Assembly: GCA_022560615.1 (NCBI GenBank)
Contig: JADFSR010000002.1
Location: 124,001 to 188,000, forward strand
Direction of reading: 5' to 3'
Source: Gemmatimonadota bacterium
Lineage (GTDB): Bacteria; Gemmatimonadota; Gemmatimonadetes; Longimicrobiales; Gaopeijiaceae
DNA length: 64,000 bases
Shown here: positions 1 to 64,000 of the stretch, piece after piece
Numbering within the stretch: the first letter of the stretch is position 1
Layout of the letters: the number at the start of each line of letters is the position of its first letter
The notes under the pieces: generated by a model
What the model was told of the DNA's origin: nothing
Seen by the model: the letters and a program-made list of their open reading frames with translations, nothing else
Databases searched by the model: none
Program-made: the position numbers and the translations under genes

Positions 1-1
1 G

Positions 2-496
2 TTCGACCACATGCCTCTGTGCCGCTCGGCCGACCAGATCGGCTGCGCGATCACCTACATGACCTTCCGTTCCACCGTTCCGCCCCAGCAGAGCTTCTTC
101 GGTTTGGCGGAGGGGGACGGCATGGTGGCCGGGTGCACCAATCCCGCCGCCCTAGGTGGCGGACCCGGTGAGCTCGATGCCTATTTTGGCGGAAGTATCT
201 TGGGCGTGCCGTCACCCACCCAGTGGACGGAGCCCGCCAAGACCATCGAGACCGAGTTCGTGAGGACTCCCGGCCTGGTCCGTGGCGAGTGCGTGCAGAA
301 GAACGGGTACTCGTATCTCGAGGTGACGGTGCAGGGGGATCCCGACGACGCTCGCGCCGATGACATCCCCGGCGACCTGGTCATCGGCGGCCAGGTGAGC
401 GCTGTGTGGGGTCTACATCTCATCGACGTCTCGGTTGCAATGGGGAATCTCGTGGAGATCGTCGAGCGCCAGACGGAGACCTATCTGAAGCGTTGA
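2..496 (+). CDS. DUF3089 domain protein, C-terminal part (5' end outside window)
   Basis: The reading frame is open from base 2, before the first ATG at 11, so the gene starts upstream of the window; 164 residues are visible. The segments LCRSADQIGCAITY, TFRSTVPPQQSFFG and CTNPAALGGG match the conserved core of the DUF3089 family, whose members look like alpha/beta-hydrolase-related proteins. The spaced cysteines and the NPAALGGG turn are typical of its C-terminal half. Function is unknown; family recognition is from memory of the motif. The gene ends ten bases before the convergent ADOP permease gene. Confidence 0.7.
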   Translation, partial: FDHMPLCRSADQIGCAITYMTFRSTVPPQQSFFGLAEGDGMVAGCTNPAALGGGPGELDAYFGGSILGVPSPTQWTEPAKTIETEFVRTPGLVRGECVQKNGYSYLEVTVQGDPDDARADDIPGDLVIGGQVSAVWGLHLIDVSVAMGNLVEIVERQTETYLKR

Positions 497-505
497 GCCG
501 GAGCG

Positions 506-3202
506 TCAACCGGAGCGCATCGCCACCACCGGATCGGTGCGCGTCGCGGTCCGCGCCGGCAGAATGCAGGCGACCAGCCCCGCCGCGACGAGCGTCACGA
601 CGACACTGCCGTACACGACCGGGTCGCCGGTCTCCACGCCGTAGAGCACGAACTTGAGTGGCTGACCCATACCGGCGCCCAACGCGATTCCAACGACCGT
701 CCCAATCCCGAGTTGGACCGCGCCCTTGCGGAGCACCAGCCTCATGATGGCGCCGCGCTCCGCCCCCAGCGCCATGCGCACGCCCATCTCCTGGCGGCGC
801 TGGCTGACGGAGAAGGCCATCACTCCATACAGCCCCACGCTGGCGAGGAACAGCGCCGCGATTCCGAAGATCGTGAAAAGGGAGCCGAACAGCGCGAACG
901 CCCAGGTCGCCTGCTCGAGCGCGCCCCCCAGCGGCTGAAGCTCGTACACCGGCAGGTTGGGGTCGAGCTCGGAGATGATCGCGCGGACACGGCCAGCGAT
1001 GTCGGGAGCGCCGGTCCGCGTGCGAACCACGAACGAGAACGACGAGTAATCGAGCGAGCCTTTGGCCATGTATACGTGCACTGGACTGATCTTGTCGTCC
1101 CCGATGCCCCCTACGCCGCCCCCGACATGCATGTCCGGCACGACCCCGATGATCGTCATCCAGGGGCGCTCGGAGGTCGAGATACCCAATCGCACGCGTC
1201 TGCCGAGCGCGGGGCCGCCATCCAGGAACCGGTCGACGAAGCTCTCGTTGACAATCACCACGTCGTCGCCGCCGATGGTGGTCTCGAGCGCATTGAAGTC
1301 CCGTCCCTCCGTGAGATCGACTCCCAGTGTGGCGAAGAGATCCTCGCTGACGACGGTGCCGTGGGCGATGGGATAGTCGCGGTCGGTAGCGTATGCCTCG
1401 CCCTCGACCGCCATGTAGTACCGCCCGCCTCCAAGGCCCGGCAGACTGACCGCGAGGGCTGCCGAGGCGACGCCGGGCTCTGACTCGAGACGCTCCTTGA
1501 GCGCTTGGAAGAACTGATCGCGGCTTTCGGCGTCCGGATAGTCGGTGTCGAACAGCGTCACTCTGCCCGTCATCACGTTCTCGGTTTCGAATCCGAGCTC
1601 GACGTTGCCGACGTTGATGACACTCTTGATCATGAAACCGGCGCCGATCAACAGGCCGCACGATACCGCGATCTCCGTGATGACCAGCGCAGAGCTGAAG
1701 CGGCCCAGGCGCAGGCTCGACGAGCCGCGCGTCTCGTCCTTGAGCACATCTCCGATCTTGACGCCCGACGCTCGCACAGCGGGAAACACGCCGGCTGCGA
1801 CCGTAGCGACCGCGGTAACGATCAGGGAGAACACAAGCACCGGCAGATCCATGCGGATATCGATCCAGTAGGGCCGGACGATGTTCGCGATCGCCGCATT
1901 GAACAGATAGACGCCGAAGGCGCTCAAGCCGAGGCCGAGAAGACCACCCAAGAAGGCCAGCAACAAGGACTCCACCATGAGCTGTCGGATCACGCGAAGG
2001 CGGCCCGCGCCCATCGCGATCCGGACCGCGACCTCTTTCGAGCGCATCGAAGCTCTGGCCAGCAAGAGGTTGGCCACGTTGGCGCACGCGATGAGCAGGA
2101 CACCGAACGTCGCGGTGAGCATGACCCACATGATGGCGCGGATCTCGGGAGGCATGAAGCGTTCCTCGAACGGCTGCAGGCCCATGCCGATGCCCTCATT
2201 GGACTCGGGGTACGCCTCGGCGAGGCGTGCTGCGATCGCATTGAGCTCGGCGCGGGCCGTCTCCTCGCTCGTGCCTTCCTTCAGCTTGCCGAAGACGTTC
2301 AGGTCCTGTCCCTCGCCCCGCGGCACCGACGTATCCTGGCGGTGCGTGATCCACACGTCTTCGCGGAAGGGGAAACGGAACCCTTCGGGCATCACTCCGA
2401 CGATCTCGGTCAGCTGGCCGTTCACCGGGATCGTCCTCCCCAGAACTCCACGATCACCGCCGAAGCGGTTCATCCAGACGTGGTAGCCCAGGACCACGAG
2501 CGGGGCGGCACCGAAGGTGTCCTCTCCCGGTAGGAAAGTGCGGCCCAACTCGGGCAGCACTCCCAGGCTCGAGAGCGCGTTCGCGCTCACGAAGGCTCCG
2601 GCGAACCGCTCAGGCGCCCCGTCCTCGCCAGCGAGGTTCGCCGTTACCTGGCGAAACGAAGCGAGGTCCTCGAAGGATGTCTGCTGCTCACGGAGATCGA
2701 GGTAGTCGTGGAGCGCGATGTCCATTGACGGGATGCCCAGCTCGAGGCGGTTCGCGTCGACGTGCATGAGGCGGTCTTCACCGGGCACTGGTAGCCCGCG
2801 CAGGATCGACCCGTACACCGAGCTGAAGGTGTGCGTGGTGAGCCCCACACCGAGCCCGATCGTCACGATCGCGATCAGCGAGAGCAGGGGCGTCTTGAGC
2901 AACATCCTGAACGCGAAGCGAAGGTCCGCCATCATCGTCATCATCATCTCCACTACGATCGATTCACCGGAGGCCGGTGTCAGAAGCCAGTTCTTGAGTG
3001 CGAGCAGCGCATAGCACGCGCTGAGGGATAGGGCGGATCGCCAGTACCAGAGGCGAGGGAAGCGGAGCGCCTCAGCGCCTGTTAGCTCCTCGTACTCCTG
3101 GTGCAGGTCGCCGAGGATGCTCATGCCCAGCACCCCGGCCGGCAGCCAGCGTTCGAGAAGAGCGTCCGCGAGGCGCGGAGGCGCCTGCCGCATGTCGCTC
3201 AC
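506..3202 (-). CDS. ADOP-family ABC transporter permease (MacB/FtsX duplicated)
   Basis: 898 residues. An N-terminal prefix domain carries the ILGDLHQEYEEL motif near residue 30. Two MacB periplasmic core plus FtsX permease units follow, with helices around 95-120, 360-480, 505-530 and 760-890, and the repeated 'RSKEVAVRIAMGAGR' and 'RRQEMGVRMALGAER' loops. This is the architecture of the acidobacterial duplicated orphan permeases, which usually have no adjacent ATPase gene, and none is present here. The substrate is unknown. The GTG start overlaps the stop of the PadR gene by four bases (GTGA), so the two are probably translationally coupled and PadR-controlled. Confidence 0.88.
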   Translation of the reverse strand: MSDMRQAPPRLADALLERWLPAGVLGMSILGDLHQEYEELTGAEALRFPRLWYWRSALSLSACYALLALKNWLLTPASGESIVVEMMMTMMADLRFAFRMLLKTPLLSLIAIVTIGLGVGLTTHTFSSVYGSILRGLPVPGEDRLMHVDANRLELGIPSMDIALHDYLDLREQQTSFEDLASFRQVTANLAGEDGAPERFAGAFVSANALSSLGVLPELGRTFLPGEDTFGAAPLVVLGYHVWMNRFGGDRGVLGRTIPVNGQLTEIVGVMPEGFRFPFREDVWITHRQDTSVPRGEGQDLNVFGKLKEGTSEETARAELNAIAARLAEAYPESNEGIGMGLQPFEERFMPPEIRAIMWVMLTATFGVLLIACANVANLLLARASMRSKEVAVRIAMGAGRLRVIRQLMVESLLLAFLGGLLGLGLSAFGVYLFNAAIANIVRPYWIDIRMDLPVLVFSLIVTAVATVAAGVFPAVRASGVKIGDVLKDETRGSSSLRLGRFSSALVITEIAVSCGLLIGAGFMIKSVINVGNVELGFETENVMTGRVTLFDTDYPDAESRDQFFQALKERLESEPGVASAALAVSLPGLGGGRYYMAVEGEAYATDRDYPIAHGTVVSEDLFATLGVDLTEGRDFNALETTIGGDDVVIVNESFVDRFLDGGPALGRRVRLGISTSERPWMTIIGVVPDMHVGGGVGGIGDDKISPVHVYMAKGSLDYSSFSFVVRTRTGAPDIAGRVRAIISELDPNLPVYELQPLGGALEQATWAFALFGSLFTIFGIAALFLASVGLYGVMAFSVSQRRQEMGVRMALGAERGAIMRLVLRKGAVQLGIGTVVGIALGAGMGQPLKFVLYGVETGDPVVYGSVVVTLVAAGLVACILPARTATRTDPVVAMRSG

Positions 3203-3531
3203 CGGGCCTCCCAGACCCCGTCGAGACCCTGCCAGAGGTTGTGGAGCGCCTCACGCGACTTCTGCAGCTCTGCGATGCCCTGGCGCGTGACCTTGAAGTG
3301 ACGCTGCGGCAGCCCGCTACGCCCCTCGGCGACCGTGCGCGCGGTCCAGGTCAGGTACTTCTTCTTCTCGAGCCGATCGAGCGTCGTGTAAAAGGCGCCC
3401 TTGGCGACCTTGCGGTGGGCGCTCTCTTCCAACTCACGGCGGATCTCGAGCGCGTTGGCGTTTTCACCCCGCCGCAGGATGGCCAGCAGGACCATCTGCT
3501 CGAACTCTCCGAGAAACGACTTGCGTGCCAC
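3199..3531 (-). CDS. PadR-family transcriptional regulator
   Basis: 110 residues from a GTG at 3531 preceded by AGAGAGG. This start gives the usual PadR N-terminus (KSFLGEFEQMVLLAILRRG), and an in-frame extension to 3678 looks unrelated to the family. The winged helix shows the GAFYTTLDRLEKKKYL recognition region at about 46-61, and the C-terminal helix (LQKSREALHNLWQGLDG) would dimerise. It overlaps the downstream permease by four bases. PadR proteins in such pairs usually repress their own operon, and an inverted repeat just upstream (3551-3567) is a candidate operator. The signal is unknown. Confidence 0.9.
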   Translation of the reverse strand: MARKSFLGEFEQMVLLAILRRGENANALEIRRELEESAHRKVAKGAFYTTLDRLEKKKYLTWTARTVAEGRSGLPQRHFKVTRQGIAELQKSREALHNLWQGLDGVWEAR

Positions 3532-3550
3532 GACCTCTCTCCCGTCATGC

Positions 3551-3567
3551 GGTCCACTTTGTAGACC
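3551..3567 (-). promoter_or_regulatory. Candidate PadR operator (inverted repeat)
   Basis: The + strand reads GGTCCAC-TTT-GTAGACC, a 7-3-7 inverted repeat with one mismatch, ending 20 bases upstream of the PadR GTG. Its centre ACTTTGTA (TACAAAGT on the gene strand) recurs upstream of the PadR gene at 57014. The position fits autorepression. Binding is inferred. Confidence 0.45.
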
Positions 3568-3646
3568 GTGATCCAGACGGAGGCGGTGGTAAGAAAGTTT
3601 CGCGGGGGTTGGCTGTAGGCCGAGGGGGGGGCGGTCTACCTGCCTG

Positions 3647-5068
3647 TCACCGGCCCGACTCCTCCCGAACGAACGCAACGTGTTGCACCCTTCCGGCGTC
3701 TACCTCGAACCCGGTGACCCGACCCTGATCGCGGCTGAAGCGGAACGTCCGGCCACGGAAAACGAGCGTGTCTTCAGAAACCCGGAGTAGCTCGCCGTCG
3801 ATTCCCTGCCCGACCCGGAGGCGTAGCGCCTCCTCATTCCGGGAAAGCACATACTCGACGTCCAGTTCGGGGCTGTAGTAGCTCCCGACGTAGTCGTCGA
3901 CGTTCGTCACGGGACCCGGCTCTGGAGCGGGCGCAGCTCCGGAACCGCGAGGGGTCTGTGCGGCGCGCGGACCGAGGTGTTCGGCCAGCACGACATCGGC
4001 GACGCGGCGGGTCAACTGCCCAGGGACGGCGTCCGCGCGGTTGCAGATCGTCATGAATGACGTGCCCTGCTCCGGGAATCGGGTGATGTTTGCCCGAAAG
4101 CCCACGAAGGCGCCGCCGTGCCCTACGGTCCGGAGTCCCCGGTACTCCCCGTGGGTCTGGCCGAAGGCGTACGGGATCGTGTCACCGGTGTTGAGGATTC
4201 CTCGAGTCTCCAGGAGAGGAGTAAGCCCGTCGTCGAGGCTGTCGTCGTTGAGAGAGTTCACCCAATGGACGAGATCCTCGATCGAGGTGAACACTCCACC
4301 GTCGCCGACCATGTCGAGCGTAGTCATCGAGATCCGGTAGCCATCGTCCTCGGGCGCGTAGCCTGTGGCCCGACTCCGGACGACATGATTGTGGTCGTCG
4401 TGGAAGTGTGAGTGGGTCATGCCCAGAGGTCCGAAGATCTTCTCCTGAGCGTACTCACGGAGCGACATCCCGGTGGCTTCACGGATGATCTGGCCGAGCA
4501 GGAAGTATCCGGAGTTCGAGTATAGGTACTCGGCCCCCGGAGTGAAGTTGAGCTCACGCTGACGCGATACCACTTCGCGGACTTCCGCGTCCGTATAGAA
4601 ATCGTCGCCGCGCAGGCCCTTGAGGGACATCAGGGTCAGGTAGTCGCGAAGTCCGCTGGTATGATGCACCATGTGCCCGATCGTCGGGTCCGATGGATAG
4701 GTCGGAAGCGTCGGGATCCATTTCCTGACCGGGTCGTCGAGCGATAGCGCCCCGTCCCTCGCGGCGATGGCGATCACCGCGGCGGTGAACTGCTTTGCGA
4801 GCGAGCCAGTCCGGAAGACGGACTGCGGCGTGATCGCGATCCCGTAGTCGAGGTTCGCCATCCCGTACCCGCGCGCGTAGACGAGCTCACCGCCCTGCAC
4901 GACCCCGAGCGCACAGCCCGGTGTGTCCGTGTGGTCGTACGCCGCGAAGATCTCGTCCACGGCCTCCCAGTCGGGTGCCGAGGAGCTCGGGTCTGGTCGG
5001 GAATGGGACATGCCCGCGACGAGAGGGACGCAGCAGAGGGCCAGGACAGCCGCAACGAGTCTGTTCAT
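3647..5068 (-). CDS. Secreted class C beta-lactamase-like serine hydrolase
   Basis: 473 residues with a Sec-type signal (about 1-19, ending near the Gly-Met-Ser run). The penicillin-binding fold motifs are present: SLAK (nucleophile Ser and Lys, about residue 93), YSN (YLYSNSGY, about 184) and HGG (VGHGGAFVG, about 316). A C-terminal domain of about 90 residues follows the catalytic domain, as in many esterase or D-aminopeptidase relatives. The class covers beta-lactamases, DD-peptidases, esterases and D-amino-acid amidases, and the sequence alone does not choose between them. The ATG overlaps the stop of the upstream deacylase (ATGA) and is preceded by GGAGGAA. Co-transcription with an N-acyl-D-amino-acid deacylase favours a role in D-amino-acid or peptide derivative turnover. 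Confidence 0.85.
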   Translation of the reverse strand: MNRLVAAVLALCCVPLVAGMSHSRPDPSSSAPDWEAVDEIFAAYDHTDTPGCALGVVQGGELVYARGYGMANLDYGIAITPQSVFRTGSLAKQFTAAVIAIAARDGALSLDDPVRKWIPTLPTYPSDPTIGHMVHHTSGLRDYLTLMSLKGLRGDDFYTDAEVREVVSRQRELNFTPGAEYLYSNSGYFLLGQIIREATGMSLREYAQEKIFGPLGMTHSHFHDDHNHVVRSRATGYAPEDDGYRISMTTLDMVGDGGVFTSIEDLVHWVNSLNDDSLDDGLTPLLETRGILNTGDTIPYAFGQTHGEYRGLRTVGHGGAFVGFRANITRFPEQGTSFMTICNRADAVPGQLTRRVADVVLAEHLGPRAAQTPRGSGAAPAPEPGPVTNVDDYVGSYYSPELDVEYVLSRNEEALRLRVGQGIDGELLRVSEDTLVFRGRTFRFSRDQGRVTGFEVDAGRVQHVAFVREESGR

Positions 5069-6624
5069 CGGTCGTTCCTCCGGATCACGAGCCCGGGCCG
5101 GGCGTCGGTCACGTGGCCGTTCTCGTAGACGATGGTTCCGTTCACCAGCACCCGGTCGATTCCAACCGACGGCTCGTTCGGGTCATCGGAGGTGGCGCGG
5201 TCCGCCACGGTTTCAGGGTCGAACAGAACCAGGTCGGCGTAGGCGCCGGGCCGGATCGTACCGCGCTCGAGAATGCCCACATGCTCGGCGGACGCGCTGG
5301 TCATCTTGCGTATGGCGTCGGGTAACGACAGGTGTCCGGTCTCGCGAACGTGCTCACGCAGGACGCGTGTGAACGCTCCGAAACCGCGAGGGTGCCGCCC
5401 CGCCAGACCTCCGTCGCTCGAGACGTTCGTGTGGGGCCAGGAGAGGAGCGTGGCGATGTCGTCGGGATGCATGCTGTGCGCGATGATGCTCTCGGTCCCC
5501 CGGCCGGTCTGCTTCGCCAGGGCTTGGGATTCGGCGATCAGCGCCATGTAGGTCGTCGTCGGGTCTTCTCCGCGGAGCTCGGCGATGCGCTCGAGTGACA
5601 GCCCGACGTAGGACGGCTCGGCGTCGTAGCGCGCGATGAACATCCCTTCGGGAGGCGCGAGCTCGTCGAGCACGAACTGGACGGTCGCGCGGTTGTCGAA
5701 GTCCCGCTCCGGGAAGAGCACGGTCATCGTGGATTGCCAGAACTCGTAGGGATAGACGTCCGCGGTGATGTCGACCCCCTCTTCCCGCGCCCTGTCGAGA
5801 CGCGCGAGAATCTCGGGGCTTCGCCCCCAGAGGCTCTTCATCGCGAGCTTCAAGTGAGAGATCTGCACCGGGATGTCGGCTTCTCGGCCGATCCGGATGA
5901 TCTCCTCGATCGACTCCAAGAGGTGTCGGTCTTCGCTCCGCATGTGGCTGATGTACCGGCCGCCCACCGCCGCGGCTTCGCGGGCGAGGGCTACGATCTC
6001 GTCCGTGGTCGCATCGAGCCCGACGTCGTACTCCAGGCCCGTGGAGAGCCCCAGCGCTCCCGCACTCAGTTCGCCGCGAAGCACCTCTTGCATCGCCTGG
6101 ACCTCGAGCGCGGTCGCTGACCGTCGGTAGTCGTCGCCCAGGACCGCCGTGCGCACCACGGCGTGCCCCACATACGAGGCGACGTTGACCGCGGGTGGCG
6201 TGTCTTCCAGCTCCTGGAAGAAGTCACTCAGCGGGAAGCGAGAGCCGCCGTCCTGGCCCACGACGATGGTGGTGATCCCCTGACTGAGAGCGGCCAGCGC
6301 ATCTCGGTTGTCGAGCAGACCCCCGTCATGGTGACTGTGTGTGTCGATGAATCCGGGAGCCAGGACGAGGCCGGTCGCGTCGATGACGAGCTCCCCCTCG
6401 GAGGCGCTCAGTTCTCCGACGGCCTCGATCCGGCCGTTCTGTACGCGCACGTCGGTCACCACGCCTTCAGCGCCCGTACCGTCGAGCACCAGCGCGCCTT
6501 CGATGAGGATCCCGCGCCCCGCAGATCCGGACGACGCACTGTCCTCTGCGCATCCGGAGAGGAGGACCGAAAGTACGGTGAGCAGGATTCGCGTGACCCC
6601 GAGAGAGGAGAAGCGCCGTAGCAT
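5065..6624 (-). CDS. N-acyl-D-amino-acid deacylase family lipoprotein
   Basis: 519 residues from the ATG at 6624. This start places a lipobox (LLSGC) at the end of a hydrophobic signal, while an upstream in-frame start would bury it. The family is amidohydrolase, D-aminoacylase branch: GFIDTHSHHDGG (metal-binding HxH, about 75), GALGLSTGLEYDVG (about 180), YISHMRSE, VQISHLK and the late AHSMHPDD segment. Known members hydrolyse N-acyl-D-amino acids or related D-configured peptides using zinc. It would be anchored facing the periplasm. It is first in an operon with the beta-lactamase-like gene and diverges from the RuBisCO-like operon. The exact substrate cannot be read from the sequence. Confidence 0.85.
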   Translation of the reverse strand: MLRRFSSLGVTRILLTVLSVLLSGCAEDSASSGSAGRGILIEGALVLDGTGAEGVVTDVRVQNGRIEAVGELSASEGELVIDATGLVLAPGFIDTHSHHDGGLLDNRDALAALSQGITTIVVGQDGGSRFPLSDFFQELEDTPPAVNVASYVGHAVVRTAVLGDDYRRSATALEVQAMQEVLRGELSAGALGLSTGLEYDVGLDATTDEIVALAREAAAVGGRYISHMRSEDRHLLESIEEIIRIGREADIPVQISHLKLAMKSLWGRSPEILARLDRAREEGVDITADVYPYEFWQSTMTVLFPERDFDNRATVQFVLDELAPPEGMFIARYDAEPSYVGLSLERIAELRGEDPTTTYMALIAESQALAKQTGRGTESIIAHSMHPDDIATLLSWPHTNVSSDGGLAGRHPRGFGAFTRVLREHVRETGHLSLPDAIRKMTSASAEHVGILERGTIRPGAYADLVLFDPETVADRATSDDPNEPSVGIDRVLVNGTIVYENGHVTDARPGLVIRRNDR

Positions 6625-6824
6625 AGTCGTAGCCTGGGACGGAGACAGGGGAAGGAGACGGGGGAAGGAGGGCTCTATTCTCGGCTGGTCTTCCTGCGGG
6701 CGCAATCGGTCTCGGGACTCGACCTGCGAGTCAGCCGGTGCTGAGTGGCAGGGGCGCCCTGGGTCCTGCTATCCTGGATGGCGATGCACGAATCGATCCA
6801 CGATACCGACGAGACCTGTAGCAG

Positions 6825-7970
6825 ATGATCGAGCCCCAACAGCCCGGCCGGCTTGTAGCCACCTATCGGCTTCGGTGTCCCACGTACGACGCGGCGACGG
6901 AGATCGCGCGGGCCATCGCACGGGAGCAGACGCTCGAGGTGCCTCCCGGCGTTGTGGGCGGCACGCTCGAAGGACGGCTGCTCGGCCAGGTGGACGACAT
7001 CGCAGCGCTCCCTGAGGACGGCTTCGACGCCACGATCTCCTACGCGCTCGAGGTCACGGGGACCGAGCTGTTGCAGGTCGTCAATGTAGCGTATGGCAAC
7101 GTATCGCTCATGAACGGCGTGCGTCTCGTCGACTTGATCTTGCCGGCAGAAGTGCTGGAGGCGTTGCCCGGACCACGCTACGGCATCGAGGGCCTACGCG
7201 AGATGGTCGGGGCGGAGGGCGGCCGGCCTCTGGTTAGCGCCGCCATCAAGCCGATAGGGCGGAGCTGTCAGGAGCTGGCCGACCTCGCCACGACGTTCAC
7301 GCGCGCCGGCGTGGACGCGATCAAGGACGACCACGGACTGGTGGATCAGAGCCCGGCGCCGTTCCTCGACAGGGTGACGGCAGTCGGCACCGCGGTGGCC
7401 GCGGCGAATGCCGACACCGGGGGACGTACCGCCTATTTTCCGAACGTCACCGGGCCCGTGGACCGACTCGAGGAGCGGCTCGACCACGTCGTCGCCGTGG
7501 GGTGTTCGGGCGTCATGGTGTGCCCGAGCTTGATGGGTCTCGACGTCATGCGCACCATCGCGAGCGGCCCTCGTCCGCTCGCGATCATGGCGCATCCGAC
7601 GCATAGCCAGGCCGCTCCGGGCAGGGGCGAGGGAATCGCTCCGGACGTGCTCTACGGCACCCTGTATCGCGTAGCCGGTGCCGACATCGTCGTGTACGTG
7701 AACGCGGGCGGACGCTTCGCATGGCCCGTCGAGGAGTGCGAGGCCATCAACGCGCGACTACGTGCCCCGCTCGGTCGCCATCGTGCGGCTGCGCCAGCTC
7801 CCGCGGGCGGGGTCGACGACGCCGACGCCGGCTCGTGGCTCGAGCGGTACGGGCCGGATACGATGCTCCTCATCGGCGGAAGTCTGCTGGCGCAGGACGA
7901 CCTGTTCGGGGCCACGCGCCGCCTGGTGGAGGCTGCGCTGGCCGCGACGCCTTCCGGTGCGCGGTCGTGA
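6825..7970 (+). CDS. RuBisCO-like protein (form IV), probable methylthioribulose-1-P isomerase
   Basis: 381 residues, with the RuBisCO large-subunit fold. AAIKPIG carries the Lys equivalent to catalytic K175, but the second Lys of KPK is Ile. DAIKDDHG keeps the carbamylated-Lys/Asp pair of KDDE, but Glu is His. MAHPTHS holds the H294-type His. The loop-6 region reads VNAGGRF instead of a GK-containing loop. Carboxylase-essential residues are therefore missing, so this is a form IV protein and not a CO2-fixing enzyme. It is followed, with GTGA overlaps, by a cupin and MtnA. That is the order of functions in the MTA-isoprenoid shunt of Rhodospirillum rubrum, where the RLP isomerises 5-methylthioribulose-1-P. 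The assignment combines family and context. Confidence 0.88.
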   Translation: MIEPQQPGRLVATYRLRCPTYDAATEIARAIAREQTLEVPPGVVGGTLEGRLLGQVDDIAALPEDGFDATISYALEVTGTELLQVVNVAYGNVSLMNGVRLVDLILPAEVLEALPGPRYGIEGLREMVGAEGGRPLVSAAIKPIGRSCQELADLATTFTRAGVDAIKDDHGLVDQSPAPFLDRVTAVGTAVAAANADTGGRTAYFPNVTGPVDRLEERLDHVVAVGCSGVMVCPSLMGLDVMRTIASGPRPLAIMAHPTHSQAAPGRGEGIAPDVLYGTLYRVAGADIVVYVNAGGRFAWPVEECEAINARLRAPLGRHRAAAPAPAGGVDDADAGSWLERYGPDTMLLIGGSLLAQDDLFGATRRLVEAALAATPSGARS

Positions 7971-8383
7971 GCGGGTCTCGGGTGATCCATGCCACGGATG
8001 CCGGGTGGGCCGGCATTGACGCACGGCGCTACAAGGACGGAGAAGGCCCGTTTTTCGGCGTGGTCCGCCACACCCTCTTGGGTGGTCGGGGCGCCGAGCC
8101 CGACCTGGCCTTCGAGGTGAGGTACTTCGAGGTTGCGCCGGGCGGTTATTCCTCTCTGGAGCGACACGCTCATGCGCACGCCGTCATGGTGGTGAAAGGG
8201 CGCGGCACGGTGCGGCTCGGAGACCATATCGAGGAGATTCGTCCCTTGGACGTGGTCTACGTGGCTCCCCACGAGGTGCACCGATTCGAAGCACACGACA
8301 CAGACTGTCTCGGGTTCGTGTGCGTGGTCGAGCGCGAACGTGATCGTCCTGAGCCGGTACACGAGGGACCGGTGGAACCGTGA
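7967..8383 (+). CDS. Cupin, probable methylthioxylulose-5-P sulfurylase
   Basis: 138 residues from the GTG at 7967, which overlaps the RLP stop (GTGA). The single cupin barrel has motif 1 in the stretch around LERHAHAHAVMVVKGRG (His-x-His-x-His metal ligands) and motif 2 around PHEVHRFEAH. Cupins next to an MTA-shunt RLP convert 1-methylthioxylulose-5-P to 1-deoxyxylulose-5-P with release of methanethiol, feeding isoprenoid synthesis. Here the function is inferred from its position between RLP and mtnA. The stop overlaps the mtnA GTG by four bases, so the three genes are tightly coupled. It could in principle be a generic sugar-phosphate cupin. Confidence 0.82.
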   Translation: MSGSRVIHATDAGWAGIDARRYKDGEGPFFGVVRHTLLGGRGAEPDLAFEVRYFEVAPGGYSSLERHAHAHAVMVVKGRGTVRLGDHIEEIRPLDVVYVAPHEVHRFEAHDTDCLGFVCVVERERDRPEPVHEGPVEP

Positions 8384-9474
8384 AGGTCGGGGGCGTTCCG
8401 TACCGCACGATCTTTGTGGACGAGGACGGGTGGGGTGTCCGCGTCATCGACCAGACGGTGCTTCCACACCGGTTCCAGCTCCTCCGACTGGAGTCCGCGG
8501 ATGACGTGGTGCGGGCGATCCGGACCATGGTCGTCCGCGGCGCACCGCTCATCGGCGCTGCCGCGGCGTATGGAGTCGCACTAGCCATGCGAGCCGACCC
8601 CTCCGATGCATCGCTCGAGGACGCCGTTGAACGGCTCTCAGCGACGCGGCCGACAGCGGTGAACCTCCGGTGGGCGTTGCATCGTGTGGGCGAGGCTGTC
8701 CGGGAACTCTCCCCCGAGGGGCGTGCGGATGCGGCGTACCGAGCCGCTGCATCGCTGAGCGATGAGGATGTCGAGTTGAACCGGGCCATTGGCGGCCACG
8801 GTCTCGCAGTACTCCGCGAGCTCGGGGCCGGCACGACGGGACGCCCGCTGAACATCCTTACGCACTGCAATGCCGGCTGGCTCGCCACCGTCGATTGGGG
8901 AACCGCCACTGCTCCCATGTACAGGGCCTACGACGACGGGCTGGACGTCCACGTGTGGGTCGACGAGACGAGGCCCCGCCTCCAGGGCGCGGCGCTCACC
9001 GCATGGGAGCTCGGGCAGCACGGTGTCCCGCATACGCTCATCCCCGACAGCGCCGCCGCGCACCTCATGCGCAAGGGTGAAGTCGACGTCGTGATCGTGG
9101 GCACGGACCGGACCACCGCTTCCGGAGACGTGACGAACAAGATCGGTACGTATCCTCTGGCTCTCGCGGCGGCGGACAACGACGTGCCCTTCTACGTCGC
9201 GGTGCCGTCGCCGAGCATCGACTGGCAGACCGAAGACGCCTCGCTCATCCCCATCGAGCAGCGCGATGCCGCGGAGGTCATCAGCGTGCGTGGCTTGGGG
9301 CCTGACGACGTGGTTGGCGCCGTGCGGATCGCGCCGGAGCACACCCGAGCCGCGAACTACGGTTTCGACGTCACACCCCGGCACCTGGTGACCGGGCTGA
9401 TTACCGAGCGGGGCGTGTGCAGCGCCAGCGGTGAAGGACTGAGGCGCCTATTCCCGGAGGGTGCCGGCGCTTAG
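8380..9474 (+). CDS. mtnA: S-methyl-5-thioribose-1-phosphate isomerase
   Basis: 364 residues, close to the usual MtnA length. Diagnostic motifs are RGAPLIGAAAAYG (about 49), the catalytic-cysteine segment THCNAGWLAT (about 166), DETRPRLQG (about 196) and the catalytic-aspartate segment GTDRTTASGDVTNKIGTY (about 242). MtnA isomerises methylthioribose-1-P to methylthioribulose-1-P, the substrate of the RLP encoded first in this operon. eIF2B-like translation factors share the fold, but the Cys and Asp motifs identify MtnA. The supplying MTA phosphorylase or MTR kinase is not in the window. The TAG stop overlaps the stop of the convergent PepSY gene by four bases (TTAG). Confidence 0.95.
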   Translation: MKVGGVPYRTIFVDEDGWGVRVIDQTVLPHRFQLLRLESADDVVRAIRTMVVRGAPLIGAAAAYGVALAMRADPSDASLEDAVERLSATRPTAVNLRWALHRVGEAVRELSPEGRADAAYRAAASLSDEDVELNRAIGGHGLAVLRELGAGTTGRPLNILTHCNAGWLATVDWGTATAPMYRAYDDGLDVHVWVDETRPRLQGAALTAWELGQHGVPHTLIPDSAAAHLMRKGEVDVVIVGTDRTTASGDVTNKIGTYPLALAAADNDVPFYVAVPSPSIDWQTEDASLIPIEQRDAAEVISVRGLGPDDVVGAVRIAPEHTRAANYGFDVTPRHLVTGLITERGVCSASGEGLRRLFPEGAGA

Positions 9475-10922
9475 CGACGGGAGCCAAACAAGCGACGTTT
9501 CGCCAGCACGACGCCTGACACCGCTCCCACGGTCACACCGCTCAGCAGAAGCAGCATGACTACGTCCCACAGCGGCCGGGACCGAAGTAGCGGGGAAAAA
9601 TCGCCACTGTGCAGGGCGCTGAAGAACCATCGATACCTGCGTCGACCCTGGTCCGCACCGTGGAGGAACGCACCACTCACGGCATCGAGGTATAAATGTT
9701 CTCCATCTTCGTAGCGCACGCGATAGACGGGAAAATCACGCTCGTTGTGGTGGCTGTAGTAGTAGGCGTCTTCCTGAAGCAGCCAACCCTCATCGGCGAT
9801 GTACGCGTCGGGGCGCAAGCTGCGCGCCGCCTCCCGAAAATCCGCTTCTGCCAGCTCCTCCGGCCGAAACGACTCGGCACTCAGGCGGGTAGCGGAGCCG
9901 TCCGCACTCCATGCCAGCAAGTAGGGTCGCCCGAGGAAGACAGAGCCCTCCAGGCGAACGGTATGCTCGGGAAGCGTGAGACCCCTCAGGGACGTCATGT
10001 AGTCACGAAGCTGCTGCCCGCTCAATCCCGGACCTTGCAGCCGGCTGCGCTCGGCCCGGTAGCTACGGCCCTCCAGAGCGCCCCAGGGGTTCATCGACAT
10101 CAGCCCGCTGAAGAGCCAGGTCAGCGTGAGCAGTCCGAAGATCAACCCAGCATAGTGATGCCACAGGGCCAACCCGCGGTACGGTGATCGGCGGCCGCTC
10201 GTACGGATTCGTAGTTGCCCTATCCCGACGACAACGCCGGTCAGAGTCAGGAACAGTCCCAGCACTGATACCCAGACGACTGTCTGATTCCACGCTGCCG
10301 CATGCTGGCGGAGGATGGTGGGATAGAGCCAGTGGACGACGGCCCCTAGTCGGTTCCAAAAACGCTGGCTTCCAGTCGTCACCAGTACCACCTGGCCGGT
10401 CTTGCTCGACACATACCACTCCGTCGACGCGTCGTCCCCAGCGGCGAAGTGGTACAACGGACGATGAGGGTGGTACATCGATTGAACGGTCCACTGGTCC
10501 CGTTCGATCGCACCCCGGTACTCCACCTCGCCGCCGAGCTCGAGTCGCTGCCCGAAGGCCAGGGCAATCTGTTCGGCCCGCTCCACGGAGACGTTGCGAA
10601 TGACCTCGCCTTCGGTCAGGTCGATATGGTGCGCGCCCTGCTCGTGCGTGACGAGACGCACAACCAGACGATCCGCGGACATCTCCAGCACGAAGTGATC
10701 GATGACTTCGAGGGACACCAGGAGATCGGGAGACCCAGAGCCGCGCGCCGTCGTACAGCAGCCATCCAGGTTCAGCGGGTCGAGCGCGCGCAGCTCTTCG
10801 CTTCTGCCGAGTTCCGGGTAGGGAACGTACATCATGACGACGCCGGACAGGCACCAGGCCGCGACGACGAGACCGACCGCGATTCCGAGATAGCGGTGGA
10901 GTAATAGGAGGTTGCGCCACAT
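9471..10922 (-). CDS. PepSY-associated transmembrane protein
   Basis: 483 residues. Helices lie near residues 8-32, 207-230, 250-275 and 450-472, separating two extracytoplasmic PepSY-like regions (about 33-200 and 280-440). The N-terminal LLLHRYLGIAVGLVVAAWCLSG and the central ALWHHYAGLIFGLLTLTWLFSG segments, with conserved His residues, are typical of the PepSY-TM family, some of whose members act in iron uptake or as flavin-reductase-like membrane components. No siderophore receptor is adjacent, so the role here is open. The gene is convergent with mtnA and diverges from the amidohydrolase/peptidase fusion. Confidence 0.8.
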   Translation of the reverse strand: MWRNLLLLHRYLGIAVGLVVAAWCLSGVVMMYVPYPELGRSEELRALDPLNLDGCCTTARGSGSPDLLVSLEVIDHFVLEMSADRLVVRLVTHEQGAHHIDLTEGEVIRNVSVERAEQIALAFGQRLELGGEVEYRGAIERDQWTVQSMYHPHRPLYHFAAGDDASTEWYVSSKTGQVVLVTTGSQRFWNRLGAVVHWLYPTILRQHAAAWNQTVVWVSVLGLFLTLTGVVVGIGQLRIRTSGRRSPYRGLALWHHYAGLIFGLLTLTWLFSGLMSMNPWGALEGRSYRAERSRLQGPGLSGQQLRDYMTSLRGLTLPEHTVRLEGSVFLGRPYLLAWSADGSATRLSAESFRPEELAEADFREAARSLRPDAYIADEGWLLQEDAYYYSHHNERDFPVYRVRYEDGEHLYLDAVSGAFLHGADQGRRRYRWFFSALHSGDFSPLLRSRPLWDVVMLLLLSGVTVGAVSGVVLAKRRLFGSRR

Positions 10923-11045
10923 GGGGCGCCATTGTTACGGCGCACCGGCGTCGTTCGCCAGTCTTTTGCGGTAGCGTTATCGCGCCATGGTGCCCGCTGG
11001 CCCGATCGCCGTCGTTGGCGTCACTTTCCCGGCTCGCCTTTCACT

Positions 11046-11088
11046 GCAAGATCATTTGCTCAGCAAGATCATTTTCTCAGCAAGATCA
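11046..11088. repeat. 17-bp tandem repeat in leader
   Basis: GCAAGATCATTTGCTCA at 11046-11062 is followed by GCAAGATCATTTTCTCA at 11063-11079 and nine bases of a third copy. The array lies directly upstream of the ribosome-binding site of the 11101 gene, so it is probably transcribed leader. Confidence 0.9.
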
Positions 11089-11100
11089 CAAGGAGACGCC

Positions 11101-14100
11101 ATGCGTCGGCCCATCGTCGTACTTCTCGCCACTCTGGCTGTTTCCACAGCGCTCGAGGCGCAGCAAGCCGTTGTCCTGCGCCCGGACCGTCTCTTCGACG
11201 GTGAGCAGCTCCATGAGGGCTGGTCGGTGCTCGTACAGGGCGGGCGCATCGTGGAGGTGGGACCCTCGGTCGCGACCCCGGCCGGTGCGGCGGAGATCGT
11301 GCTGAGCGGTACGACGCTCGTGCCTGGCCTCATCGAGGGGCACAGTCACCTCCTCCTCCACCCCTACAACGAGACGTCCTGGACGGACCAGGTGCTGCTC
11401 GAGTCCCACGCGGAACGCGTCGCTCGCGCCACGGTGCACGCGCGCGCCACGCTCATGGCCGGCGTAACCACCGTCCGCGACCTCGGCAGCGAAGGAGCCG
11501 GATACGCGGACGTCGGGCTCAAGCAGGCCATAGAAAAGGGTGTGGTGCCTGGACCCCGCATGCTCGTGGCCGGACCGGCTCTGGTCGCGACGGGCAGCTA
11601 CAACCCGAAGGGAGCGCCAGAGTGGCGCTTCCCGAAGGGAGCCGAGGAGGCCGACGGGCACGATGACCTGATACGCGCGACGCGGGATCAGATCGGTCGG
11701 GGGGCCGACTGGGTGAAGGTCTATGCGGACTATCGTTGGGGCCCGAACGGTCAGGCGCGGCCGACCTATACCGAGCAGGAGCTGCGGCTCGTGGTGGAGG
11801 TCGCGGAGAGCTCGGGCCGGCGGGTCGCCGCACATGCATCCACCCCCGAGGGGATGGTGCGGGCGATACGCGCCGGCGTGCGAACCATCGAACACGGTGA
11901 TGGCGGGACGCCCGAGATCTTTGCTCTCATGGCCGAGCAGGGCGTCGGATTCTGCCCCACGCTCGCCGCAGGGGACGCTATCAGCCAGTACGGCGGTTGG
12001 CGCAAAGGCGTGGACCCAGAGCCAGAGCGCCTCCACAGGAAAAGGGCATCGTTTGCCCTCGCCCTGAGATCGGGCGTTCACATGTGCTTTGGCGGTGACG
12101 TCGGCGTCTACCCGCACGGGGACAACGTGCGGGAGTTGGAGCTGATGGTGGAGTATGGCATGACGCCGCTTGCGGCGCTGCGGGCGGCTACGTCCGGAAA
12201 CGCCGACATCTTCGAGCTCGATGACCGAGGGAGGATCGCGCCCGGGCTTCTGGCCGACCTGGTCGCGGTGCAGGGCAACCCCGCCACGGACATCGGCGCG
12301 CTGCGCGACGTCGTTCTGGTCATGAAGGGTGGCGAGGTCGTGCGAGGCCCCACCCAGACCGTCCCGATCTTCATCGACGGCCAGGCTCAGGTCGTGCCGG
12401 CCTTCTCCGACTCGTCGCAGTGGATCCGCCACGACCTATGGGTCGAGACTTCGTTCGACTCGGACGGGGACGGCCAGCTCGACCGAGTGCATGTCGATGT
12501 CACGCGCCCGATTCAGACCGACACCGAGGGTCTCCGCGTACCGGTCGTCTACGAGTCGAGCCCCTACTACTCGGGCGTGGGCGGTGCGAACCCCCAGTAC
12601 TTCTGGGACGTCAGGCAGGAAGTGGGCGAAGAGTCACCGGTGCGGACGCCTATGCCGAGCATCCGGCACCTCGCTGAGCAGCCGGTCATCTCGAATTCCC
12701 ACGTCGCTACATGGGTGCCGCGCGGCTTCGCGGTAGTTCACTCCCAGTCGCCGGGGACCGGGCAGTCCCAAGGATGCCCGACCGTCGGCGGCGAGAACGA
12801 GTCGCTGGCGCCCAAGGCGGTAATCGACTGGCTCAACGGGCGGGCTCGCGGCTTCACGTCGGTAGACGGCGGTGACGAGGTGACCGCCGAGTGGTCGAGC
12901 GGCAAGGTGGGAATGACCGGCACGTCCTACAGCGGCACGCTGACGCTCGCGGCGGCGACGACCGGGGTGGACGGGTTGGAAGCGATCATCCCGATTTCGC
13001 CGAACACTTCCTACTACCACTACTACCGCTCGTACGGACTCGTTCGTTCGCCGGGTGGATATCTCGGCGAGGACGTCGACGTGCTCTTCGACTTCATCCA
13101 CAGCGGCAACCCCAATCGGCGCGACTACTGCATTCGCACCGTCCGTGAGGGGGACATGAACGCCAGCCAAGACCGGAAGACGGGTGACTACAACGACTTC
13201 TGGGCGGAGCGGGACTATCTGAATCACATCGACGGAGTGAAGGCCGCGCTGCTCATGGCGCACGGCTTCAACGATTGGAACGTCATGCCCGAGCACAGCT
13301 ACCGGATCTCGCAGGCGCTCAAGGAGCGCGGCGTGCCCGTGCAGATTTTCTATCACCAGGGTGGTCACGGTGGCCCACCGCCGCTCGAGCGGATGAATCG
13401 GTGGTTTACCCGATATCTGTACGGCGTGGAGAACGGCGTGGAGCAGGACCCCAAGGCGTGGATCGTGCGCGAGGGAGACGAGGCCACCGACCCGACGCCG
13501 TACCCGGACTATCCCCACCCCGACGCGGCCGGTGTCCGTCTCTATTTGGCCGGGGATGGGACGGGAGTGGGCTCACTGTCGATGGAGCCGGGCGTAAGTC
13601 AAGGGCACGCCGAGCTGGTCGACGACGTCGCTTTCGACGGCGCCGCCCTCGCGAGCGCAGAGCGGTCCACGCACCGACTCTTGTACGCGACGCCCGAGCT
13701 CACCGAAGCGGTCCACCTGTCGGGCCTCGCCTCGGTGAAGATCCGCGTAGCGGCGAATCGGCCCGCGGCCAATCTCTCCGTTTGGCTGGTCTCCCTGCCT
13801 TGGGCGGAGGACGGTGCGATCACGGACAACATCATCACACGCGGTTGGGCCGACCCGCAGAACTCGGAGTCGCTGCGCGCGAGCGCGCCGCTCGTTTCGG
13901 GTGAATTCGTCGAGCTGGAGTTCGACCTCCAGCCGGATGACCAGGTGATTCCTGCCGGTCAGCGCATCGGGCTGATGATCTTTTCGAGCGATCGCGAGTT
14001 CACCCTCTGGCCGCAACCCGGCACGGAGCTCACGGTCGATCTGGAAGGTACGACGATCGAGTTGCCGGTGGTCGGCGGATCGGTTGCGTTCGAACGCGCG

Positions 14101-14121
14101 GCGCCGAGGCCGATCAGCTGA
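11101..14121 (+). CDS. Secreted fusion: amidohydrolase + S15 Xaa-Pro dipeptidyl-peptidase-like
   Basis: 1006 residues from the ATG at 11101, chosen because AAGGAGACGCC precedes it and a Sec signal ending LEAQQ follows; an upstream ATG would read through a tandem repeat. Residues about 20-415 are an imidazolonepropionase/prolidase-type amidohydrolase (EGHSHLLLH, WVKVYADY, AAHASTPEG, TIEHGDG, FGGDVGVYPHG). Residues about 430-1006 are an S15/CocE-type serine peptidase with Ser609 in GTSYSGT, Asp725 in HGFNDW and His756 in GGHGGP, plus the C-terminal jelly roll. Both active sites look intact. One chain could thus cut Xaa-Pro dipeptides and process a released dipeptide or lactam. The stop is 38 bases from the convergent M28 gene. 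Confidence 0.88.
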   Translation: MRRPIVVLLATLAVSTALEAQQAVVLRPDRLFDGEQLHEGWSVLVQGGRIVEVGPSVATPAGAAEIVLSGTTLVPGLIEGHSHLLLHPYNETSWTDQVLLESHAERVARATVHARATLMAGVTTVRDLGSEGAGYADVGLKQAIEKGVVPGPRMLVAGPALVATGSYNPKGAPEWRFPKGAEEADGHDDLIRATRDQIGRGADWVKVYADYRWGPNGQARPTYTEQELRLVVEVAESSGRRVAAHASTPEGMVRAIRAGVRTIEHGDGGTPEIFALMAEQGVGFCPTLAAGDAISQYGGWRKGVDPEPERLHRKRASFALALRSGVHMCFGGDVGVYPHGDNVRELELMVEYGMTPLAALRAATSGNADIFELDDRGRIAPGLLADLVAVQGNPATDIGALRDVVLVMKGGEVVRGPTQTVPIFIDGQAQVVPAFSDSSQWIRHDLWVETSFDSDGDGQLDRVHVDVTRPIQTDTEGLRVPVVYESSPYYSGVGGANPQYFWDVRQEVGEESPVRTPMPSIRHLAEQPVISNSHVATWVPRGFAVVHSQSPGTGQSQGCPTVGGENESLAPKAVIDWLNGRARGFTSVDGGDEVTAEWSSGKVGMTGTSYSGTLTLAAATTGVDGLEAIIPISPNTSYYHYYRSYGLVRSPGGYLGEDVDVLFDFIHSGNPNRRDYCIRTVREGDMNASQDRKTGDYNDFWAERDYLNHIDGVKAALLMAHGFNDWNVMPEHSYRISQALKERGVPVQIFYHQGGHGGPPPLERMNRWFTRYLYGVENGVEQDPKAWIVREGDEATDPTPYPDYPHPDAAGVRLYLAGDGTGVGSLSMEPGVSQGHAELVDDVAFDGAALASAERSTHRLLYATPELTEAVHLSGLASVKIRVAANRPAANLSVWLVSLPWAEDGAITDNIITRGWADPQNSESLRASAPLVSGEFVELEFDLQPDDQVIPAGQRIGLMIFSSDREFTLWPQPGTELTVDLEGTTIELPVVGGSVAFERAAPRPIS

Positions 14122-14159
14122 GCGCCAACATCGCGATAGCCCTGAGAGGTAGCGCGCCT

Positions 14160-15500
14160 TCAATTCACCGTGGCAGGGTCCACTCGCGTGGGCGTGGCGT
14201 CCCCCGCGACGATGCGCTCGGCACCCATGGCGATGGCACGGATGGTGTTGGTCAGGTGCGCCATGTCCAACGTCTCGACGTGGTCGCTCACCCGGTGGTA
14301 GTCGCGGTCCACATCGATCGGTGTGGTCGAGATGGAGTGCGCCGGCACCCCGAGCCGGGCGAGCGTCGCGTTGTCGGACCGATAGAAGAGGTTCTGGTCC
14401 GGGTACGGATCCGGATAGAAAGAGTACTCGGTGCCCGCCACCGCCTCCTGAAGGAGCTCCCCGAAGCTGGAGCGCTCGAAACCCGTGATCCATGCGGTGT
14501 TCGGACCTTCGACGGCGGGCTTCCCTATCATCTCGATATTGAACATTGCGACGACCTGGTCCGGGTCGAGCTGCGTCGAGAAGTACCTCGATCCGTAGCC
14601 GCCGCCTTCCTCCGCCGTGAACGCTGCGAAGAGCAGCGTCCGCTCTGGCGTACCGCGCTGGGCGAAGTAGCGGGCCAGGATCACGACCGCAGTGGTGCCA
14701 GAGGCGTCATCGTTCGCGCCGTTCGCGATCGAGTCGCCGTCCACGGGCGGACGGATGCCGATGTGGTCATAGTGGGCCGAAAATAGGACGAACTCATCGT
14801 TGCGTCGGCCGGGGATCATGCCGACGACGTTCATCAGAGGCTCCTCCCTGATCGTTGCGGACGCCTCGACCTCGTAGGTGGCGTCCGCGGAGGCGTCCAC
14901 CAGGGCGAGGACCAGCGCGCCGCCGGCCCCCGCCTCCAGGCTTCGGCTCGCGCCGCCGAAAAAGCGAGCCAGGTTGGTGAACATGCCCTGGTGCTGAGGG
15001 TGCATGAGCACCAGCGCATTCCCGCCGCCCTGAAGTAAGGGGAAGACCTTTTCTTGGGGGCTGTCCTCCGGGCCCACCACCACGACCGGGGCATCACCCG
15101 TGGACCAGCTCAGAGAAGCCTCGGCCGCCCGAACCATGACCTGGTCCGCTCCTAGTGTCACCCCATCGACGACGACCCGAGACGACTCGGTCTGGAGCGA
15201 GTACACGGCGAAGTGCTGGAGATAACTCTGCAGGCCCCCGAGCGGTTCGAGTCCGGCAGCCTCGAATTCACGTGCCAGAAACGCCGCCGCCCGTTCCGCG
15301 TCCTCGGTGAAGGCCCGCCTGCCGCGCATGTCGTCGTCGGCGAGCACTGAGATGATGCGGTGCACCTCTCCGGCGTCGATGCTAGAGGGATCGGGCGGGC
15401 TGAACTCCTGCGCCTGGAGATGTGCGCAGCAGGCCAACGCCACTCCGCACGTGATGGCACCGACGGCGAGCATCGAGGGGAGTCGGGACTGGGTCGTCAT
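14160..15500 (-). CDS. Secreted M28-family zinc aminopeptidase
   Basis: 446 residues from the ATG at 15500, which begins the signal peptide (hydrophobic to about residue 27, then AQEFSPP). Starts at 15524 (ATG) and 15584 (GTG after GGGGAG) are also possible. The M28 zinc-site motifs are in order: SAHYDHIG (His, Asp), NGANDDASGT (bridging Asp), TAEEGGGYGS (catalytic Glu pair), FNIEMIG and the late YHRVSDHVE (His). An inserted PA-like region lies at about 100-235 before the catalytic core. It would release N-terminal residues from peptides outside the cytoplasm. It diverges from the GNAT gene and is convergent with the peptidase fusion. Confidence 0.88.
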   Translation of the reverse strand: MTTQSRLPSMLAVGAITCGVALACCAHLQAQEFSPPDPSSIDAGEVHRIISVLADDDMRGRRAFTEDAERAAAFLAREFEAAGLEPLGGLQSYLQHFAVYSLQTESSRVVVDGVTLGADQVMVRAAEASLSWSTGDAPVVVVGPEDSPQEKVFPLLQGGGNALVLMHPQHQGMFTNLARFFGGASRSLEAGAGGALVLALVDASADATYEVEASATIREEPLMNVVGMIPGRRNDEFVLFSAHYDHIGIRPPVDGDSIANGANDDASGTTAVVILARYFAQRGTPERTLLFAAFTAEEGGGYGSRYFSTQLDPDQVVAMFNIEMIGKPAVEGPNTAWITGFERSSFGELLQEAVAGTEYSFYPDPYPDQNLFYRSDNATLARLGVPAHSISTTPIDVDRDYHRVSDHVETLDMAHLTNTIRAIAMGAERIVAGDATPTRVDPATVN

Positions 15501-15666
15501 CGTCTTGGCTGGAGCTGGAGACATGTTTGGCGTCAGGGAGGTTAGGTCCAACCGGTCTGCGGCACGCGCAGGTATCCGGGTCACATCTCCCCTTGTCGCA
15601 CCGGCGGCTTGCGTGCACGATGTAACACGGCATCCGATACACGACTAGTTGTGTTCTCTGTGAACC

Positions 15667-16233
15667 GTGCCCGGAAGCGAGCCATTGCCTGACGTCCCGG
15701 ACCTCTTCCGTACCGATCGTTTCGTCGCCAGCCGGATCCAGGCACACGATCTCCCAGACTTCCAGAGCTTCTACGCCGACCCCACGGTGATGTCGACGCT
15801 GTCGGCGGACGGCAGAGTCTGGCTTGCGGCTGAGTCCTCCGAGCTCTTCGATCGTCACCTCGCGCATTGGGAGGAACACGGCTTCGGGACCTGGGTGTTT
15901 CGGGACCCCGAGAATGGCACCTTCGTGGCGCGTGCCGGGCTGCGCAGTCTGGATATTGGTTCGGGTCCGATGGTGGAGCTGTTCTACGGCGTTGCCCCTA
16001 GCCTTTGGGGCCGTGGAGTCGCGACCGAGATCGCTCGTGAAGTGGTTCGCGTCGCGTTCAACGAGGTGCGGCTGGAATCCCTCGTCGGGTTCACGCTGCC
16101 GACCAACCTCGCCTCACGCCGTGTCTTGGAGAAATGCTCCTTCCTCCCGGATGGCGAGATCGAACACGCCGGCCTGCGGCATCTTCTCTTTCGGCGTTCG
16201 CGCAGCTCCAGGCTCACGGCAGGGGCCGACTGA
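15667..16233 (+). CDS. GNAT-family N-acetyltransferase (RimJ/RimL-like)
   Basis: 188 residues from a GTG; the ribosome site is weak. The RimJ/RimL-type GNAT fold is shown by the N-terminal substrate region (LFRTDRFVASRI), the acetyl-CoA loop in YGVAPSLWGRGVATEIAREVV (Q/RxxGxG/A type, about 112-132), and the C-terminal NLASRRVLEKCSF segment that follows in this subfamily. It transfers acetyl from acetyl-CoA to an amine; the target (protein N-terminus or small molecule) is unknown. It stands alone, followed by about 390 bases of non-coding DNA. Confidence 0.8.
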   Translation: MPGSEPLPDVPDLFRTDRFVASRIQAHDLPDFQSFYADPTVMSTLSADGRVWLAAESSELFDRHLAHWEEHGFGTWVFRDPENGTFVARAGLRSLDIGSGPMVELFYGVAPSLWGRGVATEIAREVVRVAFNEVRLESLVGFTLPTNLASRRVLEKCSFLPDGEIEHAGLRHLLFRRSRSSRLTAGAD

Positions 16234-16551
16234 TCTAGCGCGCTCCGGACAATCTGTCCGGCCACTACGTCCGAATCGGCCAACTTGTCCTGTGCGGACT
16301 ACGCTCCTGTTTCGGGGTGTAGTCTCTGTAATGCGTTTCTGTATAACGAGTTACGGCATCAATACGAGTTTGGCATTGGCTTTGCCTTATATAGCGGCCA
16401 ACTGAGGTGCAGACGGCTTGCGGGTCCTCCTCGGCTACCGCCGGAAGACGAGCGAAAGCGAAGCGAACACCCCCCCAGGGTGCGGCCCCGCAACCCGAAT
16501 GCCCCCATACGGTGGTGCCACGCCCCCCCCTTAGAGGGTGGCCCCGCCGGG
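16234..16551. other. Non-coding stretch, no gene recognised
   Basis: About 320 bases between the GNAT stop and the terminator. It contains an AT-richer patch at about 16320-16395 (including TATAAC and TATATA) and then a C/G-homopolymer-rich part. I found no convincing open frame, tRNA, SRP, tmRNA or RNase P signature. An AT-rich start followed by a strong terminator would suit a small RNA or a leader of the downstream regulator gene. Confidence 0.4.
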
Positions 16552-16581
16552 CCCCGCGGATCACTCCGCGGGGTTTTTTTT
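16552..16581 (+). terminator. Strong intrinsic terminator
   Basis: CCCCGCGGA-TCAC-TCCGCGGGG is a perfect 9-bp GC-rich stem with a four-base loop, followed directly by eight T. It lies 45 bases upstream of the NtrC-type regulator start and 318 bases after the GNAT stop. It therefore ends either the GNAT transcript or an RNA from the intervening region. Confidence 0.92.
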
Positions 16582-16626
16582 GCTTGACCCATTGCGGGTG
16601 GCGCGGGTGGAGGAGAGAGTTGGAGC

Positions 16627-18021
16627 ATGTCCCAGTCCGACGAGCCCCTCATCTCGGTCTTGGTCGCCGACGACGAAGAAGACCAGCGTGTACTCATCGA
16701 GCAACTCCTCCAGCATGCGGAGGGCGCGCGCCATGTCGTGACCACCGTGGCCGACGGCCGGAGCGCGCTCACGGCGCTCCGCGAACAGCTCTTCGACGTT
16801 GCGCTTCTCGACCTGAGCATGCCCGGCCTCGACGGTCTCGAGGTCTTGGAGGCCGTGGCTGGTGACCCCAGCCGGCCACAGGTGGTCTTCGTGTCAGGGC
16901 GAGGCACGGTCGAGACTGCGACCCGAGCGATGAAACTCGGCGCTTTCGATTTCCTCGAGAAGCCCGTCGATCGGGACCGACTGATCACGGTCGTATGGAA
17001 GGCGGCGCGCGCGCAACGAGTCTTTTCGAGGACGGAGCGGCTGGAGGCGGTCGTCACCCGCGACGCCGGGGGCGTGCGCATCGTGACGGAAGACCAGCAG
17101 GTGAAGGACCTGCTCCAATTGGTGGCGCGGATCGCGCCCTCCGACGTCTCGGTGCTCATCGTCGGGGAGTCGGGAACGGGGAAGGAGCTCATTGCGCGCG
17201 AACTTCACCGGCTTTCGGGACGGCACGCCGAGCCACTCGTCGCGCTCAACTGCGCGGCGGTTGCCGAGTCCCTCGCTGAGTCCGAGCTGTTCGGACACGA
17301 GAAGGGAGCGTTCACAGGTGCGATCTCGAGGAAGATGGGCCTGATCGAGCTCAGCCACGGTGGCACCCTTTTCCTGGACGAGGTCGGGGATCTCGAATTG
17401 TCCCTCCAGGCGAAGCTGCTGAGGGTCCTCGAGTCCAAGGTGTTTCGGCGTGTCGGAGGGGTGAAGGAGTTGCCTACGAACTTTCGGCTGGTGTCCGCTA
17501 CGAACCGTCCGCTGCAAAGGCTGGTCGACGAAGGGGCGTTCCGGGGCGACCTCTTTTACCGGATCAACGCGATCGTGCTCGAGCTGCCTCCGCTCAGAGA
17601 TCGCCCTGGCGACATCTCGGTGCTCGCGCTTCACTTCCTCGCCGAGGTCAGGCCGAGCGATGCCGAGGACTGGACGATCGCCGCTGACGCGGTGGCCATG
17701 CTGGAGAACTATTCGTGGCCCGGCAACGCTCGAGAGCTCCGCAACGTTATCGAGCGGGCCGCGCTCTTGTGTCACGGCACGACGATCCGGGCGACCGATC
17801 TGGGCTCGTCCCTCTTGGACCCCGAAGCCGGGTCGGGGGAAGAGGCTCCTGCGGCGGCGCAACTGCCGTCGTTGAACCTCGAGCGCCTCGAAGCGGTGGC
17901 GATCGAGCGGGCGCTCGAGCGAACTGGGTGGCATCAAGGCCGCGCCTCTGAGCTACTCGGCGTTTCCGACCGCACACTGCATCGGAAGATCAAGGGACTC
18001 GGGTTGCGTCGCCCGGACTAG
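16627..18021 (+). CDS. NtrC-family sigma-54-dependent response regulator
   Basis: 464 residues, three domains. The receiver (about 8-125) has the acidic pocket VADDEED, phospho-acceptor Asp in LLDLSMPGLDG and Lys in LEKPVD. The AAA+ sigma-54 activator domain (about 145-370) has Walker A GESGTGKE, the sigma-54 contact loop GAFTGA, Walker B TLFLDEVGD and the RGDLFYR sensor segment. A Fis-type helix-turn-helix (about 425-460, WHQGRASELLGVSDRTLHRKI) follows. GGAGGAGAGAG precedes the ATG. It would activate sigma-54 promoters when phosphorylated. No histidine kinase or sigma-54 gene is adjacent, so it is an orphan here, and its targets are unknown. Confidence 0.93.
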   Translation: MSQSDEPLISVLVADDEEDQRVLIEQLLQHAEGARHVVTTVADGRSALTALREQLFDVALLDLSMPGLDGLEVLEAVAGDPSRPQVVFVSGRGTVETATRAMKLGAFDFLEKPVDRDRLITVVWKAARAQRVFSRTERLEAVVTRDAGGVRIVTEDQQVKDLLQLVARIAPSDVSVLIVGESGTGKELIARELHRLSGRHAEPLVALNCAAVAESLAESELFGHEKGAFTGAISRKMGLIELSHGGTLFLDEVGDLELSLQAKLLRVLESKVFRRVGGVKELPTNFRLVSATNRPLQRLVDEGAFRGDLFYRINAIVLELPPLRDRPGDISVLALHFLAEVRPSDAEDWTIAADAVAMLENYSWPGNARELRNVIERAALLCHGTTIRATDLGSSLLDPEAGSGEEAPAAAQLPSLNLERLEAVAIERALERTGWHQGRASELLGVSDRTLHRKIKGLGLRRPD

Positions 18022-18076
18022 GGCCGGACTAGGGAATGAGCAAAGGTCGAGCACACACCAACCAGGTCTGAAGCCG

Positions 18077-19567
18077 ATGATCCGTAGCCCCGACCCTTCT
18101 GTACGAGCGGCGTTGGTCCTGCTGGTAGGAAGCGCCGTGATGGGTGCCTCGCACGTCGCCGCCCAATCCGACGTCGCGTTTCCCCCCGAGGTATACGCCG
18201 AGAGGCGCGCCCGACTCCTCGATCTGCTGCAATCGCCGGTCATCGTCCCGTCCGAGTACATGATCCGGGCCGGTGGAGAAAAAAAGCAGGAGCCGAACTT
18301 CTTCTATCTGACCGGGGTGGAGTCCCCTTATGCGATCCTCGTGATCTCGCCGGACGGTGAGGGTGGGGTCCGGGACCAGCTCTTCCTACCGGCACACCGT
18401 GAGTTCGCGGGTGCGCAGTACTCGTTTCAGGACCCGCGCCTGCTCGACGCGGCTTGGAACCGGCTGATCCGTCGGCTCGAACCGGGTGAGTTCGCGGAAG
18501 CAGCGACCGGTATTGCGGAGACGTACCCACTCGACGACTTCGCCGCGGAGTTGCGCGCGGTCACTGCGACTGCGGGGGAGGTGTTCTTCGCCAAGGAGAC
18601 GGCGAGCCTGTACGCGCCGCCGGGCCTAGACGCTCCGCTCACGCTCCGGCAACAGCTCGAGGCTTCCGTCTCCGAGTCGCTCGGAGGCCGGGTGTTGCAG
18701 GACGCGACACCGGCGATCGAACGTATGCGCGTCATCAAGGACAGTTACGAGATCGATGCGCTCAGGCGCGCCGCCGAGGTCAGCGCTCAGGGCCTGCTCG
18801 AAGCCATGCGCAGGATCGAGCCGGGCATGAACGATCTCGAGGTTGCGGGCATCATGGAGTGGGCGTGGAAGCGCAGCGGGTCACCGCGCGCGGCTTTCGT
18901 CCCGATCGTCGCTTCGGGCCCCGACGCCGTCTCACTGTTCACGATCCGTTCGGAGAACTACAACTCGGTGAATCGGGTCATGCAGGATGGGGACCTGGTG
19001 TTCATCGACTACGGCGCAGCCGAATGGGCGATGTACGGTTCGGACATCTGTCGGACCTTTCCGGTTTCGGGCCGCTTCACCGACGAGCAGCGGCGCCTCT
19101 ACGAAATCGTGCTCGAGGCTCAGCAGGCCGCGATCGCTGCGGTCCGACCCGGCGGGACGATTCTCGAAGTGATCCGGGCGGCCGCCACCGTCTACCAGAA
19201 TCACGGGCTGGAGGCGAACGAGGACATCGACCGCATGGGCGCCGACCGCGTGTGGGGCCTGATGCCGTCGCCGACGCACTACCTCACCCAGGGGAAGGGC
19301 CTGACGAGGTACACGGCAGTCGCCGGTCTAGGTGTGCGGGACATCGGTCACCACGTCGGTCTCGAGGCGACCGACGGGCGTGACTACAGCACACCGCTCG
19401 AGCCCGGCATGGTGTTTACCGTCGAACCGAAGTTGTACGCCCCCGAGCTCGACATCGCGATCATGATCGAGGACGTGATCCTCGTCACCGAGGACGGGTA
19501 CGAGAACCTCTCTGCGAGTGCACCTCGTACGGTCGAGGAGATTGAACGAATCATGGGAGGCAGGTAA
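18077..19567 (+). CDS. pepP: Secreted Xaa-Pro aminopeptidase (M24B)
   Basis: 496 residues with a Sec signal (about 1-30, ending VAAQ). Residues about 30-190 are the aminopeptidase-P N-terminal domain and about 215-490 the pita-bread metallopeptidase. The five metal ligands are visible: Asp in FIDYGAAE, Asp in GSDICRTF, His in DIGHHVGLE, Glu in TVEPKLY and Glu in IEDVILVT. It removes an N-terminal residue before proline. With the S15 fusion at 11.1 kb, the window encodes at least two exported activities acting at Xaa-Pro bonds. The TAA stop shares one base with the ATG of the next small gene (TAATG), so translation is likely coupled. Confidence 0.92.
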   Translation: MIRSPDPSVRAALVLLVGSAVMGASHVAAQSDVAFPPEVYAERRARLLDLLQSPVIVPSEYMIRAGGEKKQEPNFFYLTGVESPYAILVISPDGEGGVRDQLFLPAHREFAGAQYSFQDPRLLDAAWNRLIRRLEPGEFAEAATGIAETYPLDDFAAELRAVTATAGEVFFAKETASLYAPPGLDAPLTLRQQLEASVSESLGGRVLQDATPAIERMRVIKDSYEIDALRRAAEVSAQGLLEAMRRIEPGMNDLEVAGIMEWAWKRSGSPRAAFVPIVASGPDAVSLFTIRSENYNSVNRVMQDGDLVFIDYGAAEWAMYGSDICRTFPVSGRFTDEQRRLYEIVLEAQQAAIAAVRPGGTILEVIRAAATVYQNHGLEANEDIDRMGADRVWGLMPSPTHYLTQGKGLTRYTAVAGLGVRDIGHHVGLEATDGRDYSTPLEPGMVFTVEPKLYAPELDIAIMIEDVILVTEDGYENLSASAPRTVEEIERIMGGR

Positions 19568-19858
19568 TGGGCATCGAGGTACTGATACCGATCTTCGGTG
19601 TGATGGTGGTGCTCGTCCCGATCACGGGCTTGACCGTCATCATGATGCTGCGCCTGGGGCGGCAAGCCGTTCATCGAGACGCTCGCGCGGGAACTGCGCG
19701 CGTCCGGCTTCACCAACTCTTCGGAGAACCGAGCGAAGATGGAAGATCTCATGGAGCAGGTCGAAGTCCTGACGTCGGAGGTGCATCGGCTGAAGAACGC
19801 TCAGCTGTTCGATCAGAAGCTGCTCGAGGCGCAGCCGACTGCCTCGGAGGACGGGTAG
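19567..19858 (+). CDS. Small membrane/coiled-coil protein, frameshifted
   Basis: From the ATG at 19567 the first 30 codons encode one membrane helix (MGIEVLIPIFGVMVVLVPITG...). After GGGG at 19656-19659 this frame becomes arginine-rich and unlike a protein. Dropping one G gives a sensible continuation, GKPFIETLARELRASGFTN..., then a heptad-like helix (AKMEDLMEQVEVLTSEVHRLK) to a TAG at 19856-19858. The intended product would be about 96 residues: one N-terminal helix plus a cytoplasmic coiled coil, reminiscent of phage-shock or envelope helper proteins. The break may be a sequencing error in a G-run, a recent mutation or slippage. It overlaps the pepP stop by one base. Confidence 0.6.
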
Positions 19859-19921
19859 GCTTGACTCGAACCTCCGGCCCCGCCACGATCAGCGTTCGGG
19901 AAACTCGAATCTTCGGAAGCG

Positions 19922-20011
19922 ATGACCACGACCGTCACGCATTCGCACGTCGCCCGATTTATGGGCCTCACCACTTGGCGGGAGAGGTGTGTGCGCACGT
20001 GTAGACTGTGA
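19922..20011 (+). CDS. Candidate leader peptide upstream of aroQ-pheA
   Basis: A 29-codon frame begins MTTTVTHSHVARFMG and has one Phe codon (19958) and one Trp codon (19976). Its end overlaps GGGAGAGG at 19980-19987, which is complementary to CCTCTCCC in the 5' arm of the downstream terminator. The layout matches the leucine leader at 21443. However, the peptide lacks a run of Phe or Tyr codons and its ribosome site is poorly spaced (GGAAG two bases before ATG). Treat as a candidate attenuator only. Confidence 0.35.
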   Translation: MTTTVTHSHVARFMGLTTWRERCVRTCRL

Positions 20012-20043
20012 TGTAGCCACCGAGTATCCGAGGCTTCGGCCCG

Positions 20044-20079
20044 GGGCCCTCTCCCACTCGTGGAGAGGGCCCTTTGTAT
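20044..20079 (+). terminator. Intrinsic terminator/attenuator before aroQ-pheA
   Basis: GGGCCCTCTCC at 20044-20054 pairs perfectly with GGAGAGGGCCC at 20062-20072 (11 bp, seven-base loop), followed by TTTGTATTT and a longer T-rich stretch to about 20118. It lies between the frameshifted small gene and the chorismate mutase start. It can end upstream transcripts, or attenuate entry into aroQ-pheA if the 19980 segment pairs with its 5' arm. Confidence 0.8.
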
Positions 20080-20090
20080 TTCCCCCATTC

Positions 20091-20120
20091 GTTTTTCCAC
20101 GTTTTTTCACATTTTTTCCG
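20091..20120. repeat. Three degenerate 10-bp T-rich repeats
   Basis: GTTTTTCCAC, GTTTTTTCAC and ATTTTTTCCG follow each other at 20091-20120, between the terminator and the aroQ start. They could be slippage products of the terminator T-tract. Confidence 0.6.
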
Positions 20121-20136
20121 CGTATGGAGCAGTGAA

Positions 20137-20460
20137 ATGGACACCAAGACCATGGAGCGATCCCGGCCCATCGTGCAGGCCGGTCCTGAACCGCTGATGT
20201 CGCTACGCGAGCAGATTGATCGAGTCGACAGCTACCTCGTCACAGCGTTGGCCACTCGACTTCGTCTCGCGGAGGAAGTAGGCACGCTGAAGAGGAACAT
20301 GGGCATGCTGCCGCTCGACCCGAGGCGCGAGGCTGAAATCGTCCGAAGAGCCGGCGACGTCGCACGCGCTGAGGGAATTCCCGAGGAGGGGGTACGCCAG
20401 ATCTTCTGGGCGGTCATCGACTATTGCCGGGAAGGCGTTCTGAGGCGTCCTCTTGCCTAG
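20137..20460 (+). CDS. aroQ: Chorismate mutase (AroQ class)
   Basis: 107 residues from the ATG at 20137, preceded by GGAGCAGTGAA. The all-helical AroQ mutase motif runs through LREQIDRVDSYLVTAL, RLRLAEEVGTLK and LDPRREAEIVRRA, ending with VRQIFWAVIDYCRE. Its Arg, Lys and Glu/Asp residues form the chorismate site. It converts chorismate to prephenate, the substrate of the dehydratase encoded next. The two reading frames overlap by eight bases at the first TTG of pheA, so they form one operon. In many bacteria the two activities are fused as the P-protein; here they are separate polypeptides. Regulation may involve the terminator at 20044. Confidence 0.92.
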   Translation: MDTKTMERSRPIVQAGPEPLMSLREQIDRVDSYLVTALATRLRLAEEVGTLKRNMGMLPLDPRREAEIVRRAGDVARAEGIPEEGVRQIFWAVIDYCREGVLRRPLA

Positions 20461-20482
20461 CTCCAAGTTGCCTAGCTCCAAG
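20453..20482. repeat. 15-bp exact tandem duplication at pheA start
   Basis: TTGCCTAGCTCCAAG occurs twice in direct succession. It duplicates the start codon in frame and adds Pro-Ser-Ser-Lys-Leu to the pheA N-terminus. Confidence 0.95.
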
Positions 20483-21349
20483 CGAGTAGGCTTCCAGGGC
20501 GAGCTCGGCGCCTTCAGTGAGGAGGCCGTTTACGAGCTGGTGCCCGAGGCCGATCCGGTTCCGTGTCAGAGTTTCGACGCCGTCGTACGCTCCGTCGAGC
20601 AGGGTACTGTCGATGCCGGTGTGTTGCCCGTAGAGAACACCCTGGCGGGCACGGTGGCGGCCGCGTACGACGTCTTGGCAGGAGGAGGTACCCGAGTGGT
20701 CGGCGAAGTCGCCATCCCGATTCGGCACTGCCTGCTCGGTGTGCCGGGCGCATCGCTCCACTCCGTGGAGGAAGTGCGCTCCCACCCCGTAGCGCTCTCG
20801 CAGTGTCGAGGCTTCTTCGCCTCACACCCGGACATCCTGGAGCAGGCCGTGTACGACACGGCGGGCGCGGCCAAGGAGGTCGCCAGCGCAGGGGTGCCGA
20901 CTGTGGCGGCTATCGCCTCGCGCGCTGCGGGCGTGCGCTACGGCCTCGACGTCCTACGGACGCAGCTTCAGGACCGCGACGACAACCAGACGCGATTCTT
21001 TCTCCTGACCTCCGAAGGCGCGGGCAACGCCTCGATCGGCGAACGGTCCCCTGTCGGCGAGGCCCCTGATCGCTTGCCGCTCAAGACCGCCTGGGTAGCT
21101 GAAGTCCCAAACCGTCCCGGTTCGCTACACGCGCTCCTCGGTGTCTTCGTGGACCGCGGCCTGGACCTCACGCACGTTGCGTCACGACCCGGAGAGTCGC
21201 CCTGGACATATCGTTTCATTCTCGAGTTCACCCACGCAGATCCCGAGGATGCGAGCCATGCGTCAGAAGACGCACGGCAGCTTGGGGCAGTGGTCCGTGA
21301 GCTCGGTACGTTCCCCGCGTGGCGGCCGGACGGGGCAATTGGCCCTTGA
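20453..21349 (+). CDS. pheA: Prephenate dehydratase with ACT domain
   Basis: 298 residues from the TTG at 20453. A second TTG at 20468 lies in an exact 15-bp tandem copy (TTGCCTAGCTCCAAG), so the N-terminus may be five residues shorter. The catalytic domain shows GFQGELGAFSEEA, LPVENTLAGTV (about 63) and NQTRFFLL (the conserved TRF motif, about 180). The C-terminal ACT domain carries HVASRPGESPWTYRFILEF, the variant of the Phe-binding ESRP segment. It decarboxylates and dehydrates prephenate to phenylpyruvate and is probably feedback-inhibited by Phe. It is coupled to aroQ. Its stop overlaps the -35 box proposed for the leucine operon. Confidence 0.95.
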   Translation: MPSSKLPSSKRVGFQGELGAFSEEAVYELVPEADPVPCQSFDAVVRSVEQGTVDAGVLPVENTLAGTVAAAYDVLAGGGTRVVGEVAIPIRHCLLGVPGASLHSVEEVRSHPVALSQCRGFFASHPDILEQAVYDTAGAAKEVASAGVPTVAAIASRAAGVRYGLDVLRTQLQDRDDNQTRFFLLTSEGAGNASIGERSPVGEAPDRLPLKTAWVAEVPNRPGSLHALLGVFVDRGLDLTHVASRPGESPWTYRFILEFTHADPEDASHASEDARQLGAVVRELGTFPAWRPDGAIGP

Positions 21350-21375
21350 CGGCCCTCAGCGATGGCGGTAACAAT
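21346..21375 (+). promoter_or_regulatory. Probable sigma-70 promoter of the leu operon
   Basis: TTGACG (21346-21351), an 18-base spacer and AACAAT (21370-21375) lie about 70 bases upstream of the leader peptide start, with the -35 box over the pheA stop codon. The match is moderate. It would start transcription near 21382 and place the leader and terminator in the 5' untranslated region. Confidence 0.5.
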
Positions 21376-21442
21376 GCCGAGACTAGGTTCAGTCGACCGG
21401 CGGCTTGCAAACAGGAGCGCCGGGCCACTCTTCGGTGATCAG

Positions 21443-21547
21443 ATGATCGACATTCTGGCGTTCAACCTCCTCCTACTCGGCTCGCTCCGACTTATCGGGC
21501 TCTTTAACGAGTTTGCTGAGAGGGCGCCAGCCGTTCGTACGGGATAG
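21443..21547 (+). CDS. leuL: Leucine leader peptide (attenuator)
   Basis: 34 codons starting MIDILAFNLLLLGSLRLIGL. Eight are Leu, including four in a row at 21467-21478 (CTC CTC CTA CTC), with the rarer CTA and CTT codons used. It sits between a plausible promoter and a terminator hairpin 24 bases after its stop, immediately upstream of leuA. Downstream of the Leu codons, GAGAGGGC (21518-21525) is exactly complementary to GCCCTCTC (21579-21586) in the terminator's 5' arm. A ribosome stalled at Leu codons would allow this antiterminator to form. This is the classical ribosome-mediated attenuation layout. Confidence 0.85.
   Translation: MIDILAFNLLLLGSLRLIGLFNEFAERAPAVRTG
21518..21525 (+). promoter_or_regulatory. 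Antiterminator segment of the leu attenuator
   Basis: GAGAGGGC is perfectly complementary to 21579-21586 (GCCCTCTC), the 5' arm of the terminator. It lies inside the last third of the leader-peptide frame, so a ribosome translating to the stop codon would mask it. Pairing is inferred. Confidence 0.65.
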
Positions 21548-21571
21548 CCGGAACCGAAAACGAACCGAGCG

Positions 21572-21614
21572 GCGGCGGGCCCTCTCCACTCAGGGGAGGG
21601 CCCGCCGCTTTTTT
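21572..21614 (+). terminator. leu operon attenuator terminator
   Basis: GCGGCGGGCCCT at 21572-21583 pairs with AGGGCCCGCCGC at 21597-21608 (12 bp, extended by a few pairs across one mismatch), followed by six T at 21609-21614. It lies between the leader peptide and leuA. It resembles the hairpin before aroQ in sequence (both contain GGGCCCTCTCC). Confidence 0.92.
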
Positions 21615-21636
21615 CGCACCTCATTTTCGCACCTCA
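21611..21636. repeat. 13-bp exact tandem duplication before leuA
   Basis: TTTTCGCACCTCA occurs twice at 21611-21623 and 21624-21636, between the terminator T-tract and leuA. It lengthens the spacer without affecting the hairpin. Confidence 0.95.
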
Positions 21637-21649
21637 ACGGAAATGACAG

Positions 21650-23206
21650 ATGGCACGCATCACGGTGTTCGACACGACGCTACGAGACGGGGAGCAGTCA
21701 CCCGGCGCGACTTTGACCGCAGCGGAGAAGCTGAGGATGGCCCACGAGATCGTGGACCTGGGTGTGGACGTGATCGAGGCTGGGTTCGCGGCGAGCTCTC
21801 CGGAAGACGCCGCATCGATCCGCGCGATCGCCGTGGAGGTGCCGGGGGCGGTGATTACGGCGCTCGCGCGTACCACGCGCGGCGACATCGAGGCGGCGGC
21901 TGAGGTGCTCGAACGGGCGCAGCAGGCGCGCATCCACACCTTCATCGCGACGTCGGACATACACCTGGATCGCAAGCTTGGGATCTCGCGCGAAGAGTGC
22001 ATCGAGCGTGCCGGGGAGGCTGTCACCTACGCTCGAACGTTCATGGATGACGTGGAGTTCAGTGCCGAGGATGCCACACGGACGGACATCGACTTCCTTT
22101 GCGAGGTCATCGAGGTGGCAGTCTCGGCAGGTGCCACGACCATCAACATTCCCGACACGGTGGGCTACGCGATGCCCCCGGAGATGTCCCGAATGTTCGG
22201 CACCCTACTCGCGCGCGTGCCGGGACTCGCGGATCAGGTCCTGAGCGCGCACTGCCACGACGACCTTGGCCTTGCCGTCGCAAACTCGCTTGCCGCAGTC
22301 GCCGCGGGCGCCCGCCAGGTCGAGTGCACCGTGAATGGCATCGGTGAGCGCGCGGGAAACGCCGCGCTGGAGGAGATCGTGATGGCCCTCCATGTGCGTG
22401 CCGACGAGCTGGGACACGAGACCGGTGTGAACACGGAGCGGCTCTACCGAACCAGCCGGCTGCTCGCGCACCTGACGGGAATCGAACCGCAGCCCAACAA
22501 AGCGATCGTGGGTCGAAACGCGTTCGCGCACGAGGCCGGCATCCATCAGCATGGCGTGCTGAGCGATCCGAGGACGTACGAGATCATGACTCCGGAGCTG
22601 GTGGGCGCTCCGGGTACCGAGCTCGTGCTCGGCAAGCACTCCGGTCGACACGGCGTCGAGGCGCGCTACGAGGCGCTCGGATACACGCTCACGCGGGCGG
22701 ACCTGGACCGCGTCACCGAGGATTTGAAGGCACTCGCCCAACGGAAGAAGACCGTGCTCGACGAGGATCTGATCTCGATCCTGCACCACGGCGTGATGGA
22801 GGACGTCAAGGAAGCGTTCCGGCTCACGTCGCTCGAGGTGCGCTGTGGCGGCGACGTGTCGCAGGCGAGTGTCGTCATCGAAACCGACAACGATCTTCGC
22901 TTGGAGTCGAGCGGCTCCGGTGACGGCCCCATCATGGCCGCGTTCGCGGCGATGGAATCGGTGCTCGACTTCCGGGTCGTCCTGGACGATCTGACCGTCC
23001 GCTCCGCCACACCGGGACGGGACGCGGTGGGAGAGGTCTCGATTCATGCACGGATCGACGCGCACACGTTCACCGGGCGCGGCGCCCACACGGACGTTGT
23101 GCACGCGGCTGCCCTGGCATATTTGCACGCTGTGAACAAGGCTGCCGCCGCGCGCGTCCTGGAGGAAGCGCACCTGGAGAGTACCGCGAACCAATGGGGT
23201 GTTTAG
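21650..23206 (+). CDS. leuA: 2-isopropylmalate synthase
   Basis: 518 residues, the usual length for this branch. The HMGL-like barrel opens with [16 protein letters not shown] (metal-binding Asp and catalytic Arg). Further motifs are [26 protein letters not shown] (His-x-His ligands), [15 protein letters not shown] and [15 protein letters not shown], where the C-terminal linker begins. The LeuA regulatory dimer domain follows (about 400-500), with the Gly-rich [14 protein letters not shown] segment that supports Leu feedback. It condenses acetyl-CoA with 2-oxoisovalerate. The ATG is 13 bases after the tandem duplication. The TAG stop overlaps the GTG of the leuB remnant (TAGTG). Transcription is probably controlled by the Leu attenuator upstream. 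Confidence 0.96.
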
Positions 23207-23310
23207 TGGTTGCGCCGCCGGGTGACGGTATCGGGCCGGAGGTCACGGCGGCTGTCACGCGGGTGCTGGCGGGGTTCGCCTCCGCCTACGGCCAGGAGCT
23301 GATTACGTGA
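23206..23310 (+). pseudogene. leuB: leuB remnant: N-terminal 34 codons of 3-isopropylmalate dehydrogenase
   Basis: A GTG overlapping the leuA stop opens a 34-codon frame, [20 protein letters not shown]... This is the first beta-strand and helix of LeuB, including the PGDGIGPEV signature. It stops at TGA 23308-23310, which overlaps the leuC GTG (GTGA). LeuB is normally about 350 residues, so roughly 90% is missing although both junctions look like ordinary operon overlaps. No other part of leuB is visible in the window. Explanations are an internal deletion with a functional leuB elsewhere, an assembly collapse, or a short peptide kept only to couple leuA and leuC translation. Confidence 0.75.
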
Positions 23311-24734
23311 GCATTACCGGAGCGGGAGGCTCCCCGCGCACGCTGCTCGACAAGGTGTGGGCCGGCAGCCTAGTGCGGGTGGGTGAGGGAGAACCGGATC
23401 TCCTGTACGTGGACTTGCACCTCGTTCACGAGGTCACTTCGCCCCAGGCCTTCGAGGGCCTCGCCGCGGCGAGACGCTCGGTTCGTCGGCCCGATCTGAC
23501 GATCGCGACCGTCGATCACAACGTACCTACGACGGACCGCGCTCTTCCGGTGCTCGATCTAGTCGCCCGCCGGCAGATGGACACGCTGCGTCAAAACGCG
23601 GGCCGCTTCGGAATACGCCTGCTGGACGTGGACGACCCGCGGCAGGGCATCGTGCACGTCATCGGACCTGAGCTCGGACTCACCCGACCGGGCATGGTCA
23701 TCGTCTGCGGCGACAGTCATACGTCGACTCATGGCGCGTTCGGGGCGCTGTCGTTCGGCATCGGCACGTCGGAGGTGGAGCACGTGTTCGCGACGCAGTG
23801 CATTCCGCAGCGTCGGCCCCGCTCCATGGAGGTCCGACTGGAGGGGGTGCGCCCTGACGGCGTGACCGCCAAAGACCTCATCCTCACCATCATCGGTCGG
23901 GTCGGGGTGTCCGGCGCGGCGGGCCACGTGATTGAGTACACCGGTCCGGTCATTGCCGCGCTCTCGATGGAGGAGCGGATGACCGTGTGCAACATGTCGA
24001 TCGAGGCGGGCGCGCGTGCTGGTCTGATCGCCCCGGATGAGACGACGTGGGAGTACCTGAGAGGCCGCGAAATGGGCCCGACTGATGAGGAGCTCGAGTC
24101 GCTCATCCCAGAGTGGCGCGCGCTCGCCACCGATGAGGGAGCCACGTTCGATCGTTCCGTCGTGCTCGACGTGAGCGGCTTCGAGCCGCAGGTGACGTGG
24201 GGCACGAATCCCGGCATGGTCGTGTCGATCTCCGGATCGGTCCCGGACCCGGAGCTGATCGACGATGCGGACGCCCGGGAAGGGGCGCGCCGAGCGCTCG
24301 TCTACATGGACCTCGAGGCCGGAACGCCGATGGAAGCGATCAGCATCGACCGGGTCTTCATCGGATCTTGCACCAACGGCCGCGTCGAGGATCTGCGAGA
24401 GGCCGCCGCGGTGCTTTCCGGACGCCGCGTGCACGAGAGCGTGCATGCGATGGTCGTCCCCGGATCTGCCGCGGTGAAGCGACAGGCCGAGGCGGAGGGA
24501 CTCGACAAGGTCTTCAGAGAAGCGGGGTTCGATTGGCGTGAGGCCGGCTGCTCGATGTGCTTGGGCATGAATCCGGATACGCTGGATCCGGGGCAGCGCT
24601 GCGCTTCGACGTCGAACCGCAACTTCGAGGGCCGCCAGGGCAGGGGCGGTCGCACGCATCTCGTGAGCCCCGCGACGGCTGCTGCTACTGCCGTTGCCGG
24701 CCACTTCACCGACCCCCGGAACTGGAGTGCGTGA
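23307..24734 (+). CDS. leuC: 3-isopropylmalate dehydratase large subunit
   Basis: 475 residues from a GTG overlapping the stop of the leuB remnant. It has the aconitase-family layout: [13 protein letters not shown] at the N-terminus, [26 protein letters not shown] (about 135), [13 protein letters not shown] (first Fe-S cysteine) and [11 protein letters not shown] (the CxxC pair of the [4Fe-4S] cluster), ending [11 protein letters not shown]. With LeuD it interconverts 2- and 3-isopropylmalate. The TGA stop overlaps the leuD ATG (TGATG), so the subunits are translated in step. Confidence 0.96.
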
Positions 24735-25351
24735 TGGAGCCGTTCCGCACCCACACCGGAATCGTCGCGCCGCTCGACCGCGCCGACATCGATACCGACC
24801 AGATCATTCCGAAACAGTTCCTGAAACGAATCGAAAAGGCCGGGTACGGCCGGTTCCTCTTCAACGACTGGCGTTATTCCGAAGACGGGTCACCCCGTCC
24901 CGACTTCGCCCTCAATCGTCCCGAGTACGCAGGCGCGTCGATTCTCGTAACGCGCCGCAACTTCGGGTGTGGATCCTCGCGGGAGCACGCCGCTTGGGCG
25001 CTGCGGGACTACGGCTTCCGGACGGTACTCGCGCCGAGCTTTGCGGACATCTTCCGGGAGAACGCGGACCAAAACGGCATCGCCGCGATCGCGCTCGGCG
25101 CTGACGAAATCGACGTGATCCTCGCGAGAGCGGTGGAGCACGCACCGTACGAGCTCACCGTGAGTCTGGAGACTCGTACGGTGGCCGACGGGAGTGACCT
25201 GACCACCGCGTTCGAGATCGACGATTTCAGGCGTATGTGCCTCATGGAAGGACTGGACCGAATCGGTCTTACGCTTCGGTACGAGGACGACATCAGCGCG
25301 TATGAGCAGGCGAGGGGGGGAGCGCCCGCCCGGAAGCTGCCACCCGGTTAG
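24734..25351 (+). CDS. leuD: 3-isopropylmalate dehydratase small subunit
   Basis: 205 residues from the ATG at 24734, which overlaps the leuC stop; a longer upstream frame only reads leuC out of frame. It is the aconitase swivel domain: GIVAPLDRADIDTDQIIPKQFLK at the N-terminus, then NFGCGSSREHAAWAL and VLAPSFADIFREN, and DDISAYEQAR near the end. It is the partner of LeuC in isopropylmalate isomerisation. It is the last gene of the leu operon, and its stop overlaps the stop of the convergent M19 gene (TTAG). Confidence 0.96.
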   Translation: MEPFRTHTGIVAPLDRADIDTDQIIPKQFLKRIEKAGYGRFLFNDWRYSEDGSPRPDFALNRPEYAGASILVTRRNFGCGSSREHAAWALRDYGFRTVLAPSFADIFRENADQNGIAAIALGADEIDVILARAVEHAPYELTVSLETRTVADGSDLTTAFEIDDFRRMCLMEGLDRIGLTLRYEDDISAYEQARGGAPARKLPPG

Positions 25352-26487
25352 CCGCAGACTTCCTCGAAGAGCCTCATGAAATTGGCTCCGAGCACCTTCT
25401 CGATCACCCGGCTCGGGTGCCCGCGCGCGGCCATCCGGTCCGCGATCGTTTCGAGTCGACGTGGATGGTTCAGATCGGGCACGTACGGAATCGTATCCTC
25501 GCGCGGTGCTGCGATGCCGGCTGCGGCGCGCTGCCGAGAAACAGCCTCGAACCGGGCTGCGAAGTCCCCGCTCACGTCGAGCGGGACGATGCCCTGGTCG
25601 CTCCCGATGCCCACGTGGTCTTCGCCGCACACGTTCAGCGCGTGTCCGATGTGGGCCAGCACGTGTGCGCCTGACGGGGGGCCGCTCGGGTTCAGAAACG
25701 GCATCAGGTAGATCCCCACCACGCCGCCCCGTTCGGCGAGTAGCCGTAGCGTTGCGTCGTCCTTGTTGCGGGGGTGATCGAAGACAGCGGTGCATCCCGA
25801 GTGGGTGATCGAGACGGGGCGTTCTGAGGCCCGAATGCCGTCGAGCGTCGTATGTGGCCCGCAATGGGAGAGGTCGATCAGCACTCGCCTTTCGTCCATG
25901 CGCGAGACGGCCTCGACGCCGAGCTCGCTCAGCCCGCCATCGTCTGGGGCGAGGCAGCCCGAGCCGATCTTGTTCGCGATGTTGTACGTGAGTTGGATGA
26001 TGCGCACGCCGAGGTCGTAGAACTCGTCGATGCGCCCCAGGTCATCTTCGACCGGCACCGTGTCCTGGAACCCGAGAATCAGGCCGAGCCGTTGGCTCGC
26101 TTTCGCATCCCGCAGGTCGGCAACGGCGCGGACCCCAGCGAGCGACGCCGGATGTGCTTCGATCTCGCGCGTCCAATCCGCGATTCGCTTGCGCGTGTTG
26201 TCGAAGGCGCTCCCGGCGTCACTAGCGCTCGCGTTGACGGTGAGGTTCACGGCGGTGATGCCCGATCTACGCACGTGGTCGAGCGCGTTGTCTCCGAGCG
26301 GAAGGGACCCCTGAGGGATATTGAACTGGATCGGACCTGCCAGCGCGTCGACCACGAAGGCCTCATCGTACCCGGGCCACGGCGGCTGACTTCGCGTGCC
26401 GGTTAGGCGGTCCCACTCCACGGAACGAAGAAGCTCCGGCGCGATCGCCCCGCCCCCGGCGAGACGCACGAACTCCCTCCGATTCAT
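25348..26487 (-). CDS. M19 dipeptidase-like protein with altered metal site, exported
   Basis: 379 residues from the ATG at 26487, with GGAG nine bases upstream; a longer in-frame extension is not protein-like. The N-terminus MNRREFVRLAGGG resembles a Tat signal. The fold is the M19 renal-dipeptidase barrel: LIDLSHCGPHT and VSITHSGC keep two His ligands, and HVGIGSDQG keeps the Asp. However, the usual His-x-Asp near the N-terminus (DGHND in the neighbour) is VDALAG here, and the Glu of the EGG motif is replaced in LILGFQDT. Three of the metal ligands are therefore changed, so classical binuclear-zinc dipeptidase activity is doubtful. It diverges from the intact paralogue at 26715. Confidence 0.8.
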   Translation of the reverse strand: MNRREFVRLAGGGAIAPELLRSVEWDRLTGTRSQPPWPGYDEAFVVDALAGPIQFNIPQGSLPLGDNALDHVRRSGITAVNLTVNASASDAGSAFDNTRKRIADWTREIEAHPASLAGVRAVADLRDAKASQRLGLILGFQDTVPVEDDLGRIDEFYDLGVRIIQLTYNIANKIGSGCLAPDDGGLSELGVEAVSRMDERRVLIDLSHCGPHTTLDGIRASERPVSITHSGCTAVFDHPRNKDDATLRLLAERGGVVGIYLMPFLNPSGPPSGAHVLAHIGHALNVCGEDHVGIGSDQGIVPLDVSGDFAARFEAVSRQRAAAGIAAPREDTIPYVPDLNHPRRLETIADRMAARGHPSRVIEKVLGANFMRLFEEVCG

Positions 26488-26714
26488 GGTGTCGGCTCCG
26501 TCGCCATCCTCAGCGACCGCCCCCGCGCGGGGTTCATGAGGTGCCGGAAGGTGATGTCCTCCATCGAGCCGTGTAAGTAAGGTGCTGGAGCGGACAGACA
26601 TCGGGACCTCGTTTTCTGGAAATGAGACGCCGCAATCTGGCCGCCTTCTAGGCCGATGGCGAAAGCCTTGCCGCCGAACAGCGGTGCGAGCGATCGTACG
26701 GCTCCGAATCAACC

Positions 26715-27869
26715 ATGAACCGGCTTCCGAGACTGACCATGAGACGTTCCTTGGTACTTCTGCTCGCGGCACTGACGCTGACCGCGGGATCCCTCCTCGC
26801 GCAGCAGGATCCCCACATGGCGACGGCGCTGCGGGTGCTCTCTTCAACACCTCTCATCGACGGCCACAACGACCTGCCCTGGGCGATCCGGAGGAGCCAG
26901 GTCGCGCCGCACGATGTCGAAGCCGACGCACACGACCTGCGTGGGCGCACGCCGTTCCACACCGACATCGAACGCTTGCGCGCAGGCAGGGTCGGCGGGC
27001 AGTTCTGGTCGGTCTACACTCCCTTCGGCTCCACCGAGGAAGGCGCCGCGAAGGTACAGCTCGAGCAGATCGACATCGCGCTCCAGATCATCGCCAAATA
27101 CCCCGACGTTTTCGAGCTCGCCCTGGACGCGTCCGACGTGCGGCGCATCTTCGCGTCGGGCAAGATCGCCTCGATGCTCGGCATGGAAGGCGGCCACGCG
27201 ATCGAGAATTCGCTCGGAGCGCTCCGGGCCTTCTACAGGATGGGCGTGCGCTATATGACGCTCACCCACAATGGCACACTCGATTGGGCCGATGCCGCGA
27301 ACGGGGAGCAGCTACACGGTGGCCTCACCACGTTCGGTGAGGAAGTCGTGCGCGAGATGAACCGCATGGGCATGCTCGTCGATCTCTCCCATACGGCGCC
27401 GACTACGATGAACGACGCGCTCGATGTGGCGACGGCCCCGGTCATCTGGTCGCACGCTGCGGCCCGTGGTCTCTGGGACCACCCGCGCAACGTGCCTGAC
27501 CAAGTTCTGCGCCGGCTGCCCGACAACGGGGGAGTCGTGATGGTGACCTTCGTGCCGTCGTTCGTGTCCGAGGGCGATGAGGCGACGATCGCCGAAGTGG
27601 CAGACCACATCGACCACATCGCCAACCTTGCGGGCGTGGACCACGTGGGCATCGGATCCGACTTCGATGGGATCAGCTCCACACCGGTCGGGCTCGAGGA
27701 CGTCTCCACGTTTCCGGCGCTCTTCGCTGAGTTGTCGCGCCGCGGCTGGAGCGAGGAAGACCTCGCCAAACTGGCTGGTGAGAACCTCCTTCGTGTGATG
27801 AACGAGGCTGAGACGATTGCGCGGCGTCTGCAACGGGAGCGCGCGCCGTCGATGGCGACGATCCGATGA
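26715..27869 (+). CDS. Secreted membrane dipeptidase (M19)
   Basis: 384 residues. A signal peptide ends about residue 30 (SLLAQQ); an ATG at 26739 is an alternative start. All metal ligands of renal-type dipeptidases are visible: DGHNDLPW (His, Asp), MLGMEGGHA (bridging Glu), LVDLSHTAPT (His), VIWSHAAARG (His) and HVGIGSDFDG (Asp). It hydrolyses dipeptides, often with broad specificity including D-residues at the second position, which fits the D-aminoacylase at 5 kb. The stop overlaps the DinB start (ATGA). Confidence 0.93.
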   Translation: MNRLPRLTMRRSLVLLLAALTLTAGSLLAQQDPHMATALRVLSSTPLIDGHNDLPWAIRRSQVAPHDVEADAHDLRGRTPFHTDIERLRAGRVGGQFWSVYTPFGSTEEGAAKVQLEQIDIALQIIAKYPDVFELALDASDVRRIFASGKIASMLGMEGGHAIENSLGALRAFYRMGVRYMTLTHNGTLDWADAANGEQLHGGLTTFGEEVVREMNRMGMLVDLSHTAPTTMNDALDVATAPVIWSHAAARGLWDHPRNVPDQVLRRLPDNGGVVMVTFVPSFVSEGDEATIAEVADHIDHIANLAGVDHVGIGSDFDGISSTPVGLEDVSTFPALFAELSRRGWSEEDLAKLAGENLLRVMNEAETIARRLQRERAPSMATIR

Positions 27870-28408
27870 GTAGCCTTCCGCGCCCCGAGGTCCATGAGCA
27901 CGACGAGTACTACAAGCGGTACACGGACCTCGTCCCGGACGGGGACATCGTCGACACACTCCGAGGCCAGATGGAAACCACCCTCGAGCTGCTAAGCAGC
28001 GTCCCGGCGGAAAGGGAGACCTTCCGCTACGCAGAAGGGAAGTGGTCCGTGCGCGAAGTGATCGGGCACCTCATCGATACCGAGCGGGTCTTCGCGTTCC
28101 GGGCCCTCACCTTCGCGCGCCAGGACGGTGCCGAGTTGCCGGGAATGGACCAGGAGGAGTGGGGCGGACGCAACAACGCGCACGAGCGCCCCCTCGACGA
28201 CCTCGCCGATGAGTGGTCCGCTCTACGGCGCGCAAACGTGCGTTTGTTCTCCACCTTCGATGCGGATGCGGGGGCACGCGCCGGAGTCGCGAATGACCAT
28301 GACTTCACAGTCCGAAGCTTCCCATGGATCATCGCCGGACACGAGCTGTGGCACCGGAAGCTCATCGCTCGCGACTATCTGACCGACTACATGGAAGGCT
28401 CGGCGTGA
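27866..28408 (+). CDS. DinB-family protein
   Basis: 180 residues with the DinB four-helix-bundle pattern: WSVREVIGHLIDTERVFAFR carries the first His ligand and IIAGHELWHRKLI the HxxxH pair, which together bind a divalent metal. Related proteins (DinB, YfiT, BstA) are metal-dependent thiol transferases or of unknown function. It overlaps the dipeptidase upstream (ATGA) and the original start of the following FMN-binding gene (GTGA), so the three form a coupled set. The substrate is unknown. Confidence 0.85.
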   Translation: MSSLPRPEVHEHDEYYKRYTDLVPDGDIVDTLRGQMETTLELLSSVPAERETFRYAEGKWSVREVIGHLIDTERVFAFRALTFARQDGAELPGMDQEEWGGRNNAHERPLDDLADEWSALRRANVRLFSTFDADAGARAGVANDHDFTVRSFPWIIAGHELWHRKLIARDYLTDYMEGSA

Positions 28409-28518
28409 CCGAGAACGTCGGAGAGCGCAACGCGGGAAATGATGACGCACGGAGCGCGCTACGGAGGCGGGACCGGGGAAAGGAGGAGCCGTGGGAGACG
28501 ACGGGCAACCGTTTCTGA
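28405..28518 (+). pseudogene. 5' fragment of the FMN-binding gene (frame lost)
   Basis: From the GTG overlapping the DinB stop (GTGA) this 37-codon frame encodes TENVGERN...SALRRRDRGKEEPW, which fits the N-terminus of pyridoxamine-phosphate-oxidase-like proteins. It then runs into GETTGNRF and a stop. The family continuation (VGDDGQPFLNSN) is present in another frame from 28491. About 15 residues plus the frame are missing at the CCGTGG shared by both sides. Confidence 0.6.
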
Positions 28519-28967
28519 ATTCGAACCTCTTCGTATATGACGAAGACAAGCACTGCATCTATCTGCACACGCACCGGACGGGACGCACCCGCGACAACTT
28601 CGACGGCCGCGAGAAGGTCGCCTTCAGCGCGGCCGCGATGGGGCGGCGGCTGCCGGCGCCGGAGGCGCTAGAGTTCAGCGTCGAATATGCCGGCGTCGTG
28701 GCGTTCGGAACCGGCGTCGTGGTGGAGGACGTCGTAGAGGCGAAAGCCGCGCTGCAGAGCTTGCTCGACAAGTACGCGCCGCACCTCGCGGCCGGCGAGG
28801 ACTACCGGCCGACCACCGACGAAGAGCTTGCGCGCACCGCCGTGTACCGGATCGATATCGAGACGTGGAGCGGCAAGCAAAAGGAAGTCGAGCAGGACTT
28901 TCCCGGTGCGTATCCGTTGCCCCCTCCTCCGGTGCCGTTCCCGGACCGCGCGCCGCAGGAGATCTGA
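28491..28967 (+). CDS. Pyridoxamine 5'-phosphate oxidase-like FMN-binding protein, N-terminally truncated
   Basis: 158 residues from a GTG that happens to follow AAAGGAGGAGCC, so the shortened product may be translated. GDDGQPFLNSNLFVYDEDKH, HTHRTGRTRDN and LEFSVEYAGVVAFGTGVVV match the split-barrel flavin-binding family. Relatives have about 40 further N-terminal residues, and the likely remnant of these lies in a different frame just upstream (28405-28518). The missing part includes the first barrel strand before the DGQP turn, so FMN binding is uncertain. It appears co-transcribed with the dipeptidase and DinB genes. Confidence 0.75.
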   Translation: MGDDGQPFLNSNLFVYDEDKHCIYLHTHRTGRTRDNFDGREKVAFSAAAMGRRLPAPEALEFSVEYAGVVAFGTGVVVEDVVEAKAALQSLLDKYAPHLAAGEDYRPTTDEELARTAVYRIDIETWSGKQKEVEQDFPGAYPLPPPPVPFPDRAPQEI

Positions 28968-28976
28968 TCGTGTCTG

Positions 28977-30368
28977 CTAGGGCATGTCCCCCGCGTGCTT
29001 CTCCGCCAACGCCGCGAGGCCGGCATCGATGTCCGCCCGAGTGACCCAGCGCCCGCGGACCATCACACCCACTCGATCGGTGAGGTTGTCGAGGTCGTCG
29101 AGCGGGTTTGCGCCGAGCAGGACCAGGTCCGCGCGCTGGCCGACCGCGATGGTTCCGAAGTTTCCGTCGAGGCCCAGGTGGTCGGCCACGTACCTGCCCA
29201 CGGACGCGGTTCCACTCCTGAGGATCTCGTAGTTCGACATCCCCGATTCGGCGACCACCCTCAGTTCACGGTGGAGCGCGAAGCCCGGCACGTTGAACAT
29301 CTGGGGCGAGTCGGTACCCATGAGGATGCCGACGCCGGCGTCGGAGAGATCCTTCAGGATCCGTTTCCGCAGCGCGAAGAACGCTTCAAGCTCCGCGGGT
29401 GTGCCTCGGGGCCCACCGGCTGCCTGTCGGCGCCACGCGTCCCGCTGCCCTTGCGAGACATACTGCATCTCGGGCTGTGACAGGAGCGCTACGACATCCG
29501 GGGCCCCGTACAGGTTTTCCCACAGATACATCGTGGGGACCACGTAAACGTCGTGCTCGAGCGAGAGCTGGACGATTTGCTCGAGCTTCTCCTCGTCGAC
29601 GCCGTTCACGAGTCCGCCAAGGCTGGTCTGTCCCGCGTTCACTTGCGACACAACGTCGTCGGAGGCGATGGCCTGCACGTAGCCGTCGAGGTGATCGATC
29701 GTGGACATGCCCGTCTCGATGGCGTGCACCAGCCCAACGTCGGCCGGCACGTGACCACCGAAGGTCAGCCCGACCTCCTGGGCGACCTCGACCATGTGGT
29801 CCCAGGTCTCCAGGGAGACTCCTGGATGGATCTTCTGAAGGTCGTAGCCCTGTTCCTTGTGCGTGCGCACGAGCCGCTCCGCGGTCGCGGCATCGGGCGC
29901 CGAGTTCCCGTTGATCGACGGCGCAGCGACGTAGAAGTTCGGTCCGAACGCTTCGCCGCGCTCGAGCTCATCGGCAAGCGGAATCTGGTACTCCGAGCCG
30001 AGCATGCCCCGGATCGTGGTCACCCCGTTCGCGATGTAGAGGAAGAGGATGTCCTCTACGGCTTCGCGTGGGGGGTTGTCGCCAGGAGGTACGTGCGCGT
30101 GCATTTCGGCGAGCCCGGGTGTGAGGTAGCGCCCCGTGCCGTCGATGACCGTCGCTCCGTTCCCGACCACGATGTCGTTCGATGGGCCGACCTCGGTGAT
30201 CACGCCGTCGACTACCACGACCGTGTGGTTCGCGAGTACGGTCTCTCTGTCCATCGGAATGACGTTGACGTTCGTAAACGCGATCGTACCCGGAGAGGCA
30301 TCCTGAACGCTTCCACAGTTCGCTAACAGGCTCGCGCCCAGCAGGGCGTAGTGCTTGCGTGTCCTCAT
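28977..30368 (-). CDS. Amidohydrolase-family lipoprotein
   Basis: 463 residues from the ATG at 30368, which has GGGGGAT upstream and starts a lipoprotein signal (GASLLANC). The composite metal-dependent hydrolase fold includes LTPGLAEMHAHVPPGD (HxH), LQKIHPGVS (where the carboxylated Lys may lie), LTFGGHVPADVG (His), TIDHLDGY (His) and ILMGTDSPQ (Asp), then the C-terminal beta-sandwich closing strand. Members with this pattern include imidazolonepropionase- and prolidase-like enzymes. The substrate is unknown. It diverges from the 829-residue M28 gene, with 144 bases between them. Confidence 0.85.
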   Translation of the reverse strand: MRTRKHYALLGASLLANCGSVQDASPGTIAFTNVNVIPMDRETVLANHTVVVVDGVITEVGPSNDIVVGNGATVIDGTGRYLTPGLAEMHAHVPPGDNPPREAVEDILFLYIANGVTTIRGMLGSEYQIPLADELERGEAFGPNFYVAAPSINGNSAPDAATAERLVRTHKEQGYDLQKIHPGVSLETWDHMVEVAQEVGLTFGGHVPADVGLVHAIETGMSTIDHLDGYVQAIASDDVVSQVNAGQTSLGGLVNGVDEEKLEQIVQLSLEHDVYVVPTMYLWENLYGAPDVVALLSQPEMQYVSQGQRDAWRRQAAGGPRGTPAELEAFFALRKRILKDLSDAGVGILMGTDSPQMFNVPGFALHRELRVVAESGMSNYEILRSGTASVGRYVADHLGLDGNFGTIAVGQRADLVLLGANPLDDLDNLTDRVGVMVRGRWVTRADIDAGLAALAEKHAGDMP

Positions 30369-30512
30369 CCCAAGATCCCCCTTGCTCGTTCGCCTGTTGT
30401 CCGTGCGGGGCGTTGACACCCGTCACGGGATGTACCTCGATCTCCGGTACGGATAACTTCGGCCCCCCGGCTTCCTGCGGCTAGCGCCACCGCTCTCCAC
30501 GACAGGTAATCG

Positions 30513-33002
30513 ATGACCAGACGGCTTTCCGCACTCGCAGCCTTGCTCGCGATCTCGGCGTCGCCTTCGCTCGCACAGGAACCTCCGATGCCCGAGCACC
30601 CCACGCTGCGCGAGGGATTCCTGGCGTGGGACCGGGGCGATTATCCGGAAGCGCTCCGGGCCTACTTGGAGGTCCTGAACAGTCGCGACGGCGCCGAGCA
30701 CGTCGAGGAGATCGCCCTGCTTACCGGTGAGCTGTACGAGGTGACGGAGGTTGCGGTCGACGGCACCCGCGTCGCGATCGCTCCGGATGGGTCGACGGGC
30801 ATCTTCGAAGTGGTCGAGGACGGGACGACGGTCACGAAGGTGGTCGATCTCTCCAGCGCTTCGGTCGTCGAGACACTGTCGGCCAGCGGCGTCGCTCTCG
30901 GGATCCGCGGCGCCCTCGCGTATCTGCGGGTGGAGATCACGCCGGCGGTTCGTGAGGCTCGCGCCCGGCAGGCGCAGGCGTCCGGTCGGACGGCCCGAGC
31001 GCAGGCGGCTGCGGCGACCGCTTGGGAAGAGTCCAAGGCGGCGACGCTCATCGTCCGGTCTCAGGGTCGAACGATCGAGGTCGACCTGGCTGGGTTGGCG
31101 CCCGTTTCGATGCGCTTCGCGCCGGACACGCACGTGCTCTACGTGCTCGCGAGCCCGCACGACCGGCCCGACGACGTCGGCGTCTACCGCGTCGGCGAGG
31201 GCAGCGGGGCAGAGGCGATCGATGTCTCGGATGGGTCGAAGGGAGGGCTGATCGTCGCGGCCGGGGGCCGCTACGTCGTGTATCAGACGAGCGCGGGACT
31301 CGCCGTCCGGGACATGGTGGACGGCGGCCTCTCGACGTTCGACGGCGCCGTTTCGCCCAGCGTCTCAGCCGATGGCTCGATGCTCACGTTCATGCGGCGG
31401 GCCCAGGAGATCGAGATCGTGGCCGTCCCGCTGAAGCCACGGCTCACGGAATCCGCATCCCGAGTCGTAGTTCAGACCGATCTGCCCATCTCCAATGCCG
31501 TCGTGTCACCCGACGGGCGTCACGTCGCGTACCAGATCCAGCCGTTCGAAGACTGGGAGATCTACGTCGCGGCGACCGACGGTAGCGCGCCGCCGCGTCC
31601 GATCTCGAACGAGATCCAGCACGACCGAAACCCCCGATGGCTCGACGATAGTCACATCCTGTCGTCCAAAGGCGAGGGTCGGCATATGCGCTCGTACGTC
31701 TACGATCTGGATGGTGGGCCACCGCTCAAGCTCTTCCATAACAACACGATCCGCACGATCGCCCCCGAGTACGAATGGGCGACGAGCCCGGACGGATCCA
31801 AGGTGCTGATCGTCTCCGAGCGTGACGGCGATACAGTCTCCCCCGAGCGCGGCGTCTACCTGGTCGATCGCGACTCGAGGGTCACGGTCGCGAACGTGCG
31901 CGCGCGTCTCGAGGAGAGTCTGGCGGCGGAGCTGAGCCTGAGGGAGCGGGGAGAAGCCGCGTTCGCGCCGATCGCGGCACAGGTGGCACCGGTCGCGGAC
32001 GCGGTCTCTGTGGCGCGGATCTATGAATACGCTCGCGACGTGTACGCCCTCGGCTCCAAGCACATCACACAGCCGGGGAACGCGTTGGCGATCGAGTACT
32101 ACGCCGACGCACTCCGCGGCTTCGGGTACGAGCCCGAGCTGCAGTGGTTCGATGCGCGCGGTATTCGCACGGCGAATGTGGTAGCAAGGATTCCGGGCAC
32201 GGTCGATCCCGAGCTCGTCTACGTCGCGAGCAGTCACTTCGACTCGGTCGAGCGGAGTCCCGGAGCCGACGACAACTCGTCGGGGGCGACAGCCCTGCTC
32301 GAGGCGGCGCGAGTGCTCAGGGGCCACCCGATGCCTGCCACGATCGAGCTCGCGTTCTTCACGGGCGAGGAGGCGGGCCTATGGGGTAGCCGCGAGTATG
32401 TGCGTCGCGCGATCGAGAGTGGAAAGCACATCGTCGGCGCGCTCAACAACGACATGATCGGGTGGACGAACGACCACCGGCTCGACAACACGATCCGGTA
32501 CTCGAACCCGGGAATCCGCGACATACAGCACGCGGCGGCGATCCGGTTTTCCGACCTGATCACGTACGATGCGCTCTACTACAAGAGCACGGACGCCGCG
32601 GCATACTACGAGGTGTACGGGGACATCGTAGGCGGTATCGGGTCGTACCCCGTGCTCGGTAACCCGCACTACCACCAGTCGCACGATCGCCTCGAAACGA
32701 TCAACCAGCAGCTCGTCGCGGAGGTCTCGAAGACCACGGTGGCGACGCTCATGCTGCTCGCATCGAGCCCCGCGCGGATCGATGGGCTTGTGGTCACGGA
32801 CGGCGTCGCCACCTGGGAAACCTCACCCGAGTCGGGCATCTCGGGCTACGAGGTCCGGTGGCAGACCGACATGGGTTGGAGAACGGAGCAGGTCACCGAG
32901 AGCTCGGCGAGACTCGTGGGCCTCCTGACCGGTGGTGCCGTTATGGTGCGAGCGCTCCACGAAAGCGGCACCGTGGGGTGGGACTGGGCGCGGGCAGGCT
33001 AG
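30513..33002 (+). CDS. Secreted M28 peptidase with N-terminal beta-propeller region
   Basis: 829 residues with a signal peptide ending SLAQ. Residues about 60-460 resemble a TolB/WD40-like propeller (repeats such as VVSPDGRHVAYQIQPFEDWEIYVAATDG and WATSPDGSKVLIVSERDG). Residues about 500-750 are an M28 zinc peptidase: ASSHFDSVERSPGADDNSSGAT (His, Asp), FFTGEEAGLWGS (Glu pair), LNNDMIGW and NPHYHQSHDRLE (His). A fibronectin-like tail follows (about 755-829). The propeller may gate or present peptide substrates. The stop overlaps the stop of the convergent STAS-like gene (CTAG). Confidence 0.88.
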   Translation: MTRRLSALAALLAISASPSLAQEPPMPEHPTLREGFLAWDRGDYPEALRAYLEVLNSRDGAEHVEEIALLTGELYEVTEVAVDGTRVAIAPDGSTGIFEVVEDGTTVTKVVDLSSASVVETLSASGVALGIRGALAYLRVEITPAVREARARQAQASGRTARAQAAAATAWEESKAATLIVRSQGRTIEVDLAGLAPVSMRFAPDTHVLYVLASPHDRPDDVGVYRVGEGSGAEAIDVSDGSKGGLIVAAGGRYVVYQTSAGLAVRDMVDGGLSTFDGAVSPSVSADGSMLTFMRRAQEIEIVAVPLKPRLTESASRVVVQTDLPISNAVVSPDGRHVAYQIQPFEDWEIYVAATDGSAPPRPISNEIQHDRNPRWLDDSHILSSKGEGRHMRSYVYDLDGGPPLKLFHNNTIRTIAPEYEWATSPDGSKVLIVSERDGDTVSPERGVYLVDRDSRVTVANVRARLEESLAAELSLRERGEAAFAPIAAQVAPVADAVSVARIYEYARDVYALGSKHITQPGNALAIEYYADALRGFGYEPELQWFDARGIRTANVVARIPGTVDPELVYVASSHFDSVERSPGADDNSSGATALLEAARVLRGHPMPATIELAFFTGEEAGLWGSREYVRRAIESGKHIVGALNNDMIGWTNDHRLDNTIRYSNPGIRDIQHAAAIRFSDLITYDALYYKSTDAAAYYEVYGDIVGGIGSYPVLGNPHYHQSHDRLETINQQLVAEVSKTTVATLMLLASSPARIDGLVVTDGVATWETSPESGISGYEVRWQTDMGWRTEQVTESSARLVGLLTGGAVMVRALHESGTVGWDWARAG

Positions 33003-33376
33003 GTAAGCCCACCTTCTCTCAGCCATTCGATCGCTTCTGCGCGGTCGAGGAAGGGTCGACTTGGAATCCCAGTCGAGGCGGCGAAAGCACCCCCGCTGCC
33101 CAGCAGACCGTATGCGACGTCGGACGCCGTCAGAACCGCCACGCAGGTCAGGATCTCCTGTCGCTCCCCGAAGAACTCGCCGGTGCGTCTGAGGTCGTCC
33201 GGCGACTTCTTCTCGAGGCCGGCCGCACCGCTCATGTCGAGCAAGACGGCCACCGGGCTCGGTACGTCGTCGGAGGCGAGCCCCAGCTCACCGACGCGAC
33301 TCAATTCGTCGGGGGTGTAGTCGCCGTCGACGGTCACGACGAGCACCCCGTCCCGAATACGCGTGAAGACCGGCAT
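32999..33376 (-). CDS. SpoIIAA/STAS-like protein
   Basis: 125 residues from the ATG at 33376. VFTRIRDGVLVVTVDGDYTPDEL and PVAVLLDMSGAAGL give the alternating strand/helix start of the SpoIIAA-like fold, and the tail FLDRAEAIEWLRE matches the STAS-like family that ends with an 'ea..WL' helix. No phosphorylatable Ser can be assigned with confidence, and no anti-sigma or kinase gene is adjacent, so a partner is unknown. The upstream region holds a 16-bp tandem repeat (33398-33429). Confidence 0.7.
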   Translation of the reverse strand: MPVFTRIRDGVLVVTVDGDYTPDELSRVGELGLASDDVPSPVAVLLDMSGAAGLEKKSPDDLRRTGEFFGERQEILTCVAVLTASDVAYGLLGSGGAFAASTGIPSRPFLDRAEAIEWLREGGLT

Positions 33377-33397
33377 GGTTATCTCGCTCCCCACGAT

Positions 33398-33429
33398 GGT
33401 GTGGGCCGCCAAAGGTGTGGGCCGCCGAA
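33398..33429. repeat. 16-bp tandem repeat
   Basis: GGTGTGGGCCGCCAAA at 33398-33413 is followed by GGTGTGGGCCGCCGAA at 33414-33429 (one mismatch). It lies 22 bases upstream of the STAS-like ATG, in the divergent promoter region shared with the persulfide dioxygenase-like gene. Confidence 0.9.
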
Positions 33430-33551
33430 GGGGCCAAAGGGACAGGGAAGATGTCCGAGGGTTCACGAGGGAGCAAGAATCCTGAGCGCCAATTCGCTAT
33501 TGTCCGGCATCCCTCATCGTCCACCCGGAACGACTCGAGCCCGAACTCACC

Positions 33552-34976
33552 ATGCTCCTGAAGCGCTTCTACGACGTCAAGCTTGCCCAAGCGTCCTACA
33601 TGATCGGGTGTCAGGTGACCGGAGAGGCGATCGTCATCGATCCCCATCGCGATACCGAGGTCTACCTGCGAGCAGCGGATGAAGAGGACATGGAGATCAC
33701 CTATGTCTCCGAGACCCATATCCACGCGGACTACCTGTCGGGGTCGCGCCAACTCGCGAAGAGGACGGGCGCCGAGCTGGTTCTCTCCGGGGAGGGAGAC
33801 GAAGACTGGCAGTACGGGTTCGCGGAGGAAGACGGCGCGCGCCTCGTGCACGATGGTGATCAGATCACGCTCGGCAACGTCACGATCGAGATCCTACACA
33901 CACCCGGGCACACGCCGGAACACATCTCGTTCATGGTCACCGACGGCGCTGCGTCGAGCGAGCCGATGTGTGTTCTGACCGGGGACTTCCTCTTCGTGGG
34001 CGACGTCGGCCGCCCCGATTTGCTCGAGACGGCCGCGGGCTTTGCCGGCACGATGGAGGCGAGTGCACGCGTGTTGTACGGTTCGTTACAGCGGTTCCGC
34101 GAGCTGCCGCCGTACCTGCAGATCTTCCCGGGACACGGCGCTGGCTCCGCATGTGGCAAGGCGCTCGGCTCTGTGCCGTCGACCACGCTGGGATACGAGC
34201 AGCTCGCGAACTGGGCGTTTCAGTGCGAGACCGAGGACGACCTCGTTTCCGAAGTGCTCCAGGGCCAGCCGGAGCCGCCGGTCTACTTCGCCGAGATGAA
34301 GCGCATGAACCGAGACGGTCCTGCGCTGCTCGATGAGCTACCGGTCCCGCGGCGTATCGCCGCCGACGTGTTCGCGCCCTTGGTCGAGGACGGCGAGGTC
34401 GTGCTCGACGTACGCCCTCGGACCGATTTCGCGGCCGGCCACGTTCCCGGCGCGATCAGCGTGCCGCTCACGAACTCGTTTCCCACCTCGTGCGGCTGGC
34501 TGCTGCCGTACGACCGACCGATCTACCTCGTCGCCGACGGCGAGGAGCAGGCTCGTGAGGCTGCGCGCGATCTGGCATTCATCGGCATCGACGCATGCGA
34601 GGGGTACTTCGACGTAGCTGCCTTGGACGGCTGGGGCACCGAGCACGGCGGACTCGAGACGACCGCGGTCATCGACTGGTCGGACGCGGACCGGGCGGTG
34701 CGCGAAGAGAACGCGTTCCTGCTCGACGTGCGCAACGTCGCCGAGTGGAACGGTGGGCATGTCCCGTCTGCACACCACGTGCATCTCGGGTATCTGCGTG
34801 ATCGCACCGACGAGATTCCGCGCGACCGGCCCGTATTGCTCTATTGCAGCAGCGGAAACCGGTCGGGGATCGCAGCCAGTCTGCTGCAGGCCGAGGGATT
34901 CAAGGACGTGTGCAATATAGACGGCGGGATGCTCGATCGGATTCGAAGAGGATTGCCCACCGCTTCCTCGCCTTAG
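33552..34976 (+). CDS. Metallo-beta-lactamase fold persulfide dioxygenase-like protein with two rhodanese domains
   Basis: 474 residues. Residues 1-250 are an ETHE1/glyoxalase-II-like MBL domain: SETHIHADYLSG (the THxHxDH-type motif with Ala in place of the usual second Asp/His context), HTPGHTPEH, LTGDFLFVGDVGRPD and IFPGHGAGSACG. Two rhodanese modules follow (about 270-365 and 375-470). Only the second has an active-site Cys loop (LLYCSSGNRSG), and the first seems inactive. Related enzymes oxidise glutathione persulfide to sulfite, with rhodanese moving sulfane sulfur. A role in sulfide or persulfide detoxification is likely and may link to methanethiol-derived sulfur. It is not in an operon with a recognisable partner. 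Confidence 0.87.
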   Translation: MLLKRFYDVKLAQASYMIGCQVTGEAIVIDPHRDTEVYLRAADEEDMEITYVSETHIHADYLSGSRQLAKRTGAELVLSGEGDEDWQYGFAEEDGARLVHDGDQITLGNVTIEILHTPGHTPEHISFMVTDGAASSEPMCVLTGDFLFVGDVGRPDLLETAAGFAGTMEASARVLYGSLQRFRELPPYLQIFPGHGAGSACGKALGSVPSTTLGYEQLANWAFQCETEDDLVSEVLQGQPEPPVYFAEMKRMNRDGPALLDELPVPRRIAADVFAPLVEDGEVVLDVRPRTDFAAGHVPGAISVPLTNSFPTSCGWLLPYDRPIYLVADGEEQAREAARDLAFIGIDACEGYFDVAALDGWGTEHGGLETTAVIDWSDADRAVREENAFLLDVRNVAEWNGGHVPSAHHVHLGYLRDRTDEIPRDRPVLLYCSSGNRSGIAASLLQAEGFKDVCNIDGGMLDRIRRGLPTASSP

Positions 34977-34982
34977 AGGCTG

Positions 34983-36200
34983 TTACACCATGCCGAAGAT
35001 CCGACCCAGCGCGGCGAAGAGGAGCGGGATCTCGCGGATCGCCTGGACCGGAGATGGAAACGGATCCTGCGCGGAGTGGCCGAATAGCCGTGTAACCGTC
35101 GCGTAGGATTCCGCTTGGGGGGACAACGCCTCTCGGAGCCGGAGGCCTTCTGAGAATGGGATGAGATGGTCGAATCGCCCATGAAGAATGTGGACTGGGC
35201 ACGCGACCTTAGACAGCGCCTCCATGGGATCCATTTGCGGCTGCGCGCGCTTTCCGCCCTCTGTGAGTAGCGACGCGAGCTTGGCTCCCTCCTGGACATC
35301 GGGTTCCCTGTCCGAGGGTGGCGCGATCAGATCGAAGAGCTCGCGACGATCGGGCGCGAGCCCCTCACCCATCTGGACCTTGGCCGGGTCGTACTGCGGG
35401 CTCCACGCCGGAGCCCCGGTGTCACCAGCGAGGGCGGCGAGTCGCCGGAGTGCGTCGGCCACGTCGTCCGTGCCCTCGTAGCCGGTGGCGTCCGTGAGGT
35501 AGTTCGCGGCCACGATCCAGCGGCCGTACGGGTCGGGTCGGAGAGAGATCGCGTCGCCGTTGTGCTCGTGCTGGCCGGTCATCATGAAGTGGATCGTCCG
35601 CCCGAGGTCACAGTATCCTCCGAAGCCCACCACGCCCGCGACGTCGGCACGGAGCGTGGGGTCTCCCGCCGCCGCCACCGTGTGGGGCGCGCCAAACGAG
35701 AATCCGACCAGCCCGAATGGACCCTCATGCACGTCTGGAGTTGTCCGTAAGGAATCTATGGCGCTCCGGATGGTAGGAGCCGTCAGATGTGGTGCCAGAT
35801 CGAGCTGTCGCCATTCGGGCACTTCAGGAATGATCACGGCGGCGCCCGTCGAGGCGACCGCGCGCGCGAAGCGAACCAACTGGGCGTGCGCCCGCCCGGC
35901 CCGTGTGATCCCATGCATGACAACCCACCCGGGCAGCGGCGAGACCGAGGTCCGCGGTCTCAGAAGGGTAGCGGGAACGGTGGTGCCGTCGCGGTCCAGC
36001 ATGACCTCGTTCTGCAGCAGCTCATCCCGGCCTGTCAGCCAGGTCCGAGCGTACCGGAGGGTTCGGGGAAACGAGATTGCCATGGCGAAAGCTACCCGCG
36101 ACCCGACTCGCATGGCCACCAGGCGGACGACGTAGACGGGTGGAGGGATGACGTACCATGAGAGGGCCGGCTTGCTCGCGGCGCTCCTGCCCAGCATCAT
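34983..36200 (-). CDS. Alpha/beta-hydrolase family protein
   Basis: 405 residues if the ATG at 36200 is used; ATGs at 36113 or about 36080 are alternatives because the first 40 residues are not conserved-looking. GWVVMHGITRAG holds the oxyanion region, FGLVGFSFGAPHTV the GxSxG nucleophile (about 170), and the end carries HILHGRFDHLIPF (Asp) and FGHSAQDPFP (His). The fold is that of dienelactone-hydrolase or acyl-peptidase-like enzymes. The substrate is unknown. It diverges from ridA with 39 bases between the starts. Confidence 0.8.
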   Translation of the reverse strand: MMLGRSAASKPALSWYVIPPPVYVVRLVAMRVGSRVAFAMAISFPRTLRYARTWLTGRDELLQNEVMLDRDGTTVPATLLRPRTSVSPLPGWVVMHGITRAGRAHAQLVRFARAVASTGAAVIIPEVPEWRQLDLAPHLTAPTIRSAIDSLRTTPDVHEGPFGLVGFSFGAPHTVAAAGDPTLRADVAGVVGFGGYCDLGRTIHFMMTGQHEHNGDAISLRPDPYGRWIVAANYLTDATGYEGTDDVADALRRLAALAGDTGAPAWSPQYDPAKVQMGEGLAPDRRELFDLIAPPSDREPDVQEGAKLASLLTEGGKRAQPQMDPMEALSKVACPVHILHGRFDHLIPFSEGLRLREALSPQAESYATVTRLFGHSAQDPFPSPVQAIREIPLLFAALGRIFGMV

Positions 36201-36239
36201 CCCCGCTGGGTAACCCCAGCAACATCATGGAGGAGCACC

Positions 36240-36683
36240 GTGAAGCGTGCATCGTTGTTCTTTGCGTTCCTGGCCACGCTCGTCGCGGTCCCCGCTGCGG
36301 CTCAGGACGGCCCTCGGATCGCGCATCAGAACCAACAGGGGCGGCCGTTCAGCCCGGCGATCCAGGTTGGCGACATGTACTGGCTCTCCGGCAAGATCGG
36401 AGCGTCCGGCGAGACGCGGTCTATGGCCGACGGCCGCGTCGCCGCGGAGACGCACAACATCATGCGCTCCTTTGAGGAGTTGCTCCAAGAGCTGGGGATG
36501 ACGCTCGAAAACACCGTGCGCGCGGTCGTCTACCTCGCCGACATCGATGACTACGGCGAGATGAACGAAGCGTACAGTTCCTATTTCCAGGCCTTTGCGG
36601 CACCCTCTCGGGTAACGGTGGCCGTGGGGGGCCTGGTTGCGGGAGCGTCGATCGAGATCAGCTTCATCGCGGTGAAGAATTAG
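36240..36683 (+). CDS. Exported RidA-family protein
   Basis: 147 residues from a GTG preceded by GGAGGAGCACC. A Sec signal (to about residue 22, AAAQDG) is followed by a full RidA/YjgF domain, with PSRVTVAV (the Arg that binds the substrate carboxylate) and IEISFIAVK (the conserved Glu). RidA proteins hydrolyse reactive enamines/imines such as 2-aminoacrylate that leak from PLP enzymes, and are normally cytosolic. This one is predicted to be exported. It lies 15 bases upstream of a PLP enzyme with a Tat-like signal, so the two may work as a pair outside the cytoplasm. Confidence 0.88.
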   Translation: MKRASLFFAFLATLVAVPAAAQDGPRIAHQNQQGRPFSPAIQVGDMYWLSGKIGASGETRSMADGRVAAETHNIMRSFEELLQELGMTLENTVRAVVYLADIDDYGEMNEAYSSYFQAFAAPSRVTVAVGGLVAGASIEISFIAVKN

Positions 36684-36698
36684 CCGGCTCTGGGACCG

Positions 36699-37958
36699 AT
36701 GCCTCTGGACCGTAGAAGCTTTCTCTCCGTCCTGGGCGGAACCACGCTGACGTGGCCGAGGACGGTGGAAGCGTTCGCACGGCAGCTCGCCCCAGGCGGC
36801 GCACCTACGGATGAGTCTTTTTGGGGCCTCGTGCGGGCCCAGTTCCTGATCCCGCCGGACCGCATCTACCTCAACAACGGCACGCTGGGGCCGTCTCCAT
36901 ACGTCGTTGTCGATGCGGTGACGGAGCACATCCGTCGCGTAGCGATGACGTACCCGCCTGGCGTGGCGTGGGACGATCTCAAGCAGTCGCTCTCCTCGTT
37001 GCTGGGTGGGGACGCCGACGGGTTCGTCTTCCCGCGGAACACGACCGAGGCGATGAACTTCGTCGCGCATGGGCTCGAGCTGGAGCCCGGAGACGAAGTG
37101 CTCACCACCGACCACGAGCACATCGGTGGCCTCGAGCCTTGGAAGCTCGTCACGGCCCGCCAAGGGCTTTCCCTGCACGTGGTGTCGCTCCCCGTCCCGG
37201 CCCGCTCTGCCGACGACCTGCTCAGAGCCGTGTGGTCAGGGGTCACCGACCGGACCCGTGTGATGAGCGTATCGCACCTTACCTTCACGACGGGCACGAT
37301 CCTGCCGATCCGCGAGCTCGCGAACCGTTGTGCCGAACGGGGCATCGTGCTCGTCGTGGACGGGGCGCACCCGCCGGGCATGATCCAACTCGACCTGGCC
37401 GCGCTCGGTGGTGACTTCTATGCCAGCTCGCCCCACAAGTGGTTGCTCGCGCCTCAGGGGACCGGCCTTCTGTACCTCAGCGAGGGGTGGCGCGAACGAT
37501 TGTGGCCCACGCTCGCTTCCGGCGGCTGGGACGACCTCTCGCTGGGCGCGCACCGCTTCAACCACATGGGCACGATGGACGAGTCACGGTTGGCAGGTCT
37601 GTTGGCTGCCTCCGAGTTCTTTCTGGCCATCGGCATGGATCGAGTGGAGGCTCGTGTCCGCTACCTGCAGGGATTGCTGCAGGACGGCCTCGCGTCGATT
37701 GCGGGGGTCGCTCTCGCAACACCTGCGGACAACAGTATGCGTGCCGCGATCGTCTCATTCCGGATGGAGGGGGTGGAGTCGTTGGCGCTCCAGGGTCACC
37801 TTTCGCGCACCGAACAGATCCGGACGCGCGTGATCGGAGAGTACGACTACGGTTGGATGCGTCTCTCGACTCACATCTACAATGGGCCGGACGACATCGA
37901 GCGCACGTTGGAGTTGCTGTCCGACGTCGCTCGCAACGGCATTCCAGCGAGGGGATAG
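36699..37958 (+). CDS. Class V aminotransferase-fold PLP enzyme with Tat-like signal
   Basis: 419 residues. The N-terminus LDRRSFLSVLGG is a twin-arginine signal motif. The fold-type I core shows YLNNGTLGPSP (substrate end), FPRNTTEAMNFVAHGL (phosphate loop), VDGAHPPG (the Asp that contacts the pyridine nitrogen) and YASSPHKWLLAP (PLP Schiff-base Lys, about 246). It resembles isopenicillin-N-epimerase/cysteine-desulfurase-like proteins. Tat export would let PLP be loaded before transport. It follows ridA closely (15 bases) and precedes the DUF2723 gene by six bases, so the three are likely one transcript. The reaction is unknown. Confidence 0.87.
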   Translation: MPLDRRSFLSVLGGTTLTWPRTVEAFARQLAPGGAPTDESFWGLVRAQFLIPPDRIYLNNGTLGPSPYVVVDAVTEHIRRVAMTYPPGVAWDDLKQSLSSLLGGDADGFVFPRNTTEAMNFVAHGLELEPGDEVLTTDHEHIGGLEPWKLVTARQGLSLHVVSLPVPARSADDLLRAVWSGVTDRTRVMSVSHLTFTTGTILPIRELANRCAERGIVLVVDGAHPPGMIQLDLAALGGDFYASSPHKWLLAPQGTGLLYLSEGWRERLWPTLASGGWDDLSLGAHRFNHMGTMDESRLAGLLAASEFFLAIGMDRVEARVRYLQGLLQDGLASIAGVALATPADNSMRAAIVSFRMEGVESLALQGHLSRTEQIRTRVIGEYDYGWMRLSTHIYNGPDDIERTLELLSDVARNGIPARG

Positions 37959-37964
37959 TCAAGG

Positions 37965-40169
37965 GTGAAGACCCCGAAGGACGAGATGCACGAGTACCGA
38001 CCTCCGTACGGTCCTGCCGCGATCGTGAGCGCGTGTCTTCTCACCCTATACGTGATCACTCTGGCGCCCTCGATCGCCTTCTGGGACGCTGGCGAGTACA
38101 TCGCCACGGCGCACATCCTGGGAATCCCTCACCCACCGGGGAATCCGCTTTTCGTCGTGCTGGCCAGGAGCTGGAGCCTCCTCTTGGCACCACTCGGTCT
38201 TCCCGTCGCCGTGCGCATCAACCTGCTCGCTGCGGTGACCAGCGCGGCGGCCTCCGGCTTCCTGTTTCTGGTCGCGCACCGGGTGCTCTCGAGCTTCTTC
38301 GACGCGCGACGGTTCGCGCTTGCGGGTGCCGCTGCCGCGGCGCTCATCGGCGCCACCGCGCTCACCGTTTGGGGCCAGTCTACGGTGAACGAGAAGGTGT
38401 ACACGATCAGCGTGCTCGTCATCGCGGCCGTGAGCTGGCTCGCGGTCCGCTGGCGGGATCAGAAACATGTTGCCGGCGGCGAGCGATACCTGCTGCTCGC
38501 GATCTTCTTGATGGCGCTCGGTTCGACGAACCACCTCATGTCGGTGTTGCCGGCGCCGGCGCTCGGGATCTTCATTCTGATGACCGCACCGAGCGTTCTG
38601 TTCCGCAAGGCGTTCCTCGTGCGCGTCGTGCCGCTCGTGCTTCTCGGATTGTCGTTCAACTTCGTGCTTCCGGTGCGCGCCGCGCTCGATCCGGTGATCA
38701 ACGAAGGTGCTCCGACCTGTGAGTCGGTGGCCAGCGCCGCTCAAGCGATTTACACGAACGGAAAGTCGGGCTGTCCGATGTTGGCGGACAACCTGACTCG
38801 CAAGCAGTACCAGACGCCTCCGGTCACCCAGCGGAAGGCTCCCTTCCGAGCCCAGATGGCGATGTACTTGCAGTACTTCGACTGGCAGTGGGCGCGGGGC
38901 GTCGACGCCTCGGAGCTTCCCGGAACGGCGAGGGTCCCCTTCACCCTACTCTTCGGCGCGTTGGGAGCGCTAGGTCTGTACGCTGTCTGGAAGGCGGACC
39001 GGGCGATCTTCGCTTACCTACTCGTGCTCTTGGCGACCCTGTCCATCGGGCTCGTCATCAACTTGAACTTCAAGTACGGATACTCGCTGTCACCGGAGAT
39101 CACCGACTCGTTGCAGCACGAGGTGCGCGAACGGGACTACTTCTATGTCGGCAGCTTCCTGCTGTGGGGATCGTTGGCGGGTATGGGGCTGGCTTGGGTC
39201 TGGCATACGATCGCAGGCATGGCAGGTGGCGTTCGCAGGTATGCTGCCGCGGCGCCGATCCTGCTCATCGCGGTGATCCCCCTCATCATGAATTGGAGCT
39301 GGGCGTCCCGCGCCGGGGACTACGCAGCCCGCGACTGGGCGTTCGACCTGTTGATGAGCGTCGAGCCGTACGGCGTGCTCTTCACCAACGGAGACAACGA
39401 CACGTTTCCGCTTTGGTACGTGCAGGAGGTCGAGGGCATCCGTCAGGATGTGACGGTCATCGTCGGTCAATACCTGATGACTACGTGGTACCCGAAGCAG
39501 TTGCAGGCGCTGACCCGCCCCGATCGTCAGCGGATCTTCGATGCGGACCTCGTTCCGGGGCTGTTCGCGGATCCCGACGTGCCCACGGAGTCCATCGTCG
39601 ACCTTTCGGCCGAACAGATGGATCGGGTCGGCGCGGTGCGTCTGCAGGAGGACCTGTCGATTTCCTTCCCCGGAATCGTCGTGCGCTATCCTGCCGACAT
39701 GGTCCTCGACCGCTCGCACCAGCTCGCGCTCTCGATCATTCACGACTCGATCGACGAGCGTCCGATCTACTTCGCTTCGGCCGGAGGGATGATGGGCGAG
39801 TTGGGTCTCGAGCGGTGGGGCGTGCGTCACGGGCTAGCGGTGAAGCTCGAGATGCGATCCCTCGACGCGCCGACCCCCGCCAACTGGGTGCAGGGCAGCG
39901 CCGACTTCGGTGGCATCTGGTTCGACATCGACCGGTCGCTCGAGTTGTATGAGAACGTCTACGAATACCGGGGCATTCGGGATCGAGCCATTTGGCAGGA
40001 CCGCTCCACGCTGAATATTCCCATGCAGTACTTCGCGATGGCGCTCCAATTGGCAGACGCCGCCAAAGTGGCGGGTCGGGACGCGGAGTTGGTGCGGCGT
40101 CTGGAGGAGGACTCGCTCAACTTCCAGATCGTGGCGCAGGGGGGAGCGCGGGGGACGCCGGGCCAGTAA
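37965..40169 (+). CDS. DUF2723 multi-pass membrane protein (putative GT117 glycosyltransferase)
   Basis: 734 residues from a GTG. It has about ten or more hydrophobic helices within residues 20-470, then a soluble C-terminal domain. The first loop SIAFWDAGEYIATAHILGIPHPPGNPLF is the signature of DUF2723, a family related to protein O-mannosyltransferases in which the acidic Asp/Glu of DAGE is proposed to be catalytic. The soluble part includes LFTNGDNDTFPLWYVQEVEGIRQDV, a motif common in the family. It is probably a lipid-linked sugar transferase acting on the outer face of the inner membrane. It is distant enough from known enzymes that the acceptor cannot be named. Confidence 0.85.
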   Translation: MKTPKDEMHEYRPPYGPAAIVSACLLTLYVITLAPSIAFWDAGEYIATAHILGIPHPPGNPLFVVLARSWSLLLAPLGLPVAVRINLLAAVTSAAASGFLFLVAHRVLSSFFDARRFALAGAAAAALIGATALTVWGQSTVNEKVYTISVLVIAAVSWLAVRWRDQKHVAGGERYLLLAIFLMALGSTNHLMSVLPAPALGIFILMTAPSVLFRKAFLVRVVPLVLLGLSFNFVLPVRAALDPVINEGAPTCESVASAAQAIYTNGKSGCPMLADNLTRKQYQTPPVTQRKAPFRAQMAMYLQYFDWQWARGVDASELPGTARVPFTLLFGALGALGLYAVWKADRAIFAYLLVLLATLSIGLVINLNFKYGYSLSPEITDSLQHEVRERDYFYVGSFLLWGSLAGMGLAWVWHTIAGMAGGVRRYAAAAPILLIAVIPLIMNWSWASRAGDYAARDWAFDLLMSVEPYGVLFTNGDNDTFPLWYVQEVEGIRQDVTVIVGQYLMTTWYPKQLQALTRPDRQRIFDADLVPGLFADPDVPTESIVDLSAEQMDRVGAVRLQEDLSISFPGIVVRYPADMVLDRSHQLALSIIHDSIDERPIYFASAGGMMGELGLERWGVRHGLAVKLEMRSLDAPTPANWVQGSADFGGIWFDIDRSLELYENVYEYRGIRDRAIWQDRSTLNIPMQYFAMALQLADAAKVAGRDAELVRRLEEDSLNFQIVAQGGARGTPGQ

Positions 40170-40187
40170 CCTTCTTACCAACCCACC

Positions 40188-41354
40188 ATGAATCGTCCCG
40201 AGCTGTCCCGCAGCGAGCTGCATCGCTATGCCAGGCACATCGCGTTGCCCGAGGTCGGCCTCGAAGGGCAGCGCCAACTCAAGGCTGGGCGAGTGCTTTG
40301 TGTGGGTGTAGGGGGGTTGGGGTCGCCGCTGGCACTATACTTGGCTGCCGCGGGGGTCGGCACGATCGGTATCGTCGACTTCGACGAGGTGGACACGAGT
40401 AACCTCCAGCGCCAGATCTTGCACGGTACCGCAGACGTCGGAAGGCACAAGTTGGACAGCGCCGCCGACCGGCTCCACGACGTCAACCCGCACGTCGAGG
40501 TCGTCGGCCACCCCGAGCGTCTCACCTCCGAGAATGCGCTCGAGATCCTGAAGGGGTACGACGTCGTCGTCGACGGCACGGACAACTTCCCGACCCGCTA
40601 CCTCGTCAACGACGCCTGCGTGCTTCTGGGCACTCCCAACGTCTACGGGTCCGTCTTTCGCTGGGAGGGGCAGGTCTCGGTGTTCGCCACGGAGGGCGGG
40701 CCATGCTATCGCTGCCTGTTTCGCGAGCCGCCGCCACCAGGGCTCGTGCCCAACTGCGCCGAGGGTGGCGTGCTGGGGGTGCTTCCGGGGATCATCGGGT
40801 CGATGCAGGCCATGGAGACAATCAAGCTCCTGCTCGGCAAAGGGGTGGGTCTTGCAGGTCGCCTGCTGATCTTCGACGCCCTAGAGATGACGTGGCGTGA
40901 GATCGCGCTTCGGCGCAATCCGGATTGTCCGGTGTGCGGCGATGTGCCCACACAGACCGGGCTGATCGATTACGAGCTGTTTTGCGGAGTCACGCCGGCC
41001 GCCGAGCGCTCGGGTGATTCGGCGCAGGACTTCGAGGAGCTCGACGCCGTGTCGGTCGCCGCGCTCTTGGATTCCGAGACCCCTCCGTACCTGATCGACG
41101 TCCGGGAGCCGTGGGAGTGGGCTGTGAGCAGCCTGGCAGATCGAGGGGCGAGGCTGATCCCACTCGCGGAGTTGGGCGATCGCTTGGGCGATGTACCCAA
41201 GGAGACCCCATTGGTGGTGTACTGCCGGAGCGGCCAGCGAGGCCAGAGCGCGGCACGGCAGCTCGTCGCGGCCGGCTACGGTCCCGTGACCAACCTCTCG
41301 GGGGGGCTTCTCTCCTGGGCGGAGTCGGTCGAGCCCGGCCTACCGGTCGTTTAG
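40188..41354 (+). CDS. moeB: MoeB/ThiF-type adenylyltransferase with C-terminal rhodanese (MoeZ-like)
   Basis: 388 residues. The E1-like domain (about 1-250) has the nucleotide loop VGVGGLGSPLALYL, the IVDFDEVDTSNLQRQ segment, DGTDNFPTRYLVND and two zinc CxxC pairs (CYRC about 177, CPVC about 246). A rhodanese domain (about 285-385) ends with the active Cys loop VVYCRSGQRG. Such fusions adenylate the C-terminal Gly of small sulfur carriers (MoaD, ThiS, CysO) and transfer sulfur to them. No carrier gene is adjacent, so the pathway is not fixed. It is followed closely by the NDH-2 gene. Confidence 0.9.
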   Translation: MNRPELSRSELHRYARHIALPEVGLEGQRQLKAGRVLCVGVGGLGSPLALYLAAAGVGTIGIVDFDEVDTSNLQRQILHGTADVGRHKLDSAADRLHDVNPHVEVVGHPERLTSENALEILKGYDVVVDGTDNFPTRYLVNDACVLLGTPNVYGSVFRWEGQVSVFATEGGPCYRCLFREPPPPGLVPNCAEGGVLGVLPGIIGSMQAMETIKLLLGKGVGLAGRLLIFDALEMTWREIALRRNPDCPVCGDVPTQTGLIDYELFCGVTPAAERSGDSAQDFEELDAVSVAALLDSETPPYLIDVREPWEWAVSSLADRGARLIPLAELGDRLGDVPKETPLVVYCRSGQRGQSAARQLVAAGYGPVTNLSGGLLSWAESVEPGLPVV

Positions 41355-41368
41355 CCACCCGGACTCGC

Positions 41369-42670
41369 GTGAACCGAGCCCCCGTGGCAACCGACGGATC
41401 GACTCCCCGCGTGGTGATCGTCGGGGCCGGCTTCGGCGGCGTTTGGGCGGCGCGGACGCTCTCTGGCTCCGACGTCGACGTCGTGCTGATCGACCGGAAC
41501 AACTACCATACGTTCTTTCCGTTGCTGTACCAGGTCGCGGCCGCCGAACTGGTGCCAACCGATATCGCGCATCCCGTGCGCACGCTCTTCAGGCGCTCGC
41601 CCAACATCGACGTGCGCATGGCCGAGATGACCGGGCTCGACCTCGAGCGCCGTTGCGTACTCACGGACCGCGGGGCCGTCGAGTATGACCGACTGGTTCT
41701 CGGGCTCGGGAGCGTGCCCCACTACTTCGGCGTGGACGGTGCGGCCGAGCACGCCTTCCCGCTTCGCTGGATGGACGACGCGATTCCTCTGCGCCATCAC
41801 GTGCTGACCCGGTTCGAGGCTGCGGCACATACGGATGAGCCGGGGGCCCGGGAGCGCCTGCTGACCTTCGCGATTGTAGGCGGAGGACCCACCGGGGTCG
41901 AGTACGCGGGAGCCCTGTCCGAACTCATCCACGGACCACTGCTGCGCGACTTCCCGAGCATCCGAGACGAGGAGGTCAGGGTCGTGCTGCTGGAGGCAGC
42001 GGATCGACTGCTCGGAGGTATGCCCGAGAAGCTCGGCTCGTACGCCCGCGGGAGGCTCGCTCGTCGGTTCGTCACGGTGCGACTCGGCGTCCGGGTCGAG
42101 CATGTGGGGCCGGAGAGCGTCGAGCTGTCGAGCGGCGAGGTGATGCCCACAGAGACCGTCGTTTGGACTGCTGGGGTTCAGGGCGAGCCCGCCGCCGCCG
42201 AGTGGGGCCTACCGGTGGAGTCCGGTGGGAGAGTGCCCGTGACCGATTACCTACACCTGGCTTCGCACCCGGAGGTGTTCGTGGTCGGTGATCTGGCGTA
42301 TTGCGAAGACGCTTCCGGGGCGCCGCTGCCTCAGGTCGCTCAGGTGGCGATTCAACAGGGCCGGCGTGCCGCCCAGAACGTATTGCGATCGTTGGCGGGC
42401 GCGGATCTGAAGAGATTCGTCTACCGTGATCTCGGCATGCTTGCGGTCATCGGGCGCAATGCGGCCGTGGCCCACGTGTTCGGCAGAACGTTCCGAGGAC
42501 TCACAGCCTGGTTTCTCTGGCTCACGATCCACATCGTGTGGCTGGTAGGATTCCGCAACCGCGTTCTCGTGCTGCTGAACTGGGCGTGGAACTACGTGTT
42601 CTACGAGCGTGCAGTTCGTCTGATTCTCCCTGGTGCCATGGGCACCGGGCGCGACGAGAGGCGACCCTGA
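41369..42670 (+). CDS. ndh: Type II NADH:quinone oxidoreductase-like flavoprotein
   Basis: 433 residues from the GTG at 41369 (a second GTG at 41384 is possible; a longer frame only reads out of phase over moeB). It has two Rossmann folds: VVIVGAGFGGVWAARTL for FAD, then FAIVGGGPTGVEYAGAL for NADH. YHTFFPLLYQVAAAEL is the NDH-2 segment near the quinone site, and VFVVGDLAYCED binds the FAD ribityl. Near the C-terminus WFLWLTIHIVWLVGFRNRVLVLLNW forms the amphipathic membrane anchor. It oxidises NADH without proton pumping and passes electrons to quinone. Confidence 0.92.
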   Translation: MNRAPVATDGSTPRVVIVGAGFGGVWAARTLSGSDVDVVLIDRNNYHTFFPLLYQVAAAELVPTDIAHPVRTLFRRSPNIDVRMAEMTGLDLERRCVLTDRGAVEYDRLVLGLGSVPHYFGVDGAAEHAFPLRWMDDAIPLRHHVLTRFEAAAHTDEPGARERLLTFAIVGGGPTGVEYAGALSELIHGPLLRDFPSIRDEEVRVVLLEAADRLLGGMPEKLGSYARGRLARRFVTVRLGVRVEHVGPESVELSSGEVMPTETVVWTAGVQGEPAAAEWGLPVESGGRVPVTDYLHLASHPEVFVVGDLAYCEDASGAPLPQVAQVAIQQGRRAAQNVLRSLAGADLKRFVYRDLGMLAVIGRNAAVAHVFGRTFRGLTAWFLWLTIHIVWLVGFRNRVLVLLNWAWNYVFYERAVRLILPGAMGTGRDERRP

Positions 42671-42756
42671 GACGCCGCTGCTAGGGTTTCTTGCCGGGCC
42701 ACCCTCGCTGACGCACACTTGAGCAGTAACTGAACACCTATTCCAAGGACGACTCA

Positions 42757-43266
42757 ATGCGACGTATCGCGCTTCTGGCGCTTGTTGCCCTCGCGCTACC
42801 CGCCGCTGTGGACGCTCAGGCTCGCCTCATGGTGGGTGGGGGAATCAGCAGTCCCAGTGGCGATTTCGCCAACGCCGTGGACGCGGGCAAGCATGGCCGG
42901 GTCGGGCTTCAGGTCGGCGTGCCGGTGTTCCCGGTCTCCCTCAGGGCCGAAGGTGAAATCCACAGCTTCTCCGAGGCGACCGGCGGCGGCAAGGCGAATT
43001 TGATCAACGGCACCATCAGCGCGGTGCTCTCCTTGGGCGGAATCGGGCTCTCGCCCTACGTGATTGCGGGAGTGGGCAGCTACCGGTTCGACGCAGACGC
43101 GGCGGAAGCGGCGGTTACGAACAGAGGCATCCATGGCGGCTTCGGCGTGAGCATCGGTGCGCTGGGATTCGGGGGGTTCGCGGAGGTCCGACTGGTGAAC
43201 ATCGACGGAGACGGAGACGGCGACGATAGCCGATACATCGCCGGCACAATCGGGTTTCGTTTTTAG
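42757..43266 (+). CDS. Small outer-membrane beta-barrel protein
   Basis: 169 residues: a signal peptide ending VDAQ, then alternating amphipathic strands and a C-terminal phenylalanine (TIGFRF), the outer-membrane insertion signal. The size suits an eight-stranded barrel of the OmpW/OmpX sort. Strands such as LSPYVIAGVGSYRF and GGFAEVRLVNI are separated by an acidic loop NIDGDGDGDDSR that could bind calcium. Function is unknown; it may be structural or bind a small ligand. Confidence 0.8.
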   Translation: MRRIALLALVALALPAAVDAQARLMVGGGISSPSGDFANAVDAGKHGRVGLQVGVPVFPVSLRAEGEIHSFSEATGGGKANLINGTISAVLSLGGIGLSPYVIAGVGSYRFDADAAEAAVTNRGIHGGFGVSIGALGFGGFAEVRLVNIDGDGDGDDSRYIAGTIGFRF

Positions 43267-43323
43267 GGAGGCGTCGGCACCGACCGACGAACCGTCCATA
43301 TCAACGACCGACCTCGCGGATAC

Positions 43324-43893
43324 CTAGTCGGCTGCCTTCTGCTTCTTATAGTGCCTCGCTGCCTTGGCGCGGTTTCCACACGTGGCCATCGAGCACCACC
43401 GTCGTCGCCCGCTCTTGCTGGTATCAAGGAACCAGAGCACGCATCGGTCCGACCGGCATTGTCGGATACGTCGGCGATCGACCTCTACGAGAAGCGTCGC
43501 GGCTGCGAGCGCGATCGGTGATAGTGCGGCGAGCGGGGCAGGGGCCGTGTCTCGCTCGATCAACGTCAGCCGTTCCCCGTCATGAGCCAGCTGCGCGGTA
43601 AAGCGACTCGCCTCTAGAACACGGTTGAGCGCGTACAGATTGTGCGGGGGCACCGGCTCCCCGCGGACCTGCGCCTCGACGGCGGCGCGGATCGCATCTC
43701 GAAGTCGGTGCGCCTCATCGAACAAGAGTCGCGCAGCAGGTGGGGATATTTCGACATCGATCCCGTAGGCGTGCAAGCCGACATGGTCGAGCCATTCGCG
43801 CAGCTGCTCCGGGGTCGAAATGAGATCGGTCATTCGCCCCTTCACGTACTTCCGGGTGTTCAAGAAGTCGAGGGCGACACTGTCTGAGTCCAC
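43324..43893 (-). CDS. CGNR zinc-finger (ABATE domain) regulator-like protein
   Basis: 189 residues from a GTG. The N-terminal ABATE-type domain (about 5-135, VALDFLNTRKYVKGRMTDLISTPEQLREWL) is followed by the CGNR treble-clef zinc finger (about 145-185): RQCRSDRCVLWFLDTSKSGRRRWCSMATCGNRAKAARHY. The four cysteines and the CGNR tetrapeptide are intact. Members are putative DNA-binding, stress-induced regulators. An unusually AT-rich 90-bp stretch with an inverted repeat lies directly upstream and is the natural place for its promoter and operator. Confidence 0.9.
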   Translation of the reverse strand: MDSDSVALDFLNTRKYVKGRMTDLISTPEQLREWLDHVGLHAYGIDVEISPPAARLLFDEAHRLRDAIRAAVEAQVRGEPVPPHNLYALNRVLEASRFTAQLAHDGERLTLIERDTAPAPLAALSPIALAAATLLVEVDRRRIRQCRSDRCVLWFLDTSKSGRRRWCSMATCGNRAKAARHYKKQKAAD

Positions 43894-43990
43894 GGCCCAC
43901 CAATCGGTTCAGGTTCTCTACTAACCTGTAATATGATTAAAGAGGGTTATGTAGACAGAATAACCGCTGTTAATGATATAATAGGTTAGA
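43894..43990 (-). promoter_or_regulatory. AT-rich promoter region of the CGNR gene with operator-like repeat
   Basis: This stretch is far more AT-rich than its surroundings. It contains GGTTAT (43945-43950) and ATAACC (43960-43965), a 6-9-6 inverted repeat. Outer segments CTCTACTAACCT (about 43915) and AGGTTAGAG (about 43982) are also roughly inverted. The position, 50-70 bases upstream of the CGNR start, suggests an operator and promoter; binding is inferred. Confidence 0.5.
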
Positions 43991-44017
43991 GACCCCCTGG
44001 AGCGCCAGCTTCGCGGG

Positions 44018-44323
44018 TCACGGCCAACCGAAGCGATCGAGGTCGACTCGTCCGCGAGCGTCGAACACGACGCCTTCGGCCTCGAGCAAGTTGCGCTGGA
44101 TCTGCTCGAAGGCCGAACCGCCGGCGCGCGGGCTGACCTCGCCCCTCGCGTTGATCACCCTGTGCCAGGGCACATCGTGGACGTCCGGCAAGCCCGCCAT
44201 CGCGTAGCCGACTTGTCGAGCCTGACCGGGCAGCCCCGCCTCTCGGGCAACCGCACCGTAGGTCGTGACCCGGCCAGCCGGAATCTGGCGTGCGACGGCG
44301 TAGAAGTCCTCGTAGGATGACAT
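44018..44323 (-). CDS. Alkyltransferase-like (ATL) protein, MGMT family
   Basis: 101 residues from the ATG at 44323. It is the DNA-binding domain of O6-alkylguanine-DNA alkyltransferase: FYAVARQIPAGRVTTYGAVAREAG with the minor-groove helix, and VGYAMAGLPDVHDVPWHRVINARG. The active-site PCHRV is PWHRV, with Trp in place of the acceptor Cys. This is the hallmark of ATL proteins, which bind O6-alkylguanine and recruit nucleotide excision repair rather than remove the alkyl group. It diverges from the YfiT-like gene, with 55 bases between the starts. Confidence 0.9.
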   Translation of the reverse strand: MSSYEDFYAVARQIPAGRVTTYGAVAREAGLPGQARQVGYAMAGLPDVHDVPWHRVINARGEVSPRAGGSAFEQIQRNLLEAEGVVFDARGRVDLDRFGWP

Positions 44324-44378
44324 GAGCACGCACGCTGGGGCCGATCTGTACGGTCCGCAACAGGAGGGGAGGGGAGGA

Positions 44379-44906
44379 ATGGAAGAGCTGAGATACCCCA
44401 TCGGTCGTTTCGAGTCGCGTCAGCGCCCGCTCACGAGCGAGGAGCGCACGCAGATGATCGACGCCATCGAAGCACATCCCGCGAACATGCGCGCCGCGGT
44501 CGCAGGTCTGAGCGATGAACAACTCGGCACACCGTACCGTGATGGTGGTTGGACCGTCCGGCAGGTCGTTCACCATGTCGTCGACTCGCACATCAACTCG
44601 TATGTGCGCTTCAAGTTGGCGGTGACGGAAGACAAACCGACCATAGGCACCTACGAGCAGGCCGAGTGGGCCGAGCTACCCGACGCGAGGTACGCTCCGG
44701 TCGAGATGTCGCTGGCGATCCTGGAAGCGCTGCACCCGCGGTGGGTCACCATGCTGCGCGCGTTCGACGACGATCACTTCGCGCGTATTCTGCAGCACCC
44801 CGAAGTTGGTGATATTTCGGTCGACGTGCTGCTGGAAATCTATGGCTGGCACTGCCCGCACCACGAAGCGCACGTAACGCGTTTGAGGGACCGGATGGGC
44901 TGGTAG
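44379..44906 (+). CDS. YfiT/DinB-family putative metal-dependent thiol transferase
   Basis: 175 residues from the ATG at 44379, chosen because of the strong GGAGGGGAGGGGAGGA upstream and because LRYPIGRFE is the usual family N-terminus. WTVRQVVHHVVDSHINSYVRFK carries the first His, and YGWHCPHHEAHV the HxxxH pair of the DinB-like metal site. Bacillus relatives (BstA/YfiT) are bacillithiol-S-transferases; in bacteria without bacillithiol the co-substrate is unknown. It is followed by tyrS after 54 bases. Confidence 0.87.
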   Translation: MEELRYPIGRFESRQRPLTSEERTQMIDAIEAHPANMRAAVAGLSDEQLGTPYRDGGWTVRQVVHHVVDSHINSYVRFKLAVTEDKPTIGTYEQAEWAELPDARYAPVEMSLAILEALHPRWVTMLRAFDDDHFARILQHPEVGDISVDVLLEIYGWHCPHHEAHVTRLRDRMGW

Positions 44907-44960
44907 CGAATCCAACGGTCGCCACTTGACCGTTTGTCGGGCGCGAGTACCCTTCGGCGC

Positions 44961-46247
44961 ATGAGCGCTCTTGTCGAAGAACTCCGCTGGCGCGGGCTGC
45001 TGCAGGACATGACTGGAGGCGCGGCCGAGCATCTGGCGGAAATGCCGAGGCGTGGATACATCGGCTTTGATCCGACCGCGTCGAGCCTGCATGTGGGTAA
45101 CCTGCTCGTGGTCATGGACCTCGTGCACCTGCAGCGGCACGGGCATACGCCGATCGCGCTGGTTGGCGGCGGCACTGGGCTCATCGGCGACCCGTCCGGT
45201 CGCGACACGGAGCGCCAACTGCTCACCAAGGAGCAGGCGGCTGAGAACGCCGAGGGCATCCGCGGCCAGCTGGAGCACTTCCTCGACTTCGAGGTCAAGC
45301 CGAACGCTGCCCTCATGCGCAACAACCTCGACTGGCTCAGTGAGCTCGCGCTCGTCGACTTCTTGAGGGACATCGGCAAGCACTTTTCGGTGAACCAGCT
45401 GATGGCGAAGGAGTCGGTGAGGCGGCGACTCGAGGATCCGGACGTGGGACTCTCCTACACCGAGTTCAGCTACATCCTCATGCAGTCCTACGACTTCCTG
45501 GAGCTGTACCGCCGCGACGGGTGCACGGTGCAATTCGGGGGCAGCGACCAGTGGGGCAACATCACGGCGGGCACCGACCTGATCCGGCGTGTCGATGGCG
45601 GGAAGGCGTTCGGCGTAGTCTCACCGCTCGTCACCAACGCTTCCGGTCGGAAGTTTGGAAAGACCGAGGCGGGCAGCGTTTGGCTCGACCCGGAGCTCAC
45701 GTCCCCGTACGCGTTCTACCAGTTCTGGTTGAACACCGACGACGCCGATGCGGTGAAGTACCTCAAGTACTTCTCGCTGCTGTCGCGCGAGGAGATTTCC
45801 GAGCTCGAGGCGGCGACCGAATCGGAGCCGTACAGACGGTTGGCCCAGAAGGCGCTCGGAGAGGACGTGACGCGCCGGGTCCATGGTGAGACGGGCCTGG
45901 CGAAGGCGTTGCAGGCGACGGATGCGCTCTTCGGTGGGGATCTCTCCGGCCTGAGCGCCGGCGACATCGCGGACGTGTTCGGCGATGTGCCGTCCTCGGA
46001 AATCGGCACGGAGGAGCTCGCCGGGGAGGGCAAGCCGATCGTGGATCTTCTCGATGAGTCCGGCATCGCGACTTCGAAGGGCGACGCGCGCCGCTCGATC
46101 GAGGGGGGTGGTATCTATGTCAACAACCGTCGCGTAGAAAGCGTTGACTACCGAGTGACCACCGAAGATGCGATCGACGGGCGGTTCCTCGTGCTGCGAA
46201 AGGGGAAGAAGAGCTACCAATTGGTGGCGGTGAGCGGGGGCGCGTAG
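44961..46247 (+). CDS. tyrS: Tyrosyl-tRNA synthetase
   Basis: 428 residues from the ATG at 44961. The class I core shows GYIGFDPTASSLHVGNL (the HIGH-equivalent HVGN), ALVGGGTGLIGDPSG, SYILMQSYDFLELY, QFGGSDQWGNITAGTDLIRR (Tyr and ATP site) and SGRKFGKTEAGSVWLD (the KMSKS-equivalent KFGKT). A C-terminal S4-like RNA-binding domain (about 360-425) ends the protein. All elements are intact. It is an essential housekeeping gene that charges tRNA-Tyr. It is followed after 25 bases by an ADOP permease gene. Confidence 0.96.
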   Translation: MSALVEELRWRGLLQDMTGGAAEHLAEMPRRGYIGFDPTASSLHVGNLLVVMDLVHLQRHGHTPIALVGGGTGLIGDPSGRDTERQLLTKEQAAENAEGIRGQLEHFLDFEVKPNAALMRNNLDWLSELALVDFLRDIGKHFSVNQLMAKESVRRRLEDPDVGLSYTEFSYILMQSYDFLELYRRDGCTVQFGGSDQWGNITAGTDLIRRVDGGKAFGVVSPLVTNASGRKFGKTEAGSVWLDPELTSPYAFYQFWLNTDDADAVKYLKYFSLLSREEISELEAATESEPYRRLAQKALGEDVTRRVHGETGLAKALQATDALFGGDLSGLSAGDIADVFGDVPSSEIGTEELAGEGKPIVDLLDESGIATSKGDARRSIEGGGIYVNNRRVESVDYRVTTEDAIDGRFLVLRKGKKSYQLVAVSGGA

Positions 46248-46272
46248 GCTCCCGCGAATAGGACGATCGCCG

Positions 46273-48705
46273 ATGCCGATGCTTCGCCAGGCGCTCAGGT
46301 TCATCGTTCCCCGTCAGCGTCGAGCGCGAGTGGTCACAGTGCTCGCCGTCCTCTCGCTCGCGCTGGGAATCGCCGGCAACGCGGTGGTGTTCAGTCTCGT
46401 CGACTCGCTCATCCATCTCCGGCTCCCCTACACCGAGCCGGAGCGCATTGTCCTTCTCGGACAACGAGAGAATACGGAGCCCGACGCCGCGCTGGCGTCC
46501 ATTCTCTCCGCGCTGCCGGTGTGGGCCGACTTCCGGGAGCGAAGCAGTACGCTGACGGAGTGGGCGGCGATCACGCTGAGCTTCATGAGCGTCTCGGACG
46601 AGGATCGCTCCGTCGCGGTGATGGTCGGATCCGCCACGCCGAGCTTCTTCCGCGTCCTGGGCGAGCAGACGGTCCGAGGAAGGGTGTTCACAGATCTCGA
46701 AGGCGTGGAGGGCGGGCCCAAGGTCGCGATTCTGACCTGGGACTATTGGCAGAACGCGATGGGTGCGATCGACGATCCGGTGGGCACGGTGCTCACGCTC
46801 GATGGCGTCGCTCATGAAGTCATCGGTGCGCTGCCCGACGGCTACGACTTCCTGACTCCCGACGTCGGCATCTGGCTGCCCATGCAGCAGAACCCGTACG
46901 AGAGCTCGCGCAGCGCCCGGGTCGCGATTTCCGTCGCACGCATGGCGCCGGGCGTGACGATGGCGCAAGTGAAGCGGGAGATGGCGCAGATCGCGGGGGA
47001 GCTCGAGGCCGAATACCCGGAGACGTTTCGCGGCTGGACCATGAGCGCGACGAACCTCGGCACTGAGTTCCCGGACCCGCAGAGCCGCACCTATTTGGCG
47101 ATCCTGAGAGCCTCGGTCTTCTTCGTGCTGCTCATCGCGTGCGCGAACATCACCAACCTGCTGCTCGCTCGCAGCCAGGAGCGAACGCGTGAGATCGCCG
47201 TACGGACCGCTCTTGGGGCCGGCCGTCTGCGGATCTTGGGGCAATTGGGCCGGGAGAGTACGCTGATGGCCGTGTCGGGCGGCGTGATCGGACTTTCGCT
47301 TACCGCTGTCGGTATCCGGATCATCGGGGGCCGATTCGCCCAGCTGCCGTTCGTGCCGAGCCTATTCGAGCCGCGACTCGACACGACGGTCGTGTTGTTC
47401 ACGGTCGCGATGACGCTGCTGTGTGCGCTCATCGTCGGGATCTTTCCCGCGCTCCAGAGCTTCCGTGTCGATCAGGTCGAAGCGCTCAAGCAGGGCCGGG
47501 GCGGGGGTGGGGGAGGGCACCGGGCACCCCGCCTCACCGCCGCCCTGGTGGTCGCTCAGATCGCTCTGTCGCTGGTAGCGCTGGGAGCCGGTCTCGCACT
47601 TGCACGCAGCTTCACGGACACGATGAACAAGGATCCAGGCTTCGAGGCCGAAGGTCTGCTCGCGATCGGGATCGAGGTCCCCGACTGGAAGTATGAGCTC
47701 CCCGAGGGAACCGAGCTCATTCAGCAGCTGCGGGATCGAGTCGAACGCCTTCCAGACGTGGTCGCCGCGGCGCTGGTCACGCCGCTCCCGAAGAACCTCG
47801 TCGTGGTGAAAGCGCCCTTGCTTCTCGCGGGGCAGGTCGAGGATGTCGGAGTCGTGCTTCCCCAGGCTCAGGGCGTCTGGGCTTCTCCGGAATTCCTCCA
47901 GGCGTTCGAGGTGCCACTACTGCAGGGGCGGTTCTTCGAGCCGGCGGATCGCATGGGTGCCGAGATGGTGGTGGTGGTCAATCGCGCGCTCGCGGACCGG
48001 CACTTCGCGGACCGGAATCCGGTCGGCCAGCACGTCACCTTCCTCGACCGGTCGAGAGAGATCGTCGGAGTGATCGGCAACGTACAGCAAGGCATCGTTC
48101 CCGAGTCCGGAGGCGGCTTCGGTGACGTGGTATACCTGCCGGTCGCCCAGAATCCCCGGGCAACGTACTACCTCGTGGTCCGTACGGCCGGAACACCGAG
48201 GGCCGTGGCCGATCCGATTCGAGCCGAGGTGCGCAACCTCGATGCGGACCTCGCTGTGAACACTGTCGAGACGATGCAGGAGTACGCGGCCCGTTACACC
48301 GTCACTTTGAGCCTCTTCAACGATATTCTGAGCGCGTTCGGGGTCCTCGCGCTGCTGCTGGCGTCGCTGGGCACCTACGGCGTCATAGCCTACTCGGTAG
48401 CGCAGCGGAGTCAGGAGATCGGCGTGCGCATGACGCTCGGCGCGGACGCCCGCACTGTAGTGGGGATGATCGCCATGCAGGGGCTCAAGATGACCGTGCT
48501 CGGGCTGGCGATCGGGACCGTTCTGCTGGTGCCGCTGATGGCTGTGATCTCGAACGTACTACGAGGGTTCGGGCTCGAGCCCGTCGCGCCGCTGACGCTG
48601 GTGTACGTGGGCTTGGTGCTATTCACCGTGAGCGCGGTCGCGAGCGTCGTGCCCGCGACGCGTGCCGCGACTGTGGATCCGGTTTCCGTTTTGCGGGCTG
48701 ACTGA
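46273..48705 (+). CDS. ADOP-family ABC transporter permease (without PadR partner)
   Basis: 810 residues: two MacB periplasmic core/FtsX units with helices about 20-40, 275-400, 420-445 and 680-805, and the typical RTREIAVRTALGAGR and RSQEIGVRMTLGADA loops. Unlike the other three permeases in the window it has no long N-terminal prefix domain and no adjacent PadR gene. A run of glycines (GRGGGGGGHR, about 408-417) links the two halves, and the DNA there is very G-rich (47493-47517). The transported or extruded substrate is unknown. It is convergent with the sugar dehydrogenase gene. Confidence 0.86.
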   Translation: MPMLRQALRFIVPRQRRARVVTVLAVLSLALGIAGNAVVFSLVDSLIHLRLPYTEPERIVLLGQRENTEPDAALASILSALPVWADFRERSSTLTEWAAITLSFMSVSDEDRSVAVMVGSATPSFFRVLGEQTVRGRVFTDLEGVEGGPKVAILTWDYWQNAMGAIDDPVGTVLTLDGVAHEVIGALPDGYDFLTPDVGIWLPMQQNPYESSRSARVAISVARMAPGVTMAQVKREMAQIAGELEAEYPETFRGWTMSATNLGTEFPDPQSRTYLAILRASVFFVLLIACANITNLLLARSQERTREIAVRTALGAGRLRILGQLGRESTLMAVSGGVIGLSLTAVGIRIIGGRFAQLPFVPSLFEPRLDTTVVLFTVAMTLLCALIVGIFPALQSFRVDQVEALKQGRGGGGGGHRAPRLTAALVVAQIALSLVALGAGLALARSFTDTMNKDPGFEAEGLLAIGIEVPDWKYELPEGTELIQQLRDRVERLPDVVAAALVTPLPKNLVVVKAPLLLAGQVEDVGVVLPQAQGVWASPEFLQAFEVPLLQGRFFEPADRMGAEMVVVVNRALADRHFADRNPVGQHVTFLDRSREIVGVIGNVQQGIVPESGGGFGDVVYLPVAQNPRATYYLVVRTAGTPRAVADPIRAEVRNLDADLAVNTVETMQEYAARYTVTLSLFNDILSAFGVLALLLASLGTYGVIAYSVAQRSQEIGVRMTLGADARTVVGMIAMQGLKMTVLGLAIGTVLLVPLMAVISNVLRGFGLEPVAPLTLVYVGLVLFTVSAVASVVPATRAATVDPVSVLRAD

Positions 48706-48725
48706 CGCGCGCAATGAGGAGCCTT

Positions 48726-49880
48726 CTAGCGCCCTCCCGCGGGCTCCAGCCGGTAGACCGTGCTCGGCGCACCGCTGCGTTCGTCCATCGCGATGTAGAT
48801 GTACCCTTCCGGTCCCTGACGTACGTCCCGGATGCGACCGAAACCCTGGAGTAGCGTTTCTTCGGCGACCACTTCCTGTCCGTCGAGCGTCAGCCTAGCG
48901 AGCTGCATGCCTGCCAGACCGCCGACGAAGATGTTGCCGTTCCAGGCAGGGAAGCGCTGGCCCGAGTAGATCATGAGCCCGGACGTCGCGATCGATGGCA
49001 CCCAGAAATGCACGGGGTGCTCCATCGACTCTCGCATCGTGCCCACGTGGATCGTGGAACCGCTTCCGTAGTTCACGCCATACCCGACCACCGGCCACCC
49101 ATAGTTGCGGCCGGGCTGGATGAGGTTGAGCTCGTCGCCACCCTGCGGGCCGTGCTCGTTGGCCCACAGGTCGCCGGTCTCGGGATGGATCGCGAGGCCC
49201 TGCGGGTTCCTGTGCCCGTAGCTCCACGTCTCGGGCCGCACGCCGTCCTCTCCGATGAACGGGTTGTCGGCAGGAACGCGACCGTCGTCATGCAGTCGAA
49301 TGATGACGCCGTGGTGGTTCGAGCGGTCCTGGGCGGGGTGCGCCTCGAGGTCGCCACGCGACGGCGCCTGGCGATCGCCGGCCGAGATGAAGACGTAGCC
49401 GTCGGCGAACGCGATGCGAGAGCCGTAGTGCCCGTCTCTGCCGCGGGCGACCGCTTCGAAGAGCTCTTCGACATTCGTCAGAGCATCGTCCTCGAACTTG
49501 CCCCGGATCAGCGCCGTCGTGGACTGATCGTCGGCCTGTGGTTTCGAATAAGTGATGTAGAGCCAGTGGTTGTTCGCGAAGTCCGGGTGGGGCTGAACAT
49601 CCAGCAGGCCACCCTGACCACGGGCGTGAACCTCGGGAATACCGGGCACCGGATCCGGCAACAGTTCACCGTCGCGCACGATGCGCAGACGCCCGGGGCG
49701 CTCGGTGACCAGCATGTCGCCGTTCGGCAGCCAGGCCATCGACCAGGGCGTCACGAGCCCTTCCGCGACGGGGATCAGCTGAAAGTCGTGCAGCGCCGAC
49801 CGGTGGACCTGTGCACCTGCCGGCGCGACGAAGACCAGGCAAGAGCCGAGGGCAACGAGCGCGAAGCGAGTCCGGACCAT
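48726..49880 (-). CDS. Secreted PQQ-type soluble aldose sugar dehydrogenase
   Basis: 384 residues from the ATG at 49880, which follows AGAGGTGGCTCAG and begins the signal peptide (to about APAGAQ). The six-bladed propeller shows VTPWSMAWLPNGDMLVTERPGRL, GQGGLLDVQPHPDF (with the region that contacts PQQ), YGSRIAFADGYVFISAGDR, SYGHRNPQGLAIHPETGDLWANEHGPQGGDELN and the final GFGRIRDVRQGPEGYIYIAMDE. This pattern matches the Asd/YliI family of soluble PQQ aldose dehydrogenases. It would oxidise sugars in the periplasm and pass electrons to the respiratory chain. It diverges from the lepB gene. Confidence 0.92.
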   Translation of the reverse strand: MVRTRFALVALGSCLVFVAPAGAQVHRSALHDFQLIPVAEGLVTPWSMAWLPNGDMLVTERPGRLRIVRDGELLPDPVPGIPEVHARGQGGLLDVQPHPDFANNHWLYITYSKPQADDQSTTALIRGKFEDDALTNVEELFEAVARGRDGHYGSRIAFADGYVFISAGDRQAPSRGDLEAHPAQDRSNHHGVIIRLHDDGRVPADNPFIGEDGVRPETWSYGHRNPQGLAIHPETGDLWANEHGPQGGDELNLIQPGRNYGWPVVGYGVNYGSGSTIHVGTMRESMEHPVHFWVPSIATSGLMIYSGQRFPAWNGNIFVGGLAGMQLARLTLDGQEVVAEETLLQGFGRIRDVRQGPEGYIYIAMDERSGAPSTVYRLEPAGGR

Positions 49881-50023
49881 CTGAGCCACCTCTGTAGGGA
49901 AGGTCGAAGATCCCGAGAGCATGGCCCGGGACTGAGTGATGTTCGGCTCTGGGATCTACGGGAGGAGTCGGAATCCGTCAACGGGGCGGTACCTTTCTTC
50001 CGCAGCGCTACTGAGGAGGAGTC

Positions 50024-50746
50024 TTGCAGGCCGACGCCAAAGCGAAGGACAAGCCGAAGGAGAAAAACTCCGCCGTCGAGAGGACTAAGTCCATCGTCAT
50101 GGCGCTCGCTCTGTTCTTCTTCATCCGAACGTTCCTGGTGCAGACCTACGTGATCACGTCGGGGTCGATGGAGCGCACGTTGCTCGTGGGGGACATGCTG
50201 GTGGTGAACCGCCTGGCGATCGGCTCACGGATCCCAGGCACGCAAATCCGAATTCCCGGATACTCGAAGCCACGGCGCGGTGACGTGCTGGTCTTCGACC
50301 CGCATCACGAGGTGGACATGAAGCTCGTGAAGCGCCTGATGGGGCTGCCCGGCGACACGCTCGAGATGCGGAACGGGGCGCTCTTCCTCAACGACGAGCG
50401 CCTCGACGAGCCGTACCTGAACGACGCCCGGCGACGGGACGACCGTAGCCCGGACATGGCATGGCAACGGGAATATCTCGTGGCGGGCGTCGACCGCGAC
50501 AGCTATGTGCCGAGTCGGCACGACTGGGGGCCGATCGTGGTTCCGGACGGCTACTACTTCATGCTCGGTGACAACAGGGACGAAAGTCTCGACTCACGGT
50601 ATTGGGGCTTGCTGGAGGCTTGGCGTCTCGAAGGCCGCGTGCTCTTCAAGTACTTCTCGTACAACAGAGGGTCGTATCGGTCGTTTCCGGCGCTCCGGGA
50701 GATTCGATGGGGGCGCATCGGCAAGGGGCTCAGCCACGGTGACTGA
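50024..50746 (+). CDS. lepB: Signal peptidase I
   Basis: 240 residues from a TTG after GAGGAGGAGTC. A lysine-rich start (DAKAKDKPKEKN), one membrane helix (IVMALALFFFIRTFLVQTYVI), then box B SGSMERTLLVGD with the catalytic Ser, box C/D RGDVLVFDP and VKRLMGLPGDTLEM with the catalytic Lys, and box E LGDNRDESLDSRYWG. It removes Sec and Tat signal peptides, of which this window encodes many. The stop overlaps the start of the following GNAT gene by eight bases. Confidence 0.96.
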   Translation: MQADAKAKDKPKEKNSAVERTKSIVMALALFFFIRTFLVQTYVITSGSMERTLLVGDMLVVNRLAIGSRIPGTQIRIPGYSKPRRGDVLVFDPHHEVDMKLVKRLMGLPGDTLEMRNGALFLNDERLDEPYLNDARRRDDRSPDMAWQREYLVAGVDRDSYVPSRHDWGPIVVPDGYYFMLGDNRDESLDSRYWGLLEAWRLEGRVLFKYFSYNRGSYRSFPALREIRWGRIGKGLSHGD

Positions 50747-51311
50747 TACCGTACCGCCGGAGCGCATCGAGTCGGAGCGGCTCATCATGCGATGCTGGCA
50801 CCCTCATGACGCGCCACAGTTCAAGGCCGCGCTCGACTCCAGCCTGCCGGAGCTTCAGCGGTGGATTCCATGGGCGATGAACGAGCCTTCGGAGCTCGAC
50901 GTGCTCGAGGACCGGCTGAGCGGCTACCGTGACGACTTCTTCGCTGGGCGCAACGCGCTCTTCGCGTTGATGGACCCCGACGAGACCGAAGTGCTCGGCG
51001 GCGCCGGACTGTACCGCCGCGTCGGTCCCGGTGCGTTGGAGATCGGGTACTGGGTACGCTCGGATCAGGCGGGCCAGGGTCTCGCGACCGAGGCCGCGCA
51101 TGCGATGACCGATGTGGGATTCATGCTCTCCGGAATCGAGCGCATCGAGATCCACTGCGACCCTCTGAACGCGCCGAGCATCGGGGTCCCCAGGAAGCTC
51201 GGGTACGAGCAGGGGGAGACGTTGGTGGACCATGGGGTCGGCCCGACCGGTGGGTCGCGAGACACGATGATCTGGCGACTCACAATGGAGGAGTACGGAG
51301 CGACTCGCTAA
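50739..51311 (+). CDS. GNAT-family N-acetyltransferase (RimJ/RimL-like)
   Basis: 190 residues from the GTG at 50739, eight bases inside the lepB end. ERIESERLIMRCW is the usual RimJ/RimL N-terminus, and IGYWVRSDQAGQGLATEAAHAM holds the acetyl-CoA pyrophosphate loop. The LSGIERIEIHCDPLNAPSIGVPRKLGY segment is the conserved C-terminal part; the Ser-x-x-Val of the usual NxxSxxV is changed to GVP. The substrate is unknown. It is translationally coupled to lepB but has no obvious functional link. Confidence 0.82.
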   Translation: MTDTVPPERIESERLIMRCWHPHDAPQFKAALDSSLPELQRWIPWAMNEPSELDVLEDRLSGYRDDFFAGRNALFALMDPDETEVLGGAGLYRRVGPGALEIGYWVRSDQAGQGLATEAAHAMTDVGFMLSGIERIEIHCDPLNAPSIGVPRKLGYEQGETLVDHGVGPTGGSRDTMIWRLTMEEYGATR

Positions 51312-51356
51312 GCGGCTCGCTCGGACGTGCCGACGAGCATCACTACTTGGCCTGTC

Positions 51357-52373
51357 CTAGAAGACGACCTGCCAGCCGATGACGACGCCCCAATCGAGTC
51401 CGAATTGCGGACCCTCGTACTCGTGGGAGATGGGGAAGATCGCCTCGATCGAGAGCCGATGTCCCGCGAATCGCGAGCCTTCGGGCAAGTAGAAGTTCAT
51501 GCCGATCGGCAAGTCGATCCGCTCGCCCTCGAGGAAAAAGCCGTCGTTCCCGGGGTCCCGATCCGGATCGAGATCGGGGTCGCCTCCCTCGATGCCACCC
51601 CAGTTCTGCCACTTGATGCGAGCGGAGAACGAGATGTACTCGCTGATCATGTACGCAGCCCAGCCGGATGCGTCGAATGAGTTGCCGAGCGAGTAGCTGC
51701 GGTCGTTGGTTCCTACGGGAATCATGCCGTTGATCTGGCCACCGACCGACGCCACCTCATTTTGGGTCTGCACGGTCAGGCCCGGTAGCAGCGCAAACGT
51801 GCCGGCACCCGGACGCATGTCGTAGGGCATCCCCTCGATGCCCGGCGTGCTGAACGGTGTTTCCGCAAAGATGGCGGTTGATCCGGTCGGTACCCTTGCG
51901 CCCATCTGGACGTGCGCTTTGTACGCACCCAGATCCAAGAAGTTGTACAGGGCGGACACGGTCAGGTCGCCCAGATTCTGGGACTCGGTCACGTAGAACA
52001 CGCCTCCGGTCGTCAACTGTTCTCGCTGGCGGTTGGAATAGTCCATGCCCGCGGTGAAGGTCAGTTCTTCGGTTGCGCCGAACGAGACGGAGAAGTTGTG
52101 CGTCTGATTGGCCAGAGTGAGCGGGGCCTGGTCGTAGAACTCGAGGGTCGACTCGAGGGGAAGTGAGTCGCTAGCGAACCATATGCCCTTCGAGTTGAGC
52201 TGCGTGAAGCGGTAGCTGAACTCGATCGCACCGCCCTCGAGGGTTCGTGCGCCCCTCATGCCGATAGGCGCGTGGCCATCCGGACGCTTCGAGGTCCAGA
52301 CGTTGTCTTCCTGAGCGGCCAGCGGCGAAGCGACTGTGAGTAGCGTCGCCACGATCAGGATCTTGCGAACCAT
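51357..52373 (-). CDS. Outer-membrane beta-barrel protein (transporter-like)
   Basis: 338 residues from the ATG at 52373, preceded by GGAGGAACATCCC. Signal peptide to about residue 20 (PLAAQ). The rest is a succession of amphipathic strands with aromatic girdles (IEFSYRFTQLNSKGIWFA, ISFSARIKWQNWGG, LDWGVVIGWQVVF) and a C-terminal Phe, as in large barrels. It contains GVFYVTESQNLGDLTVSALYNF and an acidic loop PDLDPDRDPGNDG. It resembles the 'MetA-pathway of phenol degradation' outer-membrane family, but the match is only general. Function is unknown. Confidence 0.72.
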   Translation of the reverse strand: MVRKILIVATLLTVASPLAAQEDNVWTSKRPDGHAPIGMRGARTLEGGAIEFSYRFTQLNSKGIWFASDSLPLESTLEFYDQAPLTLANQTHNFSVSFGATEELTFTAGMDYSNRQREQLTTGGVFYVTESQNLGDLTVSALYNFLDLGAYKAHVQMGARVPTGSTAIFAETPFSTPGIEGMPYDMRPGAGTFALLPGLTVQTQNEVASVGGQINGMIPVGTNDRSYSLGNSFDASGWAAYMISEYISFSARIKWQNWGGIEGGDPDLDPDRDPGNDGFFLEGERIDLPIGMNFYLPEGSRFAGHRLSIEAIFPISHEYEGPQFGLDWGVVIGWQVVF

Positions 52374-52469
52374 GGGATGTTCCTCCGACACGGTATCGGA
52401 CCGGTACCCGGTCCCTCTGGGCTCTACCGTAGAAAATGCCCCGAATCACATGAAAAAAACAAGTGTTTA

Positions 52470-52515
52470 CGCCAGGGGCTCCCTAACAACAGGGAAAAAA
52501 CGGTTGTTCCTGGCG
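52470..52515 (-). terminator. Long hairpin 3' of the acyl-CoA dehydrogenase gene
   Basis: CGCCAGG (52470-52476) pairs with CCTGGCG (52509-52515) and AACAAC (52485-52490) with GTTGTT (52503-52508): 13 pairs interrupted by an eight-base bulge. An alternative small hairpin CCCT-AACAAC-AGGG also exists. On the minus strand a run of seven T follows about ten bases after the stem (52453-52459), so it may terminate the acyl-CoA dehydrogenase transcript. Confidence 0.45.
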
Positions 52516-52580
52516 ACATCGACGCCGGTAGGTTCACGTTCACCAGGACGGGGAACGACCAACCGGGGGCCGCCGACTGG

Positions 52581-54905
52581 TTATCCTCGCGCCGCAACCA
52601 GCTCCGGCAGCAACGCCTCGGGCACACCGAAAGCGTCAACGAGGAGCCGGGCATGCGGGCGCAGCTCGCGGCACAGCTCGTTGACCTGGGTTCGGATCGC
52701 CCTGGACTTCGGCGGCTCCAGGTATCCGGTCTCGAGATACCAGCCGCTGTGCGCCTCGATGCGGGACAGGGCGTAAAGCGCGCTCACGGTACCCAGCGCT
52801 TTCGAGAGTCCCGGCGTGGGGGCGCGTGCGACCCCGTCCTGTACGCGCTCGAGCAGGACCCGCTCGATGTGGGCTCGCGCCAGAGTGACGACGTGGTCTT
52901 GGCACTCATTGAGCGCCTGAAACGAATCCATGCCGTCCGCGAAACGAGACCGTAGTCGGTTCGCGACCGAACGCAGGAGCCGCTCTTCACGGTACTCGAG
53001 CGCGGCGTGATGGAACGCCGGGTCGAGCAGATGCTCCTCGTCCGTGCGTCGGGTGACGACTGGATTCAGCTCGGTGAGGCGCGTCTCCGCACGCTCGGCC
53101 AAGTATTTGACCGTCCCCCAGAGGTTCAGATCGCTCATCTCGTCCTTGAATCGAGAGAGCAGTCCTTTCGCGACGAGCTGGTACAGAACGAGGTTGGCTC
53201 CCTCGAAGGTGGTGAAGACGTCGGTGTCCGCCTTGAGCGCGGCGAACCGGTTTGCCGCGAGATAGCCCTGACCACCACACGCTTCGCGGCAAGCCTGTAG
53301 GGTCTCGACGCATTGCTCGGAGGCGTACGCTTTTAGGGCCGCCGCCGTTACCTCGAGTTCGATGTCGGCGTGCCCTCGGCTCGCTGCATAGTCCCGCTGC
53401 AGAGCTCTGACCGCGAAGTGCGCCGCGATCGTCGCGGAGAGCCTCGGCAGGAGTGACCGTTGCAGCACCAAGTAGTCGAGCAGGGGTTGCTCCTCTGCCC
53501 CGTCCGCTCCGAACTGCCGACGTCGATCGGCATGTCGCACAGCGATGGTGAGGCCGACTTTCGCCGCGCTCACCGACGCCGACGCGATGCTCACCCGGCC
53601 CGCGACGAGCGTGCGCAGCATGGTGAAGAAGCGACGGGCCGAGCTCGGGATCGGACTCGTGTACACACCCGCCTCGTCGATGGAGGCGAAGCGGTCGAGC
53701 AGGTTGGTACGAGGCACACGCACGTCTTTGAACCAGATGCGTCCGTTGTCCACACCATTGAGGCCCTCCTTGAGGCCTCGGTCCTCGATGCGAACGCCGG
53801 CCAGTACGTGGCCGGCTTGGTCTCGGATCGGCACGAGCAACGCGTGAACGCCTTGATCCACGCCCCCCACGATCAACCGAGCGAAAACGGTCGCCATTTG
53901 CCCGTGGCACGCCGCGTTTCCTATCCAATCCTTAGCGGCGGCGTCCGTCGGCGTGGTGACGACGATCTCATCGCTGCTCGCTTCGTACGTCGCTGTCGTC
54001 TCGAGGTCGCGCACGTTGGAGCCGTGTCCGGTCTCGGTCATCGCGTAGCATCCGGGCAGATCGAGTCGGCCGATCGCGCCGAGGTAGGCACGGTGATGCC
54101 GCTCGGTGCCGAGCTGAAATACGCTGCCCCCGAAGAGGCCGAACTGAACTCCGAACTTCACCAGGACGCTCAGGTCTCCGAACGCGAGGCTCTCGAAGAT
54201 GGCGAGGGCGGCGCCGGGGTCGTCTCGACCGCCGTAGGCGGTGGGGAAGGCGGTCGAGCCCAGTCCGCGCTCCGCGAGGAAGCGCACGGCGTCCAGCACG
54301 CGCTCACGATATTCGTCTTGGTCGAGACCCAATGGGATGAGCATGGGTGACCGACCCAGCAGCGCCAGCACCTCGTCGCGCAACTCTCGATGATCTCGGT
54401 CGAGATAAGTGCGCAGCGACTCCGCGTCGAAGAGCGCAACCGGGGGCTGGCGCTGGATCTTTGGAGCCGGTGCGCCCAGGGCTCGGCGCGCGGCTTCCCG
54501 CCCGATGAGGCCCAGCGCGCTCTCCAGAGCACGGAGTCGCTCGATGGCGTCGTCCGCGCTCCACGGCCCCGTCGCACCTTCGTCTGCACGCCAGAGCGCG
54601 AGACCCAGGTCTGTGAGCGAGACGCATGCCGCCTCCACGTCCTCCAGGGGGACGGACCGGATGCGTGCCCCGAGTGCGCTGAGTTGGTCGGGACTCAGGG
54701 GGTGGTCCGGGTCGAGCCACTCACGCAGCGAGTTCCGGGCATCGGCGGCGAGCCAAGCCCGTCCGTCCACATGAGCCCGAAAGGCGCTCAGCTCCGCAGT
54801 CGAGAGAGCGCCGTCCGCCCAAGCGCAGAAGACGAACGGAAGGAACGGGGTGAGCTCCGATCGCTCGTCTGGCCAGGCCCGGAATCGCTTCTCCTGAGTG
54901 CTCAC
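52581..54905 (-). CDS. Acyl-CoA dehydrogenase/oxidase-like flavoprotein with TerB-like N-terminal extension
   Basis: 774 residues from the GTG at 54905 (an ATG at 54989 would add 28 unlike residues). Residues about 1-130 form a helical extension with FCAWADGALSTAELSAFRAHV, reminiscent of TerB-like domains. Residues about 170-750 are an acyl-CoA oxidase-type enzyme: YAMTETGHGSNVRDLETTATY (FAD and substrate strand), EGLNGVDNGRIWFKDVRVPRTNLLD, CGGQGYLAANRFA and FTTFEGANLVLYQLVAKGLL carrying the catalytic Glu. It catalyses the first step of fatty-acid beta-oxidation or a related acyl-CoA desaturation. It diverges from purE. The role of the extension is unknown. Confidence 0.88.
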   Translation of the reverse strand: MSTQEKRFRAWPDERSELTPFLPFVFCAWADGALSTAELSAFRAHVDGRAWLAADARNSLREWLDPDHPLSPDQLSALGARIRSVPLEDVEAACVSLTDLGLALWRADEGATGPWSADDAIERLRALESALGLIGREAARRALGAPAPKIQRQPPVALFDAESLRTYLDRDHRELRDEVLALLGRSPMLIPLGLDQDEYRERVLDAVRFLAERGLGSTAFPTAYGGRDDPGAALAIFESLAFGDLSVLVKFGVQFGLFGGSVFQLGTERHHRAYLGAIGRLDLPGCYAMTETGHGSNVRDLETTATYEASSDEIVVTTPTDAAAKDWIGNAACHGQMATVFARLIVGGVDQGVHALLVPIRDQAGHVLAGVRIEDRGLKEGLNGVDNGRIWFKDVRVPRTNLLDRFASIDEAGVYTSPIPSSARRFFTMLRTLVAGRVSIASASVSAAKVGLTIAVRHADRRRQFGADGAEEQPLLDYLVLQRSLLPRLSATIAAHFAVRALQRDYAASRGHADIELEVTAAALKAYASEQCVETLQACREACGGQGYLAANRFAALKADTDVFTTFEGANLVLYQLVAKGLLSRFKDEMSDLNLWGTVKYLAERAETRLTELNPVVTRRTDEEHLLDPAFHHAALEYREERLLRSVANRLRSRFADGMDSFQALNECQDHVVTLARAHIERVLLERVQDGVARAPTPGLSKALGTVSALYALSRIEAHSGWYLETGYLEPPKSRAIRTQVNELCRELRPHARLLVDAFGVPEALLPELVAARG

Positions 54906-55024
54906 GCGTTCGCCCAATCCTTTGCGGGCCTTGATTCCCACATCCGCCGAGTGCAACGTCCCGGACTTCCGATCCGGACACATGTCCACACCACGTACAC
55001 TACGCGCGAACGGGACGAAGCACG

Positions 55025-55516
55025 ATGGCTGAAGCGTTGGTCGGCGTCGTCATGGGCTCGAAGTCGGACTGGGACACCATGGCGCATACGGTCACGACAC
55101 TCGAGGCTCTGAATATCCCCTGCGAGGTGCGGGTCATGTCCGCGCACCGCACGCCGGATCTTGCGGCCGACTGGGCGGCCACGGCCGAAGAGCGCGGACT
55201 GGAGGTGATCATCGCCGCTGCCGGCGGCGCGGCGCACCTGGCCGGAGTGCTCGCCTCCAAGACGACGCTGCCGGTCCTCGGCGTCCCCATGAAAGGCTGG
55301 TCGCTGGACGGGCTCGACTCACTACTGTCCACGGTCCAGATGCCCCGTGGTGTGCCCGTCGCCACGCTCGCCATCGGCAAGGCCGGCGCGGTGAACGCCG
55401 CTCTGCTCGCCGGTCAGATCCTGGGGCTCCAGCACGCTGACATCCGCGAGCGAGTGAAAGCGGACCGTGAAGAGCGCCGCCAGCAGGTTCTCGCGGATGG
55501 AGATCCGCGGGAGTAG
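55025..55516 (+). CDS. purE: N5-carboxyaminoimidazole ribonucleotide mutase
   Basis: 163 residues, full length for class I PurE. The nucleotide site [13 protein letters not shown] and catalytic segment [10 protein letters not shown] are intact, as are [17 protein letters not shown] and [21 protein letters not shown]. It converts N5-CAIR to CAIR in purine synthesis. The usual partner purK does not follow; instead the 3' end meets the truncated ArsC-like gene on the other strand, whose reading frame runs antisense into purE. Confidence 0.96.
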
Positions 55517-55698
55517 TCGGCCACGTACAGCTCAGTGATGCCTTCGAGCGCGGACAACGCTTCGGCACCCTCCAGCGGCTCCCTGGACGCGCTCTGCACC
55601 GCCCCGTCCTCGATATGGTTCTGCTCAAGAAACTCTTGAGTGCGCTTGCAGCTGGTTCAGCCAGGTCGGTGGTACCGCCAGTCGAGTTTTCTCGTCAT
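55414..55698 (-). CDS. ArsC/glutaredoxin-like selenoprotein gene, C-terminally truncated
   Basis: An ATG at 55698 opens MTRKLDWRYHRPG, then TGA at 55657-55659, then TSCKRTQEFLEQ in the same frame. Reading the TGA as selenocysteine gives a UxxC redox motif at the position of the CxxC motif in ArsC-family thioredoxin-fold proteins, and the frame continues with a family-like helix and strand ([16 protein letters not shown]). A hairpin with a GU-containing loop follows (55624-55640). After YVAD (about 55520) the family's C-terminal half is absent, and the frame runs antisense into purE to a stop at 55414. The UGA is visible; selenocysteine insertion is inferred and needs sel genes elsewhere. The truncation suggests a gene in decay or an assembly join. 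Confidence 0.65.
55624..55640 (-). promoter_or_regulatory. Bacterial SECIS-like hairpin
   Basis: On the minus strand CTCAAG-AGTTT-CTTGAG forms a six-pair stem with a five-base loop that contains GU. The stem begins 16 bases after the in-frame TGA, so the loop G is at about +24. Known bacterial SECIS elements are short hairpins at this distance with an exposed G/GU in the loop. It lies inside the coding frame, as bacterial SECIS elements do. Confidence 0.55.
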
Positions 55699-55786
55699 GT
55701 GCCTTCTGCCATCGCCGCGAGCGCGAGTAGCGGCCAGATCGTTTCGGCGGAGGTGCCGATCGTGACGCGGCGGACGGTGAGCATGC

Positions 55787-56815
55787 TCAGTCGTTCCGGG
55801 ACAGGAACGCGCTGATCGCCGACGACATCTGTGTGCCCGAGCAACCCTGGAAGGCGCTGAGGTGGCCGCAATCGTCCTCCAGGACGAGGCTCTGAGCGCC
55901 AGCCATCTCCGCGAAGTCCAGCGCCGGGCCCGGAGTCACCAGGTGGTCGTCCACATCCACCACGATCAGAAGATCCGCCCGGATCGCTGCCGCGGCCGCC
56001 GCGATGTCGCCGCCGAACTTCCTCGAGATATCGTGGTTGATCATGGCCCGGAGCTGGCTCGCGATGTTCTTGCTGCGACCCTCCGACAGCCTCTGAACAT
56101 TCTGGGCCCCTTGGCTGCTCAGGGTGGCCTGGACAGTCGTCCGGTCGGTGACCCGGGCGTGGTACTCCGGTGTGTTCAGCGTCAACATCGAGAGCCCCGA
56201 GTGGGCTGCCGCCGCTTCCTCGCACTCGCAGGCCTCGAAGAGCTCGAGTATGCGCAGCTCGGTTTCCCACCGCGCGATATCGTACGCCCCCAGCCTCGGT
56301 GAGCCGATGATCGGCACCGCCTTCTGGAAGAAGTCGGGGTACTCGACGAGCCACTCGAAGGTCTGCATGCCGCCCATCGAGATGCCCATGACCGCGTACA
56401 GACCGTCGAGGTCGTGGACCTCGGTCACGAGCCGGTGCTGCGCGTGCACCATGTCGCCGATCGAGATCAACGGGAACGCATCGCCGCCCTGGGTGGGGCT
56501 GGTCGTGGGGGACGTCGAGACCCCATTGCCGAAGGCGTCGACGACGATCGTATAGAAGCCCTCGAGGTCGATCAGCCCCGAGCCGAGGATCCCGGTCCAG
56601 GCGGCCGAGTTGCCACCGAACCACGTCGAGATCAGAATCGCGTTGTCGCGTTCAGCGTTCAGTGCGCCGTAGGTGCGATACGCGACGTCACAGGGTGCGA
56701 GCACGGCTCCGCTCTCGAGGGCGCACTCGCCGAGCTCGGCGACCTGCAGGTCCTGAGCCTCTAGCGGGAAGGCGACGAGAGTCGGGACGATCAAGAGGAG
56801 CTTCCGGGCGTGCAT
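55787..56815 (-). CDS. Secreted MetX/homoserine-acetyltransferase-like alpha/beta hydrolase
   Basis: 342 residues from the ATG at 56815, which follows GGGAGGCATGCC and starts a signal peptide (PLEAQ, about 21). The MetX-type fold shows VAYRTYGALNAERDNAILISTWFGG, YAVMGISMGGMQTFEW with the nucleophile Ser, IVVDVDDHLVTPGPALDF (Asp) and LEDDCGHLSAF (His). The signal peptide makes a cytosolic acyltransferase role in methionine synthesis unlikely, and an exported esterase or acylase is more plausible. It carries an unusual number of cysteines (ECALES, CDVAY, ACECEE, DDCGH, GCSG), perhaps disulfide-bonded outside the cytoplasm. Confidence 0.83.
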   Translation of the reverse strand: MHARKLLLIVPTLVAFPLEAQDLQVAELGECALESGAVLAPCDVAYRTYGALNAERDNAILISTWFGGNSAAWTGILGSGLIDLEGFYTIVVDAFGNGVSTSPTTSPTQGGDAFPLISIGDMVHAQHRLVTEVHDLDGLYAVMGISMGGMQTFEWLVEYPDFFQKAVPIIGSPRLGAYDIARWETELRILELFEACECEEAAAAHSGLSMLTLNTPEYHARVTDRTTVQATLSSQGAQNVQRLSEGRSKNIASQLRAMINHDISRKFGGDIAAAAAAIRADLLIVVDVDDHLVTPGPALDFAEMAGAQSLVLEDDCGHLSAFQGCSGTQMSSAISAFLSRND

Positions 56816-56964
56816 GGCATGCCTCCCAGGTGAAGTGGGCCGGAGCGTGGTGGGCCGAGGCGAAACCGCGGCGAGCTGACTCCCGATTATGGCGCACTCG
56901 GTCTTGAATCGCACGTCACTTCGCGCGATTCGAAACTCGAGCGGCCCACCTTGCGTAATTGTCA

Positions 56965-56972
56965 TACAAAGT
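56965..56972 (+). promoter_or_regulatory. TACAAAGT motif upstream of PadR gene
   Basis: TACAAAGT at 42 bases upstream of the PadR ATG is also at the centre of the inverted repeat upstream of the PadR gene at 3531 (there on the minus strand). A shared PadR binding half-site is the simplest explanation; not tested. Confidence 0.35.
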
Positions 56973-57013
56973 CGGAATAGATCGATGTGAACGTGTGACA
57001 GGATGAACAGGGG

Positions 57014-57346
57014 ATGGGCAGAGAAGGCTATTTGGGTGAGTTCGAGCAGATGCTGCTTCTTGCCGCGATGCGGCTCGAGGACGAAGCGTACGGCGTAACG
57101 CTCATGCGGGAGTTGGAGAGCCGCGTAGGTCGGGCAGTCTCGCGCGGCTCCGTCTATGTGACGCTCGACCGGCTGGAGGACAAGGGCTGGATCGCGTCCG
57201 AGCTGTCCGCGTCCCGACAGGAGCGGGGTGGGCGTCCGCGCCGGATCATCCGCGTCACCCGTGAGGGAGTGGCCGCGCTTCAGAGGTCACGTGCGGCGCT
57301 CCTGAATCTGTGGGATGGGCTCGAGGACGCGCTGGACGCCCGGTGA
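57014..57346 (+). CDS. PadR-family transcriptional regulator
   Basis: 110 residues, the same length and subtype as the PadR at 3.2 kb: YLGEFEQMLLLAAMRLEDEAYGVTLMRELESRVG, the wing and recognition part GSVYVTLDRLEDKGWI, and the dimerisation helix ALQRSRAALLNLWDGLEDAL. AACAGGGG precedes the ATG. The TGA overlaps the GTG of the following ADOP permease (GTGA). It likely represses this operon in response to an unknown compound. Confidence 0.92.
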   Translation: MGREGYLGEFEQMLLLAAMRLEDEAYGVTLMRELESRVGRAVSRGSVYVTLDRLEDKGWIASELSASRQERGGRPRRIIRVTREGVAALQRSRAALLNLWDGLEDALDAR

Positions 57347-60054
57347 GCAAGCACGTGGATCCGCCGCGGGTTCTGGTGAGCCTGCTCGAGGCCGCCCTCC
57401 CTCCGACCAGAAGGGCGGAGGCGATCCTCGGGGACCTGCACGAGGAGTTCAGCCAGCGAGCGCAGCACGGCGCATGGACGGCGCGGCTGTGGTACATGCG
57501 GACCGCGATCGGCATCGCGATTCGCTACGCGGGACAAGCCGGAAAATACAAGCGGCGTCAGGAGCACTTCGGTGCCGATGCCCGGGCAACTTGGGAGGGG
57601 TTCGTGGACAGCTTCGTCTTCAATATTCGATATGCGATCCGCCGTTTGATGCGGAGCCCGATGTTCACCCTGGTCGCGATCGTGTCGCTCGGGCTCGGTA
57701 TCGGCGCGAACACTGCGATGTTCAGCCTGGTCAACGCGGTCATCATCCGGGACCTGCCGTACGAGAACCCGGAGACGCTCGTCGACGTCTACTCGTCGTC
57801 CGAAGGCTTCTCTCACGGCCCGCTCTCGTACCCTGACTACGAGACGCTGCTCGATGGCTCGACCGACGTGTTCGAGGACGTGTCGGGCTCCCAACTCATC
57901 CTCCTACAGGCCGATCTCGACGATGGCGTCGAGCGGTTGCCAGGCGAGGCAGTCACCGGAAACTACTTCTCGCTGATCGGAATCCAGCCCGCGGTCGGCC
58001 GCCTCTTCACGAACGAAGACCACGTATCGCCGGGGGCACACCCGGTCGTCGTGCTCGGGTACGGCTATTGGCAGAGCCGCTTCGCTGGTGCGCCAGATGT
58101 CGTCGGCCAGCAGCTCCGCCTGGCGGGTAGCCCGTATACGATCATCGGCGTCGTCCCTGAGGATTACACGGGCAACCTGCGTGGCATCGTGCCGGGCGCC
58201 TATGTCCCGATCATGATGTTCGACGAATTGCAGGGTGCCGGTGGCAACACGCTCGAGGCACGCGGAAACCAGAGCCTCTTTGTGAAGGGGCGGCTCGTTC
58301 CAGGCGCGACCATGGCGCAGGCCGAAGCGGTGGCGGAGCGCGTGACATCGAGTCTGCGCGAAGACTACCCGCGCTATTGGCAGCAGACCGAGGCGTTGGC
58401 GCTGGTGCCTACCGCGGACGTGATCATGAACCCGATGATCGACCGGGTGCTCGTGCCTGCGGCGAGCATGATCATGGTGGTGGTCGGACTCGTGCTGCTC
58501 ATCGCGTGCGCCAACCTGGCGAGCTTCCTGCTGGCCCGCGCCGCCGACCGCCGCAAGGAGATCGCGATCCGGCTCGCGCTGGGCGCGAAGAGGAGCACCC
58601 TCATCGGTCAGCTGCTGACGGAAACGGTGCTGCTGTCTGCTCTGGGCGGCTTTGCCGGCGTCGCGCTGGCCGTGCAGTCGCTGCACTTGCTGGTGAACGC
58701 CGACCTGCCACTGCCGCTGCCCATCACGCTCGACCTCTCGCTCGATCGGACGGTGCTCGGCTTCAGCGTGCTCGTCTCGATCATCGCCGGCATCCTCTTC
58801 GGTTTGGCGCCCGCGCTGCAGAGCACGAACCCCGATGTAGCGCCTACGTTGCGTGACGAGACGGCCGGTGGCGGCCGAGCCAAGGGAACCGCGTTGCGCA
58901 ACCTGCTGGTCGTGGGGCAGGTCTCCGTATCGGTCGTGCTCCTCGTCGGCGCGGGCCTCTTCCTGCGCAGCCTGGACGCGTCGCGGAACGTGAGCGCCGG
59001 CTTCGGCGATGATCCCACGGGTATCCTGCAGATCAACGCTCAGGTCCAGAAGTACTCCGACGAAGAGGGCCGTCTCTTCTTCGAGCAGCTCAAGGAGCGC
59101 TTCGCGGAGATCCCCGGTGTGAGCGCGGTCGGCTTCATCGACAACCTGCATCTCAATCCGCTCAACACGCAATACGTGCGTCTTACGATCGATGGCTTGG
59201 AGCCGCCGCCGGGAGCGGAGTTCCACACTGTCGATTTCAGCAAGATCGACGATGATTTCCTCGAAGTCGCGGGTATTCCCCTCATGGCGGGGCGGTCGTT
59301 CAATGCCACGGACGTTGTGGATGGCGAGCCGGTCGCTTTGGTCAGCCAGGCGTTCGTCGCCCGCTTCCTGCCGGACGGCGATGCGGTGGGCCGCTCGATC
59401 ACCGTCAACGACGACGCGACCCAGGTGGTCGGCATCACCGCGGACACCAAGGTCCGTCGGTTGGGGGAGACCCCGCGTCCCTACATGTATCTGAGCCACC
59501 GCCAGTCGTATTCATCGTATGTGACGATTCTGGCCAGGGCGGATGCCGACGCGGGTGCGATCGCGCTTCAGATGTTGAACGCTGCGCGCACGATGGACCC
59601 GGAGATCATGGTCATCGAGAACATGACGATGGCGCGGCACCTAGGGGTCCAGTTGGTGGCGAGGCAACTCGGGGCGGCGGCCGTTTCGGGCTTCGCGCTG
59701 CTCGCGCTGATCCTCGCGAGCATCGGCTTGTACGGGGTCGTGAGCTACGCGGTGTCGCGGCGCGCCCACGAGGTAGGCATCCGCCTCTCCCTCGGCGCCG
59801 ATGCGAGCTCGGTGGTCTGGATGCTGACCAGGGACGGCATGAAGCTCGTCGCCATCGGCGGCGTGATCGGCCTGGTCATCGCCGCCGGCCTATCCCAGTT
59901 CCTGTCCCGGTTGCTGTACGGGGTGCCGGCGCTCGACCCGCTGACCTTCCTGGGTGTGCCGCTGGTGCTGGGGACGGTGGCGCTGGCTGCCTCGTGGATC
60001 CCGGCCCTGCGCGTTACCAGGATCGACCCCGTGGGAGCGTTGCGAGCGGAGTAA
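57343..60054 (+). CDS. ADOP-family ABC transporter permease
   Basis: 903 residues from the GTG that overlaps the PadR stop. The prefix domain has the EAILGDLHEEFSQRA motif near 25. Two MacB/FtsX units follow, with helices about 105-130, 375-495, 520-545 and 780-895, and the loops RRKEIAIRLALGAKR and RAHEVGIRLSLGADA. It has the same architecture and gene order as the PadR-ADOP pair at 0.5-3.5 kb. No ATPase gene is adjacent. It is convergent with the next ADOP gene. Confidence 0.88.
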   Translation: MSKHVDPPRVLVSLLEAALPPTRRAEAILGDLHEEFSQRAQHGAWTARLWYMRTAIGIAIRYAGQAGKYKRRQEHFGADARATWEGFVDSFVFNIRYAIRRLMRSPMFTLVAIVSLGLGIGANTAMFSLVNAVIIRDLPYENPETLVDVYSSSEGFSHGPLSYPDYETLLDGSTDVFEDVSGSQLILLQADLDDGVERLPGEAVTGNYFSLIGIQPAVGRLFTNEDHVSPGAHPVVVLGYGYWQSRFAGAPDVVGQQLRLAGSPYTIIGVVPEDYTGNLRGIVPGAYVPIMMFDELQGAGGNTLEARGNQSLFVKGRLVPGATMAQAEAVAERVTSSLREDYPRYWQQTEALALVPTADVIMNPMIDRVLVPAASMIMVVVGLVLLIACANLASFLLARAADRRKEIAIRLALGAKRSTLIGQLLTETVLLSALGGFAGVALAVQSLHLLVNADLPLPLPITLDLSLDRTVLGFSVLVSIIAGILFGLAPALQSTNPDVAPTLRDETAGGGRAKGTALRNLLVVGQVSVSVVLLVGAGLFLRSLDASRNVSAGFGDDPTGILQINAQVQKYSDEEGRLFFEQLKERFAEIPGVSAVGFIDNLHLNPLNTQYVRLTIDGLEPPPGAEFHTVDFSKIDDDFLEVAGIPLMAGRSFNATDVVDGEPVALVSQAFVARFLPDGDAVGRSITVNDDATQVVGITADTKVRRLGETPRPYMYLSHRQSYSSYVTILARADADAGAIALQMLNAARTMDPEIMVIENMTMARHLGVQLVARQLGAAAVSGFALLALILASIGLYGVVSYAVSRRAHEVGIRLSLGADASSVVWMLTRDGMKLVAIGGVIGLVIAAGLSQFLSRLLYGVPALDPLTFLGVPLVLGTVALAASWIPALRVTRIDPVGALRAE

Positions 60055-60133
60055 CCAGCCTGCTACGCATGGGGGCCCGTCGTCAGATGTAGCTGGCGCG
60101 GGCGTCGACTGGCGCGAAGGACGCAACCGGCTC

Positions 60134-62806
60134 TCACTCGCTCCTGAGCACCTCGACCGGATTCACGTGCGTTGCCCTCTGTGCGGGTAGGAACGAGGCC
60201 GCGGCGGCGATCCCGAGAAAGGCCGCCGCGGCCGCGGCCAACGTTGCGGGATCGGTGGGCTCGAGCTCGTACAGCAGCGGCGCGAGCGCTCGGGCGCCGA
60301 GCAGTACTCCAGCAAGGCCGAGCAGCACACCCGCCGCCGTGATCGTCACGCCCTCGCGCACCACGCTCGCGCGCAGGCGGCGCCGATCCGCTCCCAGTGC
60401 CATGCGCACACCGAGCTCTCGCTCGCGGCGAGTGACCGAGTAGGTGAGCACGCCGAAGAGCCCCACAGCGGCCAGGATCACCGACAGCGCGGCGAGCAGC
60501 GTCGAAAGCAGGACGAGGAAGCGCGGCTTGGCCTCCTCCTCTGCGAGCGCGTCCGCCGCGGTGCGCAGCTTCCAGATCGACTGCCTCGGATCGAGCTCGA
60601 GCATCACCTCGCGGATCACGGGGAGCACTGCCCGTGGGTCCCCCGCAGCCCTCACCGCGACCTGCGCGAAGCTGCCTGCGGCATCGTCCGAGGCGAGGAA
60701 GAGGATCTGGGACGGTCCGTCGCGCTGGTCTCGGCCCATGAGCCTCAGTTCTCCGACGACGCCGATCACGGTGTACCAGGTCTGGCCCTCGTCGAAGCGG
60801 AAGCGCCGACCGATGGAGTTCTGCCCTCCCCAGAAGAGTCGCGCCATGTCCCGATCGATGATCACCGCGTCGGTACCCGCGTCTTCGGGACCGAAGGCTC
60901 GACCGGCGACCAGCTCGACTCCCAGCACGTCGAAGTAGTCTTCGGCCACCGACGTGTGCGGGAGCAGCGTCGGCTGGTTTCGGAGCGGCTCGTCTCCTTC
61001 GGCCTGCAGCGCGAAGCCGAACGAAAAACCCGTGCCGTTGCTGATCGTCACCCCGAGCACACCCGGCCTGGCCTCGAGTCTCTGCTCGAGCTGCCTCAGG
61101 AATGCGGCCCGATCGGCGGCCGTAGGGTAGCGCGCAGGAGACAGCGACACGTCCGCCATCGCCACCGCCTCGTGATCGAAGCCCGGGTCTTCAGTGGTGA
61201 GGGTCACGAAGCTCCTGACCAAGAGCCCCGCGCCGACCAGGAGCATCATCGAGAGCGCGACCTGAGCGGCGACGAGTCCGTCGTGGACGCGGCGTCTGCC
61301 TCGAGTCTGATCGGAGCCCTTGCCCGCGAGCGCTGCATATCCGATGTGTTTGCGGAGGATCCTGACCGCGGGGAGGAGCCCCAGCACCGTGCCCGCCGAC
61401 ATCGCGCTCACAAAGATGAACAGCAGCGTGCGACCCTCGATGTGGAAGGCGTGCGGGCTGAAGTAAGAGACCTCGTACGGCATCGCCGCCCTGATCAGCG
61501 TCAGGGCTCCCAGGGACAGGGCCACGGCTGCGACCCCCGAGAGCAACCCCAGCATCAGCCCTTCGGTCAGCAGCATGCCGAAGAGCTGACGGCGTGACGC
61601 GCCGATCGCGGCGCGGATCGCCAGCTCGCGGGAGCGCACGCTCGTGCGGATCAGCGTGAGGTTCACGCCGTTGACGAGCGCAATGAGGAAGATCGCGGCG
61701 ACCGTCGCAGCGAGCGTCCAGACCGCGCGACGCACGTCCGGGTTGGCTCTGTGGCTCCCGATCGGCACCAGCGTGGCGCTCCACCCCCCCGGTTGAGGGT
61801 CGGCTTCCTGCAGCCCGACGGCGAGTCGATCGACCTGCTCCTGGGCCGCAGCGAGGCTCAAACCAGGGCGGAGCCGTACCCACGTCCTTGGCACTCCACG
61901 GAGGAGGGTCCGGTCAGCCGCGGTGAAGTCGTCGCGGAGCGGCAGCCATGCGTCCGGTGGGTCGCCGATCTGGGGGAACCTCACTCCGCCGGCGAACACG
62001 CCTACCACGGTCGCTGGCCCCGACTCGAGTTGGATGGTTCGCCCGACCAGATCGCGGTCGGCGCCCATTCGCTCGTAGTACTCACGACTCAACACGACCA
62101 CCGGGGGAGCGCCTGGTCGGGCGTCCTCCTCGGAGATGGAGCGACCGACGAGCATGGGGAGGCGCAGAAGCGTATCGGCTCCAGGGGTTACCGCCACGAA
62201 GCTCAGCTCTTCGGGCGCCGACCCGTCGGTGCGCACGATCGAGAGCCAACTGTACGCGAGCCATCCGTCGGCGAAGCTCGTGGAAGCTTCTCTCCAGCCT
62301 GCCGCCGCCTGGGTCGTGAGGCCCATGGAGTAGCTGCCATCCTCACGAGAGCGGTTCAGCTCCATGAGGCGGGACGCTTCGTGATACGGCATAGGCCTCA
62401 GCAGAAGCGCGTCGAGCACCGAGAAGATCGACGAGGCGGCGCCCAACCCTAGCGCCAATGTCGTGACGACAGCGAGCAGATATGTCTTGCTGTGCGACAC
62501 TGCCCTCCAGGCGTAGCGAAGCTGCGACAGCACCGGGAGCGGGATCCTCATGATCCGCCAACCGAGCGTGCCGCGCCGGACATCCGCCATTTGCCGCCGG
62601 AGGCGTACCACCTCGCCGAAGAGCCGCTCGGCCTCGCGCATCGCGTCCCTGGGGTCCCATCCGTCCGCCACGAGTGACTCGGCACGCTCGACGATGTGGT
62701 GCCGGATCTCCTCGTCGAGTTCGCCGTGCTCGCCAAGCCGCGAGAGGGAGCCCGCGGAGGTCTCGGCGGATGCATGCTCGTGCTTGGCATCGCGGGACGG
62801 CGTCAC
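60134..62806 (-). CDS. ADOP-family ABC transporter permease
   Basis: 890 residues from the GTG overlapping the upstream PadR stop. The N-terminal prefix is of the second kind (DEEIRHHIVERAESLVADGWDPRDAMREAERLFGEV), different from the ILGDLHEEF type of the other two PadR-linked permeases. Two MacB/FtsX units follow, with helices about 105-130, 375-495, 510-535 and 760-880 and loops RSRELAIRAAIGASR and RERELGVRMALGADR. The substrate is unknown. Confidence 0.88.
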   Translation of the reverse strand: MTPSRDAKHEHASAETSAGSLSRLGEHGELDEEIRHHIVERAESLVADGWDPRDAMREAERLFGEVVRLRRQMADVRRGTLGWRIMRIPLPVLSQLRYAWRAVSHSKTYLLAVVTTLALGLGAASSIFSVLDALLLRPMPYHEASRLMELNRSREDGSYSMGLTTQAAAGWREASTSFADGWLAYSWLSIVRTDGSAPEELSFVAVTPGADTLLRLPMLVGRSISEEDARPGAPPVVVLSREYYERMGADRDLVGRTIQLESGPATVVGVFAGGVRFPQIGDPPDAWLPLRDDFTAADRTLLRGVPRTWVRLRPGLSLAAAQEQVDRLAVGLQEADPQPGGWSATLVPIGSHRANPDVRRAVWTLAATVAAIFLIALVNGVNLTLIRTSVRSRELAIRAAIGASRRQLFGMLLTEGLMLGLLSGVAAVALSLGALTLIRAAMPYEVSYFSPHAFHIEGRTLLFIFVSAMSAGTVLGLLPAVRILRKHIGYAALAGKGSDQTRGRRRVHDGLVAAQVALSMMLLVGAGLLVRSFVTLTTEDPGFDHEAVAMADVSLSPARYPTAADRAAFLRQLEQRLEARPGVLGVTISNGTGFSFGFALQAEGDEPLRNQPTLLPHTSVAEDYFDVLGVELVAGRAFGPEDAGTDAVIIDRDMARLFWGGQNSIGRRFRFDEGQTWYTVIGVVGELRLMGRDQRDGPSQILFLASDDAAGSFAQVAVRAAGDPRAVLPVIREVMLELDPRQSIWKLRTAADALAEEEAKPRFLVLLSTLLAALSVILAAVGLFGVLTYSVTRRERELGVRMALGADRRRLRASVVREGVTITAAGVLLGLAGVLLGARALAPLLYELEPTDPATLAAAAAAFLGIAAAASFLPAQRATHVNPVEVLRSE

Positions 62807-63147
62807 GACTCGTCTGCAAGCACGACCACTCGCCCAACCGCGGCGACGAACCGCTCCCAGTCCCGGGACTGCTCGCTCAGCGAGGCCCGCCCGGCGGCCG
62901 TGATCTCATAGTACTTGGCGCGGCGTCCCTTCGGAGACACCGACCACTGGCTCGTGAGCCAGCGCCGTTTCTCGAGTTTGTGCAGAGCGGGATAGAGCGC
63001 GCCCTCCTCCACGAGCAGCTCGCCGTCCGAACTGTCCTGAATCCACTTCAGAATCTCGAAGCCGTGCATGCGCCCGCCGCGCGCGACCGCGCCGAGCGCG
63101 AGGAAGTTCACCGTTCCGGGTCGGATGGAGAGGGAGTCGCGTGACAT
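62803..63147 (-). CDS. PadR-family transcriptional regulator
   Basis: 114 residues. VNFLALGAVARGGRMHGFEILKWIQDSSDGELLVEEGALYPALHKLEKRRWLTSQWSVSPKGRRAKYYEIT is a standard PadR winged helix, with the GALYPALHKLE recognition part. It belongs to a different PadR subtype from the other two in the window, matching the different permease prefix domain. The stop overlaps the permease GTG by four bases. A perfect inverted repeat (63193-63212) lies upstream. Confidence 0.93.
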   Translation of the reverse strand: MSRDSLSIRPGTVNFLALGAVARGGRMHGFEILKWIQDSSDGELLVEEGALYPALHKLEKRRWLTSQWSVSPKGRRAKYYEITAAGRASLSEQSRDWERFVAAVGRVVVLADES

Positions 63148-63192
63148 GTGAGCAGCTTTTTCGTGGAGTGGTCTGTTGTGGCCTAAGGTCTT

Positions 63193-63212
63193 GAGGCCAG
63201 TATCATGGCCTC
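63193..63212 (-). promoter_or_regulatory. Inverted repeat upstream of PadR gene
   Basis: GAGGCCA-GTATCA-TGGCCTC is a perfect 7-6-7 inverted repeat 46-65 bases upstream of the PadR start and 75 bases after the Hsp70-like gene. No T-run follows on either strand, so an operator is more likely than a terminator. Confidence 0.45.
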
Positions 63213-63286
63213 GCGTGCTTAGGGCAAGAGACGATCCATATCAACGGCTCCACCGCATCGTGGATAGAAGGTCCTGCTGCTGCCGA

Positions 63287-64000
63287 CTATCCGTCCCAGT
63301 CGAACAGCAGGTCGATGAGCCGATCGCACCATTGCTCGAGCTCGGCCGGGTCATCATCGACGGTCGCCATCCGGATACGGGCCATCGCGTCTCGCAGCTC
63401 GGAGGCACCGTCCCGAGGGATGCCTGGCTGCTCCAACGCGCGACGGGCTCGCTCGACCAGCGCGGCCGCACCCGGGTCGAGCGCGACCGCCGCGTCGGCC
63501 TCGGTCGCGCGTGCGGCGGCAAGCCTCCCCTGGCTCCGTGCGATGTCCTCCGGACTCATGCGTTTCCGCGTCGCCTTTAGCTGTGCGTGTGTCTGGCGGC
63601 GCGTGGCTTCGTCGGTGACGGTCACGTCCAGGATACCATTGACGTCCAGCGCGAAGTGGACCAGCACCTCGGCCACCTCACCGGCTCGCTGCGGCTCCAG
63701 GCCCTCGATCCGGAAGTCGCCGAGGAGCGTGTTCTCGGAGGCGACCGGGCTCTCGCCCTGGTAGACCTTGAGGTGGATCATGTCCTGGTCCGGGTGCAGC
63801 GCGCTGAAGCGATCGCTCTTCTGGACGGGGATCGTGGTGTTGCGCCGCACCAGGGGTGAGAAGTGGTCGTCGGTGAGCCGGCCGCCCCAGCCGATGCGGG
63901 CGGTCTCGATCCCGAGCGAGAGCGGCGTGACGTCCACCAGGATGGTGCTCACGTCCTCGCCGGCGACGATCGCACCCTGCACCGCGGCGCCGAGCGCGAC
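63287..64000 (-). CDS. Hsp70 (DnaK-like) C-terminal part, 5' end outside window
   Basis: The frame is open to the window edge (VALGAAVQGAIVAGED), so the first codons are missing; 237 residues are visible. VALGAAVQGA ends the ATPase domain. VDVTPLSLGIET opens the substrate-binding domain, followed by LVRRNTTIPVQKSDRFSALHPDQDMIHLKVYQGES and FALDVNGILDVTVTDEATRRQ, then a short helical lid. The tail (WCDRLIDLLFDWDG) lacks the usual DnaK EEVD-type end, and the lid is short. It is more like an auxiliary Hsp70 or HscA-like protein than the main DnaK. No dnaJ or grpE is within view. Confidence 0.9.
   Translation of the reverse strand, partial: VALGAAVQGAIVAGEDVSTILVDVTPLSLGIETARIGWGGRLTDDHFSPLVRRNTTIPVQKSDRFSALHPDQDMIHLKVYQGESPVASENTLLGDFRIEGLEPQRAGEVAEVLVHFALDVNGILDVTVTDEATRRQTHAQLKATRKRMSPEDIARSQGRLAAARATEADAAVALDPGAAALVERARRALEQPGIPRDGASELRDAMARIRMATVDDDPAELEQWCDRLIDLLFDWDG

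Follow-up and report, generated by a model that had tools for sequence, protein, structure and literature searches.

A RidA-family protein with a predicted export signal encoded beside a putative Tat-type class V PLP enzyme in Gemmatimonadota

Results and Discussion

In a Gemmatimonadota assembly of 4.5 Mb, a stretch of 64,000 nucleotides (hereafter the window) encodes a RidA-family protein with an apparent Sec signal, followed directly by a class V PLP enzyme with a putative twin-arginine signal, and we hold with moderate confidence that this RidA is a general imine hydrolase of the cell envelope, its PLP neighbour being one likely source of imines rather than an obligate partner. The established role of RidA is to protect PLP enzymes in the cytosol, and other phyla also have RidA proteins for which signal peptides are predicted. 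The new element is an exported RidA beside a Tat-type PLP enzyme, while Tat-exported PLP enzymes and the clustering of Rid genes with PLP enzymes are already known. The pair suggests that the cell envelope may have its own control of chemical damage, though relatives often keep one gene alone. Among the titles and abstracts listed in searches of open-licence literature, none reports an exported RidA. A paper on chitin oxidation was considered as a precedent and set aside since its RidA is expressed full-length, while other genes are stripped of their signal peptides.

Gene arrangement

The RidA gene (147 aa) occupies 36240..36683 and the PLP enzyme gene (419 aa) 36699..37958, both on the forward strand and 15 bases apart. 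The preliminary description, in which a Sec-signal RidA precedes a class V PLP enzyme by 15 bases, is thereby borne out, both genes lying where it placed them and their products matching PF01042 and PF00266. RidA starts with GTG, preceded by GGAGGAG. Divergently upstream of it lies a gene for a dienelactone-hydrolase-like protein (34983..36200, reverse strand; PF01738, 23.2 bits, cut-off 21), which in the first and second families is a neighbour of one or both of the paired genes. Next downstream of the PLP enzyme, on the forward strand, come a TMEM260-like multi-pass membrane protein (37965..40169; PF11028, 137.4 bits), whose neighbourhood is kept in the window's own family, and a ThiF-rhodanese protein (40188..41354; PF00899, 288.5 bits). 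Hydrolase, RidA, PLP enzyme, TMEM260-like and ThiF-rhodanese genes make up the conserved block discussed below.

Predicted export signal and catalytic residues of RidA

Membership of the Rid family is clear from Pfam (PF01042, 84.2 bits vs. a cut-off of 27.3), while the protein falls below the NCBIfam cut-off of the archetypal RidA subfamily (TIGR00004, 85.6 vs. 106.25 bits); its AlphaFold model has a mean pLDDT of 81.4, and the solved folds listed for it are RidA/YjgF-family structures. The signals of both proteins were judged from simple rules and conservation. By these rules the N-terminus of RidA (36240..36302, forward strand), MKRASLFFAFLATLVAVPAAA, has the basic n-region, hydrophobic core and AxA cleavage site of a Sec substrate, with an 18-residue uncharged stretch of mean hydropathy 2.09, and cleavage would fall after AAA, ahead of QD. 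An N-terminal signal is present in 21/21 aligned paired RidAs, by eye mostly of the Sec type, with a cysteine at a lipobox-like position in some (L017, L041, L077 and L078, also by eye).

Arg105 and Glu120 of TdcF are described as the imine-hydrolysis residues of Rid proteins in PMC4433059. Their equivalents in the window, Arg124 (codon 36609..36611, forward strand) and Glu139 (codon 36654..36656, forward strand), are invariant in 21/21 paired copies and in 20/20 other relatives from the phylum, and the protein thus has the residues of the imine-hydrolysing group (RidA, Rid1-3). The position of TdcF Tyr17 is held by Phe37, and by Tyr or Phe in most other copies. Fold and invariant Arg/Glu are common to the window RidA and the described Rid family; unlike that family, the window RidA has an N-terminal export signal, and the terms 'signal peptide' and 'periplasm' are absent from the main text of PMC4433059. 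In a RidA tree the f1, f6 and f9 copies form one clade (100/99), to which no other RidA encoded in the window's genome belongs. With its clear Sec signal and intact catalytic residues, the window RidA is predicted from its sequence to be exported and to hydrolyse imines.

A different activity may be considered at this point. A chlorination-activated holdase activity of RidA has been described (PMC7464077), and by analogy with the N-chlorinated cytosolic protein the exported RidA could, instead of hydrolysing imines, be an envelope holdase. A holdase would hardly need the Arg and Glu of imine hydrolysis, and their invariance in 41 copies makes this reading very improbable. A conserved clade of RidAs with export signals and intact catalytic residues poses the question of what imine such a protein would encounter beyond the cytoplasm, and the neighbouring enzyme is a concrete, testable candidate source.

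Family and fold of the PLP enzyme

The neighbour belongs to the class V, fold-type I PLP enzymes (PF00266, 160.7 bits vs. a cut-off of 21.5; AlphaFold mean pLDDT 90.6). Asp221 (codon 37359..37361), Lys247 (codon 37437..37439, in an HKW motif) and Arg388 (codon 37860..37862), all on the forward strand, are invariant in 37/37 relatives, and Arg388 aligns with an Arg of PvdN. From family knowledge we take Lys247 to be the Schiff-base lysine and Asp221 the partner of the PLP pyridine nitrogen, while Arg388 is presumably the arginine that binds the substrate carboxylate. The enzyme is accordingly expected to bind PLP.

The best structural match of the model is PvdN (5i90), with Z 44.3 and an rmsd of 2.0 over 368 residues; the class V cysteine desulfurase SufS (4w91, Z 44.0) ties with it and the cystine C-S lyase C-DES (Z 42.8) comes close behind, all sharing the fold of the model. 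Identity as PvdN or as a cysteine desulfurase was rejected. The NCBIfam equivalog for PvdN gives 120.6 bits vs. a cut-off of 650, and TIGR01979 for SufS-type cysteine desulfurases 138.2 vs. 475.1. The catalytic cysteine of SufS is moreover missing, that of 6wci aligning with a non-Cys residue, and the window enzyme is therefore not a SufS-type desulfurase. SufS and C-DES are cytosolic, unlike the proposed location of the window enzyme.

PvdN, the Tat-exported periplasmic class V enzyme of Pseudomonas, is thus nearest by structure (together with SufS) and second nearest by sequence, at about 25% identity, and has an RR N-terminus as in the window enzyme. No pyoverdine setting was noticed at the window locus, and unlike the window enzyme PvdN is mentioned without a RidA partner in the available part of PMC6206403. 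The same part of that source establishes for both PvdN and the periplasmic transaminase PtaA that Tat export proceeds with PLP loaded, the route that the preliminary description expected for a cofactor-loaded protein. PtaA resembles the window enzyme in this proposed respect, but with the full-length window enzyme as query its NCBIfam model is absent from the families matched at E up to 0.001.

Putative twin-arginine signal of the PLP enzyme

The N-terminus of the enzyme, MPLDRRSFLSVLGGTTLTWP, opens with MPLDRRSFL and holds an RRSFL motif. Its twin arginines R5 and R6 (codons 36711..36716, forward strand), the putative Tat signal, are invariant in 37/37 relatives, own-genome paralogues included, and TatC is encoded in the genome, so that both an RRxF-type motif near the N-terminus and the translocase expected for a Tat substrate are present. 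Searched at E up to 10, the NCBIfam Tat model TIGR01409 still gives no match to the window enzyme, whereas 5 of 9 N-termini tested (one of the nine being RidA) score above its cut-off and 10/37 relatives of the enzyme are matched at E up to 1. With a mean of 0.94 over 13 residues the stretch after RR is weakly hydrophobic, and residues 18-30 form a confident helix in the AlphaFold model, so that what remains after RR is short as well as weakly hydrophobic. It is thus the invariant RR, together with homology, that supports a Tat signal in the window enzyme, and by homology Tat export is likely. The twin-arginine signal proposed in the preliminary description is upheld as regards the conserved motif and the presence of TatC, but the dedicated model does not recognise it. 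An enzyme exported in this way would add to the few known periplasmic PLP enzymes, in a phylum where Tat-motif class V enzymes are numerous.

Conservation of the pair

Among named genomes, 18 loci hold a relative of the enzyme and RidA adjoins it in 14, all of them in Gemmatimonadota; of the four unpaired loci one is a Gemmatimonadota relative (57% identity) and the remaining three, 28-32% identical, come from other phyla, and since the scan used peptides of the window enzyme its reach is that of close kin and these figures are no measure of cross-phylum pairing. A survey of 395 genomes of the phylum, in which the best 30 loci (L027, one of them, is the window itself) and 25 further loci were examined and some stretches ended early at contig ends, placed RidA next to the PLP enzyme in 18/55 loci. 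The arrangement is not unique to this contig, then, and chance adjacency was rejected on its conservation across relatives; nor do the signals fail for both proteins, and neither of the two findings that were to overturn the preliminary description was made.

Pairing follows enzyme identity unevenly: 16/17 loci at 64% or above, 0/10 at 56-62%, 2/6 at 46-50% and 0/22 below, with no RidA nearby in any of the 25 class V loci beyond the best 30. In 19 own-family pairs the gap between the genes, which share a strand, was measured and ranges from -4 to 72 bases. Such tight same-strand spacing and the pairing in 16/17 close relatives would suit a two-gene module in which RidA has the dedicated task of removing a reactive enamine or imine that its PLP neighbour produces in the envelope. 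They could also reflect mere shared synteny, RidA and PLP enzyme being members of a conserved block of unrelated functions, linked at most by likely co-transcription, and the disparate families of the neighbours agree with this.

Family f6 (L077 and L078) speaks for the module and against shared synteny, for there an enzyme about 50% identical to that of the window is paired with a lipoprotein-like RidA in a second context. The f6 loci are without the block of neighbours found at the window locus, yet RidA and enzyme are kept, the latter 466 bases downstream. A small multi-pass membrane protein without a Pfam match is encoded between RidA and the Tat-motif PLP enzyme (5426-5887 in L078, same place in L077). 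Nothing else argues as strongly for a functional link as the pairing in this second setting, and together with the exported look of both proteins it renders shared synteny unlikely.

Occurrence of one gene without the other

Close RidA copies (at least 199 bits, with the paired RidAs as query) occur in 28/395 genomes, 18 of them paired and 10 unpaired, and an eleventh unpaired copy is found in G337 at 178 bits. In these 11 genomes the exported RidA is in place, with its catalytic residues retained, and the PLP gene is missing there. In nine of them RidA is flanked by the hydrolase and the TMEM260-like gene; in the other two the contig ends downstream (G085) or the hydrolase is further off (G035). 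Likewise, none of the four f9 RidA copies examined lies beside a PLP enzyme.

The reverse condition was also encountered. Three own-family genomes (G322, G075 and G211) carry the enzyme without an adjoining RidA, as do 8/8 loci examined in the second family (f2; L069-L076), in all of which a divergent hydrolase takes the neighbour place of RidA; the 11 enzyme-only genomes have only weaker RidAs elsewhere, with best scores of 65-113 bits. The persistence of the block when either gene is missing is what shared synteny would predict.

A tree of the TMEM260-like protein, restricted to loci with such a protein of more than 350 residues (L015, L153 and the loci of the second family are among those excluded), has 31 rows, 18 with both genes, 10 with RidA only and 3 with the enzyme only. 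On it the enzyme requires at least 6 changes of state and RidA 3. Supported branches give 4 independent contrasts, and in none of these do both presences change, a small test with too few contrasts for significance. Strict co-dependence was rejected, each gene being present separately and their presences on the tree not co-varying. These observations weigh directly on the two-gene module, which we regard as unlikely given RidA without its neighbour in 11 genomes, the enzyme without RidA in both families and no joint change in the contrasts. The 11 unpaired genomes are the best argument against exclusivity.

All 11 RidA-only genomes hold other class V relatives, each at least one with an RR N-terminus and G085, G103, G280 and G333 two or three of this type, so that the exported RidA need not be idle without its neighbour.

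A proposed general imine hydrolase of the envelope

A general role of RidA in the envelope is preferred over both a dedicated pair and pure synteny. It is favoured because signals are found in 21/21 RidAs, the catalytic residues are invariant, and the genes adjoin in 16/17 close relatives as well as in both f6 loci, and because 11 genomes keep RidA without its neighbour while holding RR class V relatives. It is weakened by the failure of the Tat model on the window enzyme, with its short and weakly hydrophobic stretch after RR, and also because own-family adjacency may be explained by inherited gene order, no co-variation was seen and 0/25 further loci are paired.

Under this general role both proteins would act outside the cytoplasm. 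The PLP enzyme would fold with its cofactor, be exported by Tat as PvdN is, and carry out an amino-acid-type PLP reaction in the envelope. RidA, judging from the observed signals, would be exported by Sec and cleaved, or lipid-anchored in some relatives, and its conserved residues suggest that it would hydrolyse imines or enamines there. It may serve more than one exported enzyme, among them the many class V PLP enzymes of Tat type in these genomes, with the neighbouring enzyme as one likely imine source on which RidA would not depend. Rid genes do cluster with PLP enzymes, including cysteine desulfurase, according to PMC4433059. The preliminary description had proposed PLP chemistry and enamine clearance outside the cytoplasm; the location agrees with the exported look of both proteins and the kept residues, and clearance of enamines would follow from the latter, but a single coupled function is not sustained in view of 11 RidA-only and 11 enzyme-only genomes and the lack of co-variation. 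Tentatively, the exported RidA could be part of an envelope damage control, hydrolysing imines or enamines from Tat-exported PLP enzymes as the extracytoplasmic counterpart of the cytosolic RidA paradigm, in several Gemmatimonadota families and with both Sec and lipoprotein-like signals.

Other class V enzymes and exported RidAs

Class V PLP enzymes with a Tat motif are expanded in Gemmatimonadota, with several per genome (L109, L110 and L184-L211). L109 and L110 are two further Tat-type enzymes of the window's own genome, and no RidA was seen beside L184-L211 in the available flanks.

The window's own genome encodes more RidAs with apparent signals. L006 (G000:C15) has three RidA domains in one frame with an apparent signal peptide at the start, a 3x-RidA of a kind known from PMC4433059. 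A second exported RidA, lipoprotein-like, lies at about 5600-6342 of L106, with a divergently oriented gene next to it whose product is a Tat-motif peptidase or amidohydrolase of the M20 family, and a third, with a Sec signal, at 6075-6530 of L107; neither of these two is beside a PLP enzyme. Exported RidAs of two other families (L163 and L164) are situated near molybdenum-hydroxylase-like genes, by eye of the xanthine dehydrogenase kind.
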